Below are positions 1 to 64,000 of a stretch of 64,000 nt of DNA, piece by piece; the first letter of the stretch is position 1, and each line of letters starts with the position of its first letter. The notes under the pieces were generated by a model. The model was given only the letters and a program-made list of their open reading frames with translations. It was not told the DNA's origin and did no database searches. Source of the DNA: a bacterium (GTDB taxonomy: Bacteria; Methylomirabilota; Methylomirabilia; Methylomirabilales; 2-02-FULL-66-22); NCBI GenBank assembly GCA_029580855.1, contig JAKPQH010000146.1, positions 62,001 through 126,000 on the forward strand. The letters run 5' to 3'. The position numbers and the translations under genes were made by a program.

Positions 1-2754
<2,754 letters not shown>

Positions 2755-2773
2755 GCGCTTTTTCAGCGGCCCG

Positions 2774-5287
2774 TCACGCCGCAGCCTCTCGGCCCAGCCA
2801 CTCTCGCACCCGCGCCCGGTACGTCGTCAAGATCTGTTCCGCGCGCGCACGCGTGGCCGCCTCCGCCAGGATGTGGAACACGGGGCGGTCCGGATCCGGG
2901 TACAGGACCGCCCAATCCCCTCCCCAGCGGATTTTCACACCGTCCACCAGTTCGACGTTCTCGTGTTTGGTGGCCTCGATCAGCGTGCGCATCACGGCGC
3001 CCTTCCGCTCCCAAGGGCAGGGCACCTGGTCCCGGGTCCGGATGCGCTCGGGGACGTGACGGATGGCCTGATGCAGTGTCAGCTGGCTGACCGCCAGCAT
3101 CTCCAAGATCTTCAGCGTCGCCAGCATGGCGTCGAAGGCCGGCTGAAACTGGGGGAAGATGAAGCCGCCGAAGGCGTCCCCCACGAAGACCACGCCCTCG
3201 CCGGTGGCAGCCTCCATCAGGGAGCGCGGCGCGATCTTGCTCCGGAGGACCTGGAACCCCCTCGGCGCGGCCAATTCCTCTACGACCCCGCTCGCCGTGA
3301 TGGGCACCCCGATGATGCCGGGGGGCTGCGTCCTGGCCACCAGGTGGGCCACCACGGCCAGGGCCAGCTCGTCCGACACCGGATCGCCTTTGTCGTCGAC
3401 CAGGAAAAGCTTCTCGGCGCCGGCGTCCAGCATGAACCCCAGGTCGGCCCCCAGGATCCGCACGATCTCGGACAGCTGCTTGAGCGACTGCTGGAACTCC
3501 TCGCCGGTCTTCACGATGCGGTCTTCGTCCATGTAGGCGTTCAGGGCGATGACCTGACAGCCCACCTTGCCCAGGATGTGGGGGAAAATGGTGGAGGCGC
3601 TGCCGTAGGCGTAATCGATCACGACCTTGGGGGCGCGGGTGCGGATGGCTGCCTGATCGATGAAACCCAGGATCCCCTCCCGGTAGTTTTCGACGTCATA
3701 TTCGGGGAGGCTCAGGCGTCCCGCATCCTCCACCTTGGCCCGGCGGAAATCCTCGCGGAAGAACAGGCGCTCGACCCCTTTCTCGCGATTGGCGGAGATA
3801 TCCATCCCCCGCTCGTCGAAGAACTTGATGTCGATCAGTTCCGGCTCGAACGGCGACCGCCGGACGTGCACCCCCGCCACGGCGCCGTGTTTGCCCATCT
3901 GATAACGGACGACGGGAATGGGTGCCACCCGGAAGTCGTGGACGTCCACGCCCGCCGAGAGGAACCCGCTGATGATGGCCCGATTGATGAGGCGGCAGGT
4001 CCGGTGCGGATCCCGGCTGGCGCACACGATGGCGTGTTCCCGGAGCGTGGCACCGAATGCCGCCCCCAATTTGGCGGCGAACTCGGGCGAGATCTCGACG
4101 TTTCCCAGCCCCGTGATGCCGTACCCGCCGAAGAGCGACCGTGCCCACCGGTTGCCCCAGATCAGGCTGGCCGAAAGGACGGCGCCGTCTTCCACGAGTT
4201 TCTGGGGCCACACCTTGACGTCGGCTTTGACCACCGAGTCCTCGCCGATGCAGCAATCGTCGCTGACGAGGGCCCCTTCGAAAAGACGGGCGCGGGCCTT
4301 GACCTCGCTGCGGCACCCGATCACGTTCTCGGTCAAGACCGCCCCGGGGCCGATGCTGACGTGGTTCCAAAGCACCGAGTCGGAGATCACGGCCCCGTCT
4401 TTCACCACACAGTCGTCACCGATGACGCTGTTGCTGATGCGCGCGTTGGCGCCGACCTGGGTGTTCTTTCCGATGAGAACCGCCCCCTTGAGCCCCGCCG
4501 TGAAATCCGCCCGGCCCCCCTCGCCGAGCCAGACGGCGCTGTCCACGCCCTCCAGCTTGCGCCCCGGGATATCGACCTTGACGGCCCCGGCCAGGATATC
4601 CTGGTGCGCGAGGCGATACTCCAAAAGGTCGCCCACGTCCCGCCAGTACCCTGCCGCCACATACCCGAAGAGTCGACGCTTCTCGCGCATCATCAACGGG
4701 AACAGGTCCTTGCTGAAATCGAACTCCCGCCGCGCGGGGATCCATGCCAGGACCGACGGCTCCAGCAAATAGATCCCGGTATTGACCGTGTCGCTGAAGA
4801 CCTCGCTCCAGGTCGGCTTCTCCAGGAAACGGCTGATCCGGCCGTCCGGCTCGGCGATCACCACGCCGTATTGCAGCGGGTTCTCCACCCGCGTGAGCAG
4901 GATGGTCAGATCGGCCCTGCGCTGCCGGTGAAAGGCGATGGCCTCGGTGAGATCGAAGTCGGTCAGGACGTCCCCGCTGATCACCAGGCACGGACCGTCC
5001 AGATGCGTCTCCGCGTTCTTGACCGCGCCGGCGGTTCCGAAATCCTCGCTGGCGGAGATGTAGGTCATCTTCACACCGAAGGACGACCCGTCTCCGAAGT
5101 GCCGTTCGATCAGTTCCGGGCGGAAGTGCAGCAGGGCGACCAGGTCGGTGATCCCGTGTCGGCGCAGCAGGTCCACGATGTGCTCCATCATGGGCTTGTT
5201 GACCACCGGGATCATGGGCTTGGGAACCGTGGCGGTCAGCGGGCGCAGACGCGTGCCGAACCCCCCGGCCATGATCACCGCCTTCAA
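2774..5287 (-). CDS. Nucleotidyltransferase - left-handed beta helix - phosphomutase-like fusion (mannose-1-P guanylyltransferase-like)
   Basis: MKAVIMAGGFGTRLRPLTATVPKPMIPVVNKPMMEHI at the N-terminus, hexapeptide repeats in the middle, phosphomutase-like C-terminus. TTG start at 5287 preceded by GGGAGGA is preferred over the upstream start in the ORF track (5347). Confidence 0.88.
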   Translation of the reverse strand: MKAVIMAGGFGTRLRPLTATVPKPMIPVVNKPMMEHIVDLLRRHGITDLVALLHFRPELIERHFGDGSSFGVKMTYISASEDFGTAGAVKNAETHLDGPCLVISGDVLTDFDLTEAIAFHRQRRADLTILLTRVENPLQYGVVIAEPDGRISRFLEKPTWSEVFSDTVNTGIYLLEPSVLAWIPARREFDFSKDLFPLMMREKRRLFGYVAAGYWRDVGDLLEYRLAHQDILAGAVKVDIPGRKLEGVDSAVWLGEGGRADFTAGLKGAVLIGKNTQVGANARISNSVIGDDCVVKDGAVISDSVLWNHVSIGPGAVLTENVIGCRSEVKARARLFEGALVSDDCCIGEDSVVKADVKVWPQKLVEDGAVLSASLIWGNRWARSLFGGYGITGLGNVEISPEFAAKLGAAFGATLREHAIVCASRDPHRTCRLINRAIISGFLSAGVDVHDFRVAPIPVVRYQMGKHGAVAGVHVRRSPFEPELIDIKFFDERGMDISANREKGVERLFFREDFRRAKVEDAGRLSLPEYDVENYREGILGFIDQAAIRTRAPKVVIDYAYGSASTIFPHILGKVGCQVIALNAYMDEDRIVKTGEEFQQSLKQLSEIVRILGADLGFMLDAGAEKLFLVDDKGDPVSDELALAVVAHLVARTQPPGIIGVPITASGVVEELAAPRGFQVLRSKIAPRSLMEAATGEGVVFVGDAFGGFIFPQFQPAFDAMLATLKILEMLAVSQLTLHQAIRHVPERIRTRDQVPCPWERKGAVMRTLIEATKHENVELVDGVKIRWGGDWAVLYPDPDRPVFHILAEAATRARAEQILTTYRARVREWLGREAAA

Positions 5288-5416
5288 TGGAGCATCCTCC
5301 CGCGCACACACGTGCCTCTGACCGGCTTCTCCGGCCTGAGTTCGCACTATAGTTTTGGCTCGCGGGCATTGTCAAGAATGTTCAGGGCAAACGCAGCGGA
5401 CAAGAGCCCTCGGGAC

Positions 5417-6625
5417 CTATGCGGGCATCGGCGGGTCGCCCCCGCGGTAGCTCCGCGGGACCCGCGGTCCGATGCGGCAGAGGACTTCGTAGCTGATGGT
5501 ACCGGTGAGGTCCGCCACCTCGTCCGCCGTGATCTCCTCGGCCCCCTGCCGACCGATCGCGACGGCTTCGTCGCCCACGCGGACGTCGGAGACGTGGGTG
5601 ACGTCCACCATGGTCATGTCCATGCAGACGCGGCCCAGGATCGGCGCGCGACGGCCGCGGATCAGAACCTGGCCGCGCCCGGAAAGGAGACGCGCGAGAC
5701 CGTCCGCGTACCCGATGGGGAGCGTGGCGACCCGCATGTCGCGCGGAGCCACGAAGGTGCGACCATAGCTGACGCTGCCTCCCGCCGCGAGGTCCGCCAG
5801 TTGGCTGACGGCCGTGCGAAGCCGGAGCGCCGGCACAAGCGCCGGATCGCCGGGGTCCGGCGGGAGACACGGCGGGCACCCATACAGCATGATGCCGGGC
5901 CGCACCAGGTCGAGTCGCGCTTCGGGATGACGAATCAGGGCGGCGCTGTTGGCGGCGTGCCGCAGCGGGATCGGCATGCCGGCGGCGCAAAGGTCGCGGC
6001 TGACCGCCTCGAAGCGCGCGAGCTGTTCCTGCGTAAATGCCGGATCGTCCGCGTCGGCGTCGGCGAGATGCGTCATCAACCCCACCGTCTGAACCGCGGG
6101 AAGCGTCGCAATTCGTTCAGCCGCGAGGCGAACCGCCCGGGGTGGCAGCCCCACCCTGCCCATGCCGGTGTCCACTTTCAGGTGAAGCCGCTGGATGTGG
6201 CCGCGCGATGCGGCTTCCCGGCTCAGCGCCTCGGCCTGGGCGGGGTCCGAGACGCATTGGTCGAGATCGTGCGCCGCGACCAATCCCGCCTGTTCCTTCA
6301 CGATGGGGCCCAGGACCAGAATGCGTGCCCGGATCCCGGCCGCCCGGAGCGCGGCGGCTTCTTCCGGAGCAGCCACGCCGAGCCAGGTCGCTCCGGCGCC
6401 GAGCGCGGCGCGCGCCACGGGGACCGCCCCGTGTCCGTAGGCGTCCGCTTTGACCACCGCCATGACCGCCGCCGCGGTCCCGGCAAGCTTGCACGCCGTC
6501 CTCACGTTGGCGGCGATGGCGGTCAGATCGATCTCTGCGCGCGTTGGCCGCGTTGCGTCTTGCTGATAGACCACGTCCGGTTTCGCTCCGAAGAGCAAGA
6601 TAGCAGGAAGGATCCGTGGTTGCAA
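5417..6625 (-). CDS. alr: Alanine racemase
   Basis: 402 aa; PLP-lysine motif AVVKADAYGHG, RPGIMLYG, CMDMTMVD. Confidence 0.95.
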   Translation of the reverse strand: MQPRILPAILLFGAKPDVVYQQDATRPTRAEIDLTAIAANVRTACKLAGTAAAVMAVVKADAYGHGAVPVARAALGAGATWLGVAAPEEAAALRAAGIRARILVLGPIVKEQAGLVAAHDLDQCVSDPAQAEALSREAASRGHIQRLHLKVDTGMGRVGLPPRAVRLAAERIATLPAVQTVGLMTHLADADADDPAFTQEQLARFEAVSRDLCAAGMPIPLRHAANSAALIRHPEARLDLVRPGIMLYGCPPCLPPDPGDPALVPALRLRTAVSQLADLAAGGSVSYGRTFVAPRDMRVATLPIGYADGLARLLSGRGQVLIRGRRAPILGRVCMDMTMVDVTHVSDVRVGDEAVAIGRQGAEEITADEVADLTGTISYEVLCRIGPRVPRSYRGGDPPMPA

Positions 6626-6800
6626 ACATTTCAGGCGTCTCGGATTTTGGGTCGTAGATTTCTTAGAGGGGAGATATTCAATAAAACGGCATAATAACGA
6701 GGAATATTGCTATTTTCTCTTACAAATCCCCCAACCACTTGTATACGGCTCTAAAATAGTTCTTGCAAAGCCAAGGTCATTGTTCTAAAGTGCGCCCTTG

Positions 6801-6827
6801 TCAGCACTCTCTTGTGGAGAGTGCTAA
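6801..6827 (+). promoter_or_regulatory. CIRCE element (HrcA operator) upstream of groESL
   Basis: TCAGCACTC-N9-GAGTGCTAA; one mismatch from consensus TTAGCACTC-N9-GAGTGCTAA, ~200 bp upstream of groES. Confidence 0.93.
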
Positions 6828-7021
6828 TAATTTGAAACCCGTATCGGAGTCTCGGAAGCCCACCCCAATAGTCAGTCTAATTCAAAAGCCAAAGCGTACC
6901 GAGGAGGACGCCGACGGATTGCCGAGCGGGCAATCCGTCCGGGTTTGTTTGCCCCCGCCGACGGGGGGTCGTGTCGAGCAACCGGGTGCTGTAACGAAGC
7001 AAACGAAAGGAGCGAAGCGCG

Positions 7022-7312
7022 ATGAAGAAGTTCAAGCCACTGCAGGACCGGATCCTGGTCAAGCGCCTGGAGGAGAAGGAAGTGAAGAAGGGCGGCATCA
7101 TCATCCCGGATACCGCCAAGGAGAAGCCCCAGGAGGGCGAGGTGCTCGCTGTGGGCCCGGGGAAGGTGACCGACGACGGGAAGCTCCAGCCCATGTCGGT
7201 GAAGGTGGGCGACAAGATCCTCTTCGGGAAGTACTCGGGGAGCGAGGTCAAGCTGGACGACGAGGAGCTGCTGATCATGCGGGAAGAGGATGTGCTCGGC
7301 ATCCTGCAGTAG
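7022..7312 (+). CDS. groES: Co-chaperonin GroES
   Basis: 96 aa [41 protein letters not shown]. Confidence 0.98.
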
Positions 7313-7370
7313 GCCTCGTGGCAACGGATTCCACGGAAATCCAACGCACAAACGAATCACCCACACGTAA

Positions 7371-9008
<1,638 letters not shown>

Positions 9009-9079
9009 ACCGACCGCACCCCACAGTCGGTACCGGAGCCGGACATGGCGTGTCGACCCGCGCACGGCTCCGTGGGTAC

Positions 9080-9114
9080 AAAAGCCCCGGGCGGCGATCC
9101 CGCCCGGGGCTTTT
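9080..9114 (+). terminator. Rho-independent terminator after groEL
   Basis: GCCCCGGGCGG-cgatc-CCGCCCGGGGC stem flanked by AAAA and TTTT. Confidence 0.9.
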
Positions 9115-9274
9115 CATTTGGATCGTTCCCGGGGCCCTGATTCGACTTGCGGGAGGGGGGGTACGGCCATGCCGCAGGATGAGATGACCCGCGCCCCGGC
9201 GCCTCCGAGGTCTGGCGGCGCATCCGATTGACCCGCCCCGAGGGTGGTGATACAGTCGGCCGCGGAGGGACGAC

Positions 9275-9541
9275 GTGAAGGGTGCGGTCGACATACCGCT
9301 CCGGGTGGAATGCTACGCCGGGTACCGTGGGGACGAGCGGCCGGACGTTTTCTGGCTGCACGCGCGCCGGATCGTCGTACGTAAGATCCTCGACCGCTGG
9401 CTCGACGAGGATCACGCCTATTTCACGGTGACCGGCGAGGACGGCGCGCGGTATCTCCTGCGGCGCGACGATCGCCGCGATCGATGGGACCTCGTCGCGA
9501 TGGAGGCGATGACGCTCCCCGGCATGGAGGCCCACGGCTGA
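9275..9541 (+). CDS. Hypothetical protein, 88 aa
   Basis: ORF with upstream GGAGGGACGACG; overlaps the next start (TGATG). Confidence 0.6.
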   Translation: MKGAVDIPLRVECYAGYRGDERPDVFWLHARRIVVRKILDRWLDEDHAYFTVTGEDGARYLLRRDDRRDRWDLVAMEAMTLPGMEAHG

Positions 9542-10203
9542 TGCGGCGGCTCCGCACCTTTCTGCTGGACGAACTCCTCCTCGCCCAAGCGACTCCGGGC
9601 TTTGTCCTCTGCGTGGGATGGGCCGTGATGTACGAGATCTACCACGAGGATGGCTCCTTCTACACGACCCTCATGCAGGAGATCCTGAGCGGCGATGGCC
9701 TATTCCCGTACTTCCTCATCTCCGCCGTTTTGATGGCGTTCCCGGTGGGCATGGTGATGGACACCGTGCGCGAGATCCTGATCGAGCGCTGGCTCACGCT
9801 GCCTCGGCGCGGTGCGGCCGCGGCCCCGGAGGCGTTCCCGTTCAAGGGGCTGCTGCCGCGTCGCCTTCCTCTGGAGCGGTTCGAGGACCGGTACGCGCTG
9901 TACCGGCACGCCCGGGTGGCGCTGCTGATCCCCGCGAAGGCGTCCGGGAACATGGCCGTCGTCCTCGTGATCCTGCTGGTGTGGTTTGTGGTCAAGATCG
10001 TTCGCATGAGCGGGTGGCACGTCTACTCCTTGGCCTTCATCATCGGCACCCCCGCCATCGGCACGGGTATCGTCGCCACGCTTGCCGTCCGATACGCCTC
10101 CGGATTGGCCGAGTACCGCCGCCTGCTCCAAGAGGCGACGGCCGCCGCGGGCGCCGACGCGCCCATCGCCCCGACGGGGGACACACCGCCGCTTCCGTCT
10201 TGA
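9541..10203 (+). CDS. Hypothetical membrane protein
   Basis: MRRLRTFLLDELLLAQATPGFVLCVGWAVMYEIYHEDG; several hydrophobic segments. Start at 9541 preferred over 9484. Confidence 0.65.
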   Translation: MRRLRTFLLDELLLAQATPGFVLCVGWAVMYEIYHEDGSFYTTLMQEILSGDGLFPYFLISAVLMAFPVGMVMDTVREILIERWLTLPRRGAAAAPEAFPFKGLLPRRLPLERFEDRYALYRHARVALLIPAKASGNMAVVLVILLVWFVVKIVRMSGWHVYSLAFIIGTPAIGTGIVATLAVRYASGLAEYRRLLQEATAAAGADAPIAPTGDTPPLPS

Positions 10204-10272
10204 ACTCTGCCCCGCTCGGCCGGACGCTTTCCGCCGAAACATTCCGCTGGACGGTCGGCGCCCCCGCCTCGC

Positions 10273-10302
10273 TTGACAGGAGCCGCGGTCCGGTCGTAGC
10301 AT
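10273..10302 (+). promoter_or_regulatory. Candidate sigma70-type promoter upstream of trkA-like gene
   Basis: TTGACA (10273-10278), 18-bp spacer, TAGCAT (10297-10302). Confidence 0.35.
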
Positions 10303-10395
10303 CCAGCGTTCCGTGGCTCCGGTCGTATCCGCGATGGACGGCGACGGCCGCCGACGAACCGGAGGACGAACGGTTCGAATGTGGGAGGGCGTATC

Positions 10396-11043
10396 ATGCG
10401 CGTCGTCATCGTCGGTTGCGGGCGCGTGGGGTCCAATCTGGCCAACGGCCTGTCCGCGGAACGACACGAGGTGGTGGTCATCGACAAGAGCCCCGGCTCG
10501 TTCGCCCGGCTGTCGCGGGAGTACACGGGGCGGATGCTCACCGGAGTCGGCTTCGACCGCGAGATCCTGCAGAAGGCCGACATCGAGGGCGCCGAGGCTT
10601 TGGCGGCGACGACGGACAGCGACAACGTGAACATCGTCGTGGCCGTGACCGCCAAGGAGACCTTCAAGGTGCCGCGCGTGGTGGCGCGCATCTACAACCC
10701 GCAAGCCGCGGAGATCTATCGGCGCGAGGGCATCCCGACCGTGACGCCGACCCTGTGGGCGGCAAACACCATGAAGACCATGCTGGTCACGGCCCCGCTC
10801 TCCGCGGTGGCCACGCTGGGTAGCGGCGAGGTGGAGTCGGTCTGCCTGGAGGTTCCCAAAACCTTGGCCGGGCGCCCGGTGGCCGACCTGGCCATCCCCG
10901 GCGAGATCGCGGTCGGCGCGCTGGTCCGGCGGGGCCAGGCCGTGATTCCTCTGCCGGAGACGACCCTGGAGGCCGGCGACCAGCTGCAGATCACGGCGCT
11001 GGTGTCCGCTCTCGCGAAGATCGAGAAATTGATCGCCCATTGA
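10396..11043 (+). CDS. TrkA family K+ uptake NAD-binding protein
   Basis: MRVVIVGCGRVGSNLANGLSAERHEVVVID (TrkA-N Rossmann) with TrkA-C-like tail. Confidence 0.88.
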   Translation: MRVVIVGCGRVGSNLANGLSAERHEVVVIDKSPGSFARLSREYTGRMLTGVGFDREILQKADIEGAEALAATTDSDNVNIVVAVTAKETFKVPRVVARIYNPQAAEIYRREGIPTVTPTLWAANTMKTMLVTAPLSAVATLGSGEVESVCLEVPKTLAGRPVADLAIPGEIAVGALVRRGQAVIPLPETTLEAGDQLQITALVSALAKIEKLIAH

Positions 11044-11059
11044 CGGCGCGGAGGCTTCC

Positions 11060-11725
11060 ATGCTGGCAGTCATCGTTGGCGGGGGCCGCGGCGGGTCGTA
11101 TCTCGCCCAGGACCTGTAGGCCCAGGGGTACCAGGTCAAGGTCGTCGATCGCCGGCCCGAGGTCGTGGCGAAGCTCCGGCAGGAAATCGACGGCGAGGTG
11201 ATCTGCGGCGACGGCTGCAGCCCGCAGATCCTCGAACAGGTCGGCACCTCGCAAGCCGCCCTGGTCGTCGCCATGGCCCACGACGACGAGGACAACCTGG
11301 TCATCTGCCGGCTGGCGAAGCACCAGTTCAAGGTGCCGCGCGTCATCACCCGCGTGAACAACCCTCGGAACGAGTGGTTGTACACCAAAGACTGGGGTGT
11401 GGACGTCGCCATCAGCCAGGTCCACCTCACCGCCAAGGTCATCGAAGAAGAGATCGGCCTCGGCGAGCTGGTCACCCTGCTCAAGCTCAATCGGGGCGAG
11501 GCCGCCCTGGTGGAAGTGCGGCTGCCCGACGTCGCCCCGTCACTGGGCAAGGCGATCCGCGAGCTGCAGCTTCCCACGGACACCGTGATCGTCAGTGTCA
11601 TGCGAAGCGGAAAGCTGGTCATCCCGCGCGGCGACACGACCCTGCTGGCCGACGACGAAGTGCTCGCCGTGAGCACCGTGAAGGCGGAACCGGCCCTCAA
11701 GCAGGCCCTGCTCGGACCCGCGTAG
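11060..11725 (+). pseudogene. Second TrkA family protein with an in-frame TAG
   Basis: MLAVIVGGGRGGSYLAQDL*AQGYQVKVVDRRPEVVAKLRQEIDGEVICGDGC; TAG at 11117-11119, otherwise intact to 11725. Confidence 0.8.
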
Positions 11726-11734
11726 GCCCCGACC

Positions 11735-13546
11735 ATGATCACCGCCCTCAAGCGACTCCTGGTTGGCAGTCCCATGGCCACCGCCCAGGCCAAGCAGGAG
11801 CGGTTGGCGAAAATCCCGGCGCTGGCGATCTTCGCCTCCGACCTCATGTCCTCCGTGGCGTACGGACCGGAAGAGATTCTCCTCGTCCTGGTCCTGGGCG
11901 GGACCGTTGCCCTCCAGTTCGCGCCCGCCATAGCCGTCTCCATCGCCGTGCTGGCCGCCATCGTGGCGACCTCGTACTGGCAGATCATCCACGCGTACCC
12001 CTCGGGTGGGGGTGCCTACATCGTCGCCAGCGACAACCTGGGGACGCTGCCGGGGCTGTCGGCCGGCGCCGCCCTCCTCGTCGACTACGTCCTCACCGTG
12101 TCCGTCAGCACCGCCTCCGGCGTGGCGGCCATAACCTCGGCCTTCCCCGCGCTCTACCCGCACCGTGTCGGCATCTGCGTGGGATGCGTGCTCCTGATCA
12201 TGCTCGCCAACCTGCGCGGCATCCGAGAGACCGGCCGGATCTTCGCGATCCCGACCTACTGGTTTATTCTCTGCATGGCGCTCCTGATCGTCGCGGGATT
12301 CTATCGATGGATGACGCAGGGACCGCCGCCGCCCCCGGCAACGGTCGCGGTGGTGGAGCCCCTCAGTGTGCTCTTGATCCTCCGGGCATTCTCGGGCGGC
12401 TGCGCCTCCCTGACGGGAACCGAGGCGGTGGCGAACGGCGTGCAGTATTTCCAACCCCCCGAGTCGCGCAATGCCGGCATTACACTGATCTGGATGGCCA
12501 CCATCCTGGCGGCCTCGGTGGTCGGTGTGACCTTCGTCGCGCACCTCTACCATATCGTGCCCCAGCCGGAGGAGACGGTGGTTTCGATGTTGGGCCGCCA
12601 GCTCTTCGGGCGAACCTGGATCTATTACATGACCCAGGCAGCGACGGCCGTCATCCTTCTCCTCGCGATCAACACGAGCCTGGCGGGTTTCCCCATGCTG
12701 GCCTCCATCATGGCCAAGGACGGCTTCCTCCCCCGACAATTGGCCCACCTGGGGGATCGGCTGGTGTACAGTAACGGCATCATCATCTGCGCGGTCGTCT
12801 CCTGCCTGCTGCTCGTGATCTTTCAGGGAAGCACGCACGCGCTCATCCCGCTGTACGCTATCGGGGTGTTTGGTGCGTTCACGCTCTCCCAGGCCGGCAT
12901 GGTCCTCCACTGGTCGCGCGAGCGCGGCCCCCGCTGGCGCCTGCACGCGGTCGTCAACGCCGCGGGAGCGGTGACCACTGCCGTTGTCGTCTCGGTGGTC
13001 GCCGTCAGCAAGTTCGTCCACGGTGCCTGGATCGTGGTCATCCTCATTCCCCTGATGGTGCTGGGCTTCCTGAGCGTGCGACGCCACTACGACACGCTGC
13101 GCGGCCAGTTGACCCTGCGCGGCTTCGTGCCGCCCAAGATCGGCCGTCATCCGGTCGTCCTGCTGGTGGGGGGCCTGCATCGCGGGGTCGTGACCGCCCT
13201 GACCTACGCACGGGCCATCTCCCCGAACATCACCGCCATCACCGTGGACCTCGAGCCGACGGCGACCGCTCGCCTCCAGCAGCAGTGGCAGGAGTGGGCC
13301 CCGGACGTCCCCTTGGTGGTCCTGGATTCTCCGTACCGCTCCGTCATGCAGCCGGTCTTGCACTACGTCGACCAGATGGAGAAGCAGCGAGACGGGGATT
13401 ACATGACGATCATTCTTCCTGAGTTCGTCCCAGCCAGGTGGTGGCAGCACCTGCTCCACAACCAGACGGCGTTGCTCCTCAAGACCGCCCTGCTCTTCCG
13501 GAAGGGTAAGGTCGCGATCAGTATCCCCTATCATCTCGATCGCTAG
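11735..13546 (+). CDS. KimA/YdaO-like potassium transporter (APC/KUP superfamily), paralogue 1
   Basis: 603 aa; SVAYGPEEILLVL, YWQIIHAYPSGGGAYIVASDNLGTLPGL, C-terminal PEFVPARWWQHLLHNQTALLLK; strong recalled similarity to B. subtilis KimA. Confidence 0.85.
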   Translation: MITALKRLLVGSPMATAQAKQERLAKIPALAIFASDLMSSVAYGPEEILLVLVLGGTVALQFAPAIAVSIAVLAAIVATSYWQIIHAYPSGGGAYIVASDNLGTLPGLSAGAALLVDYVLTVSVSTASGVAAITSAFPALYPHRVGICVGCVLLIMLANLRGIRETGRIFAIPTYWFILCMALLIVAGFYRWMTQGPPPPPATVAVVEPLSVLLILRAFSGGCASLTGTEAVANGVQYFQPPESRNAGITLIWMATILAASVVGVTFVAHLYHIVPQPEETVVSMLGRQLFGRTWIYYMTQAATAVILLLAINTSLAGFPMLASIMAKDGFLPRQLAHLGDRLVYSNGIIICAVVSCLLLVIFQGSTHALIPLYAIGVFGAFTLSQAGMVLHWSRERGPRWRLHAVVNAAGAVTTAVVVSVVAVSKFVHGAWIVVILIPLMVLGFLSVRRHYDTLRGQLTLRGFVPPKIGRHPVVLLVGGLHRGVVTALTYARAISPNITAITVDLEPTATARLQQQWQEWAPDVPLVVLDSPYRSVMQPVLHYVDQMEKQRDGDYMTIILPEFVPARWWQHLLHNQTALLLKTALLFRKGKVAISIPYHLDR

Positions 13547-13716
13547 CAATCCCCGAGGCGCGTGCCCAGGACATGTTGACAGCGGCTCACGGCGAGGCGT
13601 ACGGTCACGGAAATGCCGAGGCGGTATACGAGGTGACGGCCCGGCCGCCACGGTGCGGGTCGAGGGCCTTCCGCTGCCGCCTCCACGTGTAACGTCGAGA
13701 GTCGCGCGGAGAAGTC

Positions 13717-15534
13717 ATGCCCCTTGCGTTCAAGCGTCTGCTGATCGGCACGCCCCTCGCGACGGCGCAGGCCAAACACGAGCGCCTGGCGAAGATCCCG
13801 GCGCTGGCGATTTTCTGCTCCGACGCCATCTCGTCGGTGGCGTACGGCCCCGAAGAAGTCCGCATCTTCCTGGCGCTGGCCGGCACCGCCGCGCTGTCCC
13901 TGTCGGTCCCGGTCGCGGTCGCCATCACCTTGCTGATCGGCGTCGTCTCCACCTCGTACTGGCAGACCATCCACGCGTATCCGAGCGGGGGCGGCGCGTA
14001 CACGGTCGCACGGGAGAACCTGGGGACGCTGCCGGGCCTGATGGCGGGCGCCTCCCTTTTGGTCGGCTATGTCGTGACCGTTGCCGTGAGCGTGGCCGCG
14101 GGGGTCGCGGCGCTCACGTCGGCGTTTCCTGTGCTGTACCCGGCCCGCGTCTGGATCGGCATTTCGTGCGTGGCGTTCCTGGCCGTCGTCAATCTCCGCG
14201 GTCTGCGGGAGACCGCGCGGATTTTCGCCGTGCCCACCTACTGGTTCATCACCGGCATCTTCCTCGTGATGGCGGCGGGAGCGGCGCACCTGTGGAGAGG
14301 CGAACCGGTCCCGGACTTTCCCCCCATGGACCCGTCCGGGCTTGCGCCGCTCACGACCCTCCTGGTGTTGCGCGCCTTCAGCTCCGGGTGCACCGCCATG
14401 ACCGGAATCGAAGCGGTGGCGAACTGTGTCCAGGCCTTCAAGCCCCCGGAGGCGAAGAACGCGGGGATCACTCTCGTCTGGATGGCGTCCATCCTGGGGA
14501 TCATGGTGATGGGCCTGACGTATCTCAGCGACGCCTTTCACCTCGTCCCGCGCGTAGGCGAGACGCTCGTCTCCCAGCTCGCCGGTCAGACCCTGGGCCG
14601 CGGATGGCTGTACCTTGGGGTCCAGGCCTCCACCATGGTGATCCTCCTGCTGGGCGCCAACACCTGCTACGGCGGCTTCCCCATGCTCTCCTCGCTGCTC
14701 GCCAAGGATGGATACCTTCCCCGTCAGTTTGCCAGCCTGGGCGACCGCCTCGTGTACTCCAACGGCATCCTGATTCTGTCCGGGGTCTCCATGATGCTGC
14801 TCGTCGCGTTCCAGGGGGACACCCACTCGCTGATACCGCTGTACGCGCTCGGGGTGTTCATCTCGTTCACCCTCTCCCAGTTCGGGATGGTGGTCCGATG
14901 GACCCGCCTGCGCCAGCGCCACTGGCGTCACCACGCGGCCGTCAATCTCATCGGCGCGCTGGTGACCGCCACCGTGGTCGCGGTGGTCGGGTTCACGCGC
15001 TTCGCCGAGGGCGGCTGGATGGTCATCGTCGTGATCCCGGTTCTGGTCCTGATGTTCTACACCATCCGGCGCCACTACGTCGCCATGACGCGCCAGATCG
15101 ACGTGTACGGCTACCGGCCGCCGAAGCTCGGCCGGCACCCGGTCGTGGTCCTCGTGGGGGGAATGAACCGCGGGGTGATTGCCGCCCTGACGTACGCCCG
15201 GGCGATCTCGCCCAACGTGACCGCCTTGACGGTGGACCTGGATTCGACCAGCACGGCGCGTCTCCAGATGCGCTGGGACGAGTGGGCGCCGGACGTTCCC
15301 CTGGTGGTGCTCGACTCTCCGTATCGGTCGGTCATCCAACCCATCCTCCAGTACATCGATCAGATGGAGAAGCAGCGCGACGGCGATTACATGACCATCA
15401 TCTTGCCGGAATTCGTCCCGGCGAGATGGTGGCAACACCTGCTCCACAATCAGACGGCCCTCCTGATCAAGGCGGCCCTCCTGTTCCGGCGGGGCAAGGT
15501 CGCGATCAGTATCCCGTACCATCTGGGATCCTGA
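13717..15534 (+). CDS. KimA/YdaO-like potassium transporter, paralogue 2
   Basis: 605 aa; same architecture and C-terminal PEFVPARWWQHLLHNQTALLIKAALLFRRGKVAISIPYHL. Confidence 0.85.
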   Translation: MPLAFKRLLIGTPLATAQAKHERLAKIPALAIFCSDAISSVAYGPEEVRIFLALAGTAALSLSVPVAVAITLLIGVVSTSYWQTIHAYPSGGGAYTVARENLGTLPGLMAGASLLVGYVVTVAVSVAAGVAALTSAFPVLYPARVWIGISCVAFLAVVNLRGLRETARIFAVPTYWFITGIFLVMAAGAAHLWRGEPVPDFPPMDPSGLAPLTTLLVLRAFSSGCTAMTGIEAVANCVQAFKPPEAKNAGITLVWMASILGIMVMGLTYLSDAFHLVPRVGETLVSQLAGQTLGRGWLYLGVQASTMVILLLGANTCYGGFPMLSSLLAKDGYLPRQFASLGDRLVYSNGILILSGVSMMLLVAFQGDTHSLIPLYALGVFISFTLSQFGMVVRWTRLRQRHWRHHAAVNLIGALVTATVVAVVGFTRFAEGGWMVIVVIPVLVLMFYTIRRHYVAMTRQIDVYGYRPPKLGRHPVVVLVGGMNRGVIAALTYARAISPNVTALTVDLDSTSTARLQMRWDEWAPDVPLVVLDSPYRSVIQPILQYIDQMEKQRDGDYMTIILPEFVPARWWQHLLHNQTALLIKAALLFRRGKVAISIPYHLGS

Positions 15535-15660
15535 ATCCTCCCGCGTGTCCCCGGCGGCTCGGATGCGCCGCTCCGCGCCCGGCCGGCGGCCGCTTCCGCT
15601 TGACACCTGGTGGGATATGCGCGATCCTCTGCCCCTGGACTCGCCGGACCGGGGAACGCC

Positions 15661-17361
15661 GTGAAATTCCTTCCGTCCCAGCTCCTCTACTTCTTCCAAG
15701 GCGCGGGAACGCGGCGAAATGTCGCGCGCCTGCTCAAGTTCATCGCCGTCCTGGTCGTGCTGGCGTCCGTTTACAGTGTCATCTTCCACGTCATCATGAA
15801 ATACGAGGGCCGAGACTACTCCTGGCTGACCGGCCTCTACTGGACGCTCACGGTCATGTCCACCCTGGGGTTCGGGGACATCACCTTTGTCTCCGACCTC
15901 GGGAAGGCCTTCTCCATCGTGGTGCTCGTGTCGGGGATGGTCTTCATTCTGGTGATGCTGCCGTTCACGTTCATCCGGTTCTTTTACGCCCCGTGGCTGG
16001 AAGCCCATTCCAAGGCGAGAGCCCCCCGGGAGCTGCCGGAGGACAGCACCGGGCACATCATCCTCACAAACCACGATCCCATCGGCGCCGCCCTCGTGAA
16101 GCGTCTGTCGCAGAACGACCGCCCCTACACCTTCCTCGTCCCGGAACTCCCCCGCGCGCTAGAGCTATCCGACCAGGACTATCGGGTCGTGTTCGGCGCG
16201 CTCGACGACCCGGAGACATACCGGCGCCTGCGGGCCGACCAGGCGGCCCTGGTCGTCGTGACCAACGATGACCTGATCAGCACCAACATCGCCTTCACGG
16301 TGCGCGAGGTCTCGGAGAGGGTCCCCATCGTGACCAGCGCCGACTCCGACGACTCGGTGGATATCCTCGGGCTCGCCGGCAGTACCCACGTCTTCCAGTT
16401 CACCAAGATGCTGGGGCGGGCCCTGGGACGGCGGGTGCTGGGCGCCGGCATGCGCGCCAACGTCATCGGACAATTCGACCAGTTGTTGATCGCGGAGGCC
16501 GTCTCGACGGGGACGGTCCTGGAAGGCCGGTCGCTGAGCGAAAGCCGGCTCCGGGAAGTCACGGGCGTCACGGTGGTCGGGTTGTGGAACCGCGGCCAAT
16601 TCCAGTTTCCGCAGGCGCACGCCCGCATCGCGCCCAACACGGTGCTCGTCCTTGCCGGTTCCGAGGCGCAGTTCCGTCAATACGACGAGCTGATGTCCGC
16701 AAAGCGGAACATGGCGCCCGTGGGCCCGGTCGTGATCCTCGGCGCGGGCCGGGTCGGCCGCGCGGCGGCGGAGGTGCTGGAGGAGCGCAAGATCGACTAC
16801 CGGATCGTGGAGAAGGACGAGCGGGCGCTCAAGCAGGATGCGCACTACATCCTCGGCAGCGCCGCAGATCGCGACACGCTGGTGTGTGCGGGCATCCGGG
16901 AGGCCCCCACCGTCATCGTCACGACGCGCAGCGACGACCTGAACATCTACCTCACCATCTTTTGCCGCCGCCTGCGGCCGGATATCCAGATCATCAGCCG
17001 GGCCACCTTGGAGCGGAATGTCACCACCCTGCACCGCGCGGGCGCCGACATGGTCCTGTCGTATGCGTCGATGGGCGCCAGCACGATCCTCGACGTGCTT
17101 CGGCCAAATCAGATGCTCCTGCTCGAGGAGGGGCTGGAGGTGTTCCGCGCCACCGTGCCTCCACCGCTCGGCGGGCTGACCCTGCGTGACACCCAGATCC
17201 GAGAAGCGACCGGCTGCAACGTCATCGCCATCAACTCCGACGGCCGCGCGACCCTGAACCCGGATCCCGCCGTCCGGCTTCGCACCGGGGACGAACTCAT
17301 TCTCATCGGCACCTCCGAGGCCGAGGAGTCCTTCGTCCGGCGCTACCCCAAGATCACGTGA
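15661..17361 (+). CDS. Two-TM potassium channel with tandem RCK/TrkA domains
   Basis: GTG start; selectivity filter STLGFGDITF in the pore helix, two Rossmann/TrkA-C repeats (IILTNHDPIGAALVKRL; VVILGAGRVGRAAAEVL). Confidence 0.88.
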   Translation: MKFLPSQLLYFFQGAGTRRNVARLLKFIAVLVVLASVYSVIFHVIMKYEGRDYSWLTGLYWTLTVMSTLGFGDITFVSDLGKAFSIVVLVSGMVFILVMLPFTFIRFFYAPWLEAHSKARAPRELPEDSTGHIILTNHDPIGAALVKRLSQNDRPYTFLVPELPRALELSDQDYRVVFGALDDPETYRRLRADQAALVVVTNDDLISTNIAFTVREVSERVPIVTSADSDDSVDILGLAGSTHVFQFTKMLGRALGRRVLGAGMRANVIGQFDQLLIAEAVSTGTVLEGRSLSESRLREVTGVTVVGLWNRGQFQFPQAHARIAPNTVLVLAGSEAQFRQYDELMSAKRNMAPVGPVVILGAGRVGRAAAEVLEERKIDYRIVEKDERALKQDAHYILGSAADRDTLVCAGIREAPTVIVTTRSDDLNIYLTIFCRRLRPDIQIISRATLERNVTTLHRAGADMVLSYASMGASTILDVLRPNQMLLLEEGLEVFRATVPPPLGGLTLRDTQIREATGCNVIAINSDGRATLNPDPAVRLRTGDELILIGTSEAEESFVRRYPKIT

Positions 17362-17561
17362 GCGGCGCGCCGGCGCCGCCTGTCATGGCCCGGCGGGCTG
17401 GGCGCCTCTCGGCGCTGCTCTTCTTTACGCCTTCTTGATGTTCCGCGCATCGATTCTTACGACATCTTGAGTTGCACTTGGGGACGCCGGACGTATATTC
17501 GATCCAGCGAGAATTCGCGGGGACGTGAGTGTCTCCGTTCGACACGCGACTGGAGAGCGCC

Positions 17562-17990
17562 ATGAAATCCGCGGTGATCGAGCCCGGAGTCGTGCCGAAA
17601 ACGAGTCGGCCTGTCGTGGATGCGCCGCGACCGCGTGAGGATCGAGCGGGGCAACGACCCGTTCGCTGGGGTGCGCTGTACACCGTTCTTCCGGCGAGCG
17701 TGGCGCTGGGCTGGGCTGGAAGCCGCCTGGTCGCCGCTGTCGGGCACGCTGCGTTGATCGAGTATGGTGTCGCGCTGGCGATCCTCGGGCTCTTGGCTGC
17801 GTGGGTCCGTGCACACCGCCGGGCGTTGTCCTCGCCGGGAGCGCAGGCACGGTTCGAGCGGCCATTTGCCGTTCTGCACGTATCGTTCATGGGCAAATCG
17901 GCGCGGGCCGGTCAAGGGGTCCTCGGGGCGTCATCGCACGCCGAGCGCCAAATCGGCGTGGGCCGTCCGGCTGCCACAGCCTTCCACTGA
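17562..17990 (+). CDS. Small hypothetical membrane protein
   Basis: MKSAVIEPGVVPKTSRP... with two hydrophobic helices; possible promoter TTGCAC-N16-TATATT upstream. Confidence 0.45.
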   Translation: MKSAVIEPGVVPKTSRPVVDAPRPREDRAGQRPVRWGALYTVLPASVALGWAGSRLVAAVGHAALIEYGVALAILGLLAAWVRAHRRALSSPGAQARFERPFAVLHVSFMGKSARAGQGVLGASSHAERQIGVGRPAATAFH

Positions 17991-18077
17991 CGGACGATCG
18001 CTCGTCGTCCGCCCACTCCCATGACGTGCCGCCGGCATGTCTGCCATCCTCTGCCCTCTTGACCGCCTGCGATTGCC

Positions 18078-18106
18078 TTGCGGCGCCCAAGTCGGCTCGG
18101 TATACT
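18078..18106 (+). promoter_or_regulatory. Candidate promoter of kdpD-like gene 1
   Basis: TTGCGG (18078-18083), 17-bp spacer, TATACT (18101-18106), 32 bp before the ATG at 18138. Confidence 0.5.
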
Positions 18107-18137
18107 CCGCGCGGATTCGCACGGGAGTCACGCATCC

Positions 18138-20828
18138 ATGGCGCTTTTCTCGCTTCCCGCTGGCGAGGGCATGCCCAGCGATCCGGCAAGCACGCCTCCG
18201 CCGGGGCGAGGGAAGCTCACCGTGTTTCTGGGCGCAGCGCCGGGCACGGGAAAGACCTTCGCGATGCTGCAAGCGGCGCGGCGGCGGCAGGCGGCAGGTG
18301 CGGATGTCGTGGTCGGCGCGATCAATACTCACGGTCGGCCGGAGATGGATCGCCTGCTGGAGGGACTGGAACGCGTCTCGCGTCGTTCGACCCCACATGC
18401 TGCGGAGAGCCCGTCCGGCCCGTTCGACGTGGATGCCGTCGTCACCCGCCGGCCCTCGCTCCTGATCGCGGACGAGCTTGCCCGCGCGAACCCTCCAGGC
18501 TCCCGCCACCCTAAGCGGTGGCAGGATGTGGAGGAGGTGCTGGGGGCCGGGATCTCGGTCTTCACGACGCTCAACATCTACGAGCTGGAGAGCTTGAAGG
18601 ACGTCGCGCTTCGCATCACGGACATCGCCATCGAGGAATCCGTCCCGGATCGTTTGGTGGAACAGGCCGACGAGATCGCCCTGGTCGATCTTCCGCCCGA
18701 GGAGCTGCTCGGGCGCCTCGCCGAAGGCAAGGTCCGCCTGCCGGGATCCGACCCGGAGCGAGGCCGCCGCCTGTTCCGACCGGGCAACCTGATGGCGCTT
18801 CGAGAGCTGACGCTGCGGCGGACCGCCGATCACGTCGATGTGCGGATGCGTCGGTATATGCGCGACCAGGCCATTCCGACCACCTGGCCCGTGACCGAAC
18901 GGATCCTGGCCTGCATCAGCGCCAGTCCCCACGCGACCCAGGTGGTTCGGGCCGCCAAACGGTTCGCCGATACCCTGCGCGCGGAGTGGCTGGTCGTCCA
19001 CGTCGAGACACCCGCCACCGCATGGCGCGGGGAAGCGACGCGGGGGCGGATCATCGAGACCCTGCGATTGGCCGAACAGCTCGGGGCGGAAACCAGGGTG
19101 GTCAGCGGACCGCGCGTCGCCGACGAAATCCTGGCGTTTGCCCGCTCTCGGAACGCGAGCAAGATCGTCGTCGGCAAGCCCGTCCAGTCCTTCCCGCGAC
19201 ATTTCCTGTCCGGATCGATCGCGGATACCTTGCTGAACCGAAGCCAGGAGACAGACGTTTACGTGATCAGCGGGAAACTCGAGGTGGCTCCTCCGAGGCC
19301 GCGCTTTGCTCGCCTCCGGTGGTCGGGTTGGCCTGCCCTGGCGCGGCCGGCGTTGATGGCGGCCGTCTGCACCGCCCTGAATTGTCTGATCTTCCCCTAC
19401 GTGCCGCACGCCGCGTTGGTCCTCGTCTACCTCCTGGGCGTCGTGGCGGTGGCGGCGCGGTCGGGACCCGGTCCGTCCATCCTCGCCTGCGTCCTGAGCG
19501 TGGCGGCATTTGACTTCTTCCTCGTCCCTCCGTTGTACACGTTCGCCGTCGCGGAGGCTCAGGACCTCCTGACCTTCGGGGTCATGTTCGTCGTCGCCCT
19601 GGTCATCAGCGGCCTGACGGTCCGCATCCGCTGGCTGGCGGATTCGGCGCGCCGGCGGGAGTCGCGTACCGCCGCTCTGTACGCCATGAGCCGCGATCTG
19701 GCCGGCGCTCGCGAGGTGTCGGCGATTCTCGACGCTGCCGCCCGGCACATCGGCGAGGTCTTCCACGGCCGGGTGGCTCTGCTGCTCCCCGACACCGGCG
19801 GAAGCCTTCGGCCGCAGACGGCGGGTGGAAACAGCTATGCGCCCGCCGGGGACGAGCTGGCGCTCTGTCGCTGGGTGTACGTCCAGCGGCGGGCCGCCGG
19901 CCTGGGCACGGAGACCTCGCCGGAGGCTTCAGCGCACTATCTCCCCCTGACGGCTTCGCGCGGTACATTGGGCACCCTGGGTTTCCGCCCCCACGATCCC
20001 CGGACGATGGCCGCGCCGGAACAGATCCGCCAGCTCGAGACGTTCGGCGGTCAGGTGGCCTTGGCCCTGGAGCGGGCCCAGCTGGCGGAGGAGGCGCAGC
20101 AGGCGCAGGTTCGCGTGGAGACCGAGTCGATGCGAAGCTCGCTCCTCAGCTCCGTGTCGCACGATCTGCGGACGCCGCTGGCTTCGATCACCGGAACGGC
20201 CAGCAGTCTCCTCGAAGGGGATGCCACCTTCGACCCCTCGACGCGGAGAATGCTACTGGAAACGCTCTGCGAAGAGGCCGAGCGCCTCAGCCGCCTCGTC
20301 CGCAATCTCTTGGACATGACGCGCCTCCAGTCCGGGGCGCTCCGGGTGTCCAAGGAATGGCATCCGCTGGAGGAGGTGATCGGGGCGGCCCTGGGGCGAA
20401 TGGAAAGGTCGTTGCGGGGACGGCCGGTGGTGACGCGGGTGCCGGAGGATCTTCCGCTCGTTCCCATCGACGACGTCCTGATCGAGCAAGTTTTGATAAA
20501 TCTTCTGGAGAACGCGGTCAAGTATACGCCGCCCGGCAGCGAGATCGAGCTGAGCGCGCGCGTGGGTGACGGCGGCGTGACCGTGGCTGTGGCCGATCGT
20601 GGCGCCGGGATTCCGCCGGCCGACGAGCCACATCTGTTCGAAAAGTTCTACCGAGGTCGTTCGAGAGGTTCCCACGGCGCAGGTCTCGGCCTCGCCATCT
20701 GTCGCGGCATCGTCGAGGCCCACGGCGGTCGCATCTGGGCGGAGAATCGCCCGGGCGGCGGCGCGATCTTTCAATTCACTCTTCCCCTGACGGGCAGGCC
20801 GCCGGAGATGGAGCACCCCGATGGGTAG
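18138..20828 (+). CDS. kdpD: KdpD-like sensor histidine kinase, copy 1
   Basis: KdpD N-terminal Walker A GAAPGTGKTFAML, USP-like domain, four-TM DUF4118, GAF-like region, HisKA SVSHDLRTPLASI, HATPase. Confidence 0.92.
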   Translation: MALFSLPAGEGMPSDPASTPPPGRGKLTVFLGAAPGTGKTFAMLQAARRRQAAGADVVVGAINTHGRPEMDRLLEGLERVSRRSTPHAAESPSGPFDVDAVVTRRPSLLIADELARANPPGSRHPKRWQDVEEVLGAGISVFTTLNIYELESLKDVALRITDIAIEESVPDRLVEQADEIALVDLPPEELLGRLAEGKVRLPGSDPERGRRLFRPGNLMALRELTLRRTADHVDVRMRRYMRDQAIPTTWPVTERILACISASPHATQVVRAAKRFADTLRAEWLVVHVETPATAWRGEATRGRIIETLRLAEQLGAETRVVSGPRVADEILAFARSRNASKIVVGKPVQSFPRHFLSGSIADTLLNRSQETDVYVISGKLEVAPPRPRFARLRWSGWPALARPALMAAVCTALNCLIFPYVPHAALVLVYLLGVVAVAARSGPGPSILACVLSVAAFDFFLVPPLYTFAVAEAQDLLTFGVMFVVALVISGLTVRIRWLADSARRRESRTAALYAMSRDLAGAREVSAILDAAARHIGEVFHGRVALLLPDTGGSLRPQTAGGNSYAPAGDELALCRWVYVQRRAAGLGTETSPEASAHYLPLTASRGTLGTLGFRPHDPRTMAAPEQIRQLETFGGQVALALERAQLAEEAQQAQVRVETESMRSSLLSSVSHDLRTPLASITGTASSLLEGDATFDPSTRRMLLETLCEEAERLSRLVRNLLDMTRLQSGALRVSKEWHPLEEVIGAALGRMERSLRGRPVVTRVPEDLPLVPIDDVLIEQVLINLLENAVKYTPPGSEIELSARVGDGGVTVAVADRGAGIPPADEPHLFEKFYRGRSRGSHGAGLGLAICRGIVEAHGGRIWAENRPGGGAIFQFTLPLTGRPPEMEHPDG

Positions 20829-21555
20829 CGGCACACCCGAACCGTCGGCGGCGGCGCCTGCCGCGGCGCATCCGGTCGTCCTGCTCATCGAGGACGAGCC
20901 CCAGATTCGGCGTTTCCTCCGCGCCGCCCTGGACACGCAGGGACTCACGCTGATAGAGGCCGCCACGGGCGAGGAGGGCCTGGCGGCCGCCGCGACGCGG
21001 CAGCCCGAGATGATCATCCTGGATCTCGGCCTGCCGGACATGGACGGCCTGGAGGTCATCCGCCGCGTGCGCGAATGGAGCGCGATTCCCATCATCATCC
21101 TCTCCGCGCGAGGCCAGGAGCGGGACAAGATCGCCGCGCTGGATGCGGGGGCGGACGATTATGTCAGCAAGCCCTTCGGCGTGGGCGAGCTGTTGGCACG
21201 GATGCGGGTGGCCTTGCGGCATAGCGCACGTGGAGCCGGCGAGCCCGGCGAGTCCAAGTTCTCCGTGGGCGATCTGCAGGTGGATCTGGCGCAGAGGCTG
21301 GTCAGCGTCGCGGGAGCGCCGGTGCATCTGACGCCCATCGAGTACCGATTGCTGGCGACCCTGGTCCGGCACGCCGGGAAGCTCCTGACGCACCATCAGT
21401 TGCTCAACGAGGTCTGGGGGCCCAGCCACACGGAGCAGGCCCATTATTTACGGGTCTACGCCGCCCAGCTACGGAGGAAGCTGGAGGCGGACCCCGCACG
21501 GCCTCGCTATCTCCTCACCGAGCCGGGCGTGGGTTACCGGCTCGCCGCCGAGTAG
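20821..21555 (+). CDS. kdpE: KdpE-like OmpR-family response regulator, copy 1
   Basis: VLLIEDEPQIRRFLRAAL, ILDLGLPDMDG, TPIEYRLLATLVRHAGKLLTH; 8-nt overlap with kdpD copy 1. Confidence 0.93.
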   Translation: MGSGTPEPSAAAPAAAHPVVLLIEDEPQIRRFLRAALDTQGLTLIEAATGEEGLAAAATRQPEMIILDLGLPDMDGLEVIRRVREWSAIPIIILSARGQERDKIAALDAGADDYVSKPFGVGELLARMRVALRHSARGAGEPGESKFSVGDLQVDLAQRLVSVAGAPVHLTPIEYRLLATLVRHAGKLLTHHQLLNEVWGPSHTEQAHYLRVYAAQLRRKLEADPARPRYLLTEPGVGYRLAAE

Positions 21556-21588
21556 CTGCGCCACGCCGTCTCGTGCCCGGAGCGTCGC

Positions 21589-23406
21589 ATGCCCAGCTCT
21601 TGGAAACGAATCATCGTCGGACGGCCGCTGGCCACCGCCGCCGAAAAACACGAACGGCTGGGAAAGATCACGGGCCTGGCGGTCTTCTCTTCGGATGCCG
21701 TGTCGTCGGTCGCGTACGGCCCGGAAGAGGTCCTGGTGGCGCTGGTGACCGCCGGGACGGCCGCGCTCTGGTGGTCCGTCCCCGTCGGGGTCGGCATTTC
21801 CATCCTGGTAGCCATCGTGGCCGGCTCGTACTGGCAAACGATCCACGCGTATCCATCGGGGGGCGGTTCGTACATCGTCGCGAGCGACAACCTCGGGACC
21901 CTCCCCGGCCTCGTGGCCGGCGCGGCGCTGCTCACGGACTATGTTCTCACGGTGTCCGTGAGCGTCGCCTCGGGGATTGCGGCGCTCACCTCGGCCTTCC
22001 CGACGCTGCACCCGTGGCATGTCGGCATTTGCGTGCTCTCGGTCGCCGCCATCGCTCTCGCAAACCTCCGGGGTTTGCGCGAATCTGGGCGATTATTCGC
22101 CGTCCCGACCTATTGGTTCATCGGCAGCGTCCTGCTGTTGATCCTGACGGGGTTATATCGGGTGATCGCCGGCACGGTCCGCCCCCTCCCGACCGAGGAG
22201 ATCAGCGCAACCCACGCCCTCGGTCTGTTCCTCATCATGCGCGCGTTTTCGGGCGGGTGTGCCACGCTCACCGGAACGGAAGCCGTCAGCAACGGCATCC
22301 CCGCGTTCCGTCCCCCGGAAGCCCGAAACGCCGGCGTCGTGATGATCTGGATGGCGGCAATTCTCTCCAGCACCTCCCTCGGCATCACCTACCTCGCGCG
22401 GGTCTACAACGTGACACCCAAGGAGGCGGAGACAGTCGCCTCCATCCTGGCCCGCAGCATCTTTGGCGAGAACCTCCTCTACTACAATATCCAGTTCGCC
22501 ACCATGCTCATCCTGCTCGTGGCCGCAAACACCTCCTTTGCCGACTTTCCTCGGCTGTCGTCGATCATGGCGCGGGACGGCTTCATGCCGCGGCAATTGG
22601 CCAATCGGGGTGACCGATTGGTTTTCAGTAACGGCGTCCTGATATTGGCGGGCCTTTCCATCCTGCTGCTGTTGATCTTCAACGGCGACGTGCACGCCCT
22701 CATCCCGCTCTACGCCATTGGGGTGTTTCTCTCGTTTACCCTCTCCCAGGCCGGCATGGTTCGGCATTGGCTCACGCTCAAGGACGAGCATCCGAAGCCC
22801 CACCATATCATCCTGAATGCCGTGGGCGCGGTCACCACCGGTATCGTCACGGTGGTCATCGCGGTTTCCAAGTTCATGCTCGGCGCCTGGATCGTTGTCG
22901 TGTTGATCCCGATCATCGTCCTGGGACTCCTCAAGATCCGACGACACTACGAGGAGGTCGCGAAAGAGCTGACCCTCGAAGGGGCGCGGCGACCCCGGAT
23001 CGGCAAGAACTCCGTAGTGGTCCTGGTGGCCGGCATCCATCGCGGCACGGTCGAGGCGCTGGAATATGCCCGATCCATCTCGCCCAATGTGACGGCCTTG
23101 ACGGTGGACCTGGATCCGACGCAGACCGCCAAGCTTCGGCTGAAGTGGGCGGAATGGGAGCCGGACATTCCGCTGGTAGTGCTCGAATCTCCTTACCGAT
23201 CCATCGTCCGGCCGCTTCTCGGCTACATCGACCGGATGGAACGGCAAGGCGAAGGCCGCTATCTGACCGTGGTCATCCCCGAATTCGTCCCGTCCCGCTG
23301 GTGGCAGCATTTTCTGCACAATCAGACCGCCCTGCTCATCAAGGCCGCCCTGCTCTTCCGACCGGGCAAGGTCAGCGTGAGCGTCCCGTATCACCTCGGA
23401 GAGTAA
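21589..23406 (+). CDS. KimA/YdaO-like potassium transporter, paralogue 3
   Basis: 605 aa; SVAYGPEEVLVALVTAGTAALWWSVPVGVGISILVAIVAGSYWQTIHAYPSGGGSYIVASDNLG. Confidence 0.85.
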   Translation: MPSSWKRIIVGRPLATAAEKHERLGKITGLAVFSSDAVSSVAYGPEEVLVALVTAGTAALWWSVPVGVGISILVAIVAGSYWQTIHAYPSGGGSYIVASDNLGTLPGLVAGAALLTDYVLTVSVSVASGIAALTSAFPTLHPWHVGICVLSVAAIALANLRGLRESGRLFAVPTYWFIGSVLLLILTGLYRVIAGTVRPLPTEEISATHALGLFLIMRAFSGGCATLTGTEAVSNGIPAFRPPEARNAGVVMIWMAAILSSTSLGITYLARVYNVTPKEAETVASILARSIFGENLLYYNIQFATMLILLVAANTSFADFPRLSSIMARDGFMPRQLANRGDRLVFSNGVLILAGLSILLLLIFNGDVHALIPLYAIGVFLSFTLSQAGMVRHWLTLKDEHPKPHHIILNAVGAVTTGIVTVVIAVSKFMLGAWIVVVLIPIIVLGLLKIRRHYEEVAKELTLEGARRPRIGKNSVVVLVAGIHRGTVEALEYARSISPNVTALTVDLDPTQTAKLRLKWAEWEPDIPLVVLESPYRSIVRPLLGYIDRMERQGEGRYLTVVIPEFVPSRWWQHFLHNQTALLIKAALLFRPGKVSVSVPYHLGE

Positions 23407-23453
23407 TCCCTTCCCGGGAATAGTCCGCGGAGCGGCTTCTCGGCGGTCCGCCA

Positions 23454-23501
23454 ATCTTGACACGTCTTGACACCCCGGGGCCGATTATGGACGGGTTCTT
23501 G
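23454..23501 (+). repeat. Spaced repeat motif copy 1 (candidate regulatory region)
   Basis: ATCTTGACACGTCTT-N25-GGTTCTTG; same spacing as copy 2 at 23989. Confidence 0.7.
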
Positions 23502-23618
23502 ACTTGTCCCCGGCGGGTCTCCGCCCTACGTTCTTACCGTACGACGTGATCCCCGCGTCGGGAGCGACATTGGAGGTCGGCGAAGACGGCTTCAAGGAAA
23601 CGAAAGGAGGGGCGAATC

Positions 23619-23726
23619 ATGTTTCGCAAGGCGCTGGCCATAGCGGAAACCCTGTCTGTCATGATGATGGCAGTGGGAATCGCCATCATGCTGAAGTTTG
23701 CATTGGTTCTAAAGATATTCCGCTAA
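23619..23726 (+). CDS. 35-aa single-pass membrane microprotein
   Basis: MFRKALAIAETLSVMMMAVGIAIMLKFALVLKIFR*; strong Shine-Dalgarno AAAGGAGG at 23603-23610. Too short for the supplied ORF track. Confidence 0.6.
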   Translation: MFRKALAIAETLSVMMMAVGIAIMLKFALVLKIFR

Positions 23727-23988
23727 TGCGTTTCGTCGAGGATGCTGTGCGAATCCCAGTGCGAACCCTCGCGGGAGCCGGTTGAGAATCTCGGTTGTTC
23801 AGCGACGGGGATGCGGAGCGAAGAGCACAAGGGCGCCCTCGCGGGTCTGTTGACCGAAACTGTCCGGTGGCCTGCCTCGGTGACCGAGGGCGGACCCGGT
23901 GGCAGGGCGTCCTTTTCGACGCAAGAGGACACGCCACGGAGTGCCGGAAGATTGCCGACATGCAGGCGCCTGTCGGTTGCGCGGTCCG

Positions 23989-24036
23989 ATCTTGACACGT
24001 CTTTATGGCCAAGCCGCGGTTTTTGACCGGTTCTTG
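23989..24036 (+). repeat. Spaced repeat motif copy 2
   Basis: ATCTTGACACGTCTT-N25-GGTTCTTG, just upstream of the kdpC remnant. Confidence 0.7.
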
Positions 24037-24062
24037 TTTTGACTCGGCCGGGTGGTGACCGG

Positions 24063-24393
24063 TATAGCTCGGGTACTATTTCCCAGGTAGGCAAAAAACC
24101 CCGCGCTGAAGAGGGCACTCCGGGAGCGGATCGAGACGCTCCGTGCGGCGGATCCTGAGAACAAGGCGTCCATCCCTGTGGATCTCGTGACGGCTTCGGG
24201 CAGCGGCCTTGATCCGGAGATCAGCCCCGCCGCCCTGTATCAGGTTCATCGTGTCGCCACGGTGCGCGGCCTGGCGGAGGATACGGTGAGGGACCTTGTC
24301 GCGCAGTACACGCGGGGTCGCCAATTCGGTTTCCTCGGCGAGCCGGGCGTGAACGTGCTGAAGCTGAACCTGGCCCTGGATTCGGTCAAGTAG
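24063..24393 (+). pseudogene. kdpC: Truncated, frameshifted KdpC C-terminal remnant
   Basis: [95 protein letters not shown]; upstream [10 protein letters not shown] is in another frame across an A6 tract (24093-24098). Confidence 0.85.
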
Positions 24394-24592
24394 CGGGAGA
24401 CCCCTGCGCGGCCGGGGACGTTCCGGCCAGGACGACGCCGGGGCTGCCATGGGCCCGTGGCGCCAGCGAGACGGACGAGCCGATCCCGACCGCGGATACG
24501 CTTGAGGCGTGTTGACGCAGGCCCGATCGGTCTGTCGGGCTACGGCCTGAAGGGCACGACCGAGAGGCACGTGGCCGCGAGGAGGATGCGTG

Positions 24593-25363
24593 ATGGGCCC
24601 GCAGGAAGAGGCCCGGGTGTGGATGGTGGTAGGGGGGCTCGGGTCGATCGTTCTCGCTATCTTGCTCATCCCGCTGCGCACCCTGACCCTGGCGTCGAAT
24701 CTCGCGTTTGTCTTCTTGGCCTTCACCATTGTCGTGGCCGAGCTCGGTGGCCGATCCGCCGCGTTCGTGACGGCGCTCGTGTCCGGGATGAGTCTCAACT
24801 TCCTCCTCACGCAACCCTACCTGAGCCTGACCATGGAGAAGCGGGAGGACGTCCTCGCGTTCTTCGCCCTGCTCGGGTGTGGGCTCATTGCCGCGTGGTT
24901 CGGGAAACGGAGAGCCCGAGCATCCGAGGTCGCGAGTCGCGGACGAACCGAACTGGACGTGCTGAAGAAGGTCGTCGACCAAGTGACGGCTGGCGCCCCC
25001 CTGGACGAGATGCTGGGTGACCTGCGGACCGGCTTTGGCCTGGAGGCCCTCGTGTTGCGGGACGCGGACGGTCGCATGCTCGGCGCGGCGCCGGTCGGTG
25101 TGCCGCCGCCTTCAACCCCGACGACGCACCTGACACCGGAGACGCTCTTGCCGTCGGCCGCGGGCAGGCTGCGATACGGAGCCAAGGGCCTCCGCCTCCC
25201 TGAAGGAGGAGGGCGCCTTGTGTTCGGCGCCGGTCGCGATGCCGTGTCCCTCGATCTGTGGGAGGGAGACCCGCAGGGGTTCGCGCTGGACGAGTGCCGC
25301 ACGTTGACGATCGCGGCAGCGATTCTCGGCCTGTACTTCTCCCCGCGACGCGGTGGAGGCTAG
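24593..25363 (+). CDS. Standalone DUF4118 (KdpD transmembrane sensor domain) protein
   Basis: VFLAFTIVVAELGGRSAAFVTALVSGMSLNFLLTQPYLSLTMEKREDVLAFFALLGCGLIAAW; no kinase domain. Confidence 0.75.
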   Translation: MGPQEEARVWMVVGGLGSIVLAILLIPLRTLTLASNLAFVFLAFTIVVAELGGRSAAFVTALVSGMSLNFLLTQPYLSLTMEKREDVLAFFALLGCGLIAAWFGKRRARASEVASRGRTELDVLKKVVDQVTAGAPLDEMLGDLRTGFGLEALVLRDADGRMLGAAPVGVPPPSTPTTHLTPETLLPSAAGRLRYGAKGLRLPEGGGRLVFGAGRDAVSLDLWEGDPQGFALDECRTLTIAAAILGLYFSPRRGGG

Positions 25364-25475
25364 CCCTGCCCGCTCCGAGCATGGAACAACGGTCTGGTAC
25401 AGGCCGGAACCGCTATGCTAGACTCCACCTCGCGCGTCACGTCTGTGACGCGGAGTACCCGCGGGAGCTCCCATC

Positions 25476-28160
25476 ATGTTGGAACGCCGGCCCGACCCCG
25501 ACGCGCTGCTCGACCGCGTGAAGGCGGAAGAGGCCCACGCGCGCCGCGGGCGCTTGAAGGTCTTCCTGGGCGCGGCCGCGGGCGTCGGAAAGACCTACGC
25601 CATGCTCCAGGCGGCCCATGAGCGTCGCGCCGAAGGGGTGGACGTCATGGTGGGTTGGGTCGACACGCATGGCCGCGCCGAGACCGACGCGCTGCTGAGC
25701 GGGCTCGCCGTCTTCCCTCGGTGTCCGGTCTCGTACCGCAACACGACCCTCCAGGAATTCGACCTCGATGGGGTCCTGGCCCGGCGCCCCGCCCTCGTCC
25801 TGGTCGACGAGCTCGCCCATACCAATGCACCCGGCTCGCGGCATCCCAAGCGATGGCAGGATGTGCTGGAGTTATTGGACGCGGGCCTCAACGTCTATAC
25901 CGCGGTGAATATCCAGCACCTCGAAAGCCTCAACGACATGGTCGCCAAGATCACCGGCGTCCAGGTTCGCGACACGGTGCCGGACTCCCTCCTCGAAAAC
26001 GCGGATGAGGTCGAGCTCATCGACCTTCCCCCCGACGAACTCCTGCAGCGGCTCAGGGATGGTAAGGTCTACGTCCCCGAGCAGGCCGGAGAAGCCATCC
26101 AGAGCTTTTTCCGCAAAGGCAACCTGATCGCCCTTCGTGAGCTGGCCTTGCGCCGCACGGCGGACCGCGTGGACGCGCAGATGCGCCGTTATATGCGCGA
26201 TCACGCCATCGCCACCACCTGGCCGGTCGCCGAGCGCCTGATGGCCTGCGTGAGCCCCAGTCCCCACGCGGTGGGCGTGGTGCGGGCCGCCAAGCGCTTT
26301 GCGGATACCCTACGGGCGGAGTGGATCGTGGCGTACGTGGAGACGCCGGCCGACGCGCGCCGGCCCGAGGCGGAGCGGGGGCGGGTGCGCGAGTTGCTCC
26401 GACTAGCCGAACAGCTCGGCGCCGAGACAGTCACGCTGAGCGGCCAGCGTATCAGCGAGGAGATTCTTCGGCACGCGCGCGAGCGAAACGTCAGCAAGAT
26501 CGTCCTCGGCAAATCGATTCGGCCTCTGTGGAAACGACTCTTCTTCGGCTCCATCGCCGACGCCCTGGTGCGGGGGAGCACCGAGACCGACGTCTACATC
26601 ATCAGCGAGCAAGTCCCTCCCCACCTGCCGTTCGTCGCCACCCCGCCCCGCCAACGGGGTCAATGGCCGCCCTACGGTCGTGCCGGGCTCGCTGTGGCGT
26701 TGTGCACCGGTATCGCCTGGGTGATGTTCCCCCGCTTCGAATTGGCCAACATCATCATGCTCTATCTATTGGGCGTCGTAGGCGTCTCGGCGACCTCGGG
26801 CCGCGGACCGGCGGTTGTCGCAGCCGTGATGAGCGTCGCCGCCTTCGACTTCTTTTTTGTTCCGCCCTATTTCAACTTCGCCGTTTCGGATACCCAGTAC
26901 ATCGTGACCTTCGGCGTGATGCTGGTCGTGGCGCTCGTGATCAGCGATCTTACCATCCGGATCCGGTGGCTGGCAGACTCGGCCCGGCGGCGCGAGAGAC
27001 GCACGGCGGCCCTGTACGCGATGAGCCGGGAATTGGCACGCGTCCGAGGGCTGGACAACATCCTGGACGTCGCCGCGCGGCATATTGCCGACGTCTTCCG
27101 AAGCCAGGTGGTGTTCTTGCTCCCGGATGCGACCGGTCGCCTTGCCCTTCGGAATGGCCTGCCGCGGTCTTTTGAGATCGACACGTCCGAGGTTGCGGTC
27201 GGGCAGTGGGTGTATGAGCGCCGCCGGATCGCCGGTCTCGGGACCGCGACGCTGCCGGGGTCAAGAGCCCTCCATCTGCCTCTGACGGCAGCCGGCGGAA
27301 CCCTGGGCGTCCTCGCCGTTCGGCCGGCGGAGCCGCACGCCTTCGAGGCCCCCGAGCAACTGCATCAACTCGAGACCTTCGCGGACCAGGTTGCTCTGGC
27401 GCTGGAACGGGCCCAGTTGGCTGAGGACGCTCAACGCGCCAGGGTCCGGGCAGAGACCGAGCAGTTGCGCAACTCCCTTCTCGCGTCTGTGTCTCACGAC
27501 CTTCGTACCCCGTTGGCTTCCATCACGGGCGCGATCAGCAGCTTGTTGGACGATGCGGCGCAGGACGACCCGGCGACACGGCGAGAACTTCTCTCCTCCG
27601 TGTATGAGGAGGTAGAGTGGCTGAACCGCCTCGTCAACAACCTGCTCGATATGATGCGCCTCGAGGCCGGCGCCGTCACGGTCAAGAAGGAGTGGCACGT
27701 GCTGGAGGAAGTGGTCGGCACGGCTCTTTCCCACATGGAGAAACGATTACAGAGCCGCGCGGTGGCGATTCATCTCCCGCCCGATTTGCCGCTCCTGCGC
27801 CTGGATGCGGTGCTCATTGAGCAAGTCCTCGTGAACCTTCTCGACAATGCCGTCAAGTACACGCCTGCCGACACACCCATCGACATCTCCGCCTCGCCAG
27901 AGGATGGAACCGTGCGGGTCGAGGTGGCCGATCGCGGACCGGGATTCCCGCCCAGCGATGAGCAGCGGGCATTCGAAAAGTTCTACCGGGGCCACGCCGC
28001 CTCCATCCGCGGGGTCGGGCTGGGACTCACGATCTGTCGGGCCATTATCGAGGCGCATGGCGGAAAGATCTGGGCCGAACGCCGCCAGGGCGGAGGCGCA
28101 CTGGTCCGCTTCACATTGCCGGCCGGCGAGACGCCACCGGAGGTCGGCGACCATGCCTGA
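25476..28160 (+). CDS. kdpD: KdpD-like sensor histidine kinase, copy 2
   Basis: GAAAGVGKTYAMLQAA, DELAHTNAPGSRHPKRWQDV, DUF4118, SVSHDLRTPLASITG. Confidence 0.93.
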   Translation: MLERRPDPDALLDRVKAEEAHARRGRLKVFLGAAAGVGKTYAMLQAAHERRAEGVDVMVGWVDTHGRAETDALLSGLAVFPRCPVSYRNTTLQEFDLDGVLARRPALVLVDELAHTNAPGSRHPKRWQDVLELLDAGLNVYTAVNIQHLESLNDMVAKITGVQVRDTVPDSLLENADEVELIDLPPDELLQRLRDGKVYVPEQAGEAIQSFFRKGNLIALRELALRRTADRVDAQMRRYMRDHAIATTWPVAERLMACVSPSPHAVGVVRAAKRFADTLRAEWIVAYVETPADARRPEAERGRVRELLRLAEQLGAETVTLSGQRISEEILRHARERNVSKIVLGKSIRPLWKRLFFGSIADALVRGSTETDVYIISEQVPPHLPFVATPPRQRGQWPPYGRAGLAVALCTGIAWVMFPRFELANIIMLYLLGVVGVSATSGRGPAVVAAVMSVAAFDFFFVPPYFNFAVSDTQYIVTFGVMLVVALVISDLTIRIRWLADSARRRERRTAALYAMSRELARVRGLDNILDVAARHIADVFRSQVVFLLPDATGRLALRNGLPRSFEIDTSEVAVGQWVYERRRIAGLGTATLPGSRALHLPLTAAGGTLGVLAVRPAEPHAFEAPEQLHQLETFADQVALALERAQLAEDAQRARVRAETEQLRNSLLASVSHDLRTPLASITGAISSLLDDAAQDDPATRRELLSSVYEEVEWLNRLVNNLLDMMRLEAGAVTVKKEWHVLEEVVGTALSHMEKRLQSRAVAIHLPPDLPLLRLDAVLIEQVLVNLLDNAVKYTPADTPIDISASPEDGTVRVEVADRGPGFPPSDEQRAFEKFYRGHAASIRGVGLGLTICRAIIEAHGGKIWAERRQGGGALVRFTLPAGETPPEVGDHA

Positions 28161-28902
28161 GGTGCCGCTGAGTTCCACCCCGTCGGACGTCGCGGACTCC
28201 AAGGGATCCAGAGGCGGTCCGGTCGCCATCCTCGTCGAGGATGACCCGCAGATCCGGCACTTCCTTCGGAGGGCGCTCCCCAACCACGGATACCGTCTGT
28301 TCGAGGCGGCGACGGGGACCGAGGGGCTGCGGGAGGCCGAGACCCGGATGCCCGATATCATCATTCTCGACCTCGGGCTGCCGGATCTCGACGGGCTGGA
28401 AGTCATCCAGCGTCTGCGCGAATGGACCACGGTGCCGATCGTGGTGCTCTCGGCGCGCGGGCAGGAGCGCGACAAGGTTGCCGCGCTGGATGCCGGCGCC
28501 GACGACTATCTGAGCAAGCCGTTCGGAATTGCCGAGTTGCTGGCGCGGCTCCGCGTTGCGCTGCGACACGCGGCGCGCACGGACGCCCAGAAGGAAGAGG
28601 CGCCTGTCACGGTGGGGGATCTCCACATCGACCTGGTGCATCGACGGGTGACGATGTCCGACAGAGAGATCCGCCTGACACCCATCGAGTATCGGCTCCT
28701 CGCGACCCTGGCAAAGCACGCCGGGAAGGTGCTCACCCAGCGACACCTTCTCACCGAGGTGTGGGGTCCGCCCTTCGCGGAGCAGGCGCATTACCTCCGC
28801 GTGTACATGACGCAACTCCGCCGCAAGGTGGAGGCCGACCCCACCCGTCCGAAGTACTTGCTGACCGAGGCGGGCGTGGGGTATCGCCTGGTCGCAGAGT
28901 AG
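28153..28902 (+). CDS. kdpE: KdpE-like response regulator, copy 2
   Basis: VAILVEDDPQIRHFLRRALPNHGY, ILDLGLPDLDG, OmpR-type DNA-binding domain; 8-nt overlap with kdpD copy 2. Confidence 0.93.
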   Translation: MPEVPLSSTPSDVADSKGSRGGPVAILVEDDPQIRHFLRRALPNHGYRLFEAATGTEGLREAETRMPDIIILDLGLPDLDGLEVIQRLREWTTVPIVVLSARGQERDKVAALDAGADDYLSKPFGIAELLARLRVALRHAARTDAQKEEAPVTVGDLHIDLVHRRVTMSDREIRLTPIEYRLLATLAKHAGKVLTQRHLLTEVWGPPFAEQAHYLRVYMTQLRRKVEADPTRPKYLLTEAGVGYRLVAE

Positions 28903-28994
28903 CCGAGCGGGGCGTCATCGGTGTGCGCATGAAGTCGGTGGCGCCGAACTTCATGGGGTCCACTGCGAGTTCGACCGGGGCATAGGCAGTCACC

Positions 28995-29573
28995 ATGATC
29001 ATTGTCTCCGCCTTGCTGGTGCGCGGACCGCGGCAGTGCGGGAGGGCGTCCCTCGGGCGCCGGGTCGCGTGTCTGACCGCGGCGATCCTGGCCTGCTTCG
29101 CCATGGTTGTTCCCGGCACCGTCTTTCCGGCCGAGGTCCACTTCGCGCCGGACGGCGGCATCCGCCGGCATCTCCTCGACGCCATCCGGGACTCCCGGCA
29201 GCGGATCGACGTGGCCGTCTACCAGATCACCTCCACCGCGCTTGCCAGGGCCCTCGTGGCCGCCCAGGAGCGGGGACTTCGCGTCCGTGTCCTCACCGAC
29301 CAGGAGACGGTGCAGGCGGGCGGGCCAGCCATGCGGATTTTTCGCTCGGCGGGGTTATCGGTCCGGCGCCTCGGATTTGCCGAGCAGAGCCTCATGCATC
29401 ACAAGTTCGCCATCTTCGACGACCGCCTGGTGGCCACGGGCTCGTACAACTGGACGCAGACCGCGGAGCGGGCGAACTACGAGAACCTGGTCTTCCTGGA
29501 GGACCCCAAGACGGTCGCCCGGTTCGCGGACGAGTTCCAGCGGCTCTGGCGGGCCGCCCGAGAATCGCCGTAA
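28995..29573 (+). CDS. Secreted phospholipase D-like (HKD) protein
   Basis: N-terminal hydrophobic leader; HHKFAIFDDRLVATGSYNWTQTAERANYEN (HxKxxxxD). Confidence 0.82.
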   Translation: MIIVSALLVRGPRQCGRASLGRRVACLTAAILACFAMVVPGTVFPAEVHFAPDGGIRRHLLDAIRDSRQRIDVAVYQITSTALARALVAAQERGLRVRVLTDQETVQAGGPAMRIFRSAGLSVRRLGFAEQSLMHHKFAIFDDRLVATGSYNWTQTAERANYENLVFLEDPKTVARFADEFQRLWRAARESP

Positions 29574-29692
29574 CATGTCCCGCTCCCGTACCGCCGCGCG
29601 AAAAAACCTTGCGGTCCACGCGGCGGTCTGTTACTAGAGGACACGGCGTGCTCGGGTAGCGACGAGGGAAACGGGTGACCCCGGGAGGTGGA

Positions 29693-31030
29693 ATGCGAGG
29701 TCTCGTTGGATTGTTCCCGCTGACAGCGATTCTGGCCGGCACCCTCCTCCTGACCCCGCCGCAGCCCGCCACGGCCGATGTCGGAGCCCCGCAGAATCCC
29801 CATTTCCCCAAGCCCGTGGCGCTCACGCCGAACGTCGCCTTCTGGAAACAGGTCTACACCGAGCACGGCATCGGGGACTTCGTCCTGCACGACCGTGACC
29901 ACCTGGGCGTGATCTACGACGTCGTGCGCGTGCCCGAGAAGGCCAGTCAGGCCCGGGCGGAGCAGCTGGCCAAGGCCGAGATTGACCGCGTGCGGGATAA
30001 GTACCGCGAGACGCTTCTGCGATTGGCCGATGGGATCGCGCCCGACGACCTCGGTGCGGAGGGGCGCAGGGCGGCGGAACTGTGGGGATGCCCCTGCGAA
30101 CCGGACCGTCTGAGGCGCGCCGCCGACAACATCCGCGTGCAGCAGGGGCTGCGGCAGAAGGTGGACGAAGGGCTGCAGCGGGCGCAGAAGCTCTTGCCCA
30201 AGATGGTGACCATACTCAAGCGGCACGACGTGCCGCCGGAGCTGGCGGCGCTCCCGCTGGTCGAGTCGACGTTCAACCCGGCGGCGAAATCCAAGGCCGG
30301 GGCGGTGGGGCTCTGGCAATTCATCAAATCCACGGGCAAACGGTATCTCACCATTACTCGGAAGCGCGACGATCGGCGCGACCCCTTGCGGGCAACCGAG
30401 GCCGCAGCCCGCCTTCTGAAGAATAGCCACAATTCCCTGGGCTCCTGGCCGCTGGCCATCGCCGCGTACAACCACGGCCACGCCGGCATCCAGGCGGCCA
30501 GCGAGGCGGTCGGCAGCAAGGACATCGAAGACATCGTCTCCCGCTACAACGGGCCCCGCTTCGGCTTCGCGTCGAAAAACTTCTACGCCGAGTTCCTGGC
30601 GGCCCTGGACGTCGTCCATCCGCTGCTGGGCGGCCAACGCCAGCCGCTGGATCCGAAAGACGGGCGACGCGACGTTCGGCAGGCGTCGGTTTCTGCGCAG
30701 CCACCGCCCGCGACGCCCGCTGCCGCTCCCATGCCCGTCGAGGTGCCGGCGGCAATCGAGATGCCCGCGCCGGCTCTGGATACCCAGCCGGCGGGCCCCC
30801 TCGACCGGACCCCAACCGGTCCGGATACCCCCTGGCCTCTGCCGGCCCCGTTGAGCGATTCCGCCGGGACGCCTCCGGCGGCGGACACCGCGTCGCTGCC
30901 CGAGACGGTCACCGACCCCGAACCGCCATCCCCCACCCCGCCTGTCGCCGCGCCCCCGGAGCCGCCGTCGCCGGATGCCGGCGCGGACCTGCGCGCCGCG
31001 GAAGCCTTGCCGCAGATCGAAAGGCCTTGA
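29693..31030 (+). CDS. Lytic transglycosylase (SLT domain) with Pro-rich C-terminal tail
   Basis: PPELAALPLVESTFNPAAKSKAGAVGLWQFIKSTGKRY, AIAAYNHG; Pro/Ala-rich C-terminus. Confidence 0.88.
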   Translation: MRGLVGLFPLTAILAGTLLLTPPQPATADVGAPQNPHFPKPVALTPNVAFWKQVYTEHGIGDFVLHDRDHLGVIYDVVRVPEKASQARAEQLAKAEIDRVRDKYRETLLRLADGIAPDDLGAEGRRAAELWGCPCEPDRLRRAADNIRVQQGLRQKVDEGLQRAQKLLPKMVTILKRHDVPPELAALPLVESTFNPAAKSKAGAVGLWQFIKSTGKRYLTITRKRDDRRDPLRATEAAARLLKNSHNSLGSWPLAIAAYNHGHAGIQAASEAVGSKDIEDIVSRYNGPRFGFASKNFYAEFLAALDVVHPLLGGQRQPLDPKDGRRDVRQASVSAQPPPATPAAAPMPVEVPAAIEMPAPALDTQPAGPLDRTPTGPDTPWPLPAPLSDSAGTPPAADTASLPETVTDPEPPSPTPPVAAPPEPPSPDAGADLRAAEALPQIERP

Positions 31031-31160
31031 CCCGCCTGGGCACCGCTGCTATGGTCCCCTTCGCGTTTCTGCGACGCGGGGGCCGGCCCGCGCCGTCGGT
31101 CCGGCCGCCGGCCGGCGGGTCCGTCCGTCGCGGGATGCCGGAGGGAGGGCATCGGCTGCC

Positions 31161-32849
31161 ATGCGGCACAGCGGCGCTGAAGTCGTCTGGGAATGTCTGG
31201 TTCGCGAAGGGGTGGATATCGTCTGGGCCTATCCGGGCGGGGCCGCTCTCCCCATCTTCGACGCCCTCGGCAAGTATCCGCAGATCCGTCACGTGCTCGT
31301 GCGGCACGAGCAGGCCGCGGCCCACGCCGCGGACGGCTATGCCCGGGCCACGGGCAAGGTCGGCGTGTGCCTGGCTACGTCGGGCCCCGGGGCCACCAAT
31401 CTCGTCACGGGAATCGCCACGGCGATGCTGGACTCCGTGCCCATCGTCGCGTTGACGGCGCAGGTGGCCGACTCCGTCATCGGCACCGACGCCTTCCAAG
31501 AGATCAACATCACCGGCATCACCCTTCCCATCACCAAGCACAACTACCTCGTGCGGCACAGCCGGGACCTGGTGCGGTGCGTGCGCGAAGCGTTCTACCT
31601 GGCCCGGACGGGCCGCCCCGGACCGGTGCTGGTGGACCTGCCCAAGGACATCCTCATCGCCCCCTGCGAGTTTCACTACCCGGAGCGGATCTCGCGGCCC
31701 GGCTACCGGCCCGTCGTGCGCTCGGCCCCTTACCAGATCCAGCGCGCCGCGCAGACCATCGCCGACGCCAACCGCCCGGTGATCCTGGCCGGCCACGGCG
31801 TGCATGTGGCCAGGGCCTGGGAGGGTCTCCGGCGGTTTGCCGAGCGGATCAGCGCGCCGGTGGCGAGCACGCTCCTCGGGCTGAGCGCCATGTCCGCGGA
31901 TCACCCCCTCTGTCTGGGTATGGCCGGCATGCACGGCGTGGCCTGGGCCAACCTGGCCGTGCAAAACGCCGACCTCCTCATCGCCCTCGGGATGCGCATG
32001 GACGACCGCTTCACCGGCGACCTGCGGCGCTTTGCGCCCCAGGCGAAACTGTTGCATGTGGACATCGATCCCGCGGAAATCGGCAAACGGGTCCCCGCGG
32101 CCCTTCCCATGGTGGGCGACGTCCGGATCGTACTGGAGGCGCTGAACGCCGAGCTCCCGGAGATGGACCATCGGGACTGGCTGGCCCAGATCGAGACATG
32201 GCGCGAGCGGCACCCGCTGGAGGTACACGCCCAGGGTCCGTTGCCGCCGCAGCAGGTCATCCGCGGGCTCTACGAGGCGACCGGCGGCGAAGGTGTCGTC
32301 GTGAGCGATGTCGGTCAGCATCAGATGTGGGTGGCCCAGCATTACCCGTTTCGCCGTCTGAACAGCTTCTTCACCTCGGGCGGCCTGGGCACCATGGGGT
32401 ACTCGCTCCCGGCGGCGCTGGGCGTCCAGGCGGGCCATCCCGACGGGCCGGTCTGGGTTGTCGTCGGGGACGGCAGCTTTCAGATGAACCTGCAGGAGCT
32501 GGCCACGGTGGCCCAGGAACGGCTCTCCATCAAGATCGTGATCATGGACAACGGGTACCTGGGCATGGTCCGGCAGTGGCAGGAGCTGTTTCACGGGGCG
32601 CGCTACATCGGCACGCCCATCAGCGGCCCGGACTTCGTCCGGCTCGCCGAAAGCTACGGCATCCCGGCGCGGCGCGTCACGGCCACGGCGGAACTCGCCG
32701 CGGCCTTCGCCGCGGCCCGCGAGAGCGCCGGCCCCTACCTCCTGGACTGCAAGGTGGAACGCGACGAGAACGTCTACCCCATGGTCCAGCCGGGGACGAG
32801 CAACACCGACTTCGTCGAGGATCCGCGCGGGAGGGCGCCGGAAAAATGA
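31161..32849 (+). CDS. ilvB: Acetolactate synthase large subunit
   Basis: MRHSGAEVVWECLVREGVDIVWAYPGGAALPIFDAL; ThDP motif VVVGDGSFQMN. Confidence 0.95.
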   Translation: MRHSGAEVVWECLVREGVDIVWAYPGGAALPIFDALGKYPQIRHVLVRHEQAAAHAADGYARATGKVGVCLATSGPGATNLVTGIATAMLDSVPIVALTAQVADSVIGTDAFQEINITGITLPITKHNYLVRHSRDLVRCVREAFYLARTGRPGPVLVDLPKDILIAPCEFHYPERISRPGYRPVVRSAPYQIQRAAQTIADANRPVILAGHGVHVARAWEGLRRFAERISAPVASTLLGLSAMSADHPLCLGMAGMHGVAWANLAVQNADLLIALGMRMDDRFTGDLRRFAPQAKLLHVDIDPAEIGKRVPAALPMVGDVRIVLEALNAELPEMDHRDWLAQIETWRERHPLEVHAQGPLPPQQVIRGLYEATGGEGVVVSDVGQHQMWVAQHYPFRRLNSFFTSGGLGTMGYSLPAALGVQAGHPDGPVWVVVGDGSFQMNLQELATVAQERLSIKIVIMDNGYLGMVRQWQELFHGARYIGTPISGPDFVRLAESYGIPARRVTATAELAAAFAAARESAGPYLLDCKVERDENVYPMVQPGTSNTDFVEDPRGRAPEK

Positions 32850-33379
32850 GGCACGTCTTGGTGGCGCTGGTGCAGGACGAGCCCGGCATGCTGGCCCGGA
32901 TGGGCAACCTCTTCGCCCGGCGCGGTTACAACGTGGAGAGCTTCACCGCCGGCGCGTCCGAGTTGCCCGGTATGACCCGGATCACCATCGTCGTCGAAGG
33001 GTCGAGCACCGCCCTCGATCAGATCGCCAAGCAGTTCCGCAAGTTGGTCGGCGCGCTCAAGGTGGCCGATGTGACCGCGGACAGGGATCAGCTCGCCTAC
33101 GAGATGCTCCTGGTCAAGGTGGGGGTGAGCGCCAAGACGCGACAGGAAGTGGTCAGCCTGGCCGACCTGTTCAAGGCGCGTATCGTCGACGTGTCCTCGA
33201 CCACCCTGATCCTGGAGACGACCGGCGAGCCGTCCAAGCTCGACAAGCTCTTGGAAGTCCTCAAGCCCTTCGGGATCAAGGAACAGGCGCGCACCGGCGC
33301 CGTTTTCATGAGCCGAGGCCCGAAGGTCCTCACCCAGCGCCCCGTCTCGCCGGTCGATCGCAAGTATCTCGCCGAGTAG
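32846..33379 (+). CDS. ilvN: Acetolactate synthase small subunit
   Basis: ATGA overlap with ilvB; MRHVLVALVQDEPGMLARMGNLFARRGYNVESF (ACT domain). Confidence 0.94.
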   Translation: MRHVLVALVQDEPGMLARMGNLFARRGYNVESFTAGASELPGMTRITIVVEGSSTALDQIAKQFRKLVGALKVADVTADRDQLAYEMLLVKVGVSAKTRQEVVSLADLFKARIVDVSSTTLILETTGEPSKLDKLLEVLKPFGIKEQARTGAVFMSRGPKVLTQRPVSPVDRKYLAE

Positions 33380-33395
33380 CGACTCGGAGGCGACC

Positions 33396-34280
33396 ATGAA
33401 CGAGGTCCGCGTGGGCGTCATCGGCCTCGGGAACATGGGTCAACCCATCGCCGAGAATCTGCTGCGCGCCGGGTTTCCGACGACCGTCTACGACCTCCGA
33501 CCCGCGGCCGTGGAAGCCCTGCGCTGCGCGGGGGCCGTGGCCGCCGCGTCCCCCGCCGCGCTCGCCGGACGGTCGGAGCTTGTCCTCCTCGTCGTGCCCG
33601 ACTCGGGCGCGGTCCGGCAGGCGCTTTTTGGACGGAACGGGGCCGCGCGCGCGGCGTCCCGGGGCAGCGTGATCGTCGATATGACGACGGGCGATCCGCG
33701 TCATTCGACACGCTTTGCGGATCGCCTCGCGAAGCGGGGGATCGCTTACCTCGACTCCCCCATGACGGGCGGGGCGACGGGCGCGAAGGCCGGACGGCTC
33801 CTGTTCATGGTCGGCGGGGATCCCGGCGTGTACCGGCGCTGTCTGCCGGTCCTCGAACGGATCGGCAAGCGTGCCATCCACGTCGGGCCCGTCGGCAGCG
33901 GTCACGTGATGAAGCTCGTCCACAACCACGTCTCGCACGCGGTCTTTGCCGCAACCTGCGAGGGCGTCGCCCTCGGCGAGCGGCTGGGGTTGTCGCCGGA
34001 GAACATGCTGGAGGTCTTCAACGCGGGCAACGCGCGGAGCTACACCACAGAGGTCCGCTTCCCGAGATTCATCGTCCCCGGGACCTACGACAGCGGCGCC
34101 ACGTTCGACATCGTCCGCAAGGACATGTCCCTGGTCCGGAAGCTCGGCCGGCGCTCCGGGTTCCGTTTGCCCATCAACGACTGCACGTACCGCTACTGGA
34201 AACGGGCCGTCGACGCGGGCATGGGGAAGGAGGACTGGTCCAAGATCGTCCTCGTGCTCAAGGATTTCCTCGCCAAATAG
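33396..34280 (+). CDS. 3-hydroxyisobutyrate dehydrogenase-family NAD(P)-dependent oxidoreductase
   Basis: VGVIGLGNMGQPIAENLLRAGF; SPMTGGATGAKAGRL; KLVHN. Confidence 0.9.
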   Translation: MNEVRVGVIGLGNMGQPIAENLLRAGFPTTVYDLRPAAVEALRCAGAVAAASPAALAGRSELVLLVVPDSGAVRQALFGRNGAARAASRGSVIVDMTTGDPRHSTRFADRLAKRGIAYLDSPMTGGATGAKAGRLLFMVGGDPGVYRRCLPVLERIGKRAIHVGPVGSGHVMKLVHNHVSHAVFAATCEGVALGERLGLSPENMLEVFNAGNARSYTTEVRFPRFIVPGTYDSGATFDIVRKDMSLVRKLGRRSGFRLPINDCTYRYWKRAVDAGMGKEDWSKIVLVLKDFLAK

Positions 34281-34456
34281 TCTCCCGCGCCCGTGCCGTC
34301 AGCGCCCGCAGAGGCTTGCGGACGACGGTCTCGATCTCTTGGCGGCGGGCCGTGTCCGGCGTCTTGCCCGACCCCGTCGCGATCGTCCGACGCCCGGGTG
34401 CCCTCATCGCGCCTCCCCCCTTTCCCGGGTCCGGTCGCGCACCGCCACACCGCCCC

Positions 34457-34840
34457 TCACGCCGCCCCGTACTGCCGCCGGAGCGCGGTAAACTCCGGCT
34501 CGGGCACCCGCCCGCTGGGCTCGTCGCGGTAGCTGTCCCCCTCTTCATGGTGCGTGGAGAATTCGATGATCTCGCTCGCCTCCAGCCCGGTGAAGCGGTG
34601 CTTTTGACCCGGGCGGATGTGCTGCTTCATCCCCGGGAGCAGCACGCGGGGCGCGCCGTCCACCTCCATCAGCACCCGACCCGTCAGCACATAGAAGACC
34701 TCGTCCTTGAGGCGATGATGATGCACGCTGCACCGATAGCCCTGCCGCAGAACCAGCTTTTTCCCGCAGTAGCGCTCGTTGACGATCCAGTGCTCTTCGC
34801 CCCACGCCTTGGGGTGGATCTCGATCGCGTCGTCACGCAT
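34457..34840 (-). CDS. Cupin domain protein (mannose-6-P isomerase type II-like)
   Basis: MRDDAIEIHPKAWGEEHWIVNERYCGKKLVLRQGYRCSVHHHRLKDEVFYVLTGRV. Confidence 0.78.
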   Translation of the reverse strand: MRDDAIEIHPKAWGEEHWIVNERYCGKKLVLRQGYRCSVHHHRLKDEVFYVLTGRVLMEVDGAPRVLLPGMKQHIRPGQKHRFTGLEASEIIEFSTHHEEGDSYRDEPSGRVPEPEFTALRRQYGAA

Positions 34841-34866
34841 ATGGCGCCCTCCGCCGCGCGGACTGC

Positions 34867-35844
34867 TCATCCCCGAAACAACGCCGCCGCGCGGCAGCTC
34901 GCGACCGGGTTGCGGCCGATCGCCGTCTCGTCGGAGAGCACGAAGCCCCCATAGCCGTCCGCGAGCGCATCGTAGGCGAAGCACAGCTCCGAACGCGTCG
35001 GCGCGGCGTGCTCCGTCATGTGCTCGAAGACCTGCCCCGCCAGCAGCACCGGCACGGGCATCGCGCGGACCGTCGCTGAAAACCCATGGACGGTCTCGGC
35101 CATGGCCTTCGCGCCCAGCTCGGCGCCGAGGTCGCCGCGGCACAGCCACAGCTCGTCGGCGGATTCGGCGATTCCCGCCGCCTCCGCCAGCGCCGGCCCG
35201 CGCTCGAGCTTGGCGATCAGATGCGCCGTAGAGCCGATCTGTTCCCGGTAATGGCCCATCTCCACCGCGTCCTTCACATAGGAGACGGCGTACCGGACGC
35301 CCACCATGCGCCGCGTGCAGCACAGAACGGCCCGATCGTTCTCGCCCAAGGACTCCTGCCGATGCGCCGACGCGGTGTAGGTGATCCCCTTGCGTGGACG
35401 GATCGCGCCGCCCGCGACAACACGGGCGCAAAGCGCCTCCCGGCCCTGCGTTTCCAGCACGAGGCGAAGCTTGGCGTCGTCGAGCACGATCTCGCCGCTG
35501 GATGCGGCGGCCGCGCGGAAAAAGTCGGGGTGCGGGACCGGAAGGGCGTCGGGGCGGTCCGACGAGGCCGCGCACACCAGCGTCACCCGTTCCCCCTCAA
35601 CCAGCACGCGCTCGCAGAATTGACCCAGGCGCCATTTGCTGCCCTGCAGGTCCAGGATCAGGGGTCGGGCGGTTTCCTGCGTGGCGAGAAAGCGGTCGAG
35701 ACGACCGACCCAGGACGCCAGCTGCGCAAGAGACAGATGCGAGGTGTTCAGGCGGAATCCGGTCGCCCCGGCGGCGAGCATGGCCCGCCACACCAGGTCG
35801 CCGTCGCTGCTGGGACCGAGGGTTGCGATGACCTGGTAGTCCAT
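34867..35844 (-). CDS. Short pyruvate kinase-like protein
   Basis: MDYQVIATLGPSS, LILDLQGSKWRLG, CRGDLGAELG, PTRSELCFAYDALADGYGGFVLSDETAIGRNPV; ends without the PK C-terminal domain. Confidence 0.72.
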   Translation of the reverse strand: MDYQVIATLGPSSDGDLVWRAMLAAGATGFRLNTSHLSLAQLASWVGRLDRFLATQETARPLILDLQGSKWRLGQFCERVLVEGERVTLVCAASSDRPDALPVPHPDFFRAAAASSGEIVLDDAKLRLVLETQGREALCARVVAGGAIRPRKGITYTASAHRQESLGENDRAVLCCTRRMVGVRYAVSYVKDAVEMGHYREQIGSTAHLIAKLERGPALAEAAGIAESADELWLCRGDLGAELGAKAMAETVHGFSATVRAMPVPVLLAGQVFEHMTEHAAPTRSELCFAYDALADGYGGFVLSDETAIGRNPVASCRAAALFRG

Positions 35845-35871
35845 GGCCCCCGAGCGAGCGCGCATCGCCCG

Positions 35872-36720
35872 CTACCTGATATCCGGACCCTCGACGGGTT
35901 TCACGGGCGGCGCGGGCCGGACCGGCCGCATTCGGGCGCGGTCAATAGCCTCGACGAGCACGCGCGCTTGGCGGGTCATGGCGTCGTAGTCCCGCACCCC
36001 TCCGCCCTCCCACGCGTCATCCACCACCACCGCCGCGGCGCCCGCGCGGATGAACTCCGCGGCGTTCTCGGGCGTGATGCCCCCGGCGGCGACTACGGTG
36101 ATGTCGGGGGCCTCCCGGAGAATCTCGCGGACATATCCCGGACCCACGCGGCCCGCCGGGAAGAGCGCCACCAGGCCGGTCCCGAGACCCCACGCCTGCC
36201 CGATCTCGGTGGCGGTGAACGCCCCCGGGATCGCCAGCACGCGGCCATCCAGACAGACCCGGACCGCCTCGGGGTCCACCGTGGCCATCAGGACGAACTC
36301 GGCCCCGGCCCGGACCGCCTCGCGAACGTCCTGGGCCGCGTGGAGGCCCGCCGCGCCGATGACAACCCGGCGCGCGAACGCCGCGCGCGCGCGGCCGATC
36401 GCCTGCGGCAGCGCGCGTGTGTCCGCCTGGAGGGCCACGGCGGTTACCCCGCCGTCCCGGAGCGCCTCCACGACCGACACGGCCTCCCCCGCCTCCCGCA
36501 CGGCCACCCGGGCGACCAGGCCGGCCTTGGGGATGTGTACGATCGGATCGTCCACGACCAACCTCTCTTCGGGTGGTGGCGGCTCGGGCCGCCATCCCTC
36601 TTGAAGCGCCCACACCGCCGCCAGGGCTCCGACGGCGGCCACCGCGAACACCAGCGACGGAACCGACGCGCGGCCCGTTCGCGGCATCCGGCGCATCGCC
36701 CGCTCGACGACCCGCCTCAC
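35872..36720 (-). CDS. Membrane-anchored KDPG/KHG aldolase-like protein
   Basis: N-terminal TM (VPSLVFAVAAVGALAAVWAL) followed by Eda-like barrel (IPGAFTATEIGQAWGLGTGLVALFPAG, AAGGITPENAAEFI). Confidence 0.7.
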   Translation of the reverse strand: MRRVVERAMRRMPRTGRASVPSLVFAVAAVGALAAVWALQEGWRPEPPPPEERLVVDDPIVHIPKAGLVARVAVREAGEAVSVVEALRDGGVTAVALQADTRALPQAIGRARAAFARRVVIGAAGLHAAQDVREAVRAGAEFVLMATVDPEAVRVCLDGRVLAIPGAFTATEIGQAWGLGTGLVALFPAGRVGPGYVREILREAPDITVVAAGGITPENAAEFIRAGAAAVVVDDAWEGGGVRDYDAMTRQARVLVEAIDRARMRPVRPAPPVKPVEGPDIR

Positions 36721-38276
36721 GCCGCGCGCGCGAGGCCCATCCGGTCCGCCCGGAAGATCCGCGCATCCATCCGTGCGAGGTCGGGGGCGATTTTTGGCCG
36801 AAACGCCATTTGACTCAGCACGTCCTTCTCGAGGTCCACCCCGGGGGCGATCTCGGTCAACAGCAGGCCGTCCTTGGCGATCACGAGCACCGCCCGCTCC
36901 GTGATGAACTGCACGCGCTGGCCGCGCTCGGCGGCCAGGTCGCCGCTGAAAGTGATCTGCGCCACCTGCGGGACGAATTTCTTGAACCGGCCTTCCTTCG
37001 TGATGGACAGGCGGCCGTCCCCGACGGCGACCTCCAGACCGCCGGCCGTGAAGGTGCCGCAGAACGCCACGGCTTTGGCGCCCTGAGAGATGTTCACAAA
37101 GCCGCCCACGCCGGGCATCCGACCCTGGAACTTGCTGACGTTTACATTCCCGCGCTGATCGGCCTCGGCCATGCCGAGAAACGCGAGGTCCAGGCCGCCG
37201 CCGTCGTAAAAGTCGAACTGGTACCCCTGGTCCAAGACCGCCTCGGGGTTCGACGACATGCCGAACAGCACTCCCGGCGCCGGAATCCCGCCGGTGATCC
37301 CCTGCTCGATCGTCGGCGTGATCCGGTCCGCGATCCCCTCCTCGGCCGCCACCAGCGCCACACCGTCGGGCATCCCCACGCCCATGTTCAGCACCGCCTT
37401 GGGAAGACCGACCAGTTCCAGGGCAGCCCGGCGGGCGATCACCTTCCGCTCGTCCAGCGGCATGGGCGGGAGGGAGGAGACCGGGATCTTCACTTCGCCG
37501 CTGAAGGCGGGGTTATACTCGCCCGCCACGCTCTGCCACTGTTCGGGGTGGACGACGATGTAGTCCACCATCGTGTGCGGAATTTTGACCATCTTGGGGG
37601 GCAGCGTCCCGGCTTGCACCAGCCGCTTCACCTGGCAGATCACGATTCCGCCGGAGTTGCGGGTGGCCATCGCCATGGGGAGGACCTCCAGAAAAGCCGG
37701 CTCCTGCTCCAGCGTGATGTTCCCCTTCTCGTCGGCGGTCGTCCCCCGCACGAAGCACACGTTCAGCGGAAACGCGCGGTAGAACAGCCACTCGCGCCCC
37801 GCGAGGGTCACCACCTCGATCAGGTCTTCGGTGGTCCGAGAGTTGAGCCGCCCCCCCTCCACGCGGGGGTCGATGAACGTCTTGAGTCCGATGTGCGTGA
37901 CCAGGCCGGGCCGGCCGGCGGCCACCTCGCGGAGCCACTGGGACATGACCCCCTGCGGCCAGCAGTACGCCTCGATCCTGTTGTCCAGGATGAGTGTGGC
38001 GAGCTTGGGGGACATGCCGTAGTGGCCTCCGATGTCGCGGCGAATCAGACCGTCGCCCGTGAGCTGGTTGAGCCCGCTGTCCTTCCAGTCCCCGATGCCG
38101 GAGACGTGAAGCACGGTCAGGTCGCGCGGTCGGCCCGTCTCGGCGAACGCCTCGGCAAGCGCCTTGATGAGCAGATCCGGCTCCACATTGCCGCCCCCGG
38201 CCCCGTGAATGGCGAGGGTGTCGCCCGGCTTGACGAGATCGATGGCCGCGCGCGCACTGATGACCTTGTCGCTCAT
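36717..38276 (-). CDS. Acyl-CoA:acetate/3-ketoacid CoA-transferase (fused alpha-beta)
   Basis: MSDKVISARAAIDLVKPGDTLAIHGAGGGNVEPDLLIKAL; GMPDGVALVAAEEGI. Confidence 0.85.
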   Translation of the reverse strand: MSDKVISARAAIDLVKPGDTLAIHGAGGGNVEPDLLIKALAEAFAETGRPRDLTVLHVSGIGDWKDSGLNQLTGDGLIRRDIGGHYGMSPKLATLILDNRIEAYCWPQGVMSQWLREVAAGRPGLVTHIGLKTFIDPRVEGGRLNSRTTEDLIEVVTLAGREWLFYRAFPLNVCFVRGTTADEKGNITLEQEPAFLEVLPMAMATRNSGGIVICQVKRLVQAGTLPPKMVKIPHTMVDYIVVHPEQWQSVAGEYNPAFSGEVKIPVSSLPPMPLDERKVIARRAALELVGLPKAVLNMGVGMPDGVALVAAEEGIADRITPTIEQGITGGIPAPGVLFGMSSNPEAVLDQGYQFDFYDGGGLDLAFLGMAEADQRGNVNVSKFQGRMPGVGGFVNISQGAKAVAFCGTFTAGGLEVAVGDGRLSITKEGRFKKFVPQVAQITFSGDLAAERGQRVQFITERAVLVIAKDGLLLTEIAPGVDLEKDVLSQMAFRPKIAPDLARMDARIFRADRMGLARAA

Positions 38277-38327
38277 GCCCGCTCTCCGTTCATCCAGTGG
38301 TTTCCCGGCGCCACGCCGCCGAACCGA

Positions 38328-38472
38328 ACCACAGATTACACAGGTTTCGCAGATGCGATCGAGACACCCACTTCAACCGTCGAATCTGTGTTGCGCACTC
38401 GCAGAATCTCGTGTCTCCGGGAATGTTTTTGCCGTTCCCCTGAAAATCGGTCAATCTGCGTAATCTGCGGAT
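38328..38472. repeat. Intergenic palindromic element (CCRCAGATTACRCAG family)
   Basis: ACCACAGATTACACAGGTT ... AATCTGCGTAATCTGCGGAT as inverted arms between two minus-strand genes. Confidence 0.7.
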
Positions 38473-38486
38473 CAAGACAGTCCGGT

Positions 38487-39260
38487 CTATAGGAAATACT
38501 CTAGCCGTCCGCCGCTGATGTCGAGGACCGCGCCGTTGAGGTACGAGGCGGCCTCGGAGGCGAGGAACGCCACCACCCGGCCGACTTCCGCCGGCTCGCC
38601 GATCCGCCCCAGCGGGATCTGTTGCTTGAGTTTCTCGAGCGTCTGTGGGGCCAGGATCCCGCGCAGGGTCTCCGTGCCGATGAACCCGGGGGCGATGACG
38701 TTGGCCGTGATCCCCTTGGGCCCGAGTTCCCGCGCCGCGGTCATGGTCAACGCGACGACCCCGGCCTTGGCGGCTCCGTAGTGACCCAGGGTTGGGCGCC
38801 CGCCGACCCGGCCGTGGATCGACGAGGTGTTGATGATCCGGCCCCACCCTTGCGCGATCATGTGCGGCGCCGCGTACTTGATGCAGAGGAAGGCGCTCCG
38901 GAGATGATTCCCGACCATGAAGTCCCACAACTCTTCGGGGAGGTCCACCAGCGGCTTGTTGAGGTGCGGGCCCGTCGTGCCCGCGTTGTTGACCAGGATG
39001 TCGAGACGCCCAAAGGTCTTCACGGTCGTCTGCACCAGGCGCTGGACGTCCTCGGCCCGGCTCACGTCCGCTTGGACGGAAACGGCACGGCCCCCGGTGT
39101 CGAGCAGACCCCGGACGACCCGTTCGGCCTCCGCGACGCTCTTGGCGGTCGCGACCACAACGGCCGCCCCCTCGGCAACCAACGCCTCCGCCTCCGCCTG
39201 ACCCAACCCCTTGCTCCCACCCGTCACGATCGCGACTCGGTCTCGCAGGCCTAGATCCAT
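38487..39260 (-). CDS. SDR family oxidoreductase
   Basis: MDLGLRDRVAIVTGGSKGLGQAEAEALVAEG; NNAG; YGAAKAG. Confidence 0.92.
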   Translation of the reverse strand: MDLGLRDRVAIVTGGSKGLGQAEAEALVAEGAAVVVATAKSVAEAERVVRGLLDTGGRAVSVQADVSRAEDVQRLVQTTVKTFGRLDILVNNAGTTGPHLNKPLVDLPEELWDFMVGNHLRSAFLCIKYAAPHMIAQGWGRIINTSSIHGRVGGRPTLGHYGAAKAGVVALTMTAARELGPKGITANVIAPGFIGTETLRGILAPQTLEKLKQQIPLGRIGEPAEVGRVVAFLASEAASYLNGAVLDISGGRLEYFL

Positions 39261-39382
39261 GCTTCGCCTCCGTTTTTCTTTCGTTCGACTTTCCACAGTC
39301 TCGCGGCAGTCGGTTCGACTGTTCGATGGTTCGGCGGTTCACTGGTTCCCGTACCGCCGAACCGCCGCACCGTCGAGCTCTC

Positions 39383-40411
39383 CTATCCCAACACCTCCTC
39401 AATTAGAGGTGTAACCGCCACCGGCTGTCCGGTCTCCACCGACCGGATCGCGGCCTCCACCATCGCCAGCGTCCGGACGTTGTCTCCCAGATGCGTCTCG
39501 GGTTTGCGCCCCTCACGTATGGCGCTCAGGAACTCCCGCAGCGTGGCGGCCAGATCGGTGAACTGCATCACGGGGGGCGGGATGATCTCGGATCCGCCCT
39601 TCCCGCCGTACCACCGCACCTGCGAGTCGGACTCCAGACGAAGCGCGCCCCCCTCGCCCACCACGGTGATGATCCCGTCCTGCGGCGTGGCCAAACCGCG
39701 GGCGACCATGCTCCCGGTGTAGCATGCGCTCACGCCTTGTTCGAACGTGAAGAGTGCATCCACGCCGGGAACGCCTTTGTACCAGCTCCACGAGGGGCGG
39801 ACGCCGGCCGCCATGACCTTCTGGCACTCCAGGCCCGTGCAGGCGCGCAGCAAGTCGAAATGGTGGGGCGCCATGTCGTGCAGAAACGGGTGCGGCATCT
39901 GCTCGCGCCAGGCGTCGGTGGTCGTGCGGGTGATCGGCTGCCGATATTCATAACCGACCCAGCCGAGGCTCCCTACCCGCCCGGCCCGAACAGCTTCTCG
40001 CAGCGCCCTGGTCTGCGGTCGCCAGCGATAGTTCTGATCCACCATGACTACCGAGGCCGGAGTCCGGCGGGCGGCGTGGACGATCTCGGCGGCCTCGGCC
40101 ATGGTCATCGCCAGCGGTTTCTCGATCAGCACATGCAGGCGCCGGTCGAGGGCGGCCAGGACGGCCTCCTTGTGTGCCATTTCGGGCACCGCCACGACGA
40201 CCGCGTCCGCGTGCGAGCCGTCGAGTCCGTCCGCGATCGTCGCGAACCGCCGCGAAACCGGAATCCCGAACTCGTCGCCGACAGAGGTGAGCAGGTCGGA
40301 ATGCTTGGCGACCAACCCCGCCACCTCGCATTCCTGGCAGGCGGTCAGCTCTCGCAGCCAGTTCCTCCCGAAGAAACCCGCACCGAGGACGAGAATCCTG
40401 AGTTTATCCAT
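39383..40411 (-). CDS. Gfo/Idh/MocA family oxidoreductase
   Basis: MDKLRILVLGAGFFGRNWLREL; HVLIEKPLAMT. Confidence 0.9.
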   Translation of the reverse strand: MDKLRILVLGAGFFGRNWLRELTACQECEVAGLVAKHSDLLTSVGDEFGIPVSRRFATIADGLDGSHADAVVVAVPEMAHKEAVLAALDRRLHVLIEKPLAMTMAEAAEIVHAARRTPASVVMVDQNYRWRPQTRALREAVRAGRVGSLGWVGYEYRQPITRTTTDAWREQMPHPFLHDMAPHHFDLLRACTGLECQKVMAAGVRPSWSWYKGVPGVDALFTFEQGVSACYTGSMVARGLATPQDGIITVVGEGGALRLESDSQVRWYGGKGGSEIIPPPVMQFTDLAATLREFLSAIREGRKPETHLGDNVRTLAMVEAAIRSVETGQPVAVTPLIEEVLG

Positions 40412-40529
40412 ACCGTGTGCCCTTGGCCGTCGATCTTCAGCGATGTGCCTTCGGCGATTAGCTTTCGGTTTTCGGTGTGTTTCCCGGGAGGCACCCGTCA
40501 GCAAGTTATGGATCACTGATTCTCTGCAA

Positions 40530-40669
40530 GGCTGCTCACAATGGTCCAGATGCAAGGCGCCGCGCGATCCGCGGCGCGAGACGTCCTCGGGTACCCATTC
40601 CGATGGGTGTGTACGCCGCAGCGAGCGGCGAGGCGGACCAACGCCGCAGATAGGCCGTTTTCAGCAGCC
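40530..40669. repeat. 140-bp intergenic element with inverted termini
   Basis: GGCTGCT...AGCAGCC termini, dense internal GC inverted repeats; abuts the stop of the downstream SDR gene; a partial copy of its right part may lie near 62259-62280. Confidence 0.6.
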
Positions 40670-40671
40670 GG

Positions 40672-41439
40672 TTACAGCGTCGCGAGGATGCCTCCGTCCA
40701 CATAGATGATCTGGCCGGTCACGAAATCGGACGCCCGGGACGCCAGAAAAACCGCGGTCCCGACCAGCTCGCTGGGATCCGTCCACCGGCCGGCCGGCGT
40801 GCGTCCGCAGACCCACGCGTTGAATTTCGGATCGTCGATCAACGGCTGATTCATCTCCGTGAGAATATATCCGGGACCCAGGCCGTTGGCCTGGATGTTG
40901 TGCTTCGCCCATTCGACCGCCATGGATTTGGTGAGCTGCTTCACACCGCCCTTGGCCGCCGTGTAGGCGGCGACGGTCGGCCGGGCCAGCTCGCTCATCA
41001 ACGAACAGATGTTGATGATCTTGCCGGACTTCCGCGCGATCATCCCCTGCACCACCTGCTTCGTCACGAGGAAAACCGCCGTGAGGTTCGTATTCAACAC
41101 CTCCTGCCAGACCGCCTCGTCGAAATTCTCCAGCGGCATCCGCCGCTGGATCCCGGCGTTGTTCACCAGGATATCGATGTGCCCGAACTCCGCTTCGATC
41201 GCCTGCACCTGCGTCCGGACCTGATCCGGGTTGGTCAGATCGAACAGGCTTCCGGAGACCGCCAAGCCTTCCCCGGTCAGCTTCGCCACGGCCCGCTCGA
41301 GCTTCTCGGCGTTGCGGGCGTTGATGACGACCCGGGCGCCGGCTTGCGCCAGGCCGCGCGCGAGCGCAAAGCCGATCCCCTGCGTTGCGCCCGTGATCAG
41401 TGCAACCTTGCCGGTCAAGTCGAACAGGTCGGTTCCCAT
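40672..41439 (-). CDS. SDR family oxidoreductase (gluconate 5-dehydrogenase-like)
   Basis: MGTDLFDLTGKVALITGATQGIGFALARGLAQAGARVVINARN; NNAGIQRRMPLENF; YTAAKGGVKQLTK. Confidence 0.88.
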   Translation of the reverse strand: MGTDLFDLTGKVALITGATQGIGFALARGLAQAGARVVINARNAEKLERAVAKLTGEGLAVSGSLFDLTNPDQVRTQVQAIEAEFGHIDILVNNAGIQRRMPLENFDEAVWQEVLNTNLTAVFLVTKQVVQGMIARKSGKIINICSLMSELARPTVAAYTAAKGGVKQLTKSMAVEWAKHNIQANGLGPGYILTEMNQPLIDDPKFNAWVCGRTPAGRWTDPSELVGTAVFLASRASDFVTGQIIYVDGGILATL

Positions 41440-41514
41440 GTGCGTCGCTCCTCTCGCATCCCCGTCGTCCCGCCGAACCGCCGAACTGTCGAACCGCCGA
41501 ACGTTTTCGTGCTC

Positions 41515-42354
41515 TCACTTGAACTTGTTCACCATATCCTGAATACCCGGAATCCCGCGCATCAGGTGCCGGTGCTCTTCCTTGAAGTTCTGCACCAGCC
41601 CGCGCTGGGTCTTCCCCACGAGAATCGTGAAGATGTACTCCTCGTGACCGGGCGACGTCACGGTCGGATGGAACCCCCGATCCAGGAGAAACGTGTCGCC
41701 GTTCCGCGTCATGAAGCATTGCGAGGAGCCGTCCGGCTGGAAGCAGAGCTGGGCGCCGAAACCGGTCTCGGGTCGGAACCGGTAATGGTAGGTCTCTTCG
41801 TGGTTCGTCTCCGCGGTGCCCTGGTCCTCGTCGTGCTTGTGGGGCGGGTACCCTGACCAGCAGCCGTGATCGCAGTACAGCTCGCTCACCAGAAGGTTGC
41901 CCGCCCGGCCAAGCCCGTTCTGCCCGAGGAGGTGGAAGATCCGTCGGTGGGACCGCGTCTCCACCGAGCCCACGTCTACCATTTCCACCTCGCTGGGCGG
42001 CACGCGGAAGGGGGCGTACACCCGGTCGCAAAGACCGCCCGCCACGGCCACCTCGGTCCCGTCCACGTTGGCCCGCACCCGGACCGCGGCGCCGACGCCG
42101 GCGTACACGGAGTCCGCGTTTCCCGACCAGAGGTCCTTACGGCGGCCCACATCCTTGAAGGACGTTCCGCTCACCTCGATATCCACGTTCCCCGAGAGCA
42201 CCGCGTACAGCGTCTCGCATCCCTCGACCTTGGCCTGATACTCGTCGCCCCGCTGCAGGTGAACCAGATTAAAATACGTCAGGGCCATCAAGCCCTTCTT
42301 CGGAACGATGATGGGCTTATTCTTGTTGTCGTAGCGTCGAATGAGGTCCGGCAT
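41515..42354 (-). CDS. 5-deoxy-glucuronate isomerase family protein (IolB-like)
   Basis: LLVSELYCDHGCWSGYPPHKHDEDQG...EETYHYRFRPETGFGAQLCF...TVTSPGHEEYIFTILVG. Confidence 0.82.
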   Translation of the reverse strand: MPDLIRRYDNKNKPIIVPKKGLMALTYFNLVHLQRGDEYQAKVEGCETLYAVLSGNVDIEVSGTSFKDVGRRKDLWSGNADSVYAGVGAAVRVRANVDGTEVAVAGGLCDRVYAPFRVPPSEVEMVDVGSVETRSHRRIFHLLGQNGLGRAGNLLVSELYCDHGCWSGYPPHKHDEDQGTAETNHEETYHYRFRPETGFGAQLCFQPDGSSQCFMTRNGDTFLLDRGFHPTVTSPGHEEYIFTILVGKTQRGLVQNFKEEHRHLMRGIPGIQDMVNKFK

Positions 42355-42411
42355 GGCTAACCTCTTTCCTTTGAATGACGTGGAGTGCGCGTTTGCCGAG
42401 CGTTCTTTGTC

Positions 42412-43704
42412 TCACGGACCCAGGAATCGGTGCGGAATATACGTGGCGGTCCAGGGCACGAAGGCCACCAGCAGCATGACCGCGACGAGGGCGGCAACGA
42501 ACGGGTAACTGTACCGGATCGTCTCGTCATACTTGCATCCGGCGATGCCCGTGGCCACAAAGAGAAGGACTGCCACCGGTGGCGTGACCGCGCCGATCTG
42601 GGTGGCGATCGTCATCAACAGCCCGAAGTGAAACGGGTCAAATCCATAGGCCTTGGTCACGAACATGCACACGGGAATCAGGATGATCAGCACCGCCAGC
42701 GACTCGATGAACATCCCCATGATGAAGATGACCCCGAGCAGGACCAGGAGGATCACGTTCCGATCGTTCGAGATGCTTTTGAGCAGATCCAGCACGATCA
42801 CGTTGAAGTCGAGATACGCAAGCAGCCAGCCAAACGCGCCGGCGACCGAGATGATCCCGACCACCGTGGCCGTGACGACGGCCGCATTGACCAGGATCTT
42901 TGGCAGATCGGTGAGTTTCAGCGTCTTGTACACGACGAAGGAGACGAAGAACGCGTACCAGCAAGCTACCACGCCTGCTTCCGTCGCCGTGAACACTCCG
43001 GAGAGGATGCCGCCCAAGATGATGACGGGCGCCAGCAGGGCGGACCAGACCCGCCCCAGAGCCTTGATCATTCGCGTGAAGCTGAACTTCCCCGTCGTGA
43101 CCCGGAGGGCGGGAAATTGGGGAAAGAAGGAGTGGATGTAAATCGTCACCATCAGGAAGATCCCGATGATGATGCCCGGGATCACGCCGGACAAGAAAAG
43201 CCCTCCGATGGAGGTGCCCGTCATCGAACCATAGATGATCATGGTCATGCTGGGCGGGATGATCGGCCCGATGGTTCCGGCGGCCGCCAAGATGGAGGCG
43301 GCAAAGCCGGGCTGATAGCCCCGTTCCTTCATGGAGGGGATCAGGATGGAGCCGATGGCCGACGTATCGGCGACCGACGAGCCGGACACGCCGGCGAAGA
43401 TCATGCTGCCCACCACCGAGGCATGGCCGAGCCCGCCGCGAAGGTGCCCGACCAAAGTGTCCGAGAAGGCCACCATCTTGTCGCTGATCCCGCCCCGGGA
43501 CATCAGCTCTCCCGCCAGGATGAAGAAGGGCATGGCGAGGAGGCTGAACGAGTCGAGCATGGCAAACATCTTCTGGGGAAAGATCGCCAGGACCACACCC
43601 GGACTCAGAAACATGCCGAGGAGGCCCGCGATGCCGATGGCCAGGAGCACCGGCGCTCCGCCGAACAGGAGCAAGAGCAGCGCGACGAACAAACCGATCA
43701 GCAT
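42412..43704 (-). CDS. dctM: TRAP transporter large permease (DctM)
   Basis: MLIGLFVALLLLLFGGAPVLLAIGIAGL...GTIGPIIPPSMTMIIYGSMT. Confidence 0.93.
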   Translation of the reverse strand: MLIGLFVALLLLLFGGAPVLLAIGIAGLLGMFLSPGVVLAIFPQKMFAMLDSFSLLAMPFFILAGELMSRGGISDKMVAFSDTLVGHLRGGLGHASVVGSMIFAGVSGSSVADTSAIGSILIPSMKERGYQPGFAASILAAAGTIGPIIPPSMTMIIYGSMTGTSIGGLFLSGVIPGIIIGIFLMVTIYIHSFFPQFPALRVTTGKFSFTRMIKALGRVWSALLAPVIILGGILSGVFTATEAGVVACWYAFFVSFVVYKTLKLTDLPKILVNAAVVTATVVGIISVAGAFGWLLAYLDFNVIVLDLLKSISNDRNVILLVLLGVIFIMGMFIESLAVLIILIPVCMFVTKAYGFDPFHFGLLMTIATQIGAVTPPVAVLLFVATGIAGCKYDETIRYSYPFVAALVAVMLLVAFVPWTATYIPHRFLGP

Positions 43705-44198
43705 GCTGCGCCTCTCGTCATCGTGCCCGCACGGAGCTGACAGGCGGAGGCCGCCACTCTGCGCAGTGCCACGAGTCCCAGATAGACCCCTCCCACCACC
43801 AGGCTCAGATATGCCCGATCCATTCGGAGGCCGAGCGCCGGGCTGGTCTGTTTGCTCGCTACGCCCATCACCACGGAGGTATAGACCACGATGGCAATCG
43901 CCAGCCCTACCCACAGAATATCCATCGTCAGCGTCAGAACCAGCTGCGCCTTGGGTGGCAGACCCTTGACGAAAAGATTCATGCCGACGTGGGCACCGCG
44001 ATTATACGCCACCGGGACGGCCAGAAAGACCACCCAGATGTTGGCGTACACCATGAACTCCTCGCTCCAGCTCAGCGAGTGGTTGAGGATGAAGCGATTG
44101 AAGACCTGCATCCCGCCCACGATCACGATGAGCAGGAACAGGATGAAGATGAGGATCTCGAAGGCGCGGTTCACAAGACCAAGAAGCTTGTCGAGCAT
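43698..44198 (-). CDS. dctQ: TRAP transporter small permease (DctQ)
   Basis: MLDKLLGLVNRAFEILIFILFLLIVIVGGMQVFNRFILNHSLSWSEEFM; four hydrophobic helices. Confidence 0.9.
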   Translation of the reverse strand: MLDKLLGLVNRAFEILIFILFLLIVIVGGMQVFNRFILNHSLSWSEEFMVYANIWVVFLAVPVAYNRGAHVGMNLFVKGLPPKAQLVLTLTMDILWVGLAIAIVVYTSVVMGVASKQTSPALGLRMDRAYLSLVVGGVYLGLVALRRVAASACQLRAGTMTRGAAC

Positions 44199-44309
44199 CG
44201 TGTTCTCCCGACTGAAGAACGGGGGCGACGCGCGTGTCCTCGGCGACACCACGGCAGCAAGAGGCATCTCCGCCTCCCGCCGCCGCATCACATCTCCGAA
44301 CGACGACGC

Positions 44310-45311
44310 CTAATTCGTCGCCCGAATGATCTCGAGGAGATCCGACGCCCCGATCTCTTTGGCGAACTTGTCCTGAACCGCAACGGCATTCTTGCGGAAC
44401 CCGCTGGTGTCGATCTTGTGGATGGTCATCCCCTTTGTTTTCAGGAAGTCGAAGGCCTCCTGCTCGCGCAGAGGTCCCAGGCTTCGCTGAACGTCCCGAG
44501 CCATGTTGGCCCCATCCATGATGACGGCCTTTTCTTTGTCGGTAAGCCCTGACCACTCCTTCTTGGAGTAGACGAACACCAGCGGACCGAAGAGGTGCTG
44601 GGTCAGGGCGATGTACTTCGAGACCTCGTAGAACTTTTGCGCTTTGATCACGGCCGACCCGTGCTCGAGACCATCCAGCACGCCGGTCTGCATCGCGGTG
44701 TACACCTCGCCGAACGCCATCGGAGTGGCATTCGCCCCCATGGCATTGAGCGCCGCGACGTACGTCGGGGTCTGGATTGTCCGGATCTTCAGCCCCTTGA
44801 TGTCTCCCGGCGCCTTGACTTCCTTTTTCGCTGTGACGACGTTTCGGAAGCCCCAGCTGTCCATCCAGGCCAGAACCTGGAAGCCGGTCTGGTCAAGCTC
44901 CTTACCCAAGGCCTCCCCGACCTTACCATCCAGAACGTGGTGCGCATGGTCGTAGCTCTTCCACATGAACGGCAGGTCCAGAACGCCGGTCTTCTTGCTG
45001 AAGTTGTTGAGGATGGCGGTACCGCTGATCACCGCCGTGGCGCCGGAGCCGAGCTGCATTCCCTCGTACACCGCGCGCTCTTCGCCCAGGGCGTTGGCGG
45101 CATAGATCTTGACCTCAAGCGTATCCGAATTGTCTTCGATCCACTTCTGGAAAATCCAGGCCGCGGTGTGGATCTCCGACGCGAAATCCGCCTGGTGACT
45201 GTGGGACAGCTTGATGACCTTCTTGGCAGCCGAGGCAGGCGACGACGGCGCCAAGGCGATGGCCAGCGCGACTCCGAAAATGAGGACGACGAATCCGAGT
45301 GCCTTCTTCAT
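44310..45311 (-). CDS. dctP: TRAP transporter substrate-binding protein (DctP)
   Basis: Signal peptide; KLSHSHQADFASEIHTAAWIFQKWIEDNSD; WGFRNVVTAKKEVKAPGDIKGLKIRTIQTPTYV. Confidence 0.93.
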   Translation of the reverse strand: MKKALGFVVLIFGVALAIALAPSSPASAAKKVIKLSHSHQADFASEIHTAAWIFQKWIEDNSDTLEVKIYAANALGEERAVYEGMQLGSGATAVISGTAILNNFSKKTGVLDLPFMWKSYDHAHHVLDGKVGEALGKELDQTGFQVLAWMDSWGFRNVVTAKKEVKAPGDIKGLKIRTIQTPTYVAALNAMGANATPMAFGEVYTAMQTGVLDGLEHGSAVIKAQKFYEVSKYIALTQHLFGPLVFVYSKKEWSGLTDKEKAVIMDGANMARDVQRSLGPLREQEAFDFLKTKGMTIHKIDTSGFRKNAVAVQDKFAKEIGASDLLEIIRATN

Positions 45312-45356
45312 GGGTCCCTCCTATGACGGTTGTCTACCCCATCGGCTGGGTTACCC

Positions 45357-46163
45357 TCAGCCGTTCACCAGCACGAACCGAGGAAAGTCCGCAACGGTCC
45401 CGTGGTGTTTCAACATCTTGGAGATACTCCCCAAAAACGTGCGGGCCAGGGCGAGGATCGCTTTGCCAGGGCCGCGCGTCACGCCCCGTGTGGTGATGGG
45501 GCCCCTGCGCTCGGTGGCGTGCGCGTGGTGCACCCGCGGGACGATCCCGACGTAGGCCGCGCGCGTCCCCTCGCTGGGAAAGTCGGCGATGTCCCCGATC
45601 ATGGCGAGCCGGATGCTCGCCCCCACGGCCCCGAGGCCTGGGATGCGGGTGAGGTTCTCCCCCCCTGGCAGGCGCGGTCCCGGCTCCCGCAACAGCCCTG
45701 CGCGTTTCTGGATGCGCGCGTTCACGTGCCGGCTCTCCCCCAGGCTGTCCAGCTCCCGCCGATCGAGCTCGGGGACGGGGGCTGTCCGACCCGCAGCCCA
45801 GCCCTTCTCGCTCCCCAGGCTCTCCTTGCGGAGGAGGATCCCCCGGGCCGCCCGCTCGGCCGTCAGCCGCCCCTCGGGCCGGAGCCCCGTGGCGAGAACC
45901 GCCGCCGGCCCCGTCGCGTCCTGCTCATCGGTCTTCTTCATCGCGCGGCTGATCACCCCGCACTGGTGGGGGGTGACGACCACGACCCGACAGCCGCGGG
46001 CCTTTACGGCCACTGCATCAGTCGCGCGCCCCGGCTTGGCAAAGGCCGCCAGCCTCCGGCTCGCCCATTCCCGACGCTCCCCGCTGCCGTCCGCCTCGCG
46101 CGTGGAGACCGTGACGCAGTTCCGGGGCCGATCGCCGCCCCGGTCCCGGGTCTCGCGCTTCAT
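45357..46163 (-). pseudogene. IS110-family transposase remnant
   Basis: CRVVVVTPHQCGVISRAMKKTDEQDA and IPGLGAVGASIRLAMIGDIADFPSEGTRAAYVGIVPR match IS110 layout, but N-terminal DEDD region is eroded and the C-terminus is short. Confidence 0.6.
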
Positions 46164-46897
46164 CGTCGTTCCTCCTGTCTGGGGTGACGATGAAGTCGAC
46201 ATGCTCTTCGGCGGTCCCCAGGCTCCTCTCCCCGGTGCGCGCCCGCCTTGGGGCGGCCCTTAGGGTGGCGCCCCGGTTCCCGGGCTGCCTACTCTCCGGG
46301 GTCGACGCCTCCCGTCGCCCCTGCAGCCTGTCACCTGTCTCCTCCATCCGTTTCCGGCTGGCGTATCACCGCCGACGCCCCTCATTCATACCATCTCCTT
46401 TCGGGTTCCGGGCGGGCGCGGGTTGTGTTCTCGTGGGTGGAGTAAATCTCGTGAAGCGTTCCTCGTTCGGCTCTGTCACTATTATTTCAAACTGGGCGTT
46501 AGAGCAAGGAAAAGCGTAGCCCGTGGCAAAAGGGCACGGAAACCCGACCCGACCGGAACCGTGCGAAGATCAAGTCCAGACCGGGATACTTGCAAGGCGG
46601 AAAACCGTCGCCTCGGCCGGGGGCCGCACAACCGCTGCCTGTCGTGTCGCGTCGGATGGTCCGACTCGCCGGTCTCCGCCTCCGCCTCAGCCCCTCGCGC
46701 CACGGAGCTGCCGGGCGAGGCGTTTGTCGTGAAGCGGCGAGTGGCCCGTTCCGGGCAACGCACCTTTGGTGGAAGTGGCTGTACGTCCGGCGATGCGTAC
46801 GGAAACCGCGGAGACCTGGGTCCGACAGGCCGACTCCCGGTGCGGCGCCCGTGAGCCGGATTGATGCGACGAGGAGGATTCCGGGGCGCGCCTCGTT

Positions 46898-47959
46898 CTA
46901 CAGCGGCAATCGCACCGTTTTTCCGGTCCGTGCGCTCTGGTAGGTCGCGAGGATCAACTCCACCGCCTTGCGCCCTTCGCGGCCGTCCACCATCGGCGGC
47001 CGGCCGGTGTTGAGTGCTGCGACAAAATCTTCGAACTGTCGCTGGTGTCCCACGAACGAGATCGCCTTCGGGTCCGCCGCTCCGCCCTTGCCGGTGTCGC
47101 GCGCGCCGAGGCGCGCCAGCAGCGCTGCGTCGCCTTTGGCAGGTTTGGCGAAGGTCCACGTCACCAGGTCGTCCTCGCGGGTGGCGACGCCGCCCCGGTC
47201 GCCGCACAGCTCGATCCGCTTGGCGTGGCCCGGCCAGACGCTCGTGGCACCCTCGATCACTCCCAGCGCGCCGTTCTTGAACCGGATGGCCGCCACCGCG
47301 GTATCCTCGACCTCGATTCGCGTGTGAGCCCGGCACGCGGTGAAAGCCCGCACCTCGACCGCCGGACCCATAAACCACTGGAGCAGATCGATGGTGTGAA
47401 TACCTTGGTTCATCAGGCATCCGCCGCCGTCCAGCTTTTGCGTGCCGCGCCAGGCCGCAGAATCGTAATACGACTGGGGTCGCCACCACTTGACGTAGGC
47501 CGAGCCCAGCGTGATGCGACCGAGGCGGCCGGCGTCCACCGCCCGCTTGATGCGCTGATACACCTCGCTCGTCCGCGACGGGAAGATCCCGCCGAGAAGC
47601 ACACGCCGGCGCCGGCAGACCGAAATCATCCGATCCAGCCGCGCCAGCGTCACCTCCAGCGGCTTCTCGCAGAGCACGTGCTTGCCGTGCTCCGCCGCCA
47701 TGACCGTCGGCTCCAGATGCGCGCCGGACGGCGTGCAGATCGTGACGATGTCAATGTCGTCCCGCTCGACCAGCGCCCGGTACGAACCCACGCCTTCCAC
47801 GCCGTACTGCGCCGCGAACTCCGCGGCCTTGGCCGCATCCCGGCTGGCCACGGCCACCAGCCGCGCCCCCTTCATCACCTGGATCGCCTTGGCGTGAAAG
47901 TGCGAAATCATGCCGAGACCGATGATCCCGAACCGGTACTCTCGCTTGGACGACGCCAT
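46898..47959 (-). CDS. Gfo/Idh/MocA family oxidoreductase
   Basis: YRFGIIGLGMISHFHAKAIQVM; HVLCEKPLEVT. Confidence 0.92.
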   Translation of the reverse strand: MASSKREYRFGIIGLGMISHFHAKAIQVMKGARLVAVASRDAAKAAEFAAQYGVEGVGSYRALVERDDIDIVTICTPSGAHLEPTVMAAEHGKHVLCEKPLEVTLARLDRMISVCRRRRVLLGGIFPSRTSEVYQRIKRAVDAGRLGRITLGSAYVKWWRPQSYYDSAAWRGTQKLDGGGCLMNQGIHTIDLLQWFMGPAVEVRAFTACRAHTRIEVEDTAVAAIRFKNGALGVIEGATSVWPGHAKRIELCGDRGGVATREDDLVTWTFAKPAKGDAALLARLGARDTGKGGAADPKAISFVGHQRQFEDFVAALNTGRPPMVDGREGRKAVELILATYQSARTGKTVRLPL

Positions 47960-48074
47960 GGTGTCCTCCGTTCGCACTGGTGTCTTCCGCCTGTGCGCGC
48001 GTCTGGTGTTCGATGGTCGCGACGGCTTGGCGAACCCACGAAGGATTGGGTGATACCATGGGGCTTCCCCAGCA

Positions 48075-48500
48075 CTACCGTCGCGACAGGTGCAATGTCC
48101 AATCGAGGGTCAAGAGCGGCACGACAGGCTTCATTGACTCGAAAGCTGCGTCGCAATGGATGAGGACCGCCTGGTGATTGATGGCCACCGTCGCGATGAG
48201 GCAGTCCGCCGCGGTCGGCGTGATGCCTTCCCGCCGCAACCGCGCCGCAAGATTCCACGCCTGCTTCCACCACGAGACCTCGAACGGGAGACGGACGATC
48301 GGAGCAAACCATTGCAGCATGGACTCCTTGCGCTCGGTCGTCCGCAAACCCGTCATGAGCTCCATCTGTATAGCTGTCAATTCAAGCATCTGGTTGACCG
48401 CCGGATCCGAAGCAAGGAATTCATCAACGGTCCGGACGGCGCGACATCTCGCGGCTGTGGCGCGCACGCAACAGACGACGAACGGGAGCCCGGAAATCAC
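48075..48500 (-). CDS. PIN-domain protein, N-terminally atypical
   Basis: GTG start at 48500 overlaps the ATPase stop (GTGA); VDEFLASDPAVNQMLELTAIQMELMTGLRTTERKESMLQWFAPIVRLP...TPTAADCLIATVAINHQAVLIHCD is VapC-like, but the first PIN Asp (xxDTS/N) is missing. Confidence 0.6.
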   Translation of the reverse strand: MISGLPFVVCCVRATAARCRAVRTVDEFLASDPAVNQMLELTAIQMELMTGLRTTERKESMLQWFAPIVRLPFEVSWWKQAWNLAARLRREGITPTAADCLIATVAINHQAVLIHCDAAFESMKPVVPLLTLDWTLHLSRR

Positions 48501-51262
48501 TCCACGCTTACGTTTCCCCCTAGACCCAGATCGTCCAGCGACTGACGAATGTCCTTTTCCAGATTGGCGGCTTGGTCCTGGGTTACAGTCACCGACAGAT
48601 CGATACCGATGCGCACGTCCGTTCCCGCGCGCAGCTTCGGCAGGATGCGGGTGCCGAGGCGATTCCAGAGTTCCAGCGGGATCTGGCCGCGAATCTGGAG
48701 CGTGTGGGTCGCTGTGTCGGAAACGGGTCCAGACATTGGGCCTGGCGATGAGCCGGGCCCGACCGGCGTCGGCGCGGGTGGCGGTTCCACTATGGGACCG
48801 ACGGGCGGTTCTACGACGGCGCCGGTCTTCAAGGCTTGAGCCGTCGCTTTGGTCAACAGAAAGACCTTGGCCTCGAAGGCGATCTCGTCCGGGGATACCA
48901 ATTCCTTGAACCACACACGGTCGTAGGTGCCGTCCGGGCGGTCGCCGGAGGCCAGACCGAAATCGCCGCGACTGACGAACTCGACGATTTTGCCTCTCAG
49001 GATCGCGTCGGGATCCATAAGCCGGGTGAGTGCGCCGTTGAGGAAGCTCTGCCGCAGGCTCGCGAGCGGCCACGCCCCGGACTCCTTGAGCGCCGGCGGC
49101 CAGTTGCGCTCCAGATAGCTCGCGCCGACGGACTCGTTGAGCAGCGCCTCGGCCTTGAGTGCAGCGATTACCCGCCCGCACAGGGTCTCGCCGCTGGAGG
49201 AATGTCCCGCGCCGAGGTCGATCACCTTGAGTCCGTCCGCCTCGCGCGCGTCGGCCACGACCGCAAAACGGTAGCCGCCCCACACCTCGTCCTTGGCCGT
49301 CTCTTCCGCGTCCTTCAGTTCGGCCAAAAGATCCGCCCGATCGCTCTTCTCGAACTCGCCGCCCAGCGTCCCGTCGGCGACTTCGCGCGCCACCCGTTTC
49401 CACGCCAGCCACAGCTCGACCTTCTCGCGCAGGTCGCGGCCGGGCTTCTTCAGACACCAGACCAGCGCCCCCGGATAGAGCCGTCGCGACCTACCCCGCT
49501 GGCGCGTCCACTCCACCACCTGGGCGCGCAGCGCGCCGCCACCGGACCACTCCATCTCCGGCCCGGCCACGACCAAGGCGAGCTTGGGCCGATCCGGGAT
49601 CTCCGCCGGGTCATCTTTGAGCATCTCCACCGGGATGCGCGCCCCCCGCCGAAACTCGTCCTCGACCAGCTTCCGCAGCGCGGGCTTGACCTCCGTCTCC
49701 GCATCGAGCGACGCGCGGCGGTCGCTGACCACCTTTTTCATGGTCGGCTGGTAGCCGATCCGGAAACCGTCCGGGCCCACCTTCCGAACGAAGTAGGCGC
49801 GGTCCTCCAGCGCGAAGGCGGCCGTGTCGATGGAGGTCGTGTCCAACTCGGGCTCGCCGAGGGCAAAGCGCAGCTCCGGGAGGTGCGCCACCTTGTCCGT
49901 CTGGCCCCCCGAGGACTCGAAGAGGATGGCCGATCCGACCCGCCGGTGGATGTCTCGGAGGGGGCCTTTGGTGTCGGCGTCGAGCGCCTTCGCGTGCGCC
50001 TGCTCGCCCGCGAGGTCGGCGTCGAGCGCGGCGACCAGCCGCGACTCGCCGAGCTGGCCGAGAACTACGCTGCGAAACCCCGGCTCGTTCAGCGGGGCGG
50101 AGCCCAGCGTGATGAGCGGCTCGGTGCGGGCCTTGCGGAACGCGTCCTGGGCGGCGATGGAGATCCACTGGGCCAGCATGGCCAACGTGCCCCGGGTCTG
50201 CTGGTACTGCGGGAGCGCCTGCCACTTGCGCTGGAAGACGGAGAGCGTCCCGGGATGGAACGGGTAGCAGGTCTCGAAGCGGCGCTGGAGGAACTCGCGT
50301 GCCTTGGCCTCGGTCGCGGCCGTATCCACCGCCGTCCACTCCGGCGGGAGCTGCGCGCGTCGCTCGAAACACCAGTCGCCGAACGCTTTGGCGACGTTCC
50401 TCCGGATCTTCTCGCTCCCCAGATCCTGGAAGAGCCGCCGCCGGATGACCTCGCTGATCTCCGTCTCGTCGTTGACAAGCAACGGCTTGGCGACGGCGCC
50501 CACGATTTTCACGATCTTGTCTTGCCATTCCAGGTCCCAGCCGGTCATCTCCACCTGGCTGCGCGGGAGGCTGACGACCGCCGACCGGAACCTGGTGCCG
50601 ACAAAGCCGCGCACGATGTTGTGCAGGAACGCGTGCATGGATTCCGCGAACCGCCGATGCCGGTTGAAGAAGTTCAGTAATTCGTCGAAGAGCAAGAGGA
50701 CGGGCCCATTGGCCAACCCGATGAGGCGGTTGAGGGTCTCGGTGCCGGGCGGCGCCTCCTTCGCCGCCGGCCCGAGGGCCTTCACGCCCTCGTCGCCGCC
50801 AAGTTGTCGGGCGATGTCGATCCAGGGCGTCTCGCGAAGCGGCTGGGGGTCCCAGGCGTTGCCGACGAACACCGCCACCCGGGCGGCCGGGACCGCGCCG
50901 AGCTCCGCCTCGCGGAGCAGGGCCGCCACTCCGGGCCACGCGGCCGCCGCCGGACCGCCGTTGGCCAGGTGCCAGAGCGTCGTCAGCATGTGCGTCTTCC
51001 CGCCGCCCATCTGTGTGACCAGGGTCTGAACCGGCGCGGTGTTCTGCGTCTCGCCCGCCAGGCGCCGCAACACCAACGCGGAATTGTCGCGCAGCGCCCG
51101 CGTGAAACAGGTGCGCGCGAAGAACTGGTCGGGCGTCCGGTAGTCCTCCGGGGCCGTCCCCGCGACGACCTGTTCGAGCGCGATGGCGAACTCGTCCGGG
51201 TTGAACGACCGGCCCTCGCGGACTTCCTTGCGCGGCGTGGCGATCCTGTACCAGGGATCCAT
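48497..51262 (-). CDS. DUF499 family AAA ATPase (defence-associated)
   Basis: QTLVTQMGGGKTHMLTTLWHL (Walker A), VLLLFDELLNF (Walker B). Confidence 0.85.
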   Translation of the reverse strand: MDPWYRIATPRKEVREGRSFNPDEFAIALEQVVAGTAPEDYRTPDQFFARTCFTRALRDNSALVLRRLAGETQNTAPVQTLVTQMGGGKTHMLTTLWHLANGGPAAAAWPGVAALLREAELGAVPAARVAVFVGNAWDPQPLRETPWIDIARQLGGDEGVKALGPAAKEAPPGTETLNRLIGLANGPVLLLFDELLNFFNRHRRFAESMHAFLHNIVRGFVGTRFRSAVVSLPRSQVEMTGWDLEWQDKIVKIVGAVAKPLLVNDETEISEVIRRRLFQDLGSEKIRRNVAKAFGDWCFERRAQLPPEWTAVDTAATEAKAREFLQRRFETCYPFHPGTLSVFQRKWQALPQYQQTRGTLAMLAQWISIAAQDAFRKARTEPLITLGSAPLNEPGFRSVVLGQLGESRLVAALDADLAGEQAHAKALDADTKGPLRDIHRRVGSAILFESSGGQTDKVAHLPELRFALGEPELDTTSIDTAAFALEDRAYFVRKVGPDGFRIGYQPTMKKVVSDRRASLDAETEVKPALRKLVEDEFRRGARIPVEMLKDDPAEIPDRPKLALVVAGPEMEWSGGGALRAQVVEWTRQRGRSRRLYPGALVWCLKKPGRDLREKVELWLAWKRVAREVADGTLGGEFEKSDRADLLAELKDAEETAKDEVWGGYRFAVVADAREADGLKVIDLGAGHSSSGETLCGRVIAALKAEALLNESVGASYLERNWPPALKESGAWPLASLRQSFLNGALTRLMDPDAILRGKIVEFVSRGDFGLASGDRPDGTYDRVWFKELVSPDEIAFEAKVFLLTKATAQALKTGAVVEPPVGPIVEPPPAPTPVGPGSSPGPMSGPVSDTATHTLQIRGQIPLELWNRLGTRILPKLRAGTDVRIGIDLSVTVTQDQAANLEKDIRQSLDDLGLGGNVSVE

Positions 51263-51264
51263 GC

Positions 51265-51624
51265 CTAGCCTCTTGGCCTGCGGCCAATCCGAATCCTGCC
51301 GGGTTGCACGACAACGAATTTACCCACGAGGGCGTCGCCGCGCCGTCTGACCATATCGAGCATCACTCTGGGAAGATCTGCCCTGAAGCGGGCGGGGAAT
51401 CGAACGAAAATCACACCTCCCGTCGCGCGCTCTTCGGAGTACACGTACCGCCCGAAATCCTTATCTTCCGTCAGGAGGATGGCTGCCTCTTGGACGGCCA
51501 TTTCGAGAACCCGTTCGTCAGGCGCCCCTCCGGCGATCTCCGATACGGCGGTGACCAGGTGCCCCTCCGCTCGAAGTGCACGCACCACGTTGAAATCGCA
51601 GCTCTCATCCGCCAGAAAACGCAT
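51265..51624 (-). CDS. DUF5615-family PIN-like toxin
   Basis: MRFLADESCDFNVVRALRAEGHLVTAVSEIAGGAPDERVLEMAVQEAAILLTEDKDFG. Confidence 0.88.
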   Translation of the reverse strand: MRFLADESCDFNVVRALRAEGHLVTAVSEIAGGAPDERVLEMAVQEAAILLTEDKDFGRYVYSEERATGGVIFVRFPARFRADLPRVMLDMVRRRGDALVGKFVVVQPGRIRIGRRPRG

Positions 51625-51626
51625 CG

Positions 51627-51878
51627 TTAGCGCGCAGCCCGCTTTCGGGGCTTCTCCAGCAACAGCGTTTCCTCGTTCGCCACTGTGTCCGCGGCATACG
51701 CGATGGCGGCCTGAATGTCCTCTCTCGTCAGGCGCGGATAGGCGTCGAGCAAGTCGGCCTCCGTCGCACCTTCACTCAGCTTTCTGAGGAGTAGCTCAAC
51801 CGGAATCCGGGTGCGCCGGATCACCGGCTTCCCGAGCATAATCTTGGGATTCACTTCAATTCGATCGGTGACGGCCAT
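51627..51878 (-). CDS. DUF433 family antitoxin
   Basis: DRIEVNPKIMLGKPVIRRTRIPVELLLRKLSEGATEADLLDAYPRLTREDIQAAIAYA. Confidence 0.9.
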   Translation of the reverse strand: MAVTDRIEVNPKIMLGKPVIRRTRIPVELLLRKLSEGATEADLLDAYPRLTREDIQAAIAYAADTVANEETLLLEKPRKRAAR

Positions 51879-51958
51879 AATCGTCCCCCTTGTGACGCAG
51901 CCTCGTGATCAACGAACCGAACGAATGTTGCCAATTATTCGTCACCTTTGGAATGCCC

Positions 51959-54900
51959 TTATTTGGGCACAGCCAAGAGCATCGCGTCAAGCAGTCGCTT
52001 TTCCTCAGAGCCCTGAGGGTACAACGCCGATAACGCATTTGCTAGACGCAGGAAGTCCGGGCCGCGGTCCTGTTCGGCCTTGAGGAGTGCCCGCAGGGCG
52101 TTGGTGCGGCCGCCGCCCTGGAGCAGCATGGCGGCGTGGACCCGATCGAGGGTCGTGGCCTCCTTTGCACCGCTGAGGCGCGGAGTACGCAGAGACTCCT
52201 CCTCTGGATTAGCTATGCGCTTAGCCCTGTGGCCTCTGCGTCTCTGCGGTGAATCCTCCCCAACCGTTGGGAAGAGTGCGAGCTGCGAACGTACCCCGAA
52301 TGCGGCGTCCTCTTCCAACTTGGTCGCGACGGCCTGTGCTCCATCCTCACCGAAGAGTTGCCTGGCGCGCTCGGCAACGGACAGGAGCCTTACGATGCCC
52401 TTCTTGGTCTCAATCACGCGGCCTTCCCATTTGGGAAGCTCGATGCCGAGCGGCTGTGCAAAGCGGCGCACCACGTCGAACACAAGAGAGAAGCCCTTCC
52501 ACCGCTGAGGCGCAGAGGACGCAGAGTCCTCGTCCTCTTCTGAATCAGGTTCGGGTTCCTCCTCTGCACTCTCTGCGTCTCTGCGGTGATCGTCCTCGTT
52601 CGTGGCCTGCAGCGTCCACAGAAAGAGCGCCGTGAGCCGCGCGTCCTCCTCCACGGCGCCTGCCGCGCCGTTACGGGCCTTGGCCTCGGCGGTACCGAGC
52701 ACCTGCGCGAGCGCGTTCCGGCCCACGACTTCCCAGACCTTCTCCAGATATTCGGCGAGCGCGACCTCGCGCCCCTCGGCCGTCTCGACCTTCGCGTATC
52801 GGCTGAAAATCTCGAGCGCCGGGCCGATGCAAGCGAAGACAAGATCCGCGCCGCGCACCCCTTCGCCCTGCAGGCGTTCCATCCAGTCACCCACACGTTT
52901 CGGCAGCTCGCGCAGGACAACGGCCCAGTCACCAATTCCGGCATCCGCCACGCGTGGGCGGCACACCAGGTGAACACTCGTTGCTAGCGCGGCGGACTCG
53001 CGGGCGCGCAGACGCGACAGCATCTCAGTAGCGATAGGCCAAGAGCCGGTGATGGTCCAACCGCCCCGGATCAGGCCGGAAAGGAGCGCCTCCCAGCCTT
53101 CTGTGGTCTTGTGGGCGAAGACGACCGCCCCGACGCCATCTTCGTGGAGCACGCGGCGGCTCTCGGCGAAGGCTTTGGCCATCGTCTCCTCGAACCAGGT
53201 GCGGTCCTTCACTCGATCGTTTTCCTGTTTGGTTTCGTCCTGCACGGCCTCGCGCGCCTTGGGTGTGAGCGGATTTGCGGGATCAAACGGATCACACAAT
53301 AGATGGTGACCCGATAGTGTCCGCTTGAGCCAGACGAGGAAGAAGTCCGAAAGGTCGGCGTAGGGCACCGCGTCGTAGTAGGGCGGGTCGGTGAACCACA
53401 CCTGCGCCGCTTGATCGGGAAGAGGGTGCCCGCGCGCATCAGCTCCCTGCACTTGCCCTGACTGAATTGCGTCCTGGGTCCAGGCTGACAACGCATCAAC
53501 CATCCTCATTGTGTCTGTTACACGGTCTTCCCAGCTTCCGGTCGACCGCGAGAGTGCAACCGCTTCGCCGAAATCCCAGGACATCGGCAAAGCCTGACGC
53601 GCGAATACATGCTCCACTTTCTCCTGATCAGCTTGCGGTCGCCAGGTCGCAAGCACCGCGTTTCTCTCTACCACGCCGCTCAAAACAAGCCCCAGCACTT
53701 CGGGGAGATCAGAGTTACTCTGTTGCCCGACTGCGTCGCCCAAGGTCAGCATTGCCACCTTCTGCCTCGCCGTGAATAGGTCGCCCCACTGGCGCATGCC
53801 GTAGCGTTGCACGCTGAACGCACGACCGGCCCCGGAGCCTCCACCAGCGGGAGTCGGCTCATCCGGCACCGGGCAGAGGCCCTGCTTCCCGCCGCGCTCC
53901 CACTGCGCCAGCAGCTTCGCAACGCGAGCCTGCGCCTTGCGCACAGCCTCGTAGTCGCGCTCGGTCGGCAGCCGGTAGTGCCGCCCCGTCTCGCCGGGTT
54001 GGAGGGTCACAACGGCCAGCATCCGCGCCCCGCCCGTGCGCCGACCTTTGGCGTCGAAAACCACGTCGGCCCCACCGCGCTGTCCGGCAAGTTGGACTCG
54101 CACCCGCTCCGGCGGGAGGACTGCGCCGCAGCAGACGCACGTCGCCTTGGCGCGCGTCACCGTGCCGGCAGGCACGTCCTTCTCCGTCTTCGGCTCGAAA
54201 ATCTCGAACTCGACGGTGGCACAGGCATCCTGCCTGTGCCCGGGCGCCGGCGTTCTCAGGTGAAGCCAAGGGTATCCCTCCGGCTCTTTGGCCAGACCCT
54301 TCTTCACCGGATTTTGCCGGACATACTCCCTCTTCTCTTCCCATTCCGCCTCATGACGAATGATATGGTCAAAGCTCTCGTCGAGCCACACGGAGCCGCG
54401 CCGCCTCAATGCCCGGTTGATCTCCTTCGCGGAAAAACCCTTGATACTGTGAAGGATGTCTCCGAGGGGGGAGCTATCGATCACCCTGAAAATCGCGTGA
54501 GCATGATCCGCCATTACGACTGCTGCATCCAGGTCGATCCGCTTCCCGTCCCAGTGCCTCATCGCCGCCAACATCACTCCCCTGGCTTCCTCGGATAGAC
54601 TGACCCCTTTACGACAGCGAAAGGTCACGAAATATGTGGCCTGCGGGGCTTGCAGGTGAGGCAGGTTCCGTTTCTGAACGCTCAGGTCGGGTGACTTCCA
54701 GGGATTCACAGGCTGGAAGCCTGTGCCATTGGGAGTGGCCTGAACAACTTTGAGCCGCAGCGCCCGCTTGCGATTCGCCTTCTTGCACAGCCAGAACGAA
54801 CGGACGAGCGGAATCTCCGCGCCGCAGTTCGGCGACTCGCAGCGCACCGTGCGTGCCCAGAGATACGCGATGGGGGTCGCGCCGTCCGGGTCCTTCGGGT

Positions 54901-55543
54901 AAAGGTCCGCCAGCTCCTTCTCCGCCTCCTCCTTGATCTTCCTGCCAACTCTTCGGAGTTCATCCGCCAATGATTCTGCGCCCTCCGCGCCTCTGCGGTG
55001 CGCTTCTCGCGGGATATCCTCCAGCATCACTTTGAGAATCAGGCACGCGACTGGATTGAGATCGCTCGCAAAGGCTTCGCAGCCGACGCGTAGCGCCTCC
55101 AGCGGGATCGAACCACCCCCGGCGAAGGGGTCAACGACCAAAGGAGTTTCCTCGGGGTGCGCGGCCTTCACCAGGCCACGGCCCACTCTGAGATAGAGCG
55201 GGTCGGACGCGACATCCCAGTTGGCGAAATCTCCAATGAACGAGAGCAGCGACCGCCGCAACTCTTCATCCGTCGTCCCTGGCCGCGTCCAGGTTGTCAT
55301 CGCCTCCGAAAGCAGCTCTCGCGCCTTCGCCTTGAATTCGACGGGGCAGAGGGAATCGCCTGGATCGGGCAAGAGCAAAGCAAGCAGCATCGCCCGACAA
55401 GCTGCCAGCGGCCGCCGCGCCCACCAGAGGTGCAGGGTCGAGGGGTGCCCATGCCGGATGGACTTCTCCCGCGCCGCGTGCTTTGACACCACGGCGATCG
55501 GGAAGTCCACCTCGGCGAGCCGCTTGCATTCCTTCGGAATCAT
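51959..55543 (-). CDS. DUF1156 family DNA methyltransferase, with embedded in-frame elements
   Basis: [84 protein letters not shown]. Contains a RAYT-like domain at residues ~272-443 and palindromic inserts. Confidence 0.88.
52168..52251. repeat. Palindromic element (CACCGCAGAG family), translated in frame in the methyltransferase
   Basis: Arms CACCGCTGAGGCGCGGAG... and ...CTCTGCGTCTCTGCGGTG; encodes [28 protein letters not shown]. Confidence 0.78.
52500..52588. repeat. Palindromic element (CACCGCAGAG family), translated in frame in the methyltransferase
   Basis: Arms CACCGCTGAGGCGCAGAGGACGCAGAG / CTCTGCACTCTCTGCGTCTCTGCGGTG; encodes [30 protein letters not shown]. Confidence 0.82.
54217..54728 (-). 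mobile_element. RAYT (REP-associated Y1/IS200-like tyrosine transposase) element flanked by inverted REPs, read in frame within the methyltransferase
   Basis: TGGCACAGG...CCTGTGCCA ends. REP palindromes GGCACAGGCA-TCC-TGCCTGTGCC (54218-54240) and CACAGGCT-GGA-AGCCTGTG (54707-54725). Protein [12 protein letters not shown]...[13 protein letters not shown]...[33 protein letters not shown]. Confidence 0.85.
54971..55000. repeat. Half-copy of the CACCGCAGAG palindromic element in the methyltransferase
   Basis: TGATTCTGCGCCCTCCGCGCCTCTGCGGTG; encodes [10 protein letters not shown]. No clear second arm. Confidence 0.55.
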
Positions 55544-55663
55544 GAGGTTTCCCTGACCAAGCGTTTTAGACAGGCAATGGCGCCCCGCAGACTTTCCGAA
55601 CGCGCGGCTGCCACGTTGGGACGCCAGCGCGTCTACATGGGCGAGGGGACGTTGTCACCTTAA

Positions 55664-56251
55664 TCACTTTATCTCGCTTCCCGCTCGCATGCCGGTTCGC
55701 GATCCCAGCCGTTTCACCCGGTAGACGGGCCGCGCCTCCTCGACCTTGAACCCGATGGAGCGTCGCGTCCTCTCCGGCGGTGCCATGAGCTGGCGGATGG
55801 CATCGAAGACGGCGCGAAATTGGGCGTCGTACCGCTTTTCAAGTTCTACCAGTTTCCGAGCCAGGTCCTCATGCGATGCAAGGATGCGGCGCAGCCGGAC
55901 GAACGCGCGCATGATTTCGATATTGACACGGATGGCTTGCGGACTGTTCAGGATGCTGGAGAGCATGGCGACGCCTTGTTCGGTGAAGGCGTATGGCAGC
56001 GCGCGACGGAGACCGCCCCAACTTGAAGTCACAAATTGTGACTTCAAGTTGCCGAACTCATCGCGCGAGAGCTGGAACATGAAGTCGTCGGGGAAGCGCG
56101 CCGCGTTGCGCTTGACGGCCTGCACCAGCACCTTGGGTTGGACGCCATACAATTCTGCCAGATGTGGGCTGAGCGTCACTCGCTGGCCGCGAAGAACAAA
56201 GATCCTTGTCTCGACTCTCGCAGCGAGATTCGCCGCTAGGGCTTTACTCAT
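55664..56251 (-). CDS. ORF6N domain-containing protein
   Basis: [86 protein letters not shown]. Confidence 0.88.
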
Positions 56252-56448
56252 GCGCCGGCCTCCCGAGGACGATCGAGGGCATTGCGACCCCTTGCTCGGT
56301 GAGCGCGTAGGGCAGAAACGGCGAAAACCGGAGCGTCCTGAAGTGATCACAAACTGTGATCACCCCGCCCACCACCGGAGGCAGCGTACGGTGGGACCGC
56401 ATGCGCACTCCTGCCTGGCGAATTCCCTCTGCGCGAATCGTCCGGCCG
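56249..56448 (-). pseudogene. ORF6N fragment (partial duplicate)
   Basis: Minus strand ...[41 protein letters not shown], parallel to the [17 protein letters not shown] segment of the adjacent intact gene. Confidence 0.65.
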
Positions 56449-59400
56449 TCAATCTGCGTCCTGCTCCATCGGACAACTACCCGGCTCTTCCCGCACTCGC
56501 ATAGGCTCGCGCGCCGCATCCACACTGAGCCAGTAGTGATCCACCTTCCTGACCTCGTGCCACGAGAGGCTCGCAGGATCACGATAGAGGTTGACGCGCG
56601 GATGGCCTCCACAATTTGTCACGACGTAGAGCCAGTAACAATCCCGCCGATCCTCGGCCACGCGGCGTTCGTTGGGAGTGAGAAGAATAGTTCCTGTTTC
56701 CGCACCGAGCCCCTTGACCTCGATGAGGCGCAGCTCACCGGAGGATAGATCGAGGCTCGTGACGTCGTAGCCGAGGTTCTTCTCATGAACGTCGTACACC
56801 TGGCGGCCCTGGGCCCGCTCGTAATCCATTACCGTCTGCATGGCGATCGCTTCGGTCTCCGGGTCCGACTGGAGGCGGCGCACTTCCGGGGCTTCCCGTT
56901 CCGGGTGCGGCAGGACAAGCACGCTGGTAAGGCGCGTGACAGCCTGGAGCGAGAGCCCGCGCTGCCGCTCCAGCTCCTGCCGGCGGCGGTCACGGCGGGC
57001 GAGCAACTCCGCATGGCGGCTCTCGGCGACGGCAAGCCGCCCTTCGGCCCCCTGGATCTTCCGCTCCACGTCCAGGGAGGCGCGGCCGATCTCCTCATCC
57101 GCCCGCTGGAGGAGTTCCGTCAGCGACACTTCCACGTGCGCGGCGATCCGCTCTACCTCGGCCAGCCGCTCCTTGCGCGTTTCGTCGAGGAAGGCGCTCA
57201 GGACCGTCTGGTGGAGCCACTCCACCGCCTCGGGCGCCGAGGCTACCGCGGGGAGGCTCGCGGGCGTGGCGGCCGGCGTGAAGTTCCCCAGGATGCCGGG
57301 CTCCACAAGATGGTATTCACCGCAGAGGCGCGGAGTTCGCTGAGCTTCAATAATGTTCTTCTCTGCGCCCTCTGTGCCTCCGCGGTGAGTCCCGATCTCC
57401 ACGGCGAAGAGGCGCTCGTGGATCGTGTTGCCCAGGCCGTCCACGACTCGGGCGCGGTAGAAATCCATCCGCGCCGGCTGCTCGTGGGCGAGGGAGTAGT
57501 AGACGGCGCCGCTCGTGAAGGGCTCGGCCGCACGACCGCTTGTGTGGCGGCGAACCGCCTCGAACAGCGGGTGGCCTGGTGTGACCCATTCGAGGGTGTG
57601 CTTTTCCGCGGTCTCCCGCTCCGTCGAGCAGCGGGGGTATCGGACGGCCAGCGCGGGGAGGCGCCAGTCCGGTTCCCGCTCATATTTTCGCAGAGCGGTC
57701 GGCGTCCGGCCCGGGTCGAAGGCGTGCGGGAGGCTCGGTACGGGTTTCAGGTCGAGGGTCGCGTAGGGGGCGGCATCGCGGAGGAACCGGGCGATGGTCT
57801 CGGGGACGACGCGGCGCTCCTGCGCCAGGGCCCGCCGCTCCACCAACATGGCCAGGTTCAGCTTCTTGGAGGCGAGGCCCTCCAGGGCGTTCTGGCAAAT
57901 GGCGCGGAACTGGCCCTCATCCACGCGGCGGAGCAGGCGATCCTCCAGGTCGGCGTCGCCGAGCTTCCCCGCGTAATAATCCCGGAGGACCCGCTCGACA
58001 TGCGCGGAGGGCAAGACCTCGCCCACGACGTTGAAAACGGCGTCGTCGTCCAGGGCGTCCCGGATCTCCTGGAGTTTCTCCAGGAGGCGCTGGAGGACCT
58101 TGCCCTCGATGGTGTTGGTCGCCACGAAGTTGAAAATGAGGCAATCCTCGACCTGGCCGTACCGGTGGATGCGGCCCATCCGCTGCTCCAGCCGGTTTGG
58201 GTTCCAGGGGATGTCGTAGTTGACGAGGATGTGGCAGACCTGGAGGTTGATGCCCTCCCCGGCCGCTTCGGTGGCCACGAGGATCTGAATCCCGCCCTCG
58301 CGGAACTGCTGCTCGGCGTGGAGCCGGGTGCCAGGATCATTCCGCGAGCCGGCCTTCATCCCGCCGTGGATACACCCGACGGTGAAACCCCAGCTCTTGA
58401 GCCGCTCCAAGAGGTAGTCCAGCGTGTCCTTGAATTCGGTGAAGATCAGGAGCCGCTTCGTCGGGTGGTCGAAGAAGCCTTCCTCCTGGAGGAGCGCCTT
58501 GAGGCGGGAGAGCTTGGCCTCGGCCCCGGCCTCTTCTGCCGCCTTGGCCTTCTCGGCGAGGGCGCGGAGGGCCTTGATCTCCTCCTGGACCTCCTGGGCG
58601 TTCCCGGCCAGGGTGATCGCTTCGATGACCGATTCCAGCCGCTCCCGCTCGGCCTCCTCCATCTCCTCCAGCTCTTCTATGTCGGGAAGGTCGGGAGGCG
58701 CCGTGCGTGCTATTTCCTGGGCGCGTTTCAGCCCTTCGGCGAGGCGCCTGGCGCGGTTCTCCAGGCTGTGGCGGAGGGCGTGGGTGCTCGAGGCCAGCCG
58801 GCGCTGGTAAAGGGCCATGAGGAAGCCGACGGCCAAGGCGCGGGGGTCGTCCCCCTGGGCGGCGGCCTTGGCGCTCTGCTGCTTCACGAAGCGGGTGACC
58901 TCGCGGTAAAGGTCGAACTCCGCATGGTCGATCTGGAACTCCACCGTCTTCGGGATCCGCTTGGTGAAGATCTTTTTGGCCGCCCAGGTCCCGTCGGTTT
59001 GCCGCTCTGGGAAGTAGACCATGGCCTCCTTGGTCCGGCGGAGGTAGAACGGAGCCCGGTTCCGCTCCATGGCCTGACGGATGGATCGGATGTCCGCATA
59101 GGCGTCGGCGTCGAGGAGCTGGAGGAAGAGGCTGAAGTTTTCTGGATCGCCCTTGTGGGGGGTGGCGGTGAGCAGGAGAAGATGATCGGCGGTTTCCCGG
59201 AGTAGCTCCCCCAGGCGGTAGCGGAGGCTCTTGTGTGATTCGTCCGAAGCGGACATCCGGTGCGCTTCGTCCACGATGACGAGGTCCCAGCGGACCTGGC
59301 GGAGGCCCGGGAGGATATCCTGGCGCTTGGCGAGGTCGAGGGAGGTGATGACGCGCTTCTGCTCCAGCCACTGGTTGACGCCGAACTGCTCCTTGATGTC

Positions 59401-59958
59401 CTGCCCCTTCAGGACGACGAACTGGGCGGTGAACTTCTCCTTCAGCTCGCGCTGCCACTGGAAGGCCAGGTTGGCCGGGCACACGATGAGAATCCGCTCG
59501 GCGAGGCCGCGCAGCTCCAGCTCGCGCAGGAGGAGGCCCGCCATGATGGTCTTGCCTGCCCCGGCGTCATCGGTGAGGAGAAAGCGGACCCGGGCGAGTT
59601 TCAGGAGGTAGTCATAGACGGCTTCCAGTTGGTGCGGCAGAGGATCAACCCGGGAGATCGAGAGGCCGAAGTAGGGATCGAACTCGTACGCGATCCCCAG
59701 GGCGTAGGCCTGGAGGCCCAGGCGCAAGAGTGTGCCGTCCCCGGTGAACGTGTGAGTGAGACCGCGGACCCGGAGCTGGGCGAGGTCTTGTGCGGTGAGT
59801 ATGACGCTGCGGAACTTCTCGGTCTGGACCCCGACCAGGCCGACCGTCCAACGATCCGAACCGGCCGGCCGGATGGTTTCGACGCGCATGGGCTCGTTGA
59901 AGAGCGCGCCCTCGACGATCTGACCGGGGTCCAGGGGGAGCGATGGAGAGGGGTTCAT
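56449..59958 (-). CDS. SNF2/DEAD-like helicase with C-terminal DUF3883 domain
   Basis: LLTDDAGAGKTIMAGLLLREL, VIVDEAHRMS, EQRMGRIHRYGQ; C-terminal EKNLGYDVTSLDLSSGELRLIEVKG. Confidence 0.92.
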   Translation of the reverse strand: MNPSPSLPLDPGQIVEGALFNEPMRVETIRPAGSDRWTVGLVGVQTEKFRSVILTAQDLAQLRVRGLTHTFTGDGTLLRLGLQAYALGIAYEFDPYFGLSISRVDPLPHQLEAVYDYLLKLARVRFLLTDDAGAGKTIMAGLLLRELELRGLAERILIVCPANLAFQWQRELKEKFTAQFVVLKGQDIKEQFGVNQWLEQKRVITSLDLAKRQDILPGLRQVRWDLVIVDEAHRMSASDESHKSLRYRLGELLRETADHLLLLTATPHKGDPENFSLFLQLLDADAYADIRSIRQAMERNRAPFYLRRTKEAMVYFPERQTDGTWAAKKIFTKRIPKTVEFQIDHAEFDLYREVTRFVKQQSAKAAAQGDDPRALAVGFLMALYQRRLASSTHALRHSLENRARRLAEGLKRAQEIARTAPPDLPDIEELEEMEEAERERLESVIEAITLAGNAQEVQEEIKALRALAEKAKAAEEAGAEAKLSRLKALLQEEGFFDHPTKRLLIFTEFKDTLDYLLERLKSWGFTVGCIHGGMKAGSRNDPGTRLHAEQQFREGGIQILVATEAAGEGINLQVCHILVNYDIPWNPNRLEQRMGRIHRYGQVEDCLIFNFVATNTIEGKVLQRLLEKLQEIRDALDDDAVFNVVGEVLPSAHVERVLRDYYAGKLGDADLEDRLLRRVDEGQFRAICQNALEGLASKKLNLAMLVERRALAQERRVVPETIARFLRDAAPYATLDLKPVPSLPHAFDPGRTPTALRKYEREPDWRLPALAVRYPRCSTERETAEKHTLEWVTPGHPLFEAVRRHTSGRAAEPFTSGAVYYSLAHEQPARMDFYRARVVDGLGNTIHERLFAVEIGTHRGGTEGAEKNIIEAQRTPRLCGEYHLVEPGILGNFTPAATPASLPAVASAPEAVEWLHQTVLSAFLDETRKERLAEVERIAAHVEVSLTELLQRADEEIGRASLDVERKIQGAEGRLAVAESRHAELLARRDRRRQELERQRGLSLQAVTRLTSVLVLPHPEREAPEVRRLQSDPETEAIAMQTVMDYERAQGRQVYDVHEKNLGYDVTSLDLSSGELRLIEVKGLGAETGTILLTPNERRVAEDRRDCYWLYVVTNCGGHPRVNLYRDPASLSWHEVRKVDHYWLSVDAAREPMRVREEPGSCPMEQDAD
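57318..57387. repeat. Palindromic element (CACCGCAGAG family), translated in frame in the helicase
   Basis: CACCGCAGAGGCGCGGAGTTCGC ... CTCTGCGCCCTCTGTGCCTCCGCGGTG; encodes HRGGTEGAEKNIIEAQRTPRLCGE. Confidence 0.8.
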
Positions 59959-60038
59959 CTCGCGACCACCCCTCCGGCAAGAAAACCATGCAAACGATAA
60001 ACGCCGATCCCGTTCACGAGAATCGGCGCGTCAATCAT
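59955..60038 (-). CDS. Candidate 27-aa small ORF (B) coupled to the helicase
   Basis: MIDAPILVNGIGVYRLHGFLAGGVVAR*; stop overlaps helicase start (ATGA). Confidence 0.4.
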   Translation of the reverse strand: MIDAPILVNGIGVYRLHGFLAGGVVAR

Positions 60039-60193
60039 CCTTGGCTCCCTCCGGACGAATCCGTTCCATCCCCTCCCGTCGTGTCCGGGGTCCCTCTGAT
60101 GTCCAGTTGCTTATACCAGAAGGCAAGGGCTGCTTCAAGCCGGTACTTGTCCAGAATCCGCACGCGAAGGATCGAAAAATCGCCCGCTCTCAC
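60035..60193 (-). CDS. Candidate 52-aa small ORF (A) at head of the defence operon
   Basis: GTG start; MRAGDFSILRVRILDKYRLEAALAFWYKQLDIRGTPDTTGGDGTDSSGGSQG*; stop overlaps ORF B start (ATGA). Confidence 0.45.
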   Translation of the reverse strand: MRAGDFSILRVRILDKYRLEAALAFWYKQLDIRGTPDTTGGDGTDSSGGSQG

Positions 60194-60261
60194 GGTTGAC
60201 TTCCCGTCGGGCTAACGACACACGGCTGCGCGTCAGTTATCCGTTGCCGAATGCCACCCAA

Positions 60262-60290
60262 GGTATTACCATAGCGCGTGTGGTAATACC
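60262..60290 (+). promoter_or_regulatory. Palindromic operator upstream of AbrB-type antitoxin
   Basis: GGTATTACC-N11-GGTAATACC, perfect 9-bp arms, 15 bp before the ATG at 60306. Confidence 0.65.
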
Positions 60291-60305
60291 GGGAGGACGA
60301 ACGAC

Positions 60306-60581
60306 ATGACGACCACGGTGACGACTAAAGGCCAGGTGACCATTCCCAAGCCGATTCGCGATTTCCTCGGACTCGCGCCGGGAAGCCAGGTCGTGTTCGA
60401 GTACGGCCCCAGCGGGGAGGTCGTTCTGAAGCCCGCTGCCCACGCACGTCCGAAGCGGCCCGGTCCCAGCCGATTCGCACGTCTTCGCGGGACGGGAACG
60501 CGGAAGGGAATGACCACCGACGAATTGATGAACCTGCTGCGCGGCTACGATGAGGACGCGCGCGATCCGGGTCTCAGCTGA
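60306..60581 (+). CDS. AbrB/MazE-family antitoxin
   Basis: MTTTVTTKGQVTIPKPIRDFLGLAPGSQVVFEYGPSGEVVLKP. Confidence 0.92.
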   Translation: MTTTVTTKGQVTIPKPIRDFLGLAPGSQVVFEYGPSGEVVLKPAAHARPKRPGPSRFARLRGTGTRKGMTTDELMNLLRGYDEDARDPGLS

Positions 60582-60991
60582 TCCTCGCCGACAGCAACGT
60601 CCTGCTCGACGTCATCACGGCGGACCCAAAGTGGGGCCGCTGGTCTCTGGCAGCGCTGGACGAGTGGGCGCGTCGCGGCCCAATTCTCGTCAATCCCGTG
60701 ATCTACGCCGAGATAGCGCCGGCCTACGACACGCTCGAAGGGCTCGACGCGGCCATCGAGGCCGTCGGCCTCGAGCTCCGCGAGATTCCCCGTGCGGCGC
60801 TTTTTCTCGCCTCCCGGGCCTTCGTGCGATACCGCCGCCGTGGCGGGGCGCGGCGGGGCGTCTTGCCGGATTTCTTCGTCGGGGCCCACGCCGCCGTGCT
60901 CGATATCCCCCTGCTGACGCGTGACACCCACCGCTACCGCGCCTACTTCCCCACCTTACGCCTGGTCACCCCCAGACCGCACGTCGGTTGA
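60578..60991 (+). CDS. PIN-domain toxin (VapC-like), probable CTG start
   Basis: (L)ILADSNVLLDVITADPKWGRWS...PDFFVGAHAAVLDIPLLTRD; start overlaps antitoxin stop as CTGA. Confidence 0.82.
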   Translation: MILADSNVLLDVITADPKWGRWSLAALDEWARRGPILVNPVIYAEIAPAYDTLEGLDAAIEAVGLELREIPRAALFLASRAFVRYRRRGGARRGVLPDFFVGAHAAVLDIPLLTRDTHRYRAYFPTLRLVTPRPHVG

Positions 60992-61014
60992 TCGCGCCGC
61001 CGTCAGCGATATTT

Positions 61015-61065
61015 GACAGGGACGGCGGGGAACTGGTCACAGCCGATCGCGCCGCCGTCCCTGTC
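61015..61065. terminator. Hairpin between convergent genes
   Basis: GACAGGGACGGCGG (61015-61028) with CCGCCGTCCCTGTC (61052-61065), between VapC (+) and Ldh (-). No T-tract. Confidence 0.45.
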
Positions 61066-61078
61066 GCTGCCGCTCGGA

Positions 61079-62131
61079 TCAGACTTTCACCGGCAGCGGA
61101 ACGCCGAATCGCTTCGAGGCGGCTTCCAGCTTTTGCCAGGTTCCCGTGGGCAGGGGAATGCCGTTCGTGGCCCGTTCGGCGTGCACCCGATCCTCGAGCT
61201 CGCCGGGAACCAGAACCTCCGTGAACCCCTCGGCGGCCGGTAGCGCCTTGATGCCGTCCACGATGGCGTCGGCGCTCGCCTTGTACTCGCCGAGGTCCGT
61301 GAAGGTCGCGATGTCCACCGCAGCGACGACGCTGTTCTGCCGGTGGATCTGGGCGCCGGGCTTCCCCTGAAAGACCGGAGTCAGCAGCGGGTTGGCCACG
61401 AAGAGGCTCGTGAGGCACTCGAACATCATGGCGAGACCGGACCCCTTGCCCCCGCCGGCGGGCAAGAGGACGGCGGCCTGTTTGGGATCCGTGGTGGGCT
61501 TTCCATCCTTGTCGAGGGCCCATCCCAGCGGGATGGGAATCCCCTTGTCCTCCGCGACGTCCAGTTTCCCGCGCGCCGCCACGCTGGTGGCCATGTCGAG
61601 CATCAGCGGGCGATGCTTCTGGCCCGGCACGCAGATGGCAATGGGGCTGTTGTGGACGCCGCTGGCCCGAGCGCCATGCGGGGCCATGTTGGGCGGATTG
61701 CAGACGATAGATATCCCCGCCATGCCCTCGTTGGCTGCCATCAGCGAGTAGTATCCCATCGCGCCCTGGTGCAGCGTGTTCCTGATCACGGCCCAACCGA
61801 TGCCGACCTTCCGCGCCTTCTCGATCACCTTCCGCATCGCCATGACCGTCACCACCGGTCCCGGCGCATAGTCCGCGTCGATCAGCAGGACGGCGGGCGT
61901 CTCCTTCTGCACCTGGATGTTCGGCCGGGGCTTCATATGCCCCTTGTCCACCAGCTCCAGATACCAGGCGATGCGCTGCACCCCGTGCGAATCCACTCCG
62001 CGTAGATTGGCCCACACCAGCACATCGGCCTGATTCTCGGCCCCCTCGGGCGTGAATCCCGCCTTCTCGAACACCGCCTTTGTGAAACGCTTCAAGTCAT
62101 CCGCCTTCACCCGCACATCCGTGGCTGCCAT
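61079..62131 (-). CDS. Ldh-family (malate/L-lactate/ureidoglycolate-type) dehydrogenase
   Basis: FTPEGAENQADVLVWANLRGVDSHGVQRIAWYLELV; MAPHGAR; MLDMATSVAARGK. Confidence 0.92.
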   Translation of the reverse strand: MAATDVRVKADDLKRFTKAVFEKAGFTPEGAENQADVLVWANLRGVDSHGVQRIAWYLELVDKGHMKPRPNIQVQKETPAVLLIDADYAPGPVVTVMAMRKVIEKARKVGIGWAVIRNTLHQGAMGYYSLMAANEGMAGISIVCNPPNMAPHGARASGVHNSPIAICVPGQKHRPLMLDMATSVAARGKLDVAEDKGIPIPLGWALDKDGKPTTDPKQAAVLLPAGGGKGSGLAMMFECLTSLFVANPLLTPVFQGKPGAQIHRQNSVVAAVDIATFTDLGEYKASADAIVDGIKALPAAEGFTEVLVPGELEDRVHAERATNGIPLPTGTWQKLEAASKRFGVPLPVKV

Positions 62132-62385
62132 GATTGTCCGTTCCTCCTGTTACCGAAATGTGTGCCTCCGATGATTTGACCCGCGTCGCAGACTCAACGC
62201 GCGGGCGTAATACTATCACGCAGCGGATCGCGGCACGTACAAAATGCTGAGCCCCGGCAGGCTGCTGAACACGGTCCATCTCGTACCGTGAGGCAGGCCT
62301 TCACGACAACGGCCTGAGTCTTTGCGCGCCGGCCTGATTCGGATAGGATATCTTTGGACAATCAACGTCGCCACGGAGGAGCGGG

Positions 62386-63048
62386 ATGCCTATTCGACTT
62401 TCCAGCCGGACTGTCCTTGTGAGTTTCCTTTCCTCGGACGAACTCCACCTCGAAGGGCGCCTGACGCGGGGCGCCCCCGACCGGGGCGTCGTCCTCTGCC
62501 ACCCGCATCCGCTCTACGGCGGCTCGATGCTGACTCCGGTCATCATGACGGTGGAGCAGGCGTTTCAGGAGGCGGGGTACACCACGCTGGCTTTCAACTT
62601 CCGCGGGGTCGGCGGGAGCGAGGGGATCCATGGAGAAGGACGGGCGGAGCTGGCCGATGTGACGGGCGCTCTGACCTACCTCGGGGAGAGTCTGGGCGGC
62701 CGGCCGCAGAAATTCGCGGTGGCGGGGTACTCGTTCGGGAGTTTCGTGGGGGCCATGGCCGCGGCTGCGGATCGGCGCGTCGGCTTCTACCTCGGCGTGG
62801 CGCCGCCCCTCGACCACTACGACTTCGGCTTCCTCCGGCAGGCGGTCTGCCCCATCGCCCTGATCGGCGCGACCCGCGACGAGCACTGCGACGCCCGCGG
62901 GTTTGAGGCGCTCTATCTCTCACTCCCGGCCACGCCCTGGGTGCGGCGGATCGACACCGCCCACGCTTTTTCCGATGCCCTCGATCTTCTGGCCCAGGCG
63001 TGCCACGATGCCATCGGCTGGGCGGAAGGCGGTCGACGAACTCGCTGA
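62386..63048 (+). CDS. Alpha/beta hydrolase
   Basis: VVLCHPHPLYGGSM, FNFRGVGGSEG, AGYSFGSFVG nucleophile elbow. Confidence 0.9.
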   Translation: MPIRLSSRTVLVSFLSSDELHLEGRLTRGAPDRGVVLCHPHPLYGGSMLTPVIMTVEQAFQEAGYTTLAFNFRGVGGSEGIHGEGRAELADVTGALTYLGESLGGRPQKFAVAGYSFGSFVGAMAAAADRRVGFYLGVAPPLDHYDFGFLRQAVCPIALIGATRDEHCDARGFEALYLSLPATPWVRRIDTAHAFSDALDLLAQACHDAIGWAEGGRRTR

Positions 63049-63214
63049 CAGACTGCCGGACGAGCACGCCTGCGGCGCCGGCGCGGGGTCCAAGGTTCTC
63101 CGGCCGGGCGGCGGAAAATCCCAATGCGGGCGAAGGTCAACTCTGCTAGCATACCGCGTCGGAGTCGAGTGGCAGACTTCGGATGGCACAGTTTTATTGC
63201 AAGGAGGGGCTCGA

Positions 63215-64000
63215 ATGAAACGCATCGGAAGGATTGGGGCACTCATCGGTCTGGCAATCATTCTTCTCGTCCTGACGCACCAGTCGGCCGGAGCTGCTTT
63301 TGAGCTGAAAGGCCAGACGGAATGCATCGCGCCGTCAAACCCCGGCGGGGGCTGGGACGCGATCTGCCGAACCACCTCGGCGGTCCTGCAGAAGACGGGC
63401 ATGATCAAGGCGCCCATGTACGTCACGAACATGCCGGGCGGCAGCGGCGCGGTCGCCATCGCGAACGTGATCACCAAGCGGAAGGCCGACACGAACCTCA
63501 TCGTGGCGGCTTCCAACGCGCTTACCTTCACGATGTCCATGGGCCGGACCCCGCACACGTACCGAGATGTCATCCCCTTGGCGCAGGTCGGGGCGGAGCT
63601 CGGCGGGTTTTTCGTACGAGCGGACTCCAAGCTCAAGAACCTCGGCGATCTGGTGACCGCTCTCAAAGCGGACCCGAAGTCTGTGAACTTCGCCGGTGGA
63701 TCGGCGCCGGGCAGCCTGGATCACATCAAGGCGGCCCTTTTGGCCAAGGCGATCGGTGTGGATCCGACCAAGGTCGTCTACGTGCCGTTCCAGGGCGGCG
63801 GCGAAGCCTTGACGTCGCTGCTCGGCGGCCATACCAACGTGGCAACCCTCGACCTCTCCGAGGCTGCCGGCCAGCTGGAAGCGGGGAAGATCCGCGCCTT
63901 GGCGATCCTGTCGGAGAAGCGCTCCACCAAGTTCAAGGATATCCCCACGACCTACGAGGGCGGCGTCAAGGCCAGCCTCCCCGTCTGGCGCGGTCTCTAC
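63215..64000 (+). CDS. TctC/Bug-family substrate-binding protein (3' end outside window)
   Basis: RBS AAGGAGG; signal peptide; IAPSNPGGGWDAICRTTSAVLQKTGMI...NMPGGSGAVAIANV...FAGGSAPGSLDHI. Confidence 0.88.
   Translation, partial: MKRIGRIGALIGLAIILLVLTHQSAGAAFELKGQTECIAPSNPGGGWDAICRTTSAVLQKTGMIKAPMYVTNMPGGSGAVAIANVITKRKADTNLIVAASNALTFTMSMGRTPHTYRDVIPLAQVGAELGGFFVRADSKLKNLGDLVTALKADPKSVNFAGGSAPGSLDHIKAALLAKAIGVDPTKVVYVPFQGGGEALTSLLGGHTNVATLDLSEAAGQLEAGKIRALAILSEKRSTKFKDIPTTYEGGVKASLPVWRGLY

Follow-up and report, generated by a model that had tools for sequence, protein, structure and literature searches.

A palindrome in the helicase gene of an Hma defence operon as a probable MITE-like member of a mobile repeat family linked to the predicted nuclease GxxExxY

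Background

How does a palindromic element come to lie, in frame, in a large helicase gene of a bacterial defence operon, and has its presence there anything to do with defence? The gene in question (minus strand, positions 56449 to 59958 of the window, i.e. the whole stretch of 64,000 nucleotides of DNA analysed here) encodes a SNF2-type helicase with a C-terminal NOV_C/DUF3883 domain, identified with Pfam and by PADLOC as HmaA (1.6e-173). On the same strand lie HmaB, a DUF1156 adenine methyltransferase with in-frame inserts (51959-55543; Pfam, PADLOC and alignment), and HmaC, a DUF499 AAA+ ATPase (48497-51262; Pfam and PADLOC), so that the three genes of an Hma system are present together. 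Hma has been described as a Type-1 DUF499 BREX-related system (PMC12839542), which the window operon resembles in its helicase, DUF1156 methyltransferase and DUF499 ATPase, and from which it differs in that its HmaA and HmaB hold several in-frame mobile insertions. A small minus-strand ORF between HmaB and HmaA (55664-56350) matches the PADLOC candidate PDC-S05 and is outside the standard Hma gene set. An IS110-family transposase is encoded near the operon, at positions 45357-46202.

Palindromic elements of Rickettsia were reportedly described by Ogata et al. in 2000. According to PMC2229807 and PMC10969869, these Rickettsia palindromic elements (RPEs) occur in frame in protein genes. Intragenic REPs have been reported in other species, many of them in DNA repair genes (PMC3733652).

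Methods

The census of the window's own genome covered 5.08 Mb in 255 contigs, and arms in it were counted with the degenerate pattern ACCRCNRAGRCRCNRAG. The scan for GxxExxY genes was non-circular: only protein cores were aligned, the query contained no residues of CAGAG repeats, and inverted repeats were sought around the hits afterwards. Inverted repeats were accepted at a score of at least 12 within 150/200 bp, and same-size shifted positions in the same loci served as controls.

Results

The initial annotation described a 70-bp in-frame palindrome in the helicase gene, and both its sequence and its coordinates (57318-57387, minus strand, HmaA residues about 858-881) proved exact. The palindrome is imperfect, with an 18-bp arm CACCGCAGAGGCGCGGAG (57318-57335) and an imperfectly inverted arm CACCGCGGAGGCACAGAG (57370-57387). 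Its translation, HRGGTEGAEKNIIEAQRTPRLCGE, is flanked by LFAVEIG and YHLVEPGILGNF, as had been stated. Folded as single-stranded DNA, the element reaches -19.1 kcal/mol (z = -4.2 versus shuffles). The window contains seven arm matches, where 0.2-0.4 would be expected and 100 shuffles gave at most 3, which excludes chance. The annotation was also right that, within the window, the elements are confined to a single defence operon and, there, to two of its large genes. All other copies are in HmaB, where the arm scan and alignment located, on the minus strand, an 84-bp element in the C-terminal linker (52168-52251), an 89-bp arm pair enclosing an acidic linker that is also present in orthologues (52500-52588) and a half element made of a single arm (about 54975-55000). 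An Rfam scan of positions 51900-60100 gave no family match.

A clean indel, which the initial annotation had proposed to look for in helicase homologues, was found. At the 70-78% identity at which HmaA was compared, five orthologues of the same phylum are without the insertion, whereas in G004, a congener, the site is occupied as in the window, by an element with an alignable interior and nearly identical flanks; neither an exact empty site nor a transposition event was seen. In the HmaA tree the window's genome (G000) clusters with the insert-free orthologues, apart from G004, so that loss or (local) recombination must be assumed for the insertion that the two have in common. A PDB sequence search covered only the helicase core of HmaA, so that no solved structure was available on which to locate the insert.

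Alignment of HmaB revealed several sites where different orthologues hold different inserts. After residue 268, G000 has a RAYT, G004 a DUF559 nuclease and five others no insert. The RAYT insertion (54215-54739, minus strand, in-frame residues 269-443) is without counterpart in six orthologues and matches the NCBIfam REP-associated tyrosine transposase NF047646 (86 bits, cut-off 80). It is complete, leaves the host ORF open, and is flanked at both ends by GGCACAGGC-type, REP-like palindromes, CACAGGCTGGAAGCCTGTGCC at 54707-54727 and GGCACAGGCATCCTGCCTGTGCC at 54218-54240. In G004 the DUF559 nuclease found at this same site lies among GGGAGAGGG repeats (locus L034, about 7170-7640 of G004:C61), and HmaB has a frameshift further along, beyond the insert.

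The census of the window's own genome showed the CAGAG form to be confined to the Hma operon, and the degenerate pattern detected 10 arms, of which 7 are in the operon. Of the remaining three, one belongs to a single MITE (contig C144), another forms the end of a GxxExxY element with an internal deletion (C207), and the third, inside a nuo-like gene (C100), is probably a chance match. Among the congeners the arms are scattered, with 2 to 59 per genome (59 in G005, 42 in G004, 38 in G003 and 25 in G002), and the copies examined adjoin ordinary genes. The CAGAG copies of G004, for example, lie in HmaA and also beside genes which, as read from their translations, are der, prepilin-peptidase-like, VWA-domain-like and TctC-like. 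Nuclease-bearing genomes of other phyla contain up to 146-168 arms, and 33 of 38 sampled copies had no frame open across the locus. The genome-wide mapping suggested by the initial annotation has thus upheld part of its view of the distribution, namely in-frame palindromes in two big genes of a defence operon, clumped in their own genome, but not the link to defence as such; enrichment in defence loci was rejected on the congener census, the superfamily being dispersed and adjacent to ordinary genes.

The clumping is better accounted for by a horizontal move of the Hma operon, which most likely brought its element copies along. This reading is based on the HmaA tree and on the operon neighbours, none of which is common to any of eight orthologous loci. 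The GC content (65.3% for the operon versus 66.7%) is uninformative, as it gives no sign of a foreign origin.

A GxxExxY gene (PF13366 and TIGR04256, over cut-off) adjoins der in G004 and is bracketed by CACCGCAGAGGCGCAGAGGACGCAGAG and CCTCGGCGTCCTCTGCGCCTTCGCGGTA, which are CAGAG arms. In the non-circular scan, inverted repeats flanked GxxExxY in 55 of 79 loci, compared with 6 of 403 shifted controls (Fisher 4e-46). These loci came from Bacteroidota, Proteobacteria, Acidobacteria, Chloroflexi, Planctomycetes, Verrucomicrobia, Cyanobacteria and others, and nearly all the repeats were arrays of ACC-RC-NRAG units, an arm family like that of the window. Independent sets, from the window's phylum and from one gammaproteobacterial family, gave 25/32 loci versus 0/64 controls. 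The gammaproteobacterial loci mostly had arms on both sides, in some cases with units spaced differently, so that they escape the strict pattern.

It seems that several arm subfamilies are each served by nucleases of their own. The two are not always matched, since nearly all of the 59 arms of G005 are of the CCAAG type and its assembled GxxExxY genes have other arms or none that is recognisable. At loci L056, L057, L059, L060, L061, L064 and L065, related arms enclose other GxxExxY genes; they consist of CAGAT/AGATT units, which in translation give ITQI or MNTDE tails.

The window's own genome holds, in C207 (locus L069), an internally deleted, truncated GxxExxY gene between an intact TTAAACCGCCAAGACGCCAAG and its near-inverse, which is an intermediate between a full-length element and a MITE. 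A nuclease gene flanked by CAGAG arms was not found in this genome, whose cognate enzyme is consequently absent, lost or unassembled. On mobile replicons GxxExxY was nearly missing: none was detected in 50,697 phage records and 5 in 72,556 plasmid records, and these plasmids provided no polymorphic empty site. Its behaviour is therefore that of a chromosomal repeat system and differs from that of the usual transposons on mobile replicons.

Arm number was then related to the presence of the nuclease in 199 genomes of one gammaproteobacterial family. At least five arms occurred in seven genomes, all with the nuclease (7/14 with it versus 0/185 without; p = 1.6e-9), a correlation among genomes that are not independent samples and whose kinship was left uncorrected. 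None of the 185 nuclease-negative genomes exceeded four arms. Arm counts reached 146 in a set of 26 genomes with the nuclease, versus 0-2 for reversed-pattern controls; arms of the strict pattern were absent from 6 of these 26 and from some of the 14, several of which have arms of other spacing.

MITEs taken from several genomes and phyla mostly measure 62-80 bp and end in TTCACC..GGTGAA, as does the window copy, or in TTGAACC, with arms made of two to three NRCRNRAG units. As expected for a MITE, the HmaA element is short (70 bp), with 18-bp terminal inverted repeats and no coding capacity, belongs to a dispersed set with copies of similar size elsewhere, and has its termini in common with a gene-bearing element, the GxxExxY genes being bracketed by the same arms. 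This arm-GxxExxY-arm arrangement would be the autonomous form. A search for target site duplications in 43 copies found no direct repeat above chance, and for that reason we call the element MITE-like and not a classical MITE.

In GxxExxY, E25, D65, K77 and Q89 are invariant and E75 is nearly so. The AlphaFold2 model has a pLDDT of 95.6, and its nearest Foldseek matches are the Cas4-like SSO0001 and lambda exonuclease, at TM values of about 0.5-0.6 and with weak E-values (best 1.4e-3); a PDB sequence search with GxxExxY gave no match. D65, E75-x-K77, E25 and Q89 form, together with the fold, the core of a PD-(D/E)XK enzyme, and GxxExxY is accordingly a predicted nuclease of that fold.

Discussion

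The arm-gene-arm structure recurs in many phyla, arm number depends on the nuclease in the one family analysed, and a deletion intermediate is present. We consider it probable, at roughly 0.7, that the window palindrome belongs, as a MITE-like member without a nuclease gene, to a very widespread family of mobile palindromes linked to GxxExxY, that the predicted nuclease drives the spread of this family, and that the window copies are imported fossils. A full-length member consists of one GxxExxY gene between two arms ending in TTCACC..GGTGAA. The nuclease may cut or process the arms, as hairpins, and thereby spread them without duplicating the target, acting in trans on the MITEs. In an earlier host, the window copies would have entered HmaA and HmaB at protein linkers; with continued selection on the Hma genes, only in-frame, stop-free insertions would have been retained, and the operon, copies included, would later have been transferred into the present genome. 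We propose no defence role for the inserted peptide, which is tolerated in a linker.

The same arm-gene-arm structure would arise if GxxExxY were a parasite, i.e. a homing-type nuclease inserting into the loops of older palindromes spread by something else. GIY-YIG, a typical homing fold, is also found beside palindromes in HmaB, and we regard this account as unlikely though worth weighing. A mere rider should be unnecessary for the palindrome population, but not one of the 199 genomes was rich in elements and free of the nuclease, and this absence of any arm-rich population without it in the family tested is why we favour the nuclease as engine. It appears considerably less probable that the CAGAG elements are ordinary REPs moved by an IS200-type RAYT such as that of HmaB. 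Such pairs are established (PMC2817692, PMC3116915) and the RAYT is inserted in a gene that itself has CAGAG elements, but it is flanked by a different palindrome of the GGCACAGGC type, and arms of the CAGAG type bracket GxxExxY genes. That the palindrome is specific to defence, retained in the Hma genes for a regulatory or protein function, is very improbable indeed: although all CAGAG copies of the own genome are in the Hma operon and HmaA and HmaB orthologues repeatedly hold inserts, five HmaA orthologues do without the element, congeners and members of other phyla have the family throughout their genomes, and 33 of 38 sampled copies lie outside any frame open across the locus.

The family of mobile palindromes linked to GxxExxY has likenesses to two known systems. 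Like RPEs, as presented in the available parts of PMC2229807 and PMC10969869, the HmaA element is a palindrome in frame in a protein gene and absent from orthologues; RPEs, too, are short, are tolerated as extra peptides and form several families. In the same parts, RPEs are given as about 105-150 bp long, in Rickettsia and Wolbachia, and no mobilising enzyme is named, whereas the window family occurs in many phyla, mostly outside an open frame in our sample, and includes full-length members that carry a gene. REP/REPIN-RAYT systems (PMC2817692, PMC3116915, PMC8266576) are similar in that dispersed, non-autonomous palindromes accompany a gene for a small nuclease that has these palindromes on either side, with no target duplication seen. 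However, the enzyme of the window family has a PD-(D/E)XK fold and is not an HUH/Y1 tyrosine transposase, and its arms are long, multi-unit inverted repeats without a GTAG tag. Membership in REP/REPIN-RAYT was rejected, as the arms bracket GxxExxY instead of a Y1 (HUH) gene, the RAYT has another palindrome, and the ends are TTCACC..GGTGAA or TTGAACC in place of a GTAG/CGTC-tagged short hairpin.

The GxxExxY gene lies inside the full-length elements, and its family name (TIGR04256, PF13366) conveys neither function nor association with repeats. No link of GxxExxY, PDDEXK_3 or DUF559 with palindromic repeats was found in the literature searched, whose coverage leaves aside subscription papers and preprints, nor was an enzyme for CAGAG-type palindromes. 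Relative to that literature the pairing of a palindrome superfamily with a PD-(D/E)XK protein is new, and REP/RAYT provides a model for it.

DUF559 genes with palindromes of their own are, as far as the sequences go, a second such pairing of nuclease and palindrome. In the window's phylum, inverted repeats accompany DUF559 genes in 19 of 30 loci (L237-L266) versus 1 of 60 controls, and these palindromes, CCCTCTCCC, CCCCCTTTNNAAAGGGGG or CCCCCTTT, are quite unlike the NRCRNRAG arms in sequence. We incline slightly towards the broader view that GxxExxY proteins are the mobilising nucleases of a palindrome superfamily that is among the most common in bacteria, comparable to REP/RAYT on a PD-(D/E)XK fold. 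The same solution would have arisen repeatedly, in Vsr-like DUF559 with CCCTCTCCC palindromes and perhaps in GIY-YIG; all could ride in frame in large genes, among which those of Hma would often serve as landing sites.

Palindromes of the CAGAG type occur in genomes of many phyla, and a nuclease that mobilises the arms would be a new class of engine, so far unrecognised, for repeats of a type that is among the most common in bacteria. It would give a function to GxxExxY and possibly to DUF559, both annotated without a role, and would explain the extra peptides built into large defence proteins. The candidate is directly testable, being a single gene for 125 residues whose fold and catalytic residues are defined and whose inverted repeats match.

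As to GIY-YIG, the eight genes sampled are too small a number for a palindrome pairing. In HmaB of genome G028 an in-frame GIY-YIG domain lies beside a CCTGCCGGCAGG palindrome (L030; G028:C28:32654-32881), another is in frame in HmaA of G004 (L034; G004:C61:74208-74435), and both inserts adjoin palindromes of the CCTGCC type.
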